Of a DNA stretch of 35,783 bases, positions 1-35,783 are shown in pieces. The stretch comes from Acidimicrobiaceae bacterium (GTDB taxonomy: Bacteria; Actinomycetota; Acidimicrobiia; Acidimicrobiales; Aldehydirespiratoraceae). The position numbers and the translations under genes were made by a program. Position 1 is the stretch's first letter, and every line of letters begins with the position of its first letter. The notes beneath the pieces were generated by a model that worked only from the letters and a program-made list of their open reading frames with translations, searched no databases and was not told where the DNA came from. The DNA lies in the NCBI GenBank assembly GCA_009835735.1, contig VXWX01000032.1, positions 1 through 35,783 on the forward strand, written 5' to 3'.

Positions 1-335
1 ACCAGAACAAGGAACGGGCCATGCAGATGCTGGCCGCGAAGCTGCTCAACCTGGAACGCAAGAGGCTCGCTGACGAGATCGCCGGCATCAAGGGCGAGCA
101 GCGAAAGGTGGGCTTCGGCAGCCAGATTCGAAGCTATGTGATGCAGCCCTACCAGATGGTGAAGGACCAGCGCACCCGCCATGAGACCCCCAACGTCGAC
201 GCCGTGCTCGGCGGGGACCTCGATCCGTTCATGGAGTCCTGGCTCCGGTGGAGCCGGGCCTCCGGTGCCGCGGGCTCAAACGAGGGGGCTGGTACTGTCG
301 CCACGTCACCGAAGGCCCCTGGAGGCGACGCCTGA
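1..335 (+). CDS. prfB: Peptide chain release factor 2, C-terminal part (partial)
   Basis: The frame is open from base 3 and enters the window mid-gene. The visible 110 residues are the C-terminal end of a class I release factor, the protein that recognises UAA and UGA stop codons and releases the peptide on the ribosome. The diagnostic block is G-S-Q-I-R-S-Y-V-M-Q-P-Y-Q-M-V-K-D, followed by D-A-V-L-G-G-D-L-D-P-F, which is the normal RF2 end. About 27 Ala/Gly/Ser-rich residues follow the usual end (after L-R-W), so the tail is longer than in most RF2 proteins. The GGQ motif lies outside the window. prfB-ftsE-ftsX is a common actinobacterial order, which supports the call. Its TGA stop (333-335) overlaps an ATG that opens a tiny ORF. 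Confidence 0.93.
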   Translation, partial: QNKERAMQMLAAKLLNLERKRLADEIAGIKGEQRKVGFGSQIRSYVMQPYQMVKDQRTRHETPNVDAVLGGDLDPFMESWLRWSRASGAAGSNEGAGTVATSPKAPGGDA

Positions 336-381
336 TGATCCTCCACCAGAGCACCCCGTGAGCAAGATGGAGAACGCCTGA
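335..381 (+). other. Two overlapping tiny ORFs between prfB and ftsE
   Basis: Two short ORFs fill the gap before ftsE. The first runs from ATG 335 to TGA 361 (M-I-L-H-Q-S-T-P). The second runs from GTG 358 to TGA 381 (M-S-K-M-E-N-A). They overlap each other as GTGA, and the second overlaps the ftsE start as TGATG. Start codons at 335, 358 and 381 are exactly 23 bases apart. The second unit matches the start of ftsE at 17 of 23 bases, so its peptide resembles the FtsE start M-I-K-M-E-K. This looks like a decayed tandem duplication of the ftsE start. Whether the tiny ORFs are translated, for example for translational coupling, is unknown. Confidence 0.5.
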
Positions 382-1058
382 TGATCAAGATGGAGAAGGT
401 CACGAAAGTCTTCAAGGGCGACGTGGTGGCCCTGCGCGACGTGACCATCGACATCGGCAAGGGGGAGTTCGTCTTCCTGGTGGGTCCGTCCGGCTCGGGC
501 AAGTCCACATTCATCCGCCTGCTCAACCGCGAGGACGTGCCCGAACACGGCCGGATATTCGTGGCCGGCCGCGACATCGGCGGGCTCAGCGGATGGAGGG
601 TGCCCTACCTCCGGCGCAACATCGGCTATGTGTTCCAGGACTTCAAGCTCCTCCAGAAGAAGACGGTGGCCGAGAACGTCGCGTTCGCACTGGAGGTGAT
701 CGGCAAGGGCCCCCAGGTCATCAACCGCCAGGTGCCCGCCATCCTGGAACTGGTCGGGCTCTCCCGCAAGATGGACCGGTTCCCCCACGAGCTCTCAGGA
801 GGGGAGCAGCAGCGGGTGTCGATCGCCCGGGCCTTCATCAACCGGCCACTGATCCTCTTGGCCGACGAGCCCACCGGCAACCTTGATCCTGCGACCTCTG
901 TGGGCATCATGCGCCTGTTGGAGCGGATCAACGAGATCGGCACGACCGTGGTGATGGCCACCCACGACAGCAGTGTCGTGGACAGCATGCGGCAGCGGGT
1001 GGTCGAGCTCGACCGCGGGATGGTCGTGCGCGACCAGGCCCGGGGCGTCTACGAGTAG
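381..1058 (+). CDS. ftsE: Cell division ATP-binding protein FtsE
   Basis: FtsE is the cytoplasmic ATPase of the FtsEX complex, which controls peptidoglycan hydrolases at the division septum. The 225-residue product has Walker [10 protein letters not shown] (residues 35-43), the ABC signature L-S-G-G-E-Q-Q-R (138-145) and Walker B running into A-D-E-P-T-G-N-L-D (161-169). The D-E-P-T-G-N-L-D wording is typical of FtsE and LolD-type ATPases. Length matches the family. The ATG at 381 is preceded by GGAGA at a workable distance and overlaps the stop of the upstream tiny ORF. ftsX follows on the same strand, so the two form one operon. The start is unusual because a degenerate copy of it lies 23 bases upstream. 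Confidence 0.96.
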
Positions 1059-1067
1059 CAAGAAGCG

Positions 1068-1097
1068 GTGTTCAGCTTCGTGCCCTGTCGCGAGTAG
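1068..1097 (+). other. Tiny ORF mimicking the start of FtsX
   Basis: In the gap between ftsE and ftsX, GTG 1068 opens a nine-codon ORF ending at TAG 1097, reading V-F-S-F-V-P-C-R-E. The real FtsX start 36 bases downstream reads V-F-S-F-R-Y-V-L-R-E. The DNA around 1066-1094 and 1102-1133 is clearly related but has diverged with small indels. An A/G-rich AAGAAG precedes the tiny ORF. The simplest reading is a local duplication of the 5' end of ftsX that acquired a stop. A role in tuning ftsX initiation is possible but only inferred. Confidence 0.45.
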
Positions 1098-1103
1098 GCC
1101 TCG

Positions 1104-1997
1104 GTGTTCAGTTTCCGCTACGTACTGCGCGAGACAGGTCAGAACCTGTGGCGAAACATCCTGCTGGCGGTGGCCACCGTGGTCACGGTGGGGGTCTCTC
1201 TGGCCATGTTCGGCGGCTTCATGCTGTTCCAGGTGGCCGTCGACAGCGCCACGGCCCGATGGCAGGACGGCGTCGAGTTCATAGTTTGGATGAACACCGA
1301 CGCCGGGACGGACGAAGACTCCAGCGTCCAGAACCAACTCGATGAGAGCCCGGGCGTGGAGAGATGGGAGTACGTGGACCGGGAGCAGTCCTACGAGGAG
1401 TTCAAGGAGTTCTTCGAGGACACCCCTGAGGTGCTGGAGATCTTCACCGCCGAGGGGGTGCCCCCGTACTACCGGGTGGTGCCGATCGATCCCGACCCGG
1501 ACGTGGTGGAAGAGCTGGGCAACCAGTTCAAGGGGAAGCCCGGCGTTCGCACGGTCACCTTCGCCGGGGACGTGATCCGCGATGTGCAGAACCTGTCGAA
1601 CCGGGCGGGACGTGTGCTCTTCATCGGCTCGATCGTCCTGCTCGGCGCCTCGACCCTGCTGATCCTCAACACGCTGGCGGTAGCCATCAGCAACCGCCGT
1701 GCCGAGATAGAGATCATGCGCCTGGTAGGGGCGACCAAGTGGTTCATACGCGTCCCGTTCATGCTGGAGGGGCTGGTGCAGGGCCTGCTGGGCGCCCTCG
1801 TGGCCATCACCAGCAACGCGCTGTTGCGGAATTATGTGATCGATCAGTTCAGCGATGCCGACGGTCTGCAGCTGCTGGCCGGGTTCAAGGTCGACGACGC
1901 GGCCATGCTGCAGGTCAACCTGCTGGTGGTGGCGATCGCCGTGGGGGTCGCAGTGATCGGATCGAACCTGGCCGTGGCCATGCACCTGAACGAATAG
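1104..1997 (+). CDS. ftsX: Cell division permease-like protein FtsX
   Basis: FtsX is the membrane partner of FtsE; it passes ATPase signals across the membrane to peptidoglycan hydrolases. The 297-residue product has the expected topology: a short cytoplasmic start, a first membrane segment around residues 18-45, an extracellular domain of about 120 residues (from roughly 48 to 170), then three membrane segments near 172-195, 222-245 and 270-292. The cytoplasmic block R-R-A-E-I-E-I-M-R-L-V-G-A-T is the conserved FtsX/MacB-type coupling motif. The GTG at 1104 is chosen because V-F-S-F-R-Y-V-L-R-E matches typical FtsX starts. The gene follows ftsE by 45 bases and converges on ald. Confidence 0.95.
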   Translation: MFSFRYVLRETGQNLWRNILLAVATVVTVGVSLAMFGGFMLFQVAVDSATARWQDGVEFIVWMNTDAGTDEDSSVQNQLDESPGVERWEYVDREQSYEEFKEFFEDTPEVLEIFTAEGVPPYYRVVPIDPDPDVVEELGNQFKGKPGVRTVTFAGDVIRDVQNLSNRAGRVLFIGSIVLLGASTLLILNTLAVAISNRRAEIEIMRLVGATKWFIRVPFMLEGLVQGLLGALVAITSNALLRNYVIDQFSDADGLQLLAGFKVDDAAMLQVNLLVVAIAVGVAVIGSNLAVAMHLNE

Positions 1998-2003
1998 CCG
2001 TCA

Positions 2004-2027
2004 CCGGGCCGCAGCCGGGCGGCCGGG
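2004..2027. terminator. Possible bidirectional terminator between ftsX and ald
   Basis: A GC-rich inverted repeat of 9 bases per arm (CCGGGCCGC and GCGGCCGGG, one mismatch, 6-base loop) fills the 30-base gap between the convergent ftsX and ald stop codons. There is no clear T tract. Its placement between convergent genes is the main support for a terminator role. Confidence 0.4.
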
Positions 2028-3143
2028 TCAGGCCAGGGTGTCGAGGGGTTCGGTGTATTCCAGACTCAGGGCGTCGGCCACTGCGGGCTCGGTAATGCGG
2101 CCGTGGCGCACGCTGAGGCCGTCCTGCAGGCCCTTGTCGGCCGTGATGGCTTCGACGACTCCCTGGTCGGCCAGCTTCAGCACGTAGGGAAGCGTCGCGT
2201 TGTTGAGGGCCTGGGTGGAGGTGCGGGGGACCGCGCCGGGCATGTTGGCCACGCAGTAGTGGACCACGTCGTCGACCACGTAGGTGGGCTCGGCGTGGGT
2301 GGTGGGCCTGGAGGTCTCGGCGCAGCCGCCCTGGTCGATGGCCACGTCCACGATGACCGTGCCTGGCCGCATGACCTTCACCATCTGCCTGGTGATCAGC
2401 CGGGGCGCCCTGGCGCCTGGCAGCAGCACGGCCCCGATCACCAGATCGGCGGTGAACACGGCCTGGGCCAGTCGCGTGGGGCTGGAGTACAGGGTTCGCA
2501 GCGCCGGACCGAAGCGGGCGGCCAGCGATTCAAGCACGGCCATATCGCGATCCAGCACGGTCACGTCGGCGCCGAGCCCCAGGGCCATCTCCACCGCGTT
2601 GGTGCCGACCACCCCGCCGCCGATCACCGTGACCGGAGCCGCGGCCACACCGGGCACCCCGCCCAGCAGCACTCCCCGGCCGCCCGCGGATGCCTCCAGG
2701 CAGCGGGCGCCGGCCTGGATGGCCAGGCGGCCCGCTACCTGGGACATGGGGGCGAGCAGGGGGAGTCGGCCCTTGCGGTCGGTGACCGATTCGTAGGCGA
2801 TGGCCGTGACTCCGCTGCCGATCAGGTCGTTGGCCTGGTCGGGGTCGGGGGCGAGGTGCAGGTAGGTGAACAGCGTGTGGTCGGCTCTCAGGCGGGCGCG
2901 CTCCGCCGCCTGAGGTTCCTTGACCTTCACGATCAGTTCGGCGATCTCGAAGAGCTCCTCGGCAGTGGGCACCATGAGGGCCCCGCGGTCCTTGTACTCG
3001 TCGTCGTCGAACCCGGCGCCCGTGCCCGCGCCCGCTTCGACATAGACCTCGTGACCGCGGTCAGTGACCTCGCGCACGCTGTCGGGGGTGAGCCCGACGC
3101 GGCGCTCCTCACTCTTGATCTCCTTGGGCACCCCAATGCGCAT
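2028..3143 (-). CDS. ald: Alanine dehydrogenase
   Basis: Alanine dehydrogenase interconverts L-alanine and pyruvate plus ammonia with NAD(H), linking amino-acid catabolism and nitrogen assimilation in the cytoplasm. Starting at ATG 3143 the protein has 371 residues, the usual length. It opens [10 protein letters not shown], carries R15, K75 (in K-V-K-E-P) and H96 (in Y-L-H-L-A-P-D), the NAD-binding glycine motif G-G-G-V-V-G near 175-180, and D270 (in D-V-A-I-D-Q-G-G). These positions match the numbering I recall for characterised Ald enzymes. GGAGGGG sits six bases before the ATG, which decides this start over an in-frame ATG five codons upstream. A divergent Lrp/AsnC regulator gene is adjacent, the standard arrangement for alanine-responsive control. 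Confidence 0.96.
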
Positions 3144-3276
3144 GTTGGACCCCTCCACCTGCGACTAATGAAATACTACACGCGCATTCAAGACATATTT
3201 TGAGCAATATTGGCCTGAGCATTGGCTATAGCGCTCATTACTTGCAAACCTTGTCAGTTCAGCACAAAATATTCCC
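3144..3276. promoter_or_regulatory. Divergent control region of ald and the Lrp-type gene
   Basis: This 133-base stretch is far richer in A/T than its surroundings. It holds two direct repeats, TGAGCAATATTGGC (3201-3214) and TGAGCATTGGC (3216-3226), and a TGAGC...GCTCA inverted repeat (3216-3237). Such AT-rich, phased, partly symmetric repeats between a regulator and its target are typical of Lrp/AsnC binding sites. Binding by the adjacent regulator is inference. Confidence 0.5.
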
Positions 3277-3738
3277 ATGCACGAAATCGATTCGACCGAT
3301 CAACTCATTCTGAACGAACTGCAGGTCGACGGGCGGGTGTCACATGCAGAATTGGCATCGCGCATAGGGCTGTCCACGTCGGCATGTCATCGGCGGGTGC
3401 GCCGGCTGGAGGCCGAGGGTGTCATCGCCGGCTATGTGATGATCCTTGACACCGAGGCCATCGGCAGGGACTTGGACGTGTTCGTGGAGGTCTCCCTGGT
3501 CAGCCAGAGCGAGGAGTCGCTGCGCCGCTTCGAGGAGGAGGTGCGCGACTGTCCGGAGGTCATGTCATGCCACCTGGTGGCGGGCGACGCCGACTATCTG
3601 GTGCACCTCGCCGTGCAGGACCACCGCGACTTCGAGCGCATCCACAACCAGCATCTGTCCCGGCTCGCCGGCGTGGCCCGGCTGCGCTCGAATTTCGCGA
3701 TCCGCACCGTCTACCGGACCACCCGCCACCTCCTGTAG
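3277..3738 (+). CDS. Lrp/AsnC family transcriptional regulator
   Basis: This 153-residue protein has the two-part Lrp/AsnC layout. An N-terminal winged helix-turn-helix covers about residues 4-60, with the opening D-S-T-D-Q-L-I-L-N-E-L-Q and the recognition region I-G-L-S-T-S-A-C-H-R-R-V-R-R-L-E. A C-terminal RAM (ACT-like) effector domain covers about 70-145, including V-A-G-D-A-D-Y-L-V-H. Proteins of this family bind amino acids and assemble as dimers to octamers. Its position divergent from ald suggests it senses alanine and controls ald, as in the AldR/BkdR type. No good ribosome binding site precedes the ATG at 3277. Confidence 0.92.
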   Translation: MHEIDSTDQLILNELQVDGRVSHAELASRIGLSTSACHRRVRRLEAEGVIAGYVMILDTEAIGRDLDVFVEVSLVSQSEESLRRFEEEVRDCPEVMSCHLVAGDADYLVHLAVQDHRDFERIHNQHLSRLAGVARLRSNFAIRTVYRTTRHLL

Positions 3739-3748
3739 GAGGGGGGCG

Positions 3749-4975
3749 TCAGTTCGTCTGGGTGCCGACCTTCAGGTCCTTGAAGGGCACGCCCCGGTCG
3801 ACGCTGATGTCGCGGGGCAGGCCCAGCACCCGGTCACCGATGATGTTGCGCTGGATCTCCGAGGTCCCGCCGGCGATCCCGGCCTGGAGCGACGTGAGGG
3901 CCTGGCGCTGCCAGTGGCCGTCGGCGTCGTCCTCCCAGGCCACACCGGAGGCCCCGGCGATGGCCATGGACACCTCCGTGTGGAGGTCCGCGATCTGCAC
4001 GGTGGCCAGCTTGCCGACCGAGCCGCCCGGGCCGGGGGTGCGCCCGGCCTTGAGTTCGGCCCGCGTGCGCATGGCCACCAGCGAGAGACAGGTCTCCAGG
4101 ATGCGCAGCCGCATCAGCTTCTGACGCAGGGCCGGGTCGCGCTCCAGGCCCCGCTTGCGGGCTGCGTCGATCAGCCGGTCGGTGCGGTCGGTGGTTATCC
4201 CGCCGGTGGTGCCCGAGCCGATGGCCACACGCTCGTACATGAGCATGGCGGTGGCCATTCGCCACCCGTTGTTGAGGTCGCCGAGCAGGTTGCCGGCACC
4301 GATGCGCACGTCCGTGAAGAACACCTCGTTGAAGTGGGTGCCGCCGTCGATCTGGTGGATGGGACGTATCTCGACACCCCCGGCGTCCATGGGCACGATG
4401 AACATCGAGATCCCGGCGTGCTTGGGAACGGTGGGGTCGGTACGGGCGATGATGATTCCGTAGGCGCACAGATGCGCCAGGGTGGTCCACACCTTCTGGC
4501 CGTTGATCGTCCACTCGTCGCCATCGCGCTCGGCCCGGGTCTGGAGGCTGGCGACGTCGGAGCCGGCGCCGGGCTCGGAGAACATCTGGCACCACACGTC
4601 CTCCGCGGAGATGATGCGGGCCAGGTGGGTGGACTTCTGGGTGTGGGTGCCGTACTCGGCCATCATGGGGAGGCACATCCCGTGGGAGATGAGCAGGTCG
4701 TAGGTCATGTTGGGGTAGCGGCTGTACTCGTCGCGCCAGACCTTCTCGTGGGCCTTCGTGAGCCCGGCGCCGCCGTACTCGGCGGGGTAGGTCAGCCCGG
4801 CCAGCCCGGCGGCGGCCAGCGCCTTCTGGAACTGCTGGGCCGCCCGCAGGCGCAACTCGCCCCGAGGGTCGGGCCGGCCGCCCAGGTCGATGCCGGTGGC
4901 GTGCTCGTCGAGGAAGGCCCGGCAGCGGGCCCGGAACGCGTCCTCCTCTGCGGGGGCTAGGACGTCCTCGGCCAC
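3749..4975 (-). CDS. Acyl-CoA dehydrogenase (FadE-like)
   Basis: Acyl-CoA dehydrogenases use FAD to introduce an alpha,beta double bond into acyl-CoA substrates. The 408-residue product shows the usual order: an N-terminal helical domain, the flavin region with M-F-S-E-P-G-A-G-S-D-V-A-S-L (about 130-145) and W-T-I-N-G-Q-K-V-W-T (about 155-165), and the C-terminal helical domain ending G-G-T-S-E-I-Q-R-N-I-I-G-D-R-V-L-G-L-P. At the place where many family members carry the catalytic glutamate (E-G-T) this protein has A-G-G-T, a form frequent in actinobacterial FadE proteins; the base may be the Glu in M-Y-E-R instead. The start is GTG 4975. The zinc dehydrogenase gene lies 27 bases upstream on the same strand, so the two may be co-transcribed. 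Substrate unknown. Confidence 0.9.
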   Translation of the reverse strand: MAEDVLAPAEEDAFRARCRAFLDEHATGIDLGGRPDPRGELRLRAAQQFQKALAAAGLAGLTYPAEYGGAGLTKAHEKVWRDEYSRYPNMTYDLLISHGMCLPMMAEYGTHTQKSTHLARIISAEDVWCQMFSEPGAGSDVASLQTRAERDGDEWTINGQKVWTTLAHLCAYGIIIARTDPTVPKHAGISMFIVPMDAGGVEIRPIHQIDGGTHFNEVFFTDVRIGAGNLLGDLNNGWRMATAMLMYERVAIGSGTTGGITTDRTDRLIDAARKRGLERDPALRQKLMRLRILETCLSLVAMRTRAELKAGRTPGPGGSVGKLATVQIADLHTEVSMAIAGASGVAWEDDADGHWQRQALTSLQAGIAGGTSEIQRNIIGDRVLGLPRDISVDRGVPFKDLKVGTQTN

Positions 4976-5002
4976 GGCGCTCAGCGTAGTGGTGACGCTG
5001 GG

Positions 5003-6043
5003 TTAGAAGTCGGTGACGACGGCCACGCCGCTGCCTCCGAAGCCCTCCATGGTCCGGAAGGCTTCGGGCAGGTCCTCCAGTGCCATCGTGCGGCTCACCA
5101 GCAGCCCGAGGTCCATGCCGGTGGTAGCGATCAAGCCCATCAGCGCGGGGTACTGGCGGGCCGACATTCCCTTGGTACCAAGCACCTCCAGTTCCTTCGC
5201 GACGACGGTGGCCATCGGTAGCGCAGTGGCCCGTGCCGACAGCAGTCCGGCCTGAACATGACGGCCCTGCTTGCGCAGGCAGCGCACCGAGTTGGCGGCT
5301 ACGTCGGCGTTGCCGAGCGCGTCGACCGACACATGGGCGCCTCCTCCGGTCGTCTCGCGCACCGCGCCCACCGTGGCCCGACCGTTGTCGGGATCAGCGA
5401 TTACGGTGGCGGTCGCTCCCATGGCGGAGGCCAGGCTCAGGGCGGGTTCCTCGATGTCTACGGCCACGACCCGAGCACCGACGGCTGCGCCGATCATCAC
5501 CATGCACAGACCGAGCCCGCCGCAGCCGTGCACCACCAGCCACTCGCCGGCCGCGAGCCGGGCCCGCTCTATCAATGCCCGGTAGGCCGTGATCATCCGG
5601 CAGCCCAGGATCGAGCCGTGTTCGAAGGAGAGGTCGTCGGACAGCGCAGCCAGATTGGTGTCGGCATGGGAGATCGCGCAGTAGCGGGCGAAGGAGCCCC
5701 AGTGGGTGAAGCCGGGTTGGAAGTAGTTGTCGCAGATCTGCTCGTTGCCCGCGCGGCACTGCTCGCATCGGCCGCATCCGCAGCAGAACGGTGCGGCCAC
5801 ACGGTCGCCCACAGACCAGCGGGCGGTGCCCGGCCCGGCCTCGGCCACCACGCCGGCCAGTTCGTGTCCGGGCACATGTGGCAGCGCGATGCCAGGGTCG
5901 TGGCCATGCCAGGCGAAGAGGTCGCTGCGGCACAGTCCGGACGCCCGAACCTCGATTACGACGCCGTCGCGGGGCACGGCTGGATCGGGAAGGTCCTCTA
6001 CGGTGATAGGTCCGTTGAAGGCTCGGAACAGGGCGCCTCGCAC
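5003..6043 (-). CDS. Zinc-dependent alcohol dehydrogenase family protein
   Basis: This is a medium-chain dehydrogenase/reductase that would oxidise an alcohol with NAD(P)+. From GTG 6043 it has 346 residues, normal for the family; the longer upstream reading has no MDR-like sequence. Catalytic zinc ligands are visible in G-L-C-R-S-D and G-H-E-L-A-G-V-V. Structural zinc cysteines lie in C-C-G-C-G-R-C-E-Q-C-R-A-G-N-E-Q-I-C. The nucleotide-binding glycine motif is G-C-G-G-L-G-L-C. GGCGGGA directly precedes the chosen GTG. It lies just upstream of the acyl-CoA dehydrogenase, suggesting a shared oxidation pathway. The substrate cannot be read from the sequence. Confidence 0.9.
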   Translation of the reverse strand: MRGALFRAFNGPITVEDLPDPAVPRDGVVIEVRASGLCRSDLFAWHGHDPGIALPHVPGHELAGVVAEAGPGTARWSVGDRVAAPFCCGCGRCEQCRAGNEQICDNYFQPGFTHWGSFARYCAISHADTNLAALSDDLSFEHGSILGCRMITAYRALIERARLAAGEWLVVHGCGGLGLCMVMIGAAVGARVVAVDIEEPALSLASAMGATATVIADPDNGRATVGAVRETTGGGAHVSVDALGNADVAANSVRCLRKQGRHVQAGLLSARATALPMATVVAKELEVLGTKGMSARQYPALMGLIATTGMDLGLLVSRTMALEDLPEAFRTMEGFGGSGVAVVTDF

Positions 6044-6237
6044 TCCCGCCAACCGTACAGCTCCAGCGAGGCAGATGCCTCTGCTTGAACGTGGACCAGC
6101 CTTTTCGAGTACTTCGCAGCGGCCGTCAAACATGCCATGTCATCGAACGAGAGATCGGGCATCTGGCACCTCTAATAGTAGTAGGGTTCATATTGCCGGT
6201 TGCGGTCAGGGCGAACGGCCAAAGATCGAGGAGAGCC

Positions 6238-6726
6238 ATGAACGCCAACTCGCGCTCAGCGCATCACTTGATTGTTCCCGACGAGGTCACCACTGTTCAG
6301 GCGGCGCATGCTGTTCAGACTCTCAAGCACTTCCGGGAGCAACATCCCGAGGCTTCCAGCGTGTCACTGGTGCTGTCCGGCAAGGAGGATGCAACCGCAG
6401 AAGTGCCCACCGACGTCCTCGATCTCTTGATACTGGTACTGGCGCAGGCCGCTAGGGGCAACGCGGTCGCCGTATCGCCGGTCAAGAGGGAACTTACGAC
6501 TCAGCAGGCTGCGGATCTGCTCAACGTTTCGCGGCCCTATCTCGTCAAGCTCCTGGACCAGCGGAGGATTCCGTTCCGGCGTGTCGGCAACCGTCGCAGG
6601 CTCCTGCTATCTGATGTGATGGCGTTCAAGCACGTCGACGAATCGGAACGGCGCGCCATCGCGGCTGAACTTACCGCCGACGGTCAGCACCACGATCCGG
6701 AGGACGACGCAACGGAACAAACCTGA
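6238..6726 (+). CDS. Excisionase-type helix-turn-helix protein, possible orphan antitoxin
   Basis: The 162-residue product begins at ATG 6238, preceded by GAGGAGAG. Its C-terminal half holds a MerR/excisionase-like helix-turn-helix: L-T-T-Q-Q-A-A-D-L-L-N-V-S-R-P-Y-L-V-K-L-L, followed by R-R-I-P-F-R-R-V-G-N-R-R-R (about residues 84-120). The N-terminal half has no recognised domain. Proteins of this form are commonly encoded directly upstream of a PIN-domain toxin, and many are annotated as antitoxins. Here the next gene is a methyltransferase and no PIN gene is visible, so it is either an orphan antitoxin or a stand-alone regulator. The role is inferred from similarity only. Confidence 0.75.
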   Translation: MNANSRSAHHLIVPDEVTTVQAAHAVQTLKHFREQHPEASSVSLVLSGKEDATAEVPTDVLDLLILVLAQAARGNAVAVSPVKRELTTQQAADLLNVSRPYLVKLLDQRRIPFRRVGNRRRLLLSDVMAFKHVDESERRAIAAELTADGQHHDPEDDATEQT

Positions 6727-6738
6727 GCCTTCGCGGCT

Positions 6739-7563
6739 TTGAGGAATCGCGTCGCGGTGATCGTCGTAGCAACAACCGAAGGCGAACTCGCCGGGATGTG
6801 CAACCGGCTCCGAGCCCTCGGCGTGCGCCCGGTTGATGTTGTGGCGCCCAGCGACACCCGTCGGGTGGTGTTGGCCTCGGTCGAGGACGCGGAGGGTGCG
6901 GCCGGCCTCGCCGTGTCGCTCAGGGCTGAGGGCGTGATGGCGGTCGCGAGACCCGACGGTGGTGCTGCGCTCGAGGCGTGGTATCGGGACACGCGCCCCG
7001 TCTCCTTCGGTGACCGACTCAGCGTGTGCCTGGCGTGGTCGGAGCATGATCGCAGGCACCTCCCGGGGTTGATCGAGCTCGGACCCGGCGGCTTCGGCAG
7101 CGGCCACCATCCGACCACGAGTCAGATCATCGAAGAGCTTGCCGGTCGGATCGTCGGCGGGGAGCGGGTACTAGACGTCGGCAGCGGAAGCGGCATTCTC
7201 GGACTGTGTGCGCTTCGACTCGGCGCGGCGGGAGTCGTGGCTGCCGACATCGATGTCGATGCAGTCGAGGCGGCTCGACGCAATGCACACGTCAACGGTA
7301 TGGGCGGCCGCTTGGAGGCGACGCTTGATCCTCTGGGCCGGATCGACGGCCCTTTCGACATCGTCCTGGCCAACATCGCCAGGGCGGGAGTCGTCGAGCT
7401 CGCCCCGGAATTGGTCTCGCATGTGTCGCCACGCGGATGGCTCGTCGTGGGCGGGATCTCTCCGTCGCAGTGCTCGCAGGTCGTCGACTTCCTTCACCCT
7501 CTGACCGAAGTCAGTCGCCGGACATCCGGAGCGTGGTCCACGGTCGTTCTCGCCCGGGCGTGA
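6739..7563 (+). CDS. PrmA-like SAM-dependent methyltransferase
   Basis: This 274-residue protein resembles PrmA, which trimethylates ribosomal protein L11. The SAM-binding motif D-V-G-S-G-S-G-I-L-G-L-C-A-L-R-L-G-A (about residues 148-165) and the acidic end of strand 2 (A-A-D-I-D-V-D-A-V-E-A-A-R-R-N) are clear. The motif F-D-I-V-L-A-N-I-A-R-A corresponds to the PrmA L-A-N-I signature. Upstream of the Rossmann domain is G-P-G-G-F-G-S-G-H-H-P-T-T, close to the PrmA G-T-G-x-H-x-T-T block. The N-terminal 100 residues are divergent from known L11-binding domains. The start is uncertain: TTG 6739 is given, and GTG 6757 also fits. It follows the HTH gene by 12 bases. Confidence 0.8.
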   Translation: MRNRVAVIVVATTEGELAGMCNRLRALGVRPVDVVAPSDTRRVVLASVEDAEGAAGLAVSLRAEGVMAVARPDGGAALEAWYRDTRPVSFGDRLSVCLAWSEHDRRHLPGLIELGPGGFGSGHHPTTSQIIEELAGRIVGGERVLDVGSGSGILGLCALRLGAAGVVAADIDVDAVEAARRNAHVNGMGGRLEATLDPLGRIDGPFDIVLANIARAGVVELAPELVSHVSPRGWLVVGGISPSQCSQVVDFLHPLTEVSRRTSGAWSTVVLARA

Positions 7564-7598
7564 CCAGCGGAGCGATACCGGATGTATTGTTGGCCCCC

Positions 7599-8246
7599 AT
7601 GTCGGCTCTCGAGGATCGTCCTTTGCTCGGTGCCGACACGCCGCGCCGCCGGAGCGGAACGGATCGAACAACTGAGCGGCTGCTGCAGGCCGCCGCCAGA
7701 GAGTTTGTGGAGCACGGCTTCGACGCGGCCCGCGTCAGCGCCATTGCCCGCCGTGCCGGACTCACATCGGGAGCGGTCTACGCGCGCTGGCCCACCAAGA
7801 GCGACGTGATGGTGGCCGCCCTCGACTACATCTTTCACAGGGTCCTGCCGGCCAGCCGGATCAAGGAGTCGGGCGCCGACCGGATGGGGCCACCGGACGT
7901 GATCGAGACGCTGGGAGCGAGCCTGCTGGAGCCCGACGAGTCACGAGACGTCTTGGTGCAGGCCTTCGGCAGCGCACGCAACAACGAGCAGATCAGAGAG
8001 TGCCTGCTGAAGTTCCTGAACCAGGACGCTCAGCAGATCGCCGACATGATCGACGAGGGTAAGCAAGCCGGCTCCGTGGACCCCGAACTGAGCACGGCGG
8101 CCCTGTCCTTGGTGTGCCGGGCCACCGCCCTGGGTGCCCAACTACTCGTGTCGGCCGGTCTGGACGACCGCCACCTCCCGACCCACGACGAGTGGAACCG
8201 GGTCATCTCGACCCTCATCGGCGCGACTGCTCCGCCCAGCTCCTAG
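7599..8246 (+). CDS. TetR/AcrR family transcriptional regulator
   Basis: The 215-residue protein starts at ATG 7599. Its DNA-binding domain (about residues 22-68) reads T-T-E-R-L-L-Q-A-A-A-R-E-F-V-E-H-G-F, then A-R-V-S-A-I-A-R-R-A-G-L and the recognition helix T-S-G-A-V-Y-A-R-W-P-T-K-S. The remainder is an alpha-helical ligand-binding and dimerisation domain. It converges on the LLM flavoprotein gene and follows the PrmA-like gene, so its targets are not obvious from position. No operator was identified nearby. Confidence 0.9.
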   Translation: MSALEDRPLLGADTPRRRSGTDRTTERLLQAAAREFVEHGFDAARVSAIARRAGLTSGAVYARWPTKSDVMVAALDYIFHRVLPASRIKESGADRMGPPDVIETLGASLLEPDESRDVLVQAFGSARNNEQIRECLLKFLNQDAQQIADMIDEGKQAGSVDPELSTAALSLVCRATALGAQLLVSAGLDDRHLPTHDEWNRVISTLIGATAPPSS

Positions 8247-8292
8247 CCCAAGGCGGGGATCACCCTTCTTCTAGCCGAAGGCCGGCATCACC
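8243..8292. repeat. Direct repeat of the LLM gene 3' end
   Basis: Two 22-base copies (8243-8264 and 8271-8292) are 19/22 identical with a period of 28 bases. The second copy is the true end of the LLM flavoprotein gene (V-M-P-A-F-G-stop on the minus strand). The first, beyond the stop, would read V-I-P-A-L-G-stop in a shifted frame. It looks like a decayed local duplication of the gene end. Confidence 0.6.
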
Positions 8293-9317
8293 TCGTCGTG
8301 GATCAGTTGAAGCTGGCCCTGCACGTCGGGCACCTCGATGTCCCGTCCTGTGAAGGCGTTGAGCAAGAACGAGTCGGTGATGCAGGCGATGAAATGGTTG
8401 ACGCCGCTCGGCTCGATGTCCGACTTGATCTTGTCGACCACTTCTTCGGGGGTGCCGGCGACCGAGAGCTTCTCGGCGATGTCGGGCGTCATGTTGTCGA
8501 TGGCTCCCTGCACGTCGCCGTCGCCGAAGGCGTCAAGGATGGGCTGCACGTCTGACTGCGAGACGCCGTGGCGCTCCATCTGCTCCACTGCCATGGCCGG
8601 GATGTAGAACGCTCCGATTGTCTGTGCCGCCTGCTTGGCCCTGGCCGAGTCGGGTCCGATGGCGAACACGTTCCACACCGCGATGTCGAGGTCCTGCCAG
8701 TTCTTGCCGGCTCGCTCCGCTCCGATCCTCAGGTTGTCCACCATGTAGTTGCACGCCTCCTGGGAGTACTGGGCGAAGGCGTGGGTGCCGTCGGAGAGCT
8801 CGCCCGCGGCCTGGAAGGACTTCGGGCCCCGCAGAGCGCCGATCAGCAGAGGCAGATGCGCCTGCACCGGGCGGGCGAAGGTGAACAGCCCGGCGTAGTT
8901 GAAGAACTCGCCCTCGAAGGTCAGAGCGCCCTCGTCGAGGAAGGTGCGCATCACCTGGTGGGCCTCCTTGACCCGGGACAGCGGCTTGATGCCCGTCCAA
9001 TCCGTCGCGTACTGGGCGAGCAGGCTGAAGTTCCCGCTGGAGATGACGCATTCGGCCCGGCCGCCGGTGAGTTCGTCGAGGGTGGCCACTGCCTGGGCGA
9101 CCAGGGTTGGCTCGCGCAACGCGATCGGCGCCAGGCTGGGACCCATGCGGATCTGGTTGGTCTCCGACGCCGCGGCCGCGAACAGCACGTACAGGTCCTT
9201 GTGCCATGTCTCGTCGGCTGCGTAGCACCCGTAGAAGCCGAGTTCGTCAGCCAACTTGATGTGTTCCAGAGACTCCTGCAGCGGGTAGTCGGGCAGGGTT
9301 ACGAAGCTGAACCTCAT
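8271..9317 (-). CDS. LLM class flavin-dependent oxidoreductase
   Basis: This 348-residue protein belongs to the luciferase-like superfamily, whose TIM-barrel members use FMN or F420 for monooxygenation or hydride transfer. Start ATG 9317 gives M-R-F-S-F-V-T-L-P-D-Y-P and has a strong AAGGAGGAG six bases upstream. Family features include the early helix L-A-D-E-L-G-F-Y-G-C-Y-A-A-D-E, the T-L-D-E-L-T-G-G-R-A-E-C-V-I-S-S-G-N segment (around 100-118), and P-L-L-I-G-A-L-R-G-P-K-S near 180. The C-terminal part (about 285-348) carries the G-T-P-E-E-V-V-D-K-I motif common in F420-type members. It is divergent from the APH-like gene, so the two may be co-regulated. Cofactor and substrate are not determinable. 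Confidence 0.9.
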   Translation of the reverse strand: MRFSFVTLPDYPLQESLEHIKLADELGFYGCYAADETWHKDLYVLFAAAASETNQIRMGPSLAPIALREPTLVAQAVATLDELTGGRAECVISSGNFSLLAQYATDWTGIKPLSRVKEAHQVMRTFLDEGALTFEGEFFNYAGLFTFARPVQAHLPLLIGALRGPKSFQAAGELSDGTHAFAQYSQEACNYMVDNLRIGAERAGKNWQDLDIAVWNVFAIGPDSARAKQAAQTIGAFYIPAMAVEQMERHGVSQSDVQPILDAFGDGDVQGAIDNMTPDIAEKLSVAGTPEEVVDKIKSDIEPSGVNHFIACITDSFLLNAFTGRDIEVPDVQGQLQLIHDEVMPAFG

Positions 9318-9391
9318 TGTCTCCTCCTTGGCGAGCCGATGGCGGAACCGCGAACCTAGACCACAATGAGGCTGCGGTCGAGATCGGCAGA

Positions 9392-9409
9392 CCGGGCCTG
9401 ACGGCCCGG
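9392..9409. promoter_or_regulatory. Inverted repeat upstream of the APH-like gene
   Basis: A perfect 7-base inverted repeat, CCGGGCC-TGAC-GGCCCGG, lies 23 bases before the ATG of the phosphotransferase gene in the divergent region with the LLM gene. It could be an operator or an RNA hairpin in the leader. A GGGGAGGGG ribosome binding site follows it. Confidence 0.4.
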
Positions 9410-9432
9410 CGGATAGGGGAGGGGCGGTCGCC

Positions 9433-10779
9433 ATGATGAGTCCGGAGTCGCTGGCTGCCGCCGACGGCAACATCGCCCGCTGGTTCGAGCAGGACTTCGG
9501 CGGCACGGTTATCGAACTCGCCCGCCAGACGCGCTGGCGGCCGGTCTGGTTCGCGACCGTCGACCGGGGTGGCGCCCGCTACGAGCTGGTGGTGCGGGGC
9601 GACCGCACGGACATGCCTCTGATCTTCCCCCTCGAGCACGAGATGACCTTCCAGCGGCTCCTCGACGAGCACGGCATCCCCGTGGCGACCGTGCGGGGAT
9701 GGATCGACGAGCCCAAGGCCTACGTCATGGATCGTGTCGGCGGCCAGGAGCACTTCGGCGATACCAGCGACACCGAGCGGGCTGCGACCGTCGACGACTA
9801 TCTCGCCATCCTCGCCCGGCTTCACGCCCTGCCGCTCGCGCCGTTCGTCGCGGCAGGCATCCGGCGGGCCGCCGACCGATCGGAGGCCGGGCTGGTGGGG
9901 TTGCGCCGGTACGAGGAGCACTACCGCACGATGAAGACGCATCCCGACCCCTTCCTCGAGTTCTGCCTCGGCTGGCTGCGCCGCAACCCGATCGACATCG
10001 CTGGCCGGGAGGCACCCGTCGTCTGGGACTCGGGCCAGTTCCACCATGCCGGCGGCAGGATCCTGGCCGTACTGGATCTCGAGCTGGGCCACCTCGGCGA
10101 CCCGATGATGGACCTCGCCGCTTGGCGTATGCGCGACACCATCGTCGGCTACGGCGACATGAAGAAGCTCTACGCCCGATACGAGGAACTCTCGGGCGCA
10201 CCCGTCGACCTCGACGCCATCCGCTGGCACCACATGGCCTTCACGCTGTCCAACCAACTGGCCTACAGCCACGCCCTGCGCGACCCGTCAGCGGCCTCCG
10301 ACCTGATGACGAATCTCCAGTGGTGCTGCGAGACCAACCTCTTCGCCACCGAGGCCTGGGCGGAACATCTCGGCATCGACCTGGCAGGCGTGGAGATGCC
10401 CGAACTGCGCTTCTCGACTGCCGACGTGGGCCATCGACATCTGGTGCGGGCCCTGCGGTCGGTGACCACCGACGACCCGTTCGTGCGGCACGAGCTTCGC
10501 ATCCTGTTCCGCCTGGCCCGCCATCTCCAGCGACGCGACGAGATCGGAGATGCCGTCGAGGGGGCCGACCTCGACGACCTCGAGCGGCTGCTGGGGGCCC
10601 GCCCGCACGACTGGCGAGACGGCGAGGCCAAACTCGAGGCCTTCGTGCTCGCTGACACCGCCGGAAGTCACGACACCGATCTCGTGAAGCTCTTCCACAA
10701 GAGGAATCTCCGGGCCCACATGCTGCTGGGTCCGGCTGGATCGGCCATGACCCACCATCACACGATCCAGAAGTTCTGA
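9433..10779 (+). CDS. Phosphotransferase family protein (APH/choline kinase fold)
   Basis: The 448-residue protein has a kinase-like APH fold. The region around residues 193-225 reads A-P-V-V-W-D-S-G-Q-F-H-H, then V-L-D-L-E-L-G-H-L-G-D-P-M-M-D-L-A. The second part matches the Mg-binding D-x-E and G-D-P block of APH enzymes. The first replaces the usual H-G-D-x-x-x-x-N catalytic loop with W-D-S-G-Q-F-H, keeping the Asp but not the His and Asn. The normal ATP-lysine is also hard to place. It may therefore be a diverged kinase. About 130 extra C-terminal residues follow the kinase domain. Actinobacterial relatives often sit beside acyl-CoA dehydrogenases and act on unknown substrates. ATG 9433 follows a GGGGAGGGG site. 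Confidence 0.82.
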   Translation: MMSPESLAAADGNIARWFEQDFGGTVIELARQTRWRPVWFATVDRGGARYELVVRGDRTDMPLIFPLEHEMTFQRLLDEHGIPVATVRGWIDEPKAYVMDRVGGQEHFGDTSDTERAATVDDYLAILARLHALPLAPFVAAGIRRAADRSEAGLVGLRRYEEHYRTMKTHPDPFLEFCLGWLRRNPIDIAGREAPVVWDSGQFHHAGGRILAVLDLELGHLGDPMMDLAAWRMRDTIVGYGDMKKLYARYEELSGAPVDLDAIRWHHMAFTLSNQLAYSHALRDPSAASDLMTNLQWCCETNLFATEAWAEHLGIDLAGVEMPELRFSTADVGHRHLVRALRSVTTDDPFVRHELRILFRLARHLQRRDEIGDAVEGADLDDLERLLGARPHDWRDGEAKLEAFVLADTAGSHDTDLVKLFHKRNLRAHMLLGPAGSAMTHHHTIQKF

Positions 10780-10818
10780 CCGGCAATCACAGGTCGCGTT
10801 CTCGTTCGCGGCGTGCCC

Positions 10819-11565
10819 CTAGTCCCTGTTGATCGCGGCCCGGCGGGCTTCCAGGGCGGCGTGTCGTGCCGGTGACGCCAGTCGAGCCTCCCGCTCCGGC
10901 TGCCACACCGCAGGATCGAACCCGTCACCGCGGTCGAGCGATGCCAGCAGCTCCTTGGTCGCCGCGGTGGCGGCGGAGTCGGCGGCGAGGGTGGACAGGA
11001 GGCTCCCGGCCGTCTCGACGGCGGATCCCGAGCGTACGACGGTCGCGGTGCCGGGCGGGAGTTCCCGACCCGACAGCTCCTGCTGGAGCACCATGAGCCG
11101 GCGGACGGTGGACGAGCCGAGCCGAGCATGCAGCCGAGCCACCGACGACGGATTGTAGAGGATTCCCAGGCTGGTCGAGGGCAAGCCGATACGGGCCTCC
11201 TCCGAGACCACCGCGGCGTCGCAGGCCCACACCAGGTCCACAGCCGCGCCGTAGCAGGCGCCCTCAACTGCTGCGACTAGTGGCAGCGGGCTGAGAGTGA
11301 GGCGCTGGCAGAGCTGCTCGAGTTCATTGTCGAATCCGAGATCATCGACTGTGCCGGTCATCTCGGACAGGTCTGCTCCGGCGCTGAAGCGTTCAAGGCC
11401 GCCGGTCAACAGCACCCCGGTGGCGTCGGCAGCGGAGGTCTCGGCCGAGTCCAGCACCGCTTCAATCTCCCGCATCGTCGTGCGTCGAAGGGCGTTGGCC
11501 CGCTCCGGCCGGTTGATCTCCACCTGCCAGACCGAGCCGTCGAGGCGGTGGATGATGTCACTCAC
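10819..11565 (-). CDS. Enoyl-CoA hydratase/isomerase family protein
   Basis: This 248-residue crotonase-fold protein is the last gene of the six-gene operon. Crotonase features are the A-G-A-D-L oxyanion-hole block in L-E-R-F-S-A-G-A-D-L-S-E-M (about residues 56-68) and A-A-V-E-G-A-C-Y-G-A-A-V-D-L (about 98-112). The two glutamates that activate water in true enoyl-CoA hydratases are not obvious: the corresponding stretch reads G-L-P-S-T-S-L-G-I-L-Y-N-P. It may thus act as an isomerase, a hydrolase or on an unusual substrate. Its start overlaps the amidase stop as ATGA (11565-11562), indicating translational coupling. The role in CoA-thioester catabolism is inferred from the operon. Confidence 0.88.
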   Translation of the reverse strand: MSDIIHRLDGSVWQVEINRPERANALRRTTMREIEAVLDSAETSAADATGVLLTGGLERFSAGADLSEMTGTVDDLGFDNELEQLCQRLTLSPLPLVAAVEGACYGAAVDLVWACDAAVVSEEARIGLPSTSLGILYNPSSVARLHARLGSSTVRRLMVLQQELSGRELPPGTATVVRSGSAVETAGSLLSTLAADSAATAATKELLASLDRGDGFDPAVWQPEREARLASPARHAALEARRAAINRD

Positions 11566-12944
11566 GGGATTCCCAGGCGGGGCGACAGGCGGGCGAAGGG
11601 ACGCACATCCAATTCGGCTTCGAGTTGCTCCGCGAGCGACAGCAGTGAGGTGTCGGCCCCGTACCGTCCCACTAGCTGCACCGCGGCCGGAAGACCGTCC
11701 ACGAACCCGACGGGCAGCACCACCGCGGGATGTCCTGAGACGTTGAAGGGCACCGCGAACGGGAAGGCACCCCAGAGTCGGGCCACTCGCTCACCGGCGA
11801 TGATCTCCGGCCGGCATCCCAGTTGGAAGGCGGTGGTGGCGGTGGCGGGAGTGGCGATCACGTCATAGTCGTTGAAGTAGCGGTCCACCCGTTTCCGGTA
11901 CTCCTCCAGGTCGGTACGAGCCCGGGTGAGAACACGGGGGTCGAGCTGCTCGGCGGCCATCAGAGACCGCTCGTGATACCACGTCAACTGATGGCGACCG
12001 CGAAGCAGGTGGCCGCGGCGCTCGCCCTCCTCGGCCAGCACGAGCGGGCCGAATATCTCCTCCCATCCCGCGAGGTTCAGTTCTACGGGCGTCACATCGT
12101 GTCCACAGGCTGCGAGATGCTTGACAGCGGTTGCCGCCAGATCGCCCACGTCGGTGTCGATCGGGCGGCCTTCGGGCTTGGCGCACCAGGCGACGCGACG
12201 CGGCGACGGGCGGGGTGAGGAGGTGACTGCGGTCCGGACTTGCTCGACGGACAGCACCGCCAGCAGGAGGCGGGCGTCGGCGATGCATCGGGCCAGCGGT
12301 CCCACCGAGATGAACGGGCTGAACGCACGGAACCCGCCGGAATCGTCGATAGCGCCAAAGGTGGGTTTGAGTCCCACCAGACCGCAGAAGGATGCCGGAA
12401 TGCGGATCGAGCCTCCACCGTCGGAGCCGAGCCCCACCGTGCACGTCCCCGAGGCGACCGCCGCCGCGGCGCCGCCGCTTGACCCGCCGGCGGTGCGCGA
12501 AGGGTCGAAGGGGTTTGCGGTGTCGGGCCCCAGCAGGTTGTCCGTGGTGGCCGACTGGCAGAACTCCGAGACGTTGGTCTTGCCGACGATGACTGCTCCG
12601 GCCTGGCGCAGCCGGCGCACCGCCCCGGAGTCGTGGCGGGCCACGTCGTCGGCGTGGGCCAGCGAGCCGAGCGTGGTTACGTGGCCCTCGACATGGAAGG
12701 CGTCCTTGATTGAGACGGGAACACCGGCGAGGGGGCCGGCGCTGCCATTGCGGTAGTCCTTCTCGGCCGCGGCGGCCTGGCGGCGGGCCAGCTCCGGTGT
12801 GGGCAGGACGTAGGCGTGCAGAGTCGGGTTGACTGCGGCGATGCGTGCCTGGGCCAGCTCGGAGATCTCCACCGGTGACAGCGAGCCGTCCCGGTAGGCA
12901 TCGACAAGCCGCTGCAGCGGCCACCACAGGGGGCCGTCATCCAC
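11562..12944 (-). CDS. Amidase (amidase signature family)
   Basis: Amidase-signature enzymes hydrolyse C-N amide bonds with a Ser-cisSer-Lys triad. All three parts are visible in this 460-residue protein: Lys in P-V-S-I-K-D-A-F (about residue 79), the Gly/Ser block A-G-G-S-S-G-G-A-A-A-A-V-A-S-G carrying the cis-Ser (about 152-166), and the nucleophile Ser in G-S-D-G-G-G-S-I-R-I-P-A (about 173-184). Length fits the family. It overlaps the SDR gene upstream by 8 bases and the enoyl-CoA hydratase-like gene downstream by 4, so it belongs to the operon. In this setting it could release an amine or ammonia from an imported amide; the actual substrate is unknown. Confidence 0.93.
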   Translation of the reverse strand: MDDGPLWWPLQRLVDAYRDGSLSPVEISELAQARIAAVNPTLHAYVLPTPELARRQAAAAEKDYRNGSAGPLAGVPVSIKDAFHVEGHVTTLGSLAHADDVARHDSGAVRRLRQAGAVIVGKTNVSEFCQSATTDNLLGPDTANPFDPSRTAGGSSGGAAAAVASGTCTVGLGSDGGGSIRIPASFCGLVGLKPTFGAIDDSGGFRAFSPFISVGPLARCIADARLLLAVLSVEQVRTAVTSSPRPSPRRVAWCAKPEGRPIDTDVGDLAATAVKHLAACGHDVTPVELNLAGWEEIFGPLVLAEEGERRGHLLRGRHQLTWYHERSLMAAEQLDPRVLTRARTDLEEYRKRVDRYFNDYDVIATPATATTAFQLGCRPEIIAGERVARLWGAFPFAVPFNVSGHPAVVLPVGFVDGLPAAVQLVGRYGADTSLLSLAEQLEAELDVRPFARLSPRLGIP

Positions 12945-13698
12945 GAGCCGACACGCCTCCGGAGACGGTGAACACCTCGCCGGTCACATAGCCCGCCGCT
13001 TCCGACGCCAGGAACGAGACCATGCTCGCGACGTCGTCGGGCCTGCCCAGGCGGTCGAGGAACGCCTTGTCGGACAGGTAGCTGTCGAAGAACTCCTGGG
13101 GGTAGATCTTGCGCAGGAAATCGTTGTAGATCAGTCCCGGAGCCACCGCGTTGACCCGTACCCCGTGGACTGCATTCTCGGCTGCGGCCACCCGGGTCAG
13201 CGCCAGGACACCGGCCTTGGCCGCAGAATAGGCGGCGCCGTGTTCGGTGGACATCTCCCAGGCCGCGATCGACGAGATGTTGACGATCGAGCCGCCGCCG
13301 GTCGCGATCATGGCTTCCAGCGCGTAACGCATGCAGAGGAACGTGCCGGTCAAGTCGACGTCGAGGCAGCGCTGCCAGGTGTCCAGCGACATCTCGGCCA
13401 CCGGCTCGATCTTGGACCAGCCCGCGTTGTTGACCAGCACATCGAGTCCGCCCTTGGTTGCCGCCACCTCCGACATCACGGCACGAACTTGCTCATGGTC
13501 GGTGACGTCGAGGTGATGGGCGCTCACCTCGCGCCCGATCTCGTCGGCGAGCGCGCCGGCGAACTCACCGCACCGGCGCTGGTGGGCGTCGGTGACGACG
13601 ACATCCAATCCGTCGCGGGCGAGCCGTCTCGCTACCGCCGCGCCGATGCCAGCGCCGGCCGCCGCGGTCACCAGCGCCACTCGCTGGGTTCTTGCCAT
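12937..13698 (-). CDS. SDR family NAD(P)-dependent oxidoreductase
   Basis: A 253-residue classical short-chain dehydrogenase/reductase. The nucleotide-binding motif T-A-A-A-G-A-G-I-G lies at residues 11-19, with an extra residue relative to T-G-x-x-x-G-I-G. N-N-A-G is at 90-93. The catalytic Ser lies in N-I-S-S-I-A (142/143), and Y157 and K161 form the Y-x-x-x-K pair. The C-terminal G-E-V-F-T-V-S-G-G is typical. Asp in V-T-D-A-H favours NAD(H) over NADP(H). The ATG at 13698 overlaps the stop of the upstream LLM gene by one base. It likely oxidises a hydroxyl group in the operon pathway (inference). Confidence 0.93.
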   Translation of the reverse strand: MARTQRVALVTAAAGAGIGAAVARRLARDGLDVVVTDAHQRRCGEFAGALADEIGREVSAHHLDVTDHEQVRAVMSEVAATKGGLDVLVNNAGWSKIEPVAEMSLDTWQRCLDVDLTGTFLCMRYALEAMIATGGGSIVNISSIAAWEMSTEHGAAYSAAKAGVLALTRVAAAENAVHGVRVNAVAPGLIYNDFLRKIYPQEFFDSYLSDKAFLDRLGRPDDVASMVSFLASEAAGYVTGEVFTVSGGVSARG

Positions 13699-14708
13699 CA
13701 GCTTCCTCCTGCCTCGACTGCACGGATCACGGTGTCGGCCAAGTACGCCAACCGCTGCTCGCGCCCGCCCGACAGCAGCGCGAAGGTGATCCGGTCGATG
13801 TCGAGCTGCCAGAGCTGGCGGAGCCGGTCAACGCAGGTGTCGAGGTCGCCTGCCAGCGCCACCGACTTGACGAAGTCATCGGACACAGTGTGCTTGTGCT
13901 CGGCCTGCAACGAGAGGTGGTCGACGAGGCCGTAGGCGCCCGCGGCCCGCGCGAACTCTCCGCGGAACCGTTCCCACGCGGGCGGCATCCGCTTCCACGG
14001 GTGGAAGGTGGCCGCTTGGCTGGTGGCCCATGCTCTCACGTCGTCGATGGCGCTGGCGGTGTCGTCGCCCACCGACATGGTGACGAACAGATCGATGGTC
14101 AGCTGCCTGCGGTCGCGCCCGGCCGCCTCCAATCCTTGGTGGATGTAGTCGAGCTGCCAGGAGCAGAACTCGGGGTCGGCGGCGCCCATGAGCACGGCTC
14201 CGTCGCAGGTCTCGCCGGCGAGCCGCAGCATGGCCGGCTGCGAGACCGCGAGGTAGACGGGGATCTGGCGCTCAGCTGTGGCCAGGCGGACCTGGGTGCC
14301 GTAGAGGTCGCAGGGCTCACCGCTGAACAGTTGGCGGAACTCGTCGATTCCGGAGCGCAGGTCGTTGATTCTGGACGGCGCGCCCCCTGCGCCGAGCACG
14401 GCTGACCAGCCCGCGCCGAGGCCGAGCACAGCGCGGCCGCCGGAGAGTTCGTCGAGGGCGGCGGTGGCGTTGGCGGTCACTGTGGGGTGGCGGGTTACGA
14501 GGTTGGTGACGCCTGCTCCGATGAGCACGTTCTCGGTGGACAGAGCGGCCAGGTTCATGGCGGCGTACACGTCCTTCATGCCGAGCTGGAAGTCGATGTA
14601 CCACAGCGCCTCGAAACCGCTGTCGTCGACGGCCCGGGCCAGTTCAGCGGTGCGGCTCAGGGGCTCACGGGGGCTGACCCCGAGGGAAATGCCGTAGCGA
14701 TGCCTCAC
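13698..14708 (-). CDS. LLM class flavin-dependent oxidoreductase
   Basis: A second luciferase-like flavoprotein, 336 residues, distinct in sequence from the one at 8271-9317. Family marks are the opening Y-G-I-S-L-G-V-S-P-R-E-P, D-D-S-G-F-E-A-L-W-Y-I-D, the segment A-T-A-A-L-D-E-L-S-G-G-R-A-V-L-G-L-G-A-G-W (about residues 82-102), and I-P-V-Y-L-A-V-S-Q-P-A-M near 150-160. Such proteins use F420 (MER-like) or FMN. The start is GTG 14708, overlapping the hydrolase stop as GTGA, so it is coupled to the operon. It could perform an oxygenation or F420-dependent oxidation of the imported compound. Confidence 0.9.
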   Translation of the reverse strand: MRHRYGISLGVSPREPLSRTAELARAVDDSGFEALWYIDFQLGMKDVYAAMNLAALSTENVLIGAGVTNLVTRHPTVTANATAALDELSGGRAVLGLGAGWSAVLGAGGAPSRINDLRSGIDEFRQLFSGEPCDLYGTQVRLATAERQIPVYLAVSQPAMLRLAGETCDGAVLMGAADPEFCSWQLDYIHQGLEAAGRDRRQLTIDLFVTMSVGDDTASAIDDVRAWATSQAATFHPWKRMPPAWERFRGEFARAAGAYGLVDHLSLQAEHKHTVSDDFVKSVALAGDLDTCVDRLRQLWQLDIDRITFALLSGGREQRLAYLADTVIRAVEAGGS

Positions 14709-15499
14709 GTGGTGCCCCTGTCGTGCAAGAGCCGGGCGACCAGCTTGCCGTAGGCGTCGGGCTGGTCGATGGAGAGTAGATGACCGGCCCCGGCCACCTC
14801 GTGATACCGGCAGTCGCCGACATTGTCGACGATGATGTCGGATGCCCGGCGCGGGCAGAAGACGTCGCTGGATGCTCCGATGACGTCCACGGGAACCTCG
14901 ATCCGTGCCAGCAGGGGGTTCAGCGGCTCGGAGCGGATACCTATCATCGCTCGGGCGGCGTTGATGTAGCCGCGGCCGTCGCCGACGGCGTCCATCCGCC
15001 TCGAGGCGAGTGCGTCGATGTCGGTCTCGGTGACAACCTGCTTAGCTGTGTCATCGCGAAGGCCGGCAGCGAAGCCGTGCCAGTCGTGGGCTTCGAGTTG
15101 GGCGATGCGACCCTCGAAGAACTCGGCGGCGGCCATGCCGACCACGGATGATGTGGCCGCCACAACGAGGTGGCCGATCAGGGTTCCCGGAGCGGTCGCG
15201 GCCTTGAGCCCGATGGTGCCGCCCAGCGAGTAGCCGACGACGGCGGCCGGACCGGTCACGGTGTCCAGGAAGGCGGTCAGGTCGTCGCTCAGCTGCGACA
15301 GGGTGCCGGCGCCCTCTCCGGGAGTCGTTCGACCGTGTCCCCGGAGGTCCAGCGTGTAGACGGCGAACTCATCGAGATGGACCTCCACGGCCTCCCACGA
15401 GCGATGGTCCTCGGCGAGCCCATGCAGCAGCACTACCGGGGGTCCCGAACCTCGCTGCCGGTAGTTGACGTCAATGTCGTTCAGCTCGATCGTGCTCAT
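14705..15499 (-). CDS. Alpha/beta fold hydrolase
   Basis: From ATG 15499 the protein has 264 residues, normal for a small alpha/beta hydrolase; a much longer open frame extends upstream but only as a shadow of the ligase gene. The oxyanion-hole H-G is at residues 26-27 (V-V-L-L-H-G-L-A-E-D), the nucleophile elbow is G-Y-S-L-G-G with Ser91, the acid is probably Asp in G-A-S-S-D-V-F, and the His is in G-A-G-H-L-L-S-I. It would hydrolyse an ester, thioester or similar bond. Its ATG overlaps the ligase stop (ATGA, 15499-15496) and its stop overlaps the LLM start, so it is firmly within the operon. Confidence 0.92.
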   Translation of the reverse strand: MSTIELNDIDVNYRQRGSGPPVVLLHGLAEDHRSWEAVEVHLDEFAVYTLDLRGHGRTTPGEGAGTLSQLSDDLTAFLDTVTGPAAVVGYSLGGTIGLKAATAPGTLIGHLVVAATSSVVGMAAAEFFEGRIAQLEAHDWHGFAAGLRDDTAKQVVTETDIDALASRRMDAVGDGRGYINAARAMIGIRSEPLNPLLARIEVPVDVIGASSDVFCPRRASDIIVDNVGDCRYHEVAGAGHLLSIDQPDAYGKLVARLLHDRGTT

Positions 15500-17121
15500 C
15501 GGGCTGCGCTCCGATCTGAGCCAGCGCCGCCGGCACATACTGCGGCAGTTGAGGCGGAGGCGCTCACGAGTTCGTCGCGGAGCTGTTGCTTGCGTATCTT
15601 GCCTGCGGCTGTCCGCGGGAAGTGGTCGACCTGGACGAGCCGCTCCGGCCAGCATCGCTTGGGCAGGCTCTGCTGTGTGCAGAAGGCGATGACCTCGTCG
15701 AGGTCGAGGGGTGCGCCGGCCTGCACGACCGCGCAGATGCGCTCGCCGAGACGCTCGTCGGGCCACCCGATCACGGCCACGCCGACCACGTCTGGATGGG
15801 CCGCGATCGCATTCTCGGTCTCGACGGGAGAGATGTTGACGCCTGCGCGGATGATCAGGTCCTTGTGCCGGCCGGTGATCGAAACGTACCCGTCGGAATC
15901 GATGCGGGCGAGGTCGCCGGTGCGGAAGAACCGATCGCCGACGATGTGCTCGGCGTACAGCTCGGACTGGCCGTAGTAGCCGTTGAACACGCCGGGCCCC
16001 CGCATGACGAGTTCGCCGGCACCGTGAGCCCGAAGCTTCATGTCGGCATCGAGGGTTCGAAGTTCCAGACCGGGCAGCCCCATCCCGACCGTGTTCTCGA
16101 CCTGCTCGGTGGTCGAGTCGGCCAAGCAGGTGGTGAGGCCGCCCTCGGTCATGCCCCACAGCGGTGTGACGAACGTGTTCGGCAGCTCGATCCGGCAGCG
16201 CCGCAGGAGGGTTGGCGGCACCTGGGCTCCGCCGCACAGGAAGCTCCGCAACGGGGCCAGCTTGGGCTCACGGCCACCCCACCGGGCATTGACCAGGTCC
16301 AGCAGGAACGGGGTCGCAGCTGCAGTGAAGTCGGCGCGGTGGCGGGCCACCAGCTCGAGGGCGACCTGGGCGTCCCATTCCTCCTGGAGAATGAGCGGTG
16401 CGCCCAAGAGGAGCGACAGGCGGGCGCCGTGGATGGCGCCGACGCTGTGGCCGAGCGGTGACGGCATGAACACGGGCGTGCGATGGTCGAGCCCGAATCT
16501 CTCAGCGAACTGCAGGTTGAGGGCGCCCAGCGAATCCTCGCTGTGGCTGACAGCCTTCGGGGGGCCGGTCGTGCTCGAGGTGAACATCAAGTGTGCGGTG
16601 GAGTCGGGGACCTCGACGGTCCGATCCGGCGGGTCTGACGGACCGTGCACGGCCCGCAGGGCTCCGTCCGTCGCAGCCACCGCAAAGGTGATGGAGTCCC
16701 TCGTGGCGGCTCGCTGGATCGCTCCATCCGGCGACGCCCGCCGGTTCCGGCCGGCGCAGACGACCAGGGCCGGCTCAGTCAGCTGGAAGATGTGGCGCAG
16801 GTGAGCCTCCGGCACGGTGACAGGGGGCGTGGCCGGAACGTGGCCCGCCCTCAGCACGGCCAGGAACATGACGACCCAGGCCGTGCAGTTGGGCATCTGG
16901 ATCACGACAACCCGCCGGCTGCCGTCGACGACCGAACGGATCTCCTCGGCCGCCGCGCCGGCCGCAAGCCACAGCTCGGCGCGGGACAGGGTGTCGCCGC
17001 CACTGACCAGAGCGAGTTCGCCCGCCCCCTCGGCGACATGCGTTTCAAAGCGGTCGATCAGCCGGCGACCGGTCCACCACCCGGCGCGCCGGTATCCGTC
17101 TGCGATGACGTCATCGACCAC
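15496..17121 (-). CDS. AMP-dependent acyl-CoA ligase/synthetase
   Basis: A 541-residue ANL-superfamily enzyme that activates a carboxylic acid with ATP and joins it to CoA. Visible motifs are the P-loop-like L-M-F-T-S-S-T-T-G-P-P-K-A-V-S-H-S (about 173-190), the A5-type W-G-M-T-E-G-G-L near 320, F-R-T-G-D-L-A-R-I-D-S-D-G-Y and G-R-H-K-D-L-I-I-R-A-G-V-N-I-S-P in the C-terminal half, and the catalytic Lys in A-A-G-K-I-R-K. The GTG at 17121 follows AGGAGG by eight bases. It is the first gene of the six-gene operon and is preceded by the promoter/operator at 17181-17227. Substrate is unknown; the C-domain motif wording is that of fatty or aromatic acid ligases. Confidence 0.93.
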   Translation of the reverse strand: MVDDVIADGYRRAGWWTGRRLIDRFETHVAEGAGELALVSGGDTLSRAELWLAAGAAAEEIRSVVDGSRRVVVIQMPNCTAWVVMFLAVLRAGHVPATPPVTVPEAHLRHIFQLTEPALVVCAGRNRRASPDGAIQRAATRDSITFAVAATDGALRAVHGPSDPPDRTVEVPDSTAHLMFTSSTTGPPKAVSHSEDSLGALNLQFAERFGLDHRTPVFMPSPLGHSVGAIHGARLSLLLGAPLILQEEWDAQVALELVARHRADFTAAATPFLLDLVNARWGGREPKLAPLRSFLCGGAQVPPTLLRRCRIELPNTFVTPLWGMTEGGLTTCLADSTTEQVENTVGMGLPGLELRTLDADMKLRAHGAGELVMRGPGVFNGYYGQSELYAEHIVGDRFFRTGDLARIDSDGYVSITGRHKDLIIRAGVNISPVETENAIAAHPDVVGVAVIGWPDERLGERICAVVQAGAPLDLDEVIAFCTQQSLPKRCWPERLVQVDHFPRTAAGKIRKQQLRDELVSASASTAAVCAGGAGSDRSAAR

Positions 17122-17180
17122 TGCGGATCCTCCTCGATGAGCTAGGCTTTTCTCGCGGCCCGGACGCCGTCGCTCGCCGT

Positions 17181-17227
17181 AGTATTTCTAGCGGGCCTTG
17201 ACGTGTCAAGAGAGCGACATCGCTTTC
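17181..17227 (-). promoter_or_regulatory. Promoter and operator of the CoA-ligase operon
   Basis: Reading the minus strand, a TTGACA -35 box (17209-17204) is followed after 17 bases by AATACT (17186-17181) as a -10 box, pointing at the ligase gene. Directly upstream of the -35, at 17227-17210, is an 18-base near-palindrome with core AGCGA-TG-TCGCT. The 24-base block comprising palindrome plus -35 recurs at 23144-23121 with only two differences. A TetR gene starts 133 bases away in the other direction and is the obvious candidate binder. Promoter and operator are predicted from sequence only. Confidence 0.7.
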
Positions 17228-17359
17228 GTGTTTACTCGGCCTTACGAGCGGTAGTATCGTCCGCTTGAGGCCGGCCCCAATAAGCTCCCAAAGCCACCAA
17301 CAGGCACACGAGCAGCGTGACCTCCCTCGGTCTTGCCCTTATCGACGAAACGAGTAGCC

Positions 17360-17983
17360 ATGGCCACTGAGCCGACGACGCCGAAGGGTCAACGGACACG
17401 GCAGGCGATCCTCGACGCGGCGTCGAAGGTGTTCACCCGGGACGGCTACGTGGATGCCCGCATGAGCGATGTCGCAGTTCAGGCCCGACTCTCCCTCGGC
17501 GGCCTGTACCGGTACTTCGAGAACAAGGAGGACCTCTTCGCCAACGTCATCAGGGACCTCCACGAAGAGCTCTTTCGGCGGAGCCGGTCGTCGACGCCGA
17601 TTGCTGAGGATCCGGAGACTGCCTTGTTCGAGGCCAACCTCGGCTATCTCCAGCACTACCGCGACAACAGCGGCGTGCTGCGGGCCTTCATCGAGGCGAC
17701 GACGGTGGAGGATCGTTTCACAACGATCTGGTGGACAATGCGCGAGCGCCATGTCGCCCGGTTCGTGCATGCGGTTGAGAACGACGACCGCGTCCATCTC
17801 GACGGGCTCGATCCGGCCACGGTGGCCCGGGCCATGGCCTCGCTGGTCGAGCAGACGGCCTATACGACCTTCGCCCACGCCGCGCTCAACACGGCACCGG
17901 TGGATGTCGAGACGGTGGCGCGCATCGTGACCAGGGCCTGGTACCTCAGCTTCTACGGCGATCCTGGCCCCGAACCCAGATAG
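17360..17983 (+). CDS. TetR/AcrR family regulator, likely controlling the adjacent operon
   Basis: A 207-residue TetR-type repressor starting at ATG 17360 (M-A-T-E-P). The DNA-binding domain covers about residues 10-58: R-Q-A-I-L-D-A-A-S-K-V-F-T-R-D-G-Y, M-S-D-V-A-V-Q-A-R-L and the recognition helix S-L-G-G-L-Y-R-Y-F-E-N-K-E. The C-terminal helical domain would bind a small ligand. It is divergent from the CoA-ligase operon, and the repeated palindrome lies in the shared intergenic region, so control of that operon and of the Liv binding-protein gene is a reasonable inference. Its 3' end overlaps the convergent livF gene by 31 bases. Confidence 0.92.
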   Translation: MATEPTTPKGQRTRQAILDAASKVFTRDGYVDARMSDVAVQARLSLGGLYRYFENKEDLFANVIRDLHEELFRRSRSSTPIAEDPETALFEANLGYLQHYRDNSGVLRAFIEATTVEDRFTTIWWTMRERHVARFVHAVENDDRVHLDGLDPATVARAMASLVEQTAYTTFAHAALNTAPVDVETVARIVTRAWYLSFYGDPGPEPR

Positions 17984-18675
17984 GTCGCAGCCAGCCTCTC
18001 ATCGGCCAGAAGCTCCCGATTCGTGGCCTCCAGCGCTACCTCCCCGGACTCGAGGACGTAGGCCCGATCGCAGACCTCGAGCGCCTCGTGGGCTCGCTGC
18101 TCGACGACGATCATCGCGGTCGTCTCGCTCTTGAGCAGCCGAGCGATGCCCTCGAAGATGTCGTCTGCGGCGCGGGGGGCCAATCCCATCGAAGGCTCGT
18201 CGAGCATGAGCAGCCGGGGGCACGCCATCACCCCCCGGGCGACCGCCAGCATCTGCTGCTGGCCTCCCGACAGGGCGCCTCCGTCCCGACCGAGCATGTC
18301 GGCCAGCGCGGGGAAGATCTCGAGTACGAGCTCGCGGCGCTCGTCGTGCCGGTCCCGAGCGACCCTTCGGTGGCCGCCGAGGCGAAGGTTGTCGGCCACC
18401 GTCATCGACGCGAAGATCATCCGCCCCTGGGGCACATGCACGATTCCGGCCTCGACCCGCTTGTGCGGTGCCTGTGAGAGAAGGTCCTGGCCGTCGAAGC
18501 GGATAGAGCCGGAGTCGGCGTCCACGGTGCCGCTGATCGTCTTCAGCAGCGTGGTCTTGCCCGCGCCGTTGGGTCCGAGGATGGCTACGTGCTCCTGCTG
18601 CCCAACCTCGAAGTCGATGGAGCGCAGCGCGGGGACTCCGCCGTAGCCGGCGCAGAGGTCACTGATCTCTAGCAT
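17953..18675 (-). CDS. livF: Branched-chain amino acid-type ABC transporter ATPase (LivF-like)
   Basis: LivF is one of the two cytoplasmic ATPases of HAAT-type importers. The 240-residue protein has Walker A G-P-N-G-A-G-K-T-T (about 34-42), signature L-S-G-G-Q-Q-Q-M (about 136-143) and Walker B L-L-M-L-D-E-P-S-M-G-L-A-P (about 155-167). The Q-loop region reads V-H-V-P-Q-G-R-M-I-F, typical of LivF. Its ATG (18675) overlaps the end of the LivM-LivG gene by 17 bases. The set of binding protein, LivH, LivM-LivG and LivF is complete. Despite the name such systems also import amides, urea and aromatic acids, so the substrate is open. Confidence 0.93.
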   Translation of the reverse strand: MLEISDLCAGYGGVPALRSIDFEVGQQEHVAILGPNGAGKTTLLKTISGTVDADSGSIRFDGQDLLSQAPHKRVEAGIVHVPQGRMIFASMTVADNLRLGGHRRVARDRHDERRELVLEIFPALADMLGRDGGALSGGQQQMLAVARGVMACPRLLMLDEPSMGLAPRAADDIFEGIARLLKSETTAMIVVEQRAHEALEVCDRAYVLESGEVALEATNRELLADERLAATYLGSGPGSP

Positions 18676-20461
18676 GTTCCATCCATCTTGATCCGAGGTA
18701 GGCCTCGATGACGCGGGCGTCCGACACGACGTCCTCGGGCCGGCCTTGGGCGATTACGAGGCCCTCGTCGAGCGCCACTACCGATTCGACGTACTGGATC
18801 AACGACCGGACCGAGTGCTCGATCACCACGATCGCCGTGTGCGGCGCGACCAGTTCGTCGACGGTCTCGAAGAAGCGGGCTCTCTCGGCCTCGTTCAAGC
18901 CGGCAAGGGGCTCGTCGAGCAGCAGCAGGTCAGGCTCGCTCACCATGGCGCGGGCAAGTTCGAGGCTCTTGATCTCAGCCGTGGTGAGGGCACTCAACTC
19001 ACCGAGCGCCTTGCCGGCGAGGCCGACTCGCTCGAGCATGGTCATCGACGCTGCCACCGGATCCGGCATCGAGGCACCGATGGCAGCCACGACCACATTG
19101 TCGAGCGGGGACATGAGATGGAAGCCCTGGGGAACCTGGAACGTGCGTGACATGCCGAGTTCGTAGCGCCGCGGCGCGCGCATGCGATCCATCTGAATCC
19201 CCTTGAACAGGATCCGTCCGGCGTCGGCGCGCAGGTGGGCGGTCATGATGTTGAACAGCGTGGTCTTGCCCGCTCCGTTGGGGCCGATGATGCCGACGCG
19301 CCGGCCTGCGTCGACGCTGAAGGCCACGTCGGACAACACGCGGTTGGCGCCGAAGCTCTTGGCCACTCCGTCCACCTCGAGCACAGGCGTGTCGCTCGGT
19401 TGCGGGAGCCTCGACCGGACGGGTCGTCGCGGCATCCTCAGAAGAGGCGACGGTCGCGGCGGGGGTGCCGCGAGACGCCCGAAGAGGCTCGGACCTGCCT
19501 GTTCGAGTGACGGACGGGGGCGCGTCGCCAGCTGGCGGCAGCCCTTCTCGATCGCGGGCAGGATTCCCCGAGGTATCAGCAGCGCGACGAGCACGAGCGC
19601 GGCCGCATAGACCAGTTCTTGAGCGCCGGGGACGGACTCGCCGATCGAGTCGTCCAGGAACATCGCCAGCGGGATGAGGAATGCCGCGCCGACGACCGGT
19701 CCCCAGGTCTGCCCCACCCCGCCGACGAACGCGACCGACAGCATGACGATCACCACGGTGATTCCGAAGACCTCCTCGGCGACGGTCACCCGCAGCACGG
19801 CCTTCACCCAGAGCACCGCCATAGCGGCCGACAGTGCGGCCGAGATCATGAATGCGGCCGACTTCCACGCGACGGTGCGGATGCCCACGGCCCGGGCCAG
19901 GACCTCGTTGTCGCGGATGGCGCGGAGGGCGAACCCGAACGAGGTCACGTCGATCAGTTCGCTGATCGCCAGAGCGATGACCAGCATCCCCAGGCCGACC
20001 CACACGTAGGTGTGGGAGTTGGAGAACTCCATGAACTTCCACTCGCTCTCGGGGTGGAACGGAACCGTGAGTTCGGGGTCTCCGTAGTGGGAGACGAGCA
20101 ACTCCATGATGAGCGGGAAGGAGATGGTGGCCAAGGTGAAGTAGAACCCCCTGAGCCGGAAGGTGGGCAGGCCGATGGCGAGGGCCACCGCCGCGGCGAC
20201 GCCCATGCCGATGGCCATGCCCACCCACGGTGAGGTCCCACCGCCGCGCAGCAGGATGGTGAAGCCGTACGCGCCCATGCCGACGAAGGCGCTGTGGCCC
20301 AGCGAGATCTGGCCGGCCTTGGCCATCAGGTTCCACGCCACACCGGCGAGCGCCCACACGACCGAGAGCGTGAGCACCCGGACATAGAACCGCTGGTCGA
20401 GCCAGCCGTTGAGGACCGCGACGACGGCGATGAGGACGACGAAGGGAATCAGGCGCCGCAT
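18659..20461 (-). CDS. Fused branched-chain amino acid-type permease and ATPase (LivM-LivG)
   Basis: From ATG 20461 (M-R-R-L-I-P-F), which overlaps the livH stop as TGATG, this 600-residue protein joins two parts. Residues 1 to about 310 form a LivM-type permease with multiple membrane segments and the motif G-Q-I-S-L-G-H-S-A-F-V-G-M-G-A-Y. A Pro/Arg-rich linker (about 311-360) leads to a LivG-type ATPase. Walker A is G-P-N-G-A-G-K-T-T (from 393) and Walker B is L-L-L-L-D-E-P-L-A-G-L-N (512 on). The signature motif is degenerate: L-T-T-A-E-I-K-S-L-E-L-A-R-A stands where L-S-x-G-x-Q normally is. LivM-LivG fusions are known in such systems. A 35-residue upstream extension is open but unlikely to be used. 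Confidence 0.93.
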   Translation of the reverse strand: MRRLIPFVVLIAVVAVLNGWLDQRFYVRVLTLSVVWALAGVAWNLMAKAGQISLGHSAFVGMGAYGFTILLRGGGTSPWVGMAIGMGVAAAVALAIGLPTFRLRGFYFTLATISFPLIMELLVSHYGDPELTVPFHPESEWKFMEFSNSHTYVWVGLGMLVIALAISELIDVTSFGFALRAIRDNEVLARAVGIRTVAWKSAAFMISAALSAAMAVLWVKAVLRVTVAEEVFGITVVIVMLSVAFVGGVGQTWGPVVGAAFLIPLAMFLDDSIGESVPGAQELVYAAALVLVALLIPRGILPAIEKGCRQLATRPRPSLEQAGPSLFGRLAAPPPRPSPLLRMPRRPVRSRLPQPSDTPVLEVDGVAKSFGANRVLSDVAFSVDAGRRVGIIGPNGAGKTTLFNIMTAHLRADAGRILFKGIQMDRMRAPRRYELGMSRTFQVPQGFHLMSPLDNVVVAAIGASMPDPVAASMTMLERVGLAGKALGELSALTTAEIKSLELARAMVSEPDLLLLDEPLAGLNEAERARFFETVDELVAPHTAIVVIEHSVRSLIQYVESVVALDEGLVIAQGRPEDVVSDARVIEAYLGSRWMEHARDQ

Positions 20462-21345
20462 CAGATGGCCCGCTGAACCTTGCCGAACAGGCCGTTGGGC
20501 CGCACATACAGGATGAGCAGGAACAGGGCGAACACCCAGACGTTCTTCACCGCGGCCGAGGTCCACACCTGTGACACCGACTGGATGATCCCGATCAGCA
20601 CGCCCCCCACGAACGCGCCGCTGACGCTGCCGAGGCCGCCGAGCACGACCGCGGCGAACATCACGACCACGAAGCGGAACCCCACGAACGGGGTGATGCT
20701 CTGGAAGGTCACCAGAGCCGATCCCCCCACCGCGGTGAGCGCCACACCCACTCCGAAGGCGATCCGGTTGGTGCGGTCAATGTCGATGCCCATGTAGGTC
20801 GCCGCCTCCCAGTTCTCCGACGCGGCCCGGATGGCGCGGCCGGTGCGGGACCGGTTGAGGAAGAGGAAGAGGAGCGCCGCCACCAGCACCGACAGCAGGA
20901 AGGCGTAGAGGCGCACCCGGCTGATGAAGATGTCGCCGATGAAGTCGCCCTCGTTGGCGTAGGACGGCGCCACCACGCGCGGCTCCGACGAGTACCGGAT
21001 GAGGATCAGGTTCTGGAAGATCAGCCCCAGCCCGATGGTGAGTATCACCTGGGCGTCGTGGTTCTCGCGCCGGCCGATCACGAAGCGGATGAACAGCCAG
21101 TGGACCGCCATTCCCAGCAGCAGGAACACTACGAACACGGCGGGCACGGCCAGGAACGGGTCCAGGCCGACGCCGCCCGCGAACAGTGCCCATGAGAGGT
21201 ACATGGCGAGCATCATGAAGTCCGCCTGCGCGAAGTTCACGACCCGCATCACGCCGAAGATGAGTCCGAGGCCCGACGCCAGCAGTGCGTAGACGCCGCC
21301 GATGAGGATCCCGGGTACTAGGAACTGAAGGAACTCAACCATCAC
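20461..21345 (-). CDS. livH: Branched-chain amino acid-type ABC permease (LivH-like)
   Basis: A 294-residue integral membrane permease. Characteristic LivH segments are G-I-L-I-G-G-V-Y-A-L-L-A-S-G-L-G-L-I-F-G-V (about 11-31), V-N-F-A-Q-A-D-F-M-M-L-A, and the late R-A-A-S-E-N-W-E-A-A-T-Y-M-G-I-D coupling region (about 173-188) that contacts the ATPases. The C-terminal part has V-V-L-G-G-L-G-S-V-S-G-A-F-V-G-G. It is followed directly by the fused LivM-LivG gene with a one-base stop/start overlap. It forms the inner-membrane channel together with the LivM part. Confidence 0.94.
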   Translation of the reverse strand: MMVEFLQFLVPGILIGGVYALLASGLGLIFGVMRVVNFAQADFMMLAMYLSWALFAGGVGLDPFLAVPAVFVVFLLLGMAVHWLFIRFVIGRRENHDAQVILTIGLGLIFQNLILIRYSSEPRVVAPSYANEGDFIGDIFISRVRLYAFLLSVLVAALLFLFLNRSRTGRAIRAASENWEAATYMGIDIDRTNRIAFGVGVALTAVGGSALVTFQSITPFVGFRFVVVMFAAVVLGGLGSVSGAFVGGVLIGIIQSVSQVWTSAAVKNVWVFALFLLILYVRPNGLFGKVQRAI

Positions 21346-21353
21346 GCCAACCA

Positions 21354-21383
21354 GCCCCGCCCCCAGCTATCCGGGGACGGGGC
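21354..21383 (-). terminator. Hairpin between the binding-protein gene and livH
   Basis: In the 85-base gap between the Liv binding-protein stop and livH is an inverted repeat: outer arms GCCCCG and CGGGGC, inner arms CCCC and GGGG, one mismatch, and an 8-base loop. There is no T tract. A stable hairpin here could act as a partial terminator or stabilise the binding-protein mRNA, as often seen where binding proteins are made in excess over permeases. Function inferred. Confidence 0.4.
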
Positions 21384-21430
21384 CGGCCCAAGGGGGAGCG
21401 CACTAGGGAATTATCGGAGATGAGTTCTTG

Positions 21431-23041
21431 TCAGTTCCACACGGGCTGGCACACCGCGAACTCCACCGGATAGACGGTGCACGGGATCAGCCTCCCGTCC
21501 ACCTCCTGCCACTGCGCCAGCACTCCGAAGTGCTGGTCGACGCGGCCGGTGGAGCTGAAGCTGATCGCCGACGTCGGCATGAGGTCCACCGCCACGCCCT
21601 CTGTCAGCTTGACAGTGTTGAAGGCCCTGGTGACTGCGGCCGGGGACGGGTCGCCGGACTGCTCCAGCGCGGCTGCGATGAGATGCACCACGAAGTAGCC
21701 GCCGATGTGGTCCTGGCGGGCGTAGGGCTGGTCGATGGCGGCCGCCAACTCGTCGAAGGCGTCGGTTCCTGCCAGCGGGTTGGCGTACACGAACGTCGAC
21801 AGCCCGGCCACCTCGGGGCCGAGGTCGGCCCATGCCGGCAGCAGTCCCTGCCCGCCGTTCTGGACTACCGGCGCGGTGACGCCGCGGGCGATCAGCTCGT
21901 TCTGGAGCCCGCTCACGTCGCTGAAGGCGAAGGCGATGTTGAAGATGACGTCCACGTCGGCGTTGGCGATCTTGGTGGCTACGCCCGAGGGGTCGTCGAG
22001 CCCTCCCGGCGCCCAGGTGTCGGTGACCGCGACCTCGATCCCTCGCTCGTTGAACTCGGCCAGCAGGGCCTCCTGGAGAGGCACTGCCGCAGCCGAGGTG
22101 GAGCCCACAACCGCCACGGTCTCCATGGTGATACCCGCCTGGTCGAGGCCGGGCTGGATGGCGTCGAGGATGAGGCCCTTGATGGCCGACGCCGGTGGTG
22201 AGTAGCCGAACACGTGGCTGAAGCCCTCGCGGTCGGTGACGGAGTCGGCGAAGCTCTCTGTGACGAACGGGATACCGGCCCGCTCCGACACCTCGGTGGC
22301 GGCCAGGCTGAATGACGACAGCCAGGACCCGGCGATGGCGGAGACATCGGGCTCGTCGTCCAGGAGTCGCTCGACCGCAGTGGCCGCCTCCTCGGCGGAG
22401 CCGCCTGCGTCGTAGATTGCCAGCCGCAGCGTGGCACCGCACAGAGACTCGACGCCTCCGGCTGCGTTGATGTCCTCTACAGCCTTGGTGGCGCCCGCTA
22501 TCTCGGCGCTGCCGACGAAGCTGAACGTTCCCGACATCGGCCAGACGGTGCCGATGACCACCTCGTCCACGCAGATGCGGTCATCGACGGGGACGGCTGC
22601 GGCAGCCGCGGCGGCAGCCTCCTCGGCCTGCGCCGCGGCTTCGGCCTCGGCCGCCGCGAGGGCTTCGGCCTCGGCCGCGGCCTCCTGTGCCTCTTGTAGC
22701 TGTTTCTCGAGATCGGCCACAATCGACGGGTCGACGCCTTCGTCGGCCTCGGCCGCGGCCATCGCCTCGGCCAGGGCCGCCTCAGCCTCCGAGGCTGCGG
22801 CGGCGGCCGCGTCGGCCTCTGCCCGTGCCGCGGCCGCGTCGGCCTGGGCCTGCTCGAGCGCTTCGGCGTCGGCAGAGTCGACCGCAGCGGCCGCGGTCGT
22901 GGGCGCGGGCTCTGGGGCGGCGTCGTCTGACGAGTCGTCGCCGCATGCGGCCGCAACGAGGCTCACAATCGCGAGGAGCGCGGCCAGCAGGCGCCACCCA
23001 ATCACGGTCCGTGCTTCGTTGGTGTGTCGGGTCATGTGCAT
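21431..23041 (-). CDS. Branched-chain amino acid-type ABC substrate-binding lipoprotein
   Basis: A 536-residue secreted lipoprotein. The signal segment W-R-L-L-A-A-L-L-A-I-V-S-L-V-A-A-A-C places the lipid-modified Cys at residue 33. Residues about 40-150 are an Ala/Glu-rich, charged heptad-like stretch, which should form a helical stalk or coiled coil. The ligand-binding domain begins near 156 (I-C-V-D-E-V-V-I-G-T-V-W-P-M-S-G-T) and is of the LivJ/amide-binding (periplasmic binding protein type 1) kind, with V-E-D-I-N-A-A-G-G. The ATG at 23041 has AAGGAG six bases before it. The promoter and shared operator lie 57-103 bases upstream. It is the first gene of the Liv importer cluster. Ligand unknown. 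Confidence 0.92.
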   Translation of the reverse strand: MHMTRHTNEARTVIGWRLLAALLAIVSLVAAACGDDSSDDAAPEPAPTTAAAAVDSADAEALEQAQADAAAARAEADAAAAAASEAEAALAEAMAAAEADEGVDPSIVADLEKQLQEAQEAAAEAEALAAAEAEAAAQAEEAAAAAAAAVPVDDRICVDEVVIGTVWPMSGTFSFVGSAEIAGATKAVEDINAAGGVESLCGATLRLAIYDAGGSAEEAATAVERLLDDEPDVSAIAGSWLSSFSLAATEVSERAGIPFVTESFADSVTDREGFSHVFGYSPPASAIKGLILDAIQPGLDQAGITMETVAVVGSTSAAAVPLQEALLAEFNERGIEVAVTDTWAPGGLDDPSGVATKIANADVDVIFNIAFAFSDVSGLQNELIARGVTAPVVQNGGQGLLPAWADLGPEVAGLSTFVYANPLAGTDAFDELAAAIDQPYARQDHIGGYFVVHLIAAALEQSGDPSPAAVTRAFNTVKLTEGVAVDLMPTSAISFSSTGRVDQHFGVLAQWQEVDGRLIPCTVYPVEFAVCQPVWN

Positions 23042-23097
23042 GGCTACTCCTTGAACTGCCCGGGGCCGATTCCATCTGCAAGATCGACTAACGCCCG

Positions 23098-23144
23098 ACG
23101 ATAGGGGTATCCACTTCTACTGTCAAGAGAGTGACATCGCTTTT
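23098..23144 (-). promoter_or_regulatory. Promoter and operator of the Liv binding-protein gene
   Basis: On the minus strand, TTGACA (23126-23121), a 17-base spacer and TATCGT (23103-23098) form a good promoter pointing at the binding-protein gene. Immediately upstream of the -35 is the same near-palindrome as at 17227-17210 (AGCGATGTCACTCTC here). The 24-base block matches the other copy at 22 of 24 positions. The repetition at two promoters of functionally linked genes supports a real regulator site, probably for the TetR protein at 17360-17983. Confidence 0.7.
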
Positions 23145-23213
23145 TTAATTTGCCTCGTATAGAGGTACTGGACGCCTCCGATCGCTTGGTGCTCTGGTGG
23201 CTCTGCCGGTGGT

Positions 23214-24317
23214 TCAGCCAGCAGCCAGAGCTGCCTCGATCCACGGATCGATCGTGTCGCGGTTGTCGGCGATCCACTCGGCCGCCGCGGCGGCCATGTC
23301 ATCGTTGGGGTCGGCGCCGGCGTCGATAGCGACAGCCTGGACGGCTACAGCCAGGGGATCCATCTCGAATCTCTCAAGCAGGCTGGCGGCAGCCGGGTTG
23401 GCCGCAAGGAAGTCCTTGTTGGCCGCAGCCGTGATGGGCGATGGTGTGAACATCGTCGTGCAGGGATCCTTGGTGCAGGCGTCGCCGACGGTGGAGACGC
23501 CGTCCTGGCCTTCCAGGGTCTGCTCCGGCTCAATGGCGAGCCACAGCACGTCCCGGCCCGGAACGAGCTTTCCGATGAAGGCCGCGGGCGTCCACACGTA
23601 CTGGAGCACTGGGCCGCCCTCTGCGAAGCTGGCCTGGGACTCGACGAACAGTGCGGAGTGGGTGGCCGACACCTGCGCGGCGCGGTCATCCCAGCCGTTC
23701 TTGGCGAGGGTGTCGTTTATCACCTTCTGGCAGCCCCAGCCGTCGTCGCAGCCGTTGATGTCGGCCTTGCCGTCGCCGTCGGTGTCGAAGTGGGCGACCG
23801 CATCGGCGTTGTCGAGCAACTCTCCGAGGGTGCTGAAGCCGAACTGCTCCACGCTGGCAATATCGACCAGGAGGCCTTGCAGGGCCCCCGCAGCCATCAT
23901 CGTGCCGATGAACCTGGCCTTGTCGCCGAAAGTCCCGCCGTCGGGGCTCTCACCCTCGAGGAGAGGCGTGTGATTGATGGTCCACGCCGACGCCCACAGG
24001 TCGTAGTCGCCCTGAGCGAGGGCCGGGTAGAACGTCGCCGGGGCGATTTCCTCCGGATCAGCGACGTCGTAGCCGAGCTCTTGCAGCAGTTGCTGCAGGA
24101 CGTAGTGGTGGAAGTTGGCCTCCGGCCAGTTGCCTCTGCCCATGGTCACGGACACGCCCTCGCCGGGCAGCGCCACCTCGGGTTCGGGTGCTTCGGCTTG
24201 GGCCTCGGTAGCCGCCGGCACCGTCGTCTCCGGCTCGCTGTCGCCGCCGCAGCCGGCCGCCAACAGACCGAAGGTCAGAAGGATTGCGGCAATTGCTCGC
24301 CCTGGGTTGGTGCTCAT
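23214..24317 (-). CDS. ProX/OpuAC-type ABC substrate-binding lipoprotein
   Basis: A 367-residue secreted lipoprotein; the lipobox L-L-A-A-G-C puts the lipidated Cys at residue 23. An acidic/Pro-rich linker (24-52) precedes an OpuAC/ProX-like domain starting V-S-V-T-M-G-R-G-N-W-P-E-A. Features include D-Y-D-L-W-A-S-A-W (about 104-112) and a calcium-loop-like D-T-D-G-D-G-K-A-D (178-186) followed by a Cys pair in N-G-C-D-D-G-W-G-C. The family binds quaternary amines such as glycine betaine, but the ligand here is not certain. AAGGAGG precedes ATG 24317. It is divergent from the matching ATPase and permease genes, so the three probably form one importer. Confidence 0.88.
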   Translation of the reverse strand: MSTNPGRAIAAILLTFGLLAAGCGGDSEPETTVPAATEAQAEAPEPEVALPGEGVSVTMGRGNWPEANFHHYVLQQLLQELGYDVADPEEIAPATFYPALAQGDYDLWASAWTINHTPLLEGESPDGGTFGDKARFIGTMMAAGALQGLLVDIASVEQFGFSTLGELLDNADAVAHFDTDGDGKADINGCDDGWGCQKVINDTLAKNGWDDRAAQVSATHSALFVESQASFAEGGPVLQYVWTPAAFIGKLVPGRDVLWLAIEPEQTLEGQDGVSTVGDACTKDPCTTMFTPSPITAAANKDFLAANPAAASLLERFEMDPLAVAVQAVAIDAGADPNDDMAAAAAEWIADNRDTIDPWIEAALAAG

Positions 24318-24353
24318 GTTCGGTGCCTCCTTGTTGGACGGGCCCTGCAGCCT

Positions 24354-24381
24354 CCGGGATCCGTATGGGCACGGATCCCGG
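24354..24381. promoter_or_regulatory. Strong hairpin in the proX leader
   Basis: A perfect 11-base inverted repeat with arms CCGGGATCCGT and ACGGATCCCGG and a 6-base loop lies 37 bases upstream of the proX-like start codon, in the divergent proX/proV region. A smaller AGCCT-GAAAG-AGGCT hairpin is at 24407-24421. The large one could be a regulator site or an RNA structure in the proX leader. The sequence AGCGATGTC (24432-24440), matching half of the operator found at 17.2 and 23.1 kb, is also in this region. Confidence 0.45.
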
Positions 24382-24517
24382 GCTCTGAGGACCTACACCA
24401 TTTCATAGCCTGAAAGAGGCTCTAATGCAATAGCGATGTCTTCTTTGCTTTCATGCATCCACAGGCATTGTCCGGCTAATGTTGCGAGTCACAGGGCCAG
24501 GTTTGGGAATGGAACGC

Positions 24518-25744
24518 ATGCCGACGAAGGTCAAGATTGCGGACATAACGAAGATCTTCGGCGACGAGCCCGACGGTGAGGCTCTCGCATTGTTGCGAGC
24601 CGGCTGCTCGAAGGAGGAGATCAAGGAGCGCACCGGCCATGTAGTCGGGGTGAAGGACGCCAACATCGACGTCGAGGAGGGGGAGATCTTCGTGGTGATG
24701 GGTCTCTCGGGCTCGGGCAAGTCCACGCTCCTCCGCTGCGTCAACCGGCTCTACGAGCCGACCACGGGCACCATCGTCGTCGACGGAATCGACGTGACGG
24801 CCCTGAACTCCAAAGAACTCCAGGCCTTCCGCCGCGACAGCACCGGCATGGTGTTCCAGCACTTCGCCCTGTTTCCCCACCAGGACATACTCTCCAATGT
24901 CGCCTTCGGCCTGAGGGTGAAGGGCGTCGACCCCGAGACCCGCAAGGAGGCCGCGGCGGGGGCGCTCTCCCTCGTCGGGCTGGCCGGCTACGAGAACAGC
25001 TACCCGCGGCAGCTGAGCGGCGGCATGCAGCAGAGGGTCGGGCTGGCCCGCGCTCTGGCCACCGACCCGGACATCCTGCTGATGGACGAGGCCTTCAGCG
25101 CCCTGGATCCGCTGATCCGGCGCCAGATGCAGGACGAGCTGATGGAGATTCAGGACGAGCTCCACAAGACGATCCTGTTCATAACCCACGATCTCAACGA
25201 GGCGCTCCGGGTCGGTTCGCGGGTGTGCATCATGAAGGACGGGGCCATCCACCAGATCGGGGCGCCCGAGGACATCCTCATGCGCCCCGAGACCGACTAC
25301 GTGGCCGAGTTCGTCCAGGATGTCGACCAGGGCCGGGTGCTGGCCGTGGACACGGTGTGCGAGGACGCTGCAACGGTGCCGGCGACCGGGTCGGTCGCAG
25401 ATGTGCTCGACTCCATTGCCGCCCTCGGGTCGGATGCGGCCCATGTGGTCGATGCTGGCGGCCGGCCGCTCGGTGTCGTCACGCGCCAGTCCGCTGAGCG
25501 GGCGCGAGCCCGCGGCGACCAGCGATTGGAGCCTCTCGTCGAGGCAGTGCCGGCTGTCGCGGTCGGCACGACGCTGGCCAAGGTCTACCAACTCTTCGGA
25601 TCGGGCCTTCCTCTGGCCGTGGTCGATGCAGAGGGCAGGCTGATCGGGGCGGTTCGCCCTCTCGAGGTCCTGGCCGAGCTGGGCCGGGTCGAAGGCGTCT
25701 CCGAGCAGTTGCAGCAAGCCAAGGACCAAGAGGCTCAAGCATGA
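24518..25744 (+). CDS. proV: Glycine betaine/proline-type ABC transporter ATPase (ProV-like)
   Basis: The ATPase of a ProU/OpuA-type importer, 408 residues from ATG 24518 (M-P-T-K-V-K-I). In-frame ATGs at 24479 and 24509 are possible alternatives. As in ProV there is an N-terminal extension before the ABC core (G-H-V-V-G-V-K-D-A-N-I). Walker A is G-L-S-G-S-G-K-S-T (62-70), the signature is L-S-G-G-M-Q-Q-R (166-173), and Walker B reads L-L-M-D-E-A-F-S-A-L-D-P. Residues about 280-395 resemble paired CBS domains, which in OpuA sense ionic strength or nucleotides. The stop overlaps the permease start as ATGA (25741-25744), so the two are coupled. Confidence 0.92.
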   Translation: MPTKVKIADITKIFGDEPDGEALALLRAGCSKEEIKERTGHVVGVKDANIDVEEGEIFVVMGLSGSGKSTLLRCVNRLYEPTTGTIVVDGIDVTALNSKELQAFRRDSTGMVFQHFALFPHQDILSNVAFGLRVKGVDPETRKEAAAGALSLVGLAGYENSYPRQLSGGMQQRVGLARALATDPDILLMDEAFSALDPLIRRQMQDELMEIQDELHKTILFITHDLNEALRVGSRVCIMKDGAIHQIGAPEDILMRPETDYVAEFVQDVDQGRVLAVDTVCEDAATVPATGSVADVLDSIAALGSDAAHVVDAGGRPLGVVTRQSAERARARGDQRLEPLVEAVPAVAVGTTLAKVYQLFGSGLPLAVVDAEGRLIGAVRPLEVLAELGRVEGVSEQLQQAKDQEAQA

Positions 25745-27717
25745 GTCAGCGAGTGCTCGCGACCAGCTTCTGGGACAACGCCAACCTCGACGCCTGGGAG
25801 ATCCCGTTCGGTCTGTGGATCGAGGAGATCGTCTTCTGGCTGACCACCCACATCAAGGGGTTCCTGGACGCGGTCAAGTGGCCCGTCGACAAGCTGCTGG
25901 AGCTCATCATCGACAACCTCCTGCAGGACTGGCTCCCGTGGCCGGTCGTGCTGTTGATGTTCTTCCTGCTGGGGGTGGCCACCAGGAACATCCTGGTGGG
26001 GCTGGGCAGCGCGGCCGGCCTCCTGATCTGCGGCCTGCTCGGCAACGAGTACTGGGATCTCACCATGGAGACGCTCGGGATGATCATCGTGGCCGTGCTG
26101 ATCTGCACGGTTATCGGCATCCCCCTGGGGATCCTGGCGGCCCGGGTCGACGCGTTCTGGAGCCGACTCCGCCCGGTCCTCGACGGGATGCAGGTGATCC
26201 ACCCGTTCGTCTACCTGCTGCCCATCATCTTCCTGTTCGGCGTCCGCCGGACCCCCGGCGTGTTGGCCACGCTGGTCTTCGCGCTCCCTCCCATCGTCCG
26301 GCTGACCAACCTGGGGATCCGCCAGGTCCCCTCCGACGTTGTCGAGGCGGCCCGGGCGTTCGGAGCGACCGAGTTCCGGATCCTGCGCGAGGTCCAGATG
26401 CCGCTGGCCCGCCCCTCGATCATGGCTGGCCTGAACCAGACTCTGCTGCTGTCGCTGTCGATGGTGGGCATAGTGGCGATCATCGCCGGCGGCGGCTTGG
26501 GCAAGCCGATCCTCACCGCACTGAACACGGCCGACATCCCCGTCGGTGCGTCGGCCGGCGCGGGCCTCTACTTCGTCGGGGTGCTCCTCGACCGGATCTC
26601 GCAGCCCGAGGAGAGCGACGACCGGCGCAGCCTGCTGGCCCGCATACGGAGCGCCTGGGTCACCCGGATCGACCCTGTAGTTCCTGGCGTGCCCGGCATG
26701 GAGGCCGACCCGGAGACTCCCACTCTCGCCGGGCCGGCCGCACCGGCTGCGCCCCGGCTGACCGTCTCGCACCGCATCGGGGCCGCGGCTGCGCTCATCG
26801 GCGGTCTGCTGGCGGCATTCTCGGTGCTGCTGACCTGGGGGAACGACGCTGGGCTGCTGTCGGGTTGGGCCCGATTCGATGACAACGATCTTCCCGGCGC
26901 CCACAGCGGGCTGGACGCGACCGGCGGCTCCTGGTTCGGGATCGTGTTCGGCCTCGTCGCCCTGGTTGTCGCCTTCGGCGGCGCTTCGGCGCTGTGGAGG
27001 CCGCGCAGCCGGGAGAAGTTCATGGCCGGCGGCGCTGCCTTCCTTGCGGCCGGGCTGGTGCTGGCCTCGCTGGCGGCGGCCTACCTGACCGTGTCGCCGC
27101 GGGGCGAGAACTACAGCCATGGCCCCGGCGTGTGGCTGGGCCTCCTCGGCGCGCTGATCGTCCTCGGCGGCGGCGCCGCGGCGGCCCTGCGGATGAGGTC
27201 CGCCGACGAGCCGGCCCGTGCGAGCCCACGCGAGTTGGCGGGCATGGTCGTGCTGACCCTGTTCCTCGTGTTCGCGGGAGCGTCGGGGTCCTGGATCCTG
27301 GACCAGCGCAGCGACGCCGCCCAGATCGCCGCGGAGCTGGCGGCCGAGGCGGAAGGCGCCGATCAGGGCGGCTTAGCGGCCGAGGTGCTGGCCGAGGCCC
27401 TGGCCGAGACCCGCCGGGTGGTGGTCCGCGGCCTGGATACCGAAGGGCCGGGGATCGGCTACATAGTCCTGGCCCTCACGGTCGCATCCCTGGCGGCCAC
27501 CCTCGGTCGGTTGGTGCGCAGCCATGCCGCCCAGCGCTACCTCGGCATTGTGCTGTTCGGCCTGGGATGCGCCATCACGGCCGTCGGGATGGCCTGGATC
27601 GCCTCCTTCGTCCGCTTGGCGACCCCGGCGCTCTCACCCGGGGCCAGCGCATTCCTGGTGGTAGTCGGCGGCCTGATCGTCGCCGCTCGCGGCTGGCGCG
27701 TCAGCAGCCTGACTTAA
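25741..27717 (+). CDS. ProW-type ABC permease with a long extra membrane domain
   Basis: Residues 1 to about 300 form a ProW/OpuAB permease: an N-terminal amphipathic part, several membrane helices, G-M-Q-V-I-H-P-F-V-Y-L-L-P, and the ATPase-coupling block V-P-S-D-V-V-E-A-A-R-A-F-G-A-T (about 197-211), then S-L-S-M-V-G-I-V-A-I-I-A-G-G-G-L-G. ProW proteins usually stop near 300-350 residues. This one continues to 658 with about eight further hydrophobic segments from residue 345 on, separated by an Ala/Glu-rich soluble stretch (about 525-570). The extension shows no recognised motif. It overlaps proV by four bases and precedes the Tm-1-like gene by 60 bases. Confidence 0.88.
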   Translation: MSQRVLATSFWDNANLDAWEIPFGLWIEEIVFWLTTHIKGFLDAVKWPVDKLLELIIDNLLQDWLPWPVVLLMFFLLGVATRNILVGLGSAAGLLICGLLGNEYWDLTMETLGMIIVAVLICTVIGIPLGILAARVDAFWSRLRPVLDGMQVIHPFVYLLPIIFLFGVRRTPGVLATLVFALPPIVRLTNLGIRQVPSDVVEAARAFGATEFRILREVQMPLARPSIMAGLNQTLLLSLSMVGIVAIIAGGGLGKPILTALNTADIPVGASAGAGLYFVGVLLDRISQPEESDDRRSLLARIRSAWVTRIDPVVPGVPGMEADPETPTLAGPAAPAAPRLTVSHRIGAAAALIGGLLAAFSVLLTWGNDAGLLSGWARFDDNDLPGAHSGLDATGGSWFGIVFGLVALVVAFGGASALWRPRSREKFMAGGAAFLAAGLVLASLAAAYLTVSPRGENYSHGPGVWLGLLGALIVLGGGAAAALRMRSADEPARASPRELAGMVVLTLFLVFAGASGSWILDQRSDAAQIAAELAAEAEGADQGGLAAEVLAEALAETRRVVVRGLDTEGPGIGYIVLALTVASLAATLGRLVRSHAAQRYLGIVLFGLGCAITAVGMAWIASFVRLATPALSPGASAFLVVVGGLIVAARGWRVSSLT

Positions 27718-27718
27718 G

Positions 27719-27732
27719 TTCCGCCGGCGGAA
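27719..27732. promoter_or_regulatory. Perfect palindrome after proW
   Basis: TTCCGCCGGCGGAA is a 14-base perfect palindrome two bases after the proW-like stop and 46 bases before the Tm-1-like gene. It could be an operator or part of a weak terminator. No T tract follows, so read-through into the next gene is plausible. Confidence 0.3.
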
Positions 27733-27777
27733 GCGCCTAATCTCGGTTGTAGTGGGTGAGTCCCGGAGGGGTCCGAC

Positions 27778-29013
27778 ATGAGCAGCAGTCAGAATCCGAA
27801 TACGGTCGTGATAATCGGCGCCCTGGACACCAAGGGCGCGGAATTCGCCTTCGTCAAGGGACTCATCGAGAGCGAAGGGGTTGACACTCTCGTGGTCGAC
27901 TTCGGGACGATGGGGGAGCCCACCCTGGAGCCCGACGTCACCAGGGAGGAGGTCGCGTCGGCGGCGGACGGCGACATCTCCTATCTGGCCTCGGGCGAGC
28001 ACAAGGACGAGGCGATGCAGACCATGGCGGATGGCCTCGCAGTCGTCGTCCGCCGGTTGTACGAGGAGGGGAGGCTCGGCGGGATCATCGGCATGGGCGG
28101 CACCGGCGGCACCTCCATCGCCACCACGGGGATGCGCGTCCTGCCCGTGGGCGTGCCCAAGGTGATGGTGTCGACCGTGGCGGGAGGCGATGTCAGCGCC
28201 TACGCGGGGACCAGGGACATCACCTTCATCCCGTCAATAGTCGATGTGGCCGGGATCAACAGCATCAGCCGGGCTGTCTACTCCAATGCGGCGGGAGCGA
28301 TAGCCGGCATGGTGAGGCTGGAGCGCCCGCCGGCCGGCGAGGAGCGCCCGCTGGTCACCGCTTCCATGTTCGGCAACACGACCACCTGCGTCGAGCGAGC
28401 CCGCGGGGCCGTCGAGGCCGGCGGCTACGAGGTCCTGGTGTTTCACGCCACCGGCATCGGGGGCAGGACCATGGAGAGTCTGATCGCCGACGGCTACATC
28501 GCCGGCTCCCTGGACATCACGACCACCGAGTTGGCCGACTGGGTGTGTGGAGGCGTCTTCAGCGCGGGGCCGGAGCGCTGCCAGGCCGCGTCCGGCGCGG
28601 GCATCCCTGCCGTCGTCGTTCCGGGATGCGTCGACATGGCCAACTTCGACTCGATCGACACCGTCCCCGAGCGGTACGCGGGCCGGAACCTCTACCAGTG
28701 GAATCCGAACGTCACCCTGCTGCGCACCAATGTGGAGGAGAACGTCCGGATAGGCGAGATCCTCGCGGCAGCAGTCAACCTGTCCAATGCGCCGACCACC
28801 GTCCTGCTGCCCATGAGGGGTGTCTCCATGCTGGACAGCGAGGGGGAGAGGTTCTGGGACCCGGAGGCCGACCAGGCATGCTTCGACGCCATCCGCGGCA
28901 ACCTCCGGGCCGACGTCGCCGTCCATGAGGTGGACCGCAATATCAACGATCCCGAGTTCGCCGATCTGGCAGCCGGCACGCTGCTTGAGATGCTGCGGGA
29001 CACGGGCGGATAG
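27778..29013 (+). CDS. Tm-1-like ATP-binding domain protein (UPF0261)
   Basis: A 411-residue protein of the family named after the N-terminal domain of tomato Tm-1, an ATP-binding inhibitor of tomato mosaic virus replication; the bacterial function is unknown. Typical segments are [16 protein letters not shown] near the start (9-24), [14 protein letters not shown] (about 101-114), [14 protein letters not shown] (about 128-141) and the later [22 protein letters not shown] lies six bases before ATG 27778. It is followed 10 bases later by the PEP-hydrolase-family gene; the two domains are fused in plants and paired in many bacteria, so they should work together. Confidence 0.92.
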
Positions 29014-29023
29014 GAGCGGTCAA

Positions 29024-29845
29024 GTGGCACTGGCACGCAGCGAGATCCTCCGGCGGGTGCGCGCCGAGGTCGCAGCAGGCCGGCCGGTGGTCGGATGCGG
29101 CGCCGGCACCGGCATCTCCGCCAAGTGCGCCGAGGCGGGCGGGGCGGACCTCATCATCATCTACAACTCCGGCCGCTATCGCATGGCTGGAAGGGGCTCG
29201 CTGGCCGGTCTGATGCCCTACGGGGACGCCAACGGGATCGTGGTGGAGATGGCTGCCGAGGTGCTTCCCGTTGTCGAGGACACTCCGGTCCTGGCAGGGG
29301 TCTGCGGCACGGACCCGTTCCGGCTCATGCCGGTGTTCCTGAAGCAGCTGAAGGAGATCGGCTTCTCGGGCGTTCAGAACTTCCCGACGGTCGGGCTCAT
29401 CGACGGCGCCTTCAGGCGAGATCTGGAAGCCACCGGGATGGGATACGACAAGGAGGTCGACGCCATCCATTGCGCCCACTCGCTGGACATGTTCACCTCC
29501 CCGTATGTCTTCGACCAGCAGCAGGCGGTGATGATGGCCGAGGCGGGCGCGGACATGCTCGTCGCCCATGTCGGCCTGACCACGTCGGGCACTATCGGTG
29601 CGGCTGACGCCATGACTCTCGACGAGGCGATCGAACGGGTGAACGCGATCGCCGAGGCCGGCCACGGAGTCCGCGATGACATCGTGGTCATCTGCCACGG
29701 TGGGCCCTTCGACGAGCCGTCCAACGTGGGCGAAGCACTGTCGAGGCTTCCGAGCAGCGTCGGATTCTTCGGCGCTTCGAGCATCGAACGCCTGCCGACC
29801 GAGCGGGCCATCACCGAGCAGGTCAGGGCCTTCAAGGCCCTCTAG
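29024..29845 (+). CDS. Phosphoenolpyruvate hydrolase-family TIM-barrel protein
   Basis: Starting at GTG 29024, with AGGAG seven bases before, the protein has 273 residues. It matches the TIM-barrel family annotated as PEP hydrolase-like, equivalent to the C-terminal half of plant Tm-1. Landmarks are [20 protein letters not shown] (about residues 23-42), [18 protein letters not shown] (about 45-62), [13 protein letters not shown] (about 116-128) and C-H-G-G-P-F-D-E-P near 224. The enzymatic role in bacteria is not established to my knowledge. It is operonic with the Tm-1-like gene and perhaps with proV-proW. Confidence 0.9.
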
Positions 29846-29862
29846 CCGGCCCAGAGCGCCGG
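29846..29862. terminator. Small hairpin between convergent genes
   Basis: CCGGC-CCAGAGC-GCCGG directly follows the stop of the PEP-hydrolase-family gene and lies 9 bases from the stop of the convergent selenoprotein gene. It is a short 5-base stem without a T tract, so a terminator role is only tentative. Confidence 0.25.
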
Positions 29863-29871
29863 TAGCAACCT

Positions 29872-31026
29872 CTAGCGGCGGAGGAGTTGCTTGAGCCGGC
29901 GGACGGCGGGCGTCCACACCCACTCGGGCTCGGTGTAGCGGCGGAAGTTCTCGCCGGGCAGCCCCGTGGGGTCGTAGAAGCTCGTGTCGGCTTGCTTGCG
30001 CATCTCGCTCGTGCGCTTCAGTATCTGCAAGGTGGCATAGGCCGTCCCCTTGTGGGTCCAGCCCTGCCGCTGGTAGTTCCAGTTGTCGGGGGCCAGGTCC
30101 TGCGCCGTGGCGAAGTGCTTCAGGGCGCGCTCGCTGTCGCCCACCGCCTCGAAGTGCAGCGCCAGCTTGAACGTCGCCTCGGCCAGCAGCCTGTCGTCGT
30201 CGACGGGCTTGAGCCGCGCGGCCAGCTCCCTGCTCGACCAGACGTGCTCGCTATCGGCTCCGCGCTCGATCCAGTCCCGGGTCGCCTCGGCGAACGAGTC
30301 GTCGCCCAGGCGGACCTTGCCCAGGCCGAACCCGACGGTGGTCTCAGCCGGGTACACCCCTTCGTTGCTGCGAACGATCTTCCCGTTCTCGTCGATCCAG
30401 GCGGCCGACGGCACGTTCACCCAGCCGAACATCGAGCTGATCTCGTGGGTCGGGTCGATGACGCACCGGTAGGTCGGCGAGGCCCGGTTGAACCACTTGT
30501 TGACCGTGGGGGGACCCGCCGAGTCCTGGGCCACGCTGATCAGCTCGAACCGGTCCGGACCGATCGACTCGTACAGTTCCTGCCAGACCGGCAGGCTGAA
30601 ACGGCAGCCTCACCAGGAGGCCCAGGTGAACAGCACCACCTTTCGGCCCCGCAGGTCTGAGAGCCTCAACGTGTCGCCGTTGCACTGGGTCACCTCGAAG
30701 TCGGGGGCGATAGCCGATTCCAGCCCCATCTGACGGACTGCGGGCACCGAGCCGAGGCTCCACACGTCGCCGTCGCGCACGTACTTCTGGCCGAGCATGT
30801 CGGCGAACTCCGAGTAGTTGAACCACACCCAGTCGTCGGCGTCGGCGATCCACTCCTCACGCTTGTGCTCCGGCAGCGGCACGCAGATCTCTCCCAGGCA
30901 CGCGCCCTCGGGCTTCATCTGCCAGCCGGTCGCCTCGGGGAGCTCGCCGAGCCGCACCCACAAGACCCCGTCGGCGTCGGTCCGCTGGGCGACCTCGTTT
31001 GTCTTGCCGTCTGCGAGAATGATCAC
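29872..31026 (-). CDS. Selenocysteine-containing thioredoxin-fold protein (ResA/TlpA-like, W-A-S-W-U-G-C-R)
   Basis: Read through one in-frame TGA (30612-30610), this gene encodes 384 residues. GTG 31026 (M-I-I-L-A-D-G-K) is chosen because GGAG lies six bases upstream. The N-terminal part has a Cys pair in G-A-C-L-G-E-I-C-V-P-L-P (C43, C48). A redoxin domain follows: A-P-D-F-E-V-T (108-114), L-S-D-L-R-G-R-K-V-V-L-F-T-W-A-S-W, the TGA as residue 139, then G-C-R (C141), and the cis-Pro loop V-P-S-A-A-W (about P206). Residues about 280-316 resemble a TPR helix pair. The TGA sits where TlpA/ResA proteins have the first redox Cys, and a SECIS-like hairpin follows. I recall a family described by the motif WAxxUGC, which this fits. 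Without Sec insertion it would be two fragments. Divergent from ridA. No signal peptide, so probably cytoplasmic. Confidence 0.9.
30579..30612 (-). promoter_or_regulatory. Bacterial SECIS element with the Sec UGA codon
   Basis: The UGA codon is 30612-30610. Starting 14 bases later, at 30595-30579, the RNA reads CCUGCC-GGUCU-GGCAGG, a perfect six-pair stem with a five-base loop. E. coli fdhF SECIS, as I recall it, has UGC-A-GGUCUG at its tip; this element has UGC-C-GGUCUG. The loop starts at base 24 counted from the U of UGA, against base 22 in fdhF. The G-U of the loop is the key SelB contact in the known system. This would recruit SelB and Sec-tRNA to the UGA. Confidence 0.85.
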
Positions 31027-31091
31027 GATTGCTCCGCAAGCGCCGATTCGGCCGGCTGGTGTGCGCTTCGCCGGGAAATAGTAGTTGCTGG

Positions 31092-31105
31092 TAGGTAGTT
31101 CTACC
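31092..31105. promoter_or_regulatory. Palindrome between the selenoprotein gene and ridA
   Basis: AGGTAG-TT-CTACCT is a perfect 6-base inverted repeat in the 112-base divergent region between the selenoprotein gene and ridA. It could be an operator for both genes. The rest of the region shows no convincing promoter that I can place. Confidence 0.35.
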
Positions 31106-31138
31106 TGTGTCAGCAGTCGGTCGAAATAGGGTGCCGGG

Positions 31139-31537
31139 ATGAATATGGAGCGCAGGATCATCGACCCCTGGACGTGGCAGGACGAATACGGGTTCCACCA
31201 GGGCCATGAAGTCGTCAACCCGACCCGCACCCTCTACCTGTCGGGCCAAACCTCGCTCGACGCCGACGGCAATCCGGTGCACGTGGGCGACATGGCCGGC
31301 CAGATCCGCCAGGTCATAGACAACATCGAGGCCGTCCTCGCCGAGGCCGGCATGAGCCTCGCCGACATCGTGCGCATCAACATCTTCACCACCGACATGG
31401 ACCTCTTCTTCGAGCACGCCGATGAGCTCGAACCGCTTCGAGAGGCCGGGACCCGGTACGCATCCACCCTCGTCGAGGTCACCAGGCTGGCGTTCCCCGA
31501 GTTCCTAGTCGAGATCGAGGCAACCGCCGCGAAGTAG
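31139..31537 (+). CDS. RidA family protein
   Basis: A 132-residue protein of the RidA/YjgF family, whose members hydrolyse reactive enamine/imine intermediates of amino-acid metabolism to keto acids and ammonia. Family segments are T-L-Y-L-S-G-Q-T-S-L-D-A-D-G-N (about 37-51), the helix Q-I-R-Q-V-I-D-N-I-E-A-V-L-A-E-A-G-M (about 60-77), I-V-R-I-N-I-F-T-T-D (about 82-91) and V-E-V-T-R-L-A-F-P-E-F-L-V-E-I-E near the end. The substrate-binding Arg of archetypal RidA is probably R in G-T-R-Y-A-S-T-L; the surrounding sequence differs from the canonical form, so it may belong to a non-archetypal Rid subgroup. It is divergent from the selenoprotein gene. Length is normal. Confidence 0.92.
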   Translation: MNMERRIIDPWTWQDEYGFHQGHEVVNPTRTLYLSGQTSLDADGNPVHVGDMAGQIRQVIDNIEAVLAEAGMSLADIVRINIFTTDMDLFFEHADELEPLREAGTRYASTLVEVTRLAFPEFLVEIEATAAK

Positions 31538-31577
31538 CGGTCCGAGCAACCCATCCGTGCTGGGTCGTAGTAGCCCG

Positions 31578-31914
31578 CTATTGATGCGTCCACGTGCGTC
31601 AGTGCCAGTCCGTGGCAGTTGACGCCTATGAAGTCGACCGCCACCCCGCCCCCCGGATCTCGAGGGAATCGCTGCATGAAGTGGCGGGCCGGGTGCGGAT
31701 TGTCCGGTCCCGGCCCTGTGGGGAGGGGGCGGCTCAGCGACACTGTCCGGCCCGTGCGCACCGCGGTCGCCGAACTCCGCCTCTTCTCGGCCGTGATCAG
31801 GTTGAGCGCCCCCAACTCGTCGTCGTGCCCCCATCGTCCCCAGTTGCGATGCTTGGCCAGATAGGCGTTGATGTCCTCGGCCGTCAATCGATCGTCGGCG
31901 GTCGTGTCTGACAT
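31578..31914 (-). pseudogene. Truncated cyclase/kynurenine formamidase-like gene
   Basis: ATG 31914 opens a reading frame whose first 110 or so residues resemble the cyclase family, metal-dependent hydrolases related to kynurenine formamidase: R-N-W-G-R-W-G-H-D-D-E-L-G-A-L-N-L-I-T, then V-S-L-S-R-P-L and C-H-G-L-A-L-T-H-V-D-A, the last being the start of the H-x-x-T-H-x-D metal site. Such proteins normally run 250-330 residues. Here similarity ends right after the metal motif near 31578, and the frame runs on only as antisense of ridA to 31234. The gene has lost roughly its last two thirds, so it is probably a remnant left by deletion or rearrangement next to ridA. Confidence 0.75.
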
Positions 31915-31966
31915 CGCAACTCCTAGACGTTCACTTCCGTTGGGCTGTTTGCGGACGCCGCTGGCG

Positions 31967-32287
31967 TCAGGTCGGGGGCTCGGCAGTCAGGTGGGTTGGG
32001 ATGTCGCGCCGGGCGTGGAGGACGCGCCAGATGTCGATGCGGTCGTCTTGGGGCACGTAGAAGATGAGGTAGGGAAACTGCTGGAGAGACCAGCTCCGCA
32101 ACCCCGGGATCTCGAGTTCGAACGCAAGTCGGAGAGAGCCACTGTTCGGATAGTGGCGGAGATGGGTGATGGCGGCCTCGAGCGCGTCCACGAAGTCGAG
32201 TGCCGCCTGCGAGCCGGCTTCCTCGCGATAGTGGTCAACCGCGGCCTCAATGTCGGCGGCGGCCAGGGCGCGAAGGTCAACCTGCAC
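31967..32287 (-). CDS. parE: ParE/RelE family toxin
   Basis: A 106-residue type II toxin of the ParE/RelE superfamily. Typical features are the N-terminal helix A-A-A-D-I-E-A-A-V-D-H-Y-R-E-E-A-G (about 8-24), D-F-V-D-A-L-E-A-A-I, the short G-S-L-R-L-A-F segment, L-R-S-W-S-L-Q-Q-F-P-Y-L-I-F-Y and the C-terminal R-V-L-H-A-R-R-D-I. ParE toxins poison DNA gyrase while RelE toxins cut mRNA; the H-A-R-R-D-I ending and the partner point to ParE. The ORF starts eight bases after the antitoxin stop, in the same operon. It would be neutralised by the adjacent antitoxin. Confidence 0.9.
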   Translation of the reverse strand: MQVDLRALAAADIEAAVDHYREEAGSQAALDFVDALEAAITHLRHYPNSGSLRLAFELEIPGLRSWSLQQFPYLIFYVPQDDRIDIWRVLHARRDIPTHLTAEPPT

Positions 32288-32295
32288 CGACCTGT

Positions 32296-32529
32296 TCAGG
32301 CGTCGGCTTGGGCTCGGTGTCGGAGCGACGCGAAGTAGGCGGCGTCCGCGCTGCCGGCGACGGGGGTGCGGGCTCCCTCAAGGATCGCGGCTCGGAGTTG
32401 ACGGCGGTCGTGGTCCCGTCGGATCAGATCACGCACATACTCACTCGTCGATCCGTAGTGGCCATGGTTGACCTGCGAGTCGACAAAACTCTTGAGTTCG
32501 TCCGGCAGTGACACGTTCATTGTCGTCAT
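32296..32529 (-). CDS. parD: ParD-like ribbon-helix-helix antitoxin
   Basis: From ATG 32529 the protein has 77 residues. The N-terminal ribbon-helix-helix is M-T-T-M-N-V-S-L-P-D-E-L-K-S-F-V-D followed by Y-G-S-T-S-E-Y-V-R-D-L-I-R-R (about residues 25-38), which is the standard ParD pattern. The C-terminal half, charged and flexible, would wrap the toxin. ParD proteins bind their own promoter. A perfect inverted repeat begins 17 bases upstream of the start codon and is the likely operator. An in-frame upstream start (32565) would place coding sequence over that operator and is less likely. Confidence 0.9.
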   Translation of the reverse strand: MTTMNVSLPDELKSFVDSQVNHGHYGSTSEYVRDLIRRDHDRRQLRAAILEGARTPVAGSADAAYFASLRHRAQADA

Positions 32530-32545
32530 GCCTGCCGATTGTACC

Positions 32546-32568
32546 CTCTTGGCAAAGATTGCCAAGAG
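32546..32568. promoter_or_regulatory. Likely ParD autoregulatory operator
   Basis: CTCTTGGCA-AAGAT-TGCCAAGAG is a perfect 9-base inverted repeat with a 5-base spacer, 17 bases upstream of the antitoxin start. Its symmetry and place fit binding of two ribbon-helix-helix dimers to repress the toxin-antitoxin operon. Confidence 0.7.
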
Positions 32569-32623
32569 ATACCGGGTGACCCTGAGCTTTATCTGCTAAT
32601 AGTGCTGAGACTACTGTATTGTT

Positions 32624-35600
32624 GTGTCAACTATCACAATTAGGGTTGTGCTTGGGGCGGTGCTGATGGTGTTGTTGGCGCCGTCGGCGGTGTTTGTGGG
32701 GCTGGGCGGATCGGGATCGGTGCAGGCTCAGGGGAGCGACAACCAGAGGGCCGTCAGGATCGACGTCACCCTCACCGGCAACTTCGTCCAGGGTGCGCTG
32801 GCTTCAGGTGAGACGCTTCCGGCTGACGCGACATTCGGCAGCGTGGCCTTCGCGACGCACGAGAGCACGGTCAGCTACTTCAATGCGGGCGAGGCGGCCA
32901 GTGCCGGGCTCAAGGCATTCGCCGAGACCGGTTCGACCGAGCTGCTAGTGGAGGAGTTCGCCGCACAGACCAACGGCGCCAACGTCTATCCGACGAAGAA
33001 GAATGGGGGGACTTTCCCGCAGGGTGCGACGGCTGCACAGGTGTTCGGGTCCCACCGCGCCTCCCGTGGCCAGGACCATTTGACTTTCGTGGCCAGTTTG
33101 AGCGAGTCGCCCGACTGGTTCGTCGGGGCTCGCAATATCGAGCTGCGGCCGGGCGGCGTGTGGATTGAGGAGTTGGAGGTGGACCTTTTTGCTTGGGATG
33201 CGGGCACGGACAGTGGCACGGACTGGGACTCGGCGGATTCGGTCACCGATCCACCGGCGAGTGTCGCCTCCCTGAAGGGCGTGGGCAAGTTCAGCGGTAC
33301 GCCGGTCGCCAAGCTGAAGATCACCATGCTCTCCCCGCCGAGCAGCGGGACTTACCAGCGGGTCCTTAGGGCGGACGCCAACTCGCTGGACGGCGCGCTC
33401 AACGTGTTCTGGGATGCGTACCCGCCCAAGTTCAAGGTGATTCGCAACCGCCTGCACACGGTGGACTTCGACCGATATCTGGTTGCCTGGAGGTCGGGTG
33501 ACGAGGAGTTCCAGACCGATCTGGGTGGGGACCGGGTCAAGGTGGTCATGGGCCGCGACAGCACGAACACGGTGCTCGAGGGGCTGACCAACGGCACCGA
33601 GTACACGGTGAGGGTGACCCACGCCAATGCGGTCGGCGCGGCGGACCATCACTCGCGGCCATCGACGGCGACTCCGGTTGCGAGGGAGCGGGTGCTGGTC
33701 AGCACGTTCGGCCGAGGGCTCAGTCACAGCTGGGGACTGAGGCTGAATGCGACCGCCAACGATCGCGGGAGCAAGTTCGCGTACAACCGGTTCACCACCG
33801 GCCCCAGCGCGGCCAATTTGGGCAGCGTCACGTTCGCGAGGCTTCAGCCCTCATTCAGTTCCTCATCGCCCACAGTCCCGAAGCTCGAACTGCACTTGCT
33901 TGAGGACTTGCCGGGCGGCGAGGTCGGCGACTCCAAGTTCTCCCAACCGGGCCAGCCCGGTGCGCTGGTAGGGAAGTTCGTCTCGCCGCCGGAATACCAC
34001 GATGGTCCGGCCAAGTTTGTCGCGCCGGGCGACGGTTTCGCTCTCGAGGCTTCGACCGACTACTGGCTGAAGCTGGTGTTGGTCCAGGGCGAGGTGGTGA
34101 TTCCGATGACCATGATCGGCGGTCCGGATCCACACAACGGTCTGGATCCGGGCAGCCTGACCGGGTGGGACATCAGCAATGCATGCCAGTGGAGCCTCGT
34201 TGACATCTGGCATTCACATCGCACCCGCATGTGCAGCTATTACTCGAACTTCATGGTCTTGTTGAGCGGTCCGGTCGAGTCGACGTTGCCGCTGGCGAGC
34301 ATCAGCGGCGGATCGGCAATCGAGGGACAGAGCATCGAGTTCACGGTCGAGCTGTCCAGCGCACCCAGCGCCCAGGCCACCGTCCAGTACGACACCGTCG
34401 ACGGCCGCGGCCGCCTGTCGGCGACGACCAGCAACAACGACTACACCGCGGTCAGCGAAGGCACGGTCACGTTCGCTGCGGGCGAGACCACCCAGACGAT
34501 CTCCATCGCGACCAGCGACGACTCGATCGACGAGCACGACGAGCGGTTCATCGTCCGCCTCAGCAGCCCGTCGAGCAATATCGCGCTCAGCGAGCTCGAC
34601 CGCGCGGCCGGCTGGATCATCAACAACGACCAGACCGCGTCGAGCGATTCGACGTTGGCCGGGATCACGCTGACCGACCAGGACGGCAACACGATCGCTC
34701 TGAACGAGACGTTTGATCCGCTCCAGTTCGTCTACACCGCAGATGCCGGCGCCAGCGTGGACACGATGAACCTGGATCTGTCGTTCGGTGAGGGCATAGA
34801 CCCGAACTACATTCGCTACTTCGACGCATTCGGCAAGGTCAAAGAAGGCAACAAGTCACAAGCCAGCAGCGCGCAGTTCAGCCGCATCGGACCCGGCGTC
34901 AACCTGCTCAAGGTCCTGATCACCTCCAAGGACCGCCGCCGGGAGTCGCTCTACAAGGTCATGGTCGACAAGGCCGCCTCGTCGGACGCGTCGATCGCCA
35001 CGCTCGTGCTTCAGGACTTCAAATTCAACGACTTCGTCCTGTCGCCGGCGTTCAGCCCCACGGTCACCGAGTACACGGCAACCGTTGGGAACAACCCGCC
35101 GTTCTTCGTCGATGTCGGTCTCAACCACGCCGGCGCAGACGCCGAGGTCTCCGTCAACGGCGACGTCGTCGTCCCCTACAGCTTCGATTACCCCTCGGAC
35201 GCCTTCGACATGCCAGCCGGGGACAAGACAGTTGCCATAGAGGTCACCGCCGAGGACGGCACCACCCGGACCTACACGTTCACGCTCGAGGCACAGCAAG
35301 GCGATGTCCCCGCCAACCAGACCGCCACTGGCCTACCCGCCATCACGGGCACACCGCAGGTGGGTGAGACGCTCAGCGCGGACATCTCCGGGATCAGCGA
35401 CGCCAACGGGCTCGCCAACGTGCAGTTCAGCTACCAGTGGATACGCAACGACGGCAACACCGACACGCACGTCGTCGGCGCCACCGCACAGACGCACACC
35501 CTGACACGGGCTGATCAGGGCAAGACCATCAAGGTGAGCGTCTCGTTTACCGACGACGACGGGTACACCGAGAGCCTCACCAGCGCCGCCACCACCCAGG

Positions 35601-35783
35601 TCTCGCCGCCACCGAACCAGACCGCCACCGGCCAGCCAACCATCACCGGGACCGCCGTGCTGGGTGAGACGCTCAGCGCGGACATCTCGGGGATCAGCGA
35701 CGCCAACGGGCTCGCCAACGTGCAGTTCAGCTACCAGTGGATACGCAACGACGGCAACACCGACACGCACGTCGTCGGCGCCA
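32624..35783 (+). CDS. Large secreted multidomain protein: Spondin_N, FN3-like, Calx-beta, cadherin-like and tandem repeats (partial)
   Basis: An uninterrupted frame from GTG 32624 runs off the window after 1,053 codons. Residues 1-35 are a signal peptide (V-L-G-A-V-L-M-V-L-L-A-P-S-A-V-F-V-G-L, then V-Q-A-Q). Residues about 43-200 resemble bacterial Spondin_N: V-A-F-A-T-H-E-S, N-A-G-E-A-A-S-A-G-L-K-A-F-A-E-T-G, and later D-A-G-T-D-S-G-T-D-W. An FN3-like part (about 243-345) contains G-L-T-N-G-T-E-Y-T-V-R-V. Residues 355-545 are a beta-rich domain I cannot name. Calx-beta follows (about 554-671; D-Y-T-A-V-S-E-G-T-V-T-F-A-A-G), then two cadherin-like beta-sandwich domains (about 671-895), then 100-residue repeats from about 897. 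It is probably a cell-surface or secreted adhesion protein. No clear ribosome binding site precedes GTG; TACTGT (32612-32617) lies seven bases upstream, so the mRNA may be leaderless. Confidence 0.85.
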   Translation, partial: MSTITIRVVLGAVLMVLLAPSAVFVGLGGSGSVQAQGSDNQRAVRIDVTLTGNFVQGALASGETLPADATFGSVAFATHESTVSYFNAGEAASAGLKAFAETGSTELLVEEFAAQTNGANVYPTKKNGGTFPQGATAAQVFGSHRASRGQDHLTFVASLSESPDWFVGARNIELRPGGVWIEELEVDLFAWDAGTDSGTDWDSADSVTDPPASVASLKGVGKFSGTPVAKLKITMLSPPSSGTYQRVLRADANSLDGALNVFWDAYPPKFKVIRNRLHTVDFDRYLVAWRSGDEEFQTDLGGDRVKVVMGRDSTNTVLEGLTNGTEYTVRVTHANAVGAADHHSRPSTATPVARERVLVSTFGRGLSHSWGLRLNATANDRGSKFAYNRFTTGPSAANLGSVTFARLQPSFSSSSPTVPKLELHLLEDLPGGEVGDSKFSQPGQPGALVGKFVSPPEYHDGPAKFVAPGDGFALEASTDYWLKLVLVQGEVVIPMTMIGGPDPHNGLDPGSLTGWDISNACQWSLVDIWHSHRTRMCSYYSNFMVLLSGPVESTLPLASISGGSAIEGQSIEFTVELSSAPSAQATVQYDTVDGRGRLSATTSNNDYTAVSEGTVTFAAGETTQTISIATSDDSIDEHDERFIVRLSSPSSNIALSELDRAAGWIINNDQTASSDSTLAGITLTDQDGNTIALNETFDPLQFVYTADAGASVDTMNLDLSFGEGIDPNYIRYFDAFGKVKEGNKSQASSAQFSRIGPGVNLLKVLITSKDRRRESLYKVMVDKAASSDASIATLVLQDFKFNDFVLSPAFSPTVTEYTATVGNNPPFFVDVGLNHAGADAEVSVNGDVVVPYSFDYPSDAFDMPAGDKTVAIEVTAEDGTTRTYTFTLEAQQGDVPANQTATGLPAITGTPQVGETLSADISGISDANGLANVQFSYQWIRNDGNTDTHVVGATAQTHTLTRADQGKTIKVSVSFTDDDGYTESLTSAATTQVSPPPNQTATGQPTITGTAVLGETLSADISGISDANGLANVQFSYQWIRNDGNTDTHVVGA
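35315..35783 (+). repeat. 300-base in-frame tandem repeat in the surface protein
   Basis: Unit 1 starts at 35315 and unit 2 at 35615, a period of exactly 300 bases or 100 residues. Each unit opens N-Q-T-A-T-G and includes G-E-T-L-S-A-D-I-S-G-I-S-D-A-N-G and F-S-Y-Q-W-I-R-N-D-G. Apart from about 50 variable bases near the start, the two copies are almost identical up to the window end. The second unit is cut by the window, so the copy number is unknown. Confidence 0.93.

Follow-up and report, generated by a model that had tools for sequence, protein, structure and literature searches.

Selenoproteins that carry selenocysteine (Sec, U) in a U-G-C motif have been recorded under several names. 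The 2008 GOS survey placed a 'Prx-like (UGC-containing)' family in pfam00578 and counted 46 selenoproteins and 855 Cys homologues in it (PMC2398784), and other sources have entered a 'UGC-containing Prx-like protein' (PMC9312934) and a 'UGC-containing TlpA disulfide reductase family protein' (PMC13188914), both with the motif UGC. The term 'UGC' is absent from the main text of PMC5029168, one of the two sources cited for the UGC family in a 2026 review. The passages available from this literature name no substrate for the UGC family and hold no sequence, N-terminal domain or hairpin, and the protein studied here was likened to the published families by its pfam00578/cd02966 domain and its U-G-C motif alone. 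In NCBIfam, the profile NF041054 (WAxxUGC_long) stands for a 'ResA-like WAxxUGC motif-containing protein', and from the shared domain and motif we infer that NF041054 and the UGC families, as far as these passages describe them, are one family. U-x-C is also recorded, in the passages available, as the motif of several selenoprotein families; the spacing is therefore no obstacle to the reading of the earlier note on this DNA, which held that a direct Sec-S bond across U-x-C would be tight.

The locus examined here lies in a window of 35,783 nucleotides, by which we mean the whole stretch of DNA analysed, from an Acidimicrobiaceae bacterium (contig VXWX01000032.1). On the minus strand of the window, a frame of 384 codons runs from a GTG start at 31026 to a TAG stop at 29872 (29872..31026), with GGAG five bases 5' of the GTG. 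The single stop within this frame is a TGA at 30612-30610 (30610..30612, minus strand), which is codon 139 and falls in the motif W-A-S-W-U-G-C-R. Two open frames joined by this TGA had previously been read as one redoxin, and that reading is borne out, as the TGA is the sole stop and is spanned by single domain matches (AhpC-TSA over residues 106-218 and NF041054 over residues 25-328). The residue numbers given earlier for C43, C48 and C141 agree with ours, and the placement of the TGA at the redox position of the motif is upheld by 18 of 18 fetched relatives, all of which have TGA at the aligned codon. Our conclusion is that this gene, although apparently interrupted by a stop, very probably specifies a single intact redox enzyme whose active site contains selenocysteine, and we put the probability that the UGA of codon 139 codes for Sec, as judged from sequence evidence, at about 95%.

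A search against selenoprotein families, which had been proposed as a check, returned NF041054 with an E-value of 1.2e-80, and both the motif (WAxxUGC, here W-A-S-W-U-G-C) and the Sec position agreed, as did the overall length. The score of 271.4 bits (258.1 bits in the genome search) nevertheless stayed under the curated cut-off of 300, and the match stopped at residue 328, leaving a tail of about 56 residues outside. Three relatives from the same clade scored 264.6, 268.0 and 271.5 bits and a partial, more distant one 215.6, and the cut-off thus excludes every clade member that was scored. By profile comparison, the protein is a close relative of NF041054 but falls outside the family under the curators' rule. 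ResA proper (NF002854) was considered as an assignment and rejected, with 60.3 bits against a cut-off of 170. This kind of selenoprotein is accordingly already known, and the present protein is a divergent relative of a recorded family. No paper pairing 'selenoprotein' with 'WAxxUGC' was found in the literature search, and the portions available of the literature on Acidimicrobi- selenoproteins hold nothing about the present protein. Subject to this check for earlier notice, which was not exhaustive, what is added here is a divergent Acidimicrobiia clade, an unclassified N-terminal domain with an invariant C43/C48 pair, and an LPxWQ segment constrained jointly as protein and as SECIS. A clade known largely from metagenome-assembled genomes is thereby set beside the UGC selenoprotein family.

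Orthologous sites were compared in a larger set of genomes. A scan of named genomes yielded the 18 relatives, mostly from Acidimicrobiia metagenome-assembled genomes, of which 16 showed 70-97% identity and two 28-31%; matches were obtained in 21 of 396 genomes of the phylum at 1e-40 and in 97 of 296 genomes of the class at 1e-15. The 146 matching loci were reduced to 130 by leaving out ten ordinary CxxC paralogues (L019, L020, L099-L106), five fragments without the site (L051, L052, L055, L061, L062) and one duplicate (L108, identical to L048), and the site in the remaining loci was located by its motif. These 130 sites are a non-random sample, collected through their resemblance to the window protein and to NF041054, and include the window gene (L018), near-copies and second copies within one genome; the counts are not independent events because the sequences are related. 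In this sample the codon was TGA at 118 sites (window gene included) and TGC or TGT at 12, and homologues with a residue other than Cys or Sec, which the earlier note had named as evidence against its reading, were found at 0 of the 130. A FastTree tree, which was built without the columns of the site and has weak support on 42 of 127 inner branches, needed at least six changes between Sec and Cys. Within one genus (g305), two genomes (G451, G528) had the Sec form and two (G471, G561) the Cys form; selA was seen in both of the former and not in the latter two, which are 88 and 74% complete. In one Sec orthologue (L080), U-H-C replaces U-G-C.

These counts bear on two other explanations of the TGA. 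An error of sequencing, or decay of the gene to a pseudogene, would account for the fact that this codon reads as a stop in table 11, which is the one point in its favor; it is made highly improbable by the recurrence of TGA at the same codon across the orthologues, by a gene that has no second stop, and by the RNA-level selection downstream that is described below. General decoding of TGA as an amino acid such as Trp, in favor of which no evidence emerged, is equally improbable, since the non-TGA forms have Cys and never Trp, the Sec machinery is present in the genome, and TGA ends 10 of 16 other long open reading frames inspected in the window, two of these ten being Pfam-supported genes. 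The last count agrees with the earlier view that TGA is an ordinary stop elsewhere in the window, on a set in which not all members are verified genes, because the 16 frames were picked by length and six of them were scanned for families.

The genome to which the window belongs (3.29 Mb in 167 contigs, 84% complete) was searched for the components of Sec insertion, as the earlier note had advised, and selA, selD and tRNA-Sec (selC) were all present. The selA match (3.0e-111) and the selD match (8.0e-108) were over their cut-offs, which were passed in one and two of 14 control genomes, respectively. The tRNA-Sec gene scored 68.3 bits and was called tRNA-SeC by ARAGORN; the gathering score of 47 is unspecific on its own, being passed in five of the 14 controls and by one tRNA-Ser of the genome (48.5 bits). 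Within the window itself, ARAGORN gave no tRNA and Rfam gave no match at gathering scores. For SelB the outcome was divided. No match over the cut-off was obtained in this assembly of 84% completeness and 167 contigs, and matches below the cut-off of the selB model turned up in 14 of 14 control genomes; a 388-residue frame matching the C-terminal part of SelB does, however, run off the end of contig C46, and along its entire length this fragment shows 96% identity to the SelB of two relatives. SelB was over the cut-off in six of eight relatives' genomes searched. The selD gene (L016, G000:C102:9535-10449) is itself a predicted selenoprotein gene, with an in-frame TGA at GAG-U-ACK.

The occurrence of selA was compared with the residue at codon 139. 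Of the 79 Sec-form genomes in the class sample, 76 showed selA; of the 12 with the Cys form, one did (Fisher p 9e-11, with genomes treated as independent). This table was compiled by eye from 201 matching genomes, several of them incomplete on both sides; the 79 are the class-sample genomes with TGA in the match, the window genome included, and genomes represented by nothing more than a fragment or a CxxC paralogue were not counted. The exceptions were three Sec-form genomes in which selA was not seen (G650, G546 and G532, which are 96, 79 and 70% complete) and one Cys-form genome having selA (G520).

Downstream of the UGA, a bSECIS-like hairpin, CCUGCC-GGUCU-GGCAGG, was recognized at 30579..30595 on the minus strand, with its apical loop starting 20 nt past the UGA. 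A stem of six pairs, CCUGCC/GGCAGG, carries the loop GGUCU, which is presumably the same as the E. coli fdhF loop, and the hairpin lies within the codons for L145-P-V-W-Q149. The 17-nt hairpin alone, excised with its structure already known, has a minimum free energy of -10.0 kcal/mol (z -3.27), and the folding energy of stretches of 41-109 nt that follow or surround the UGA was unexceptional against shuffles (z -1.19, -0.16 and -0.46). In the published bSECIS model, as the passages available give it, the loop opens with two G residues and then G or U, its ends pair, the spacing is 16-37 nt and the energy is at most -7.5 (PMC13188914). The hairpins of the Sec genes resemble this consensus in the loop GG (118 of 118) and the pairing loop ends, and that of the window gene also in spacing and energy; the third loop base agrees with it as G or U in 113 of 118 Sec genes and departs from it as A in the other five.

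As L-P-x-W-Q can encode such a stem by chance, selection at the RNA level was tested apart from the protein. All six pairs considered, five of the stem and one of the loop, are present in 115 of the 118 Sec genes as compared with four of 12 Cys genes. When the five residues were recoded at random with pooled codon usage in 500 draws, the six pairs formed on average in 21.3 and at most in 38 of the 118 Sec genes, far from the observed number, whereas the four Cys genes fell within their recodings (mean 1.7, maximum 7). Both bases of the loop pair are third codon positions, and 117 of the 118 Sec genes have a Watson-Crick pair there (G-C in 45, C-G in 60 and A-U in 12), compared with a mean of 49.6 and a maximum of 67 in 2000 shuffles; on the FastTree tree this pair has undergone at least 18 changes. 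In 106 of the 118 the stem reads CUGCC/GGCAG, and two-sided changes that preserve the pairing occur as UUGCC/GGCAA in three, GUCCC/GGGAC in L056 and CUUCC/GGAAG in L134. The codon of residue 147 always begins with G in the Sec forms (Val in 66, Gly in 47 and Asp in five of 118), and the Cys forms have Ala in seven, Gly in three and Leu in two of 12. Judging from these comparisons, the SECIS-like hairpin is selected at the RNA level in Sec genes, for which the synonymous test is the real evidence. The Cys forms serve as a natural experiment in this respect: selA was not seen in 11 of their 12 genomes, and the hairpin in their coding sequence is kept no better than recoding gives. The compensated stems of L056 and L134 alter protein residues of the stem region as well.

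Competition between SelB and the release factor at UGA codons is known in bacteria. It would be consistent with inefficient decoding of codon 139, in which Sec insertion depends on the supply of selenium and much of the output is an N-terminal fragment of 138 residues; such a fragment would keep the entire N-terminal domain with C43 and C48. The conservation of the hairpin argues instead for selection on readthrough, and we regard a major role for the fragment as improbable.

The predicted Sec protein appears to be built of three parts. Its N-terminal domain (residues 1-110; 30697..31026, minus strand) contains the motif GWxxKPEGxCxxxxCxP and could be assigned to no described family or fold: for the window member Pfam gave no match at E<=1, the best value among 17 members being 0.082; the best E-value of a PDB profile search was 0.68; and Foldseek, run with a moderate model (pLDDT 74, pTM 0.61), found no PDB fold within E<=0.001 (best E 0.44). 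C43 and C48 are each invariant in 129 of 129 orthologues, which lends weight to the earlier suggestion that this second Cys pair matters and makes it a candidate partner of the active site. The thioredoxin-fold domain (AhpC-TSA, ResA/TlpA-like; about residues 106-226, 30349..30711, minus strand) holds W138-U139-G140-C141 and V205-P206, the latter of which we take to be the cis-Pro position. It passed the gathering cut-offs of both PF00578 (AhpC-TSA; 64.1 against 26 bits) and PF08534 (Redoxin; 56.8 against 26.6 bits). C141 and W148 are invariant in 130 of 130 orthologues and P206 in 128 of 128. Towards the C-terminus, a weak TPR-like stretch was noted at residues 282-315 (30082..30183, minus strand; TPR_2 E=0.011, 16.3 bits against a cut-off of 27). 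The full-length model is of moderate quality (pLDDT 69, pTM 0.65), with residues 314-384 mostly below 50.

The enzyme is likely to act as a thiol-disulfide oxidoreductase or a thiol peroxidase. For residues of about 100-237, the best matches in both sequence and Foldseek searches were thioredoxin-family, ResA, DsbE-like and TlpA chains (PDB 3kcm, 4nmu, 3gl3, 1st9 and 1jfu), with which this region shares the thioredoxin-fold domain, and peroxiredoxins stood lower down both lists. The ResA/TlpA/DsbE-like oxidoreductases carry C-x-x-C, whereas the present protein has U-x-C and is matched by them in its middle domain only. ResA is an exported protein; no signal peptide was apparent by eye in the present protein, which may thus be cytosolic. 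A Sec protein acting mainly as a selenium-dependent thiol peroxidase of the peroxiredoxin kind is a serious, if less probable, alternative: the top Pfam match is AhpC-TSA (1.6e-17), and the UGC family was filed as Prx-like in the passage available from the 2008 survey (PMC2398784), while the closest solved relatives, by sequence and by fold, and a TlpA-like site, with W (114) or Y (16) before the redox residue in the 130 orthologues and the constant thiol of C141, weigh against it. Disulfide oxidoreductase activity was ranked first because of this TlpA-like site, and we lean slightly towards it as the main activity.

We propose the following scheme for the protein. SelB with Sec-tRNA(Sec) would read the UGA of codon 139 as selenocysteine, guided by the hairpin in the L145-P-V-W-Q149 codons, and the product would comprise the unclassified N-terminal domain with C43/C48, the ResA/TlpA-like thioredoxin-fold domain and a C-terminal helical region. 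Sec139 would replace the nucleophilic Cys, with C141 as the nearest thiol; its selenolate may attack a disulfide or a peroxide, C141 may resolve the intermediate as a Sec-S bond, and C43/C48 or an external thioredoxin-type donor may then re-reduce this bond. As a bolder and rather doubtful extension, the N-terminal domain might be a fused redox partner whose C43/C48 pair relays the electrons of the Sec139-Cys141 bond in a two-centre seleno-relay, and LPxWQ might be kept in the Sec forms largely as SECIS, with other residues tolerated after the loss of Sec. The invariant C43/C48 pair offers a concrete target for learning the function of the family.

Gene context was considered as a functional clue and set aside. 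The divergent neighbour (31139..31537, plus strand) encodes a Rid-family-like protein (TIGR00004, 6.1e-16, 58.8 bits against a cut-off of 106) and the convergent neighbour (28820..29845, plus strand) a PEP-hydrolase-like protein (PF09370, 8.1e-125), and we regard both as lying outside the system. In the fetched flanks of the 18 relatives, several of which are short, the Rid-like neighbour was found in five and the PEP-hydrolase-like neighbour in one, and therefore no operon partner emerged. Further along the window, a large open reading frame at 32624-35782, open at the window end, gave Spondin_N, Calx-beta, cadherin-like and fn3 matches and possibly encodes a surface protein.
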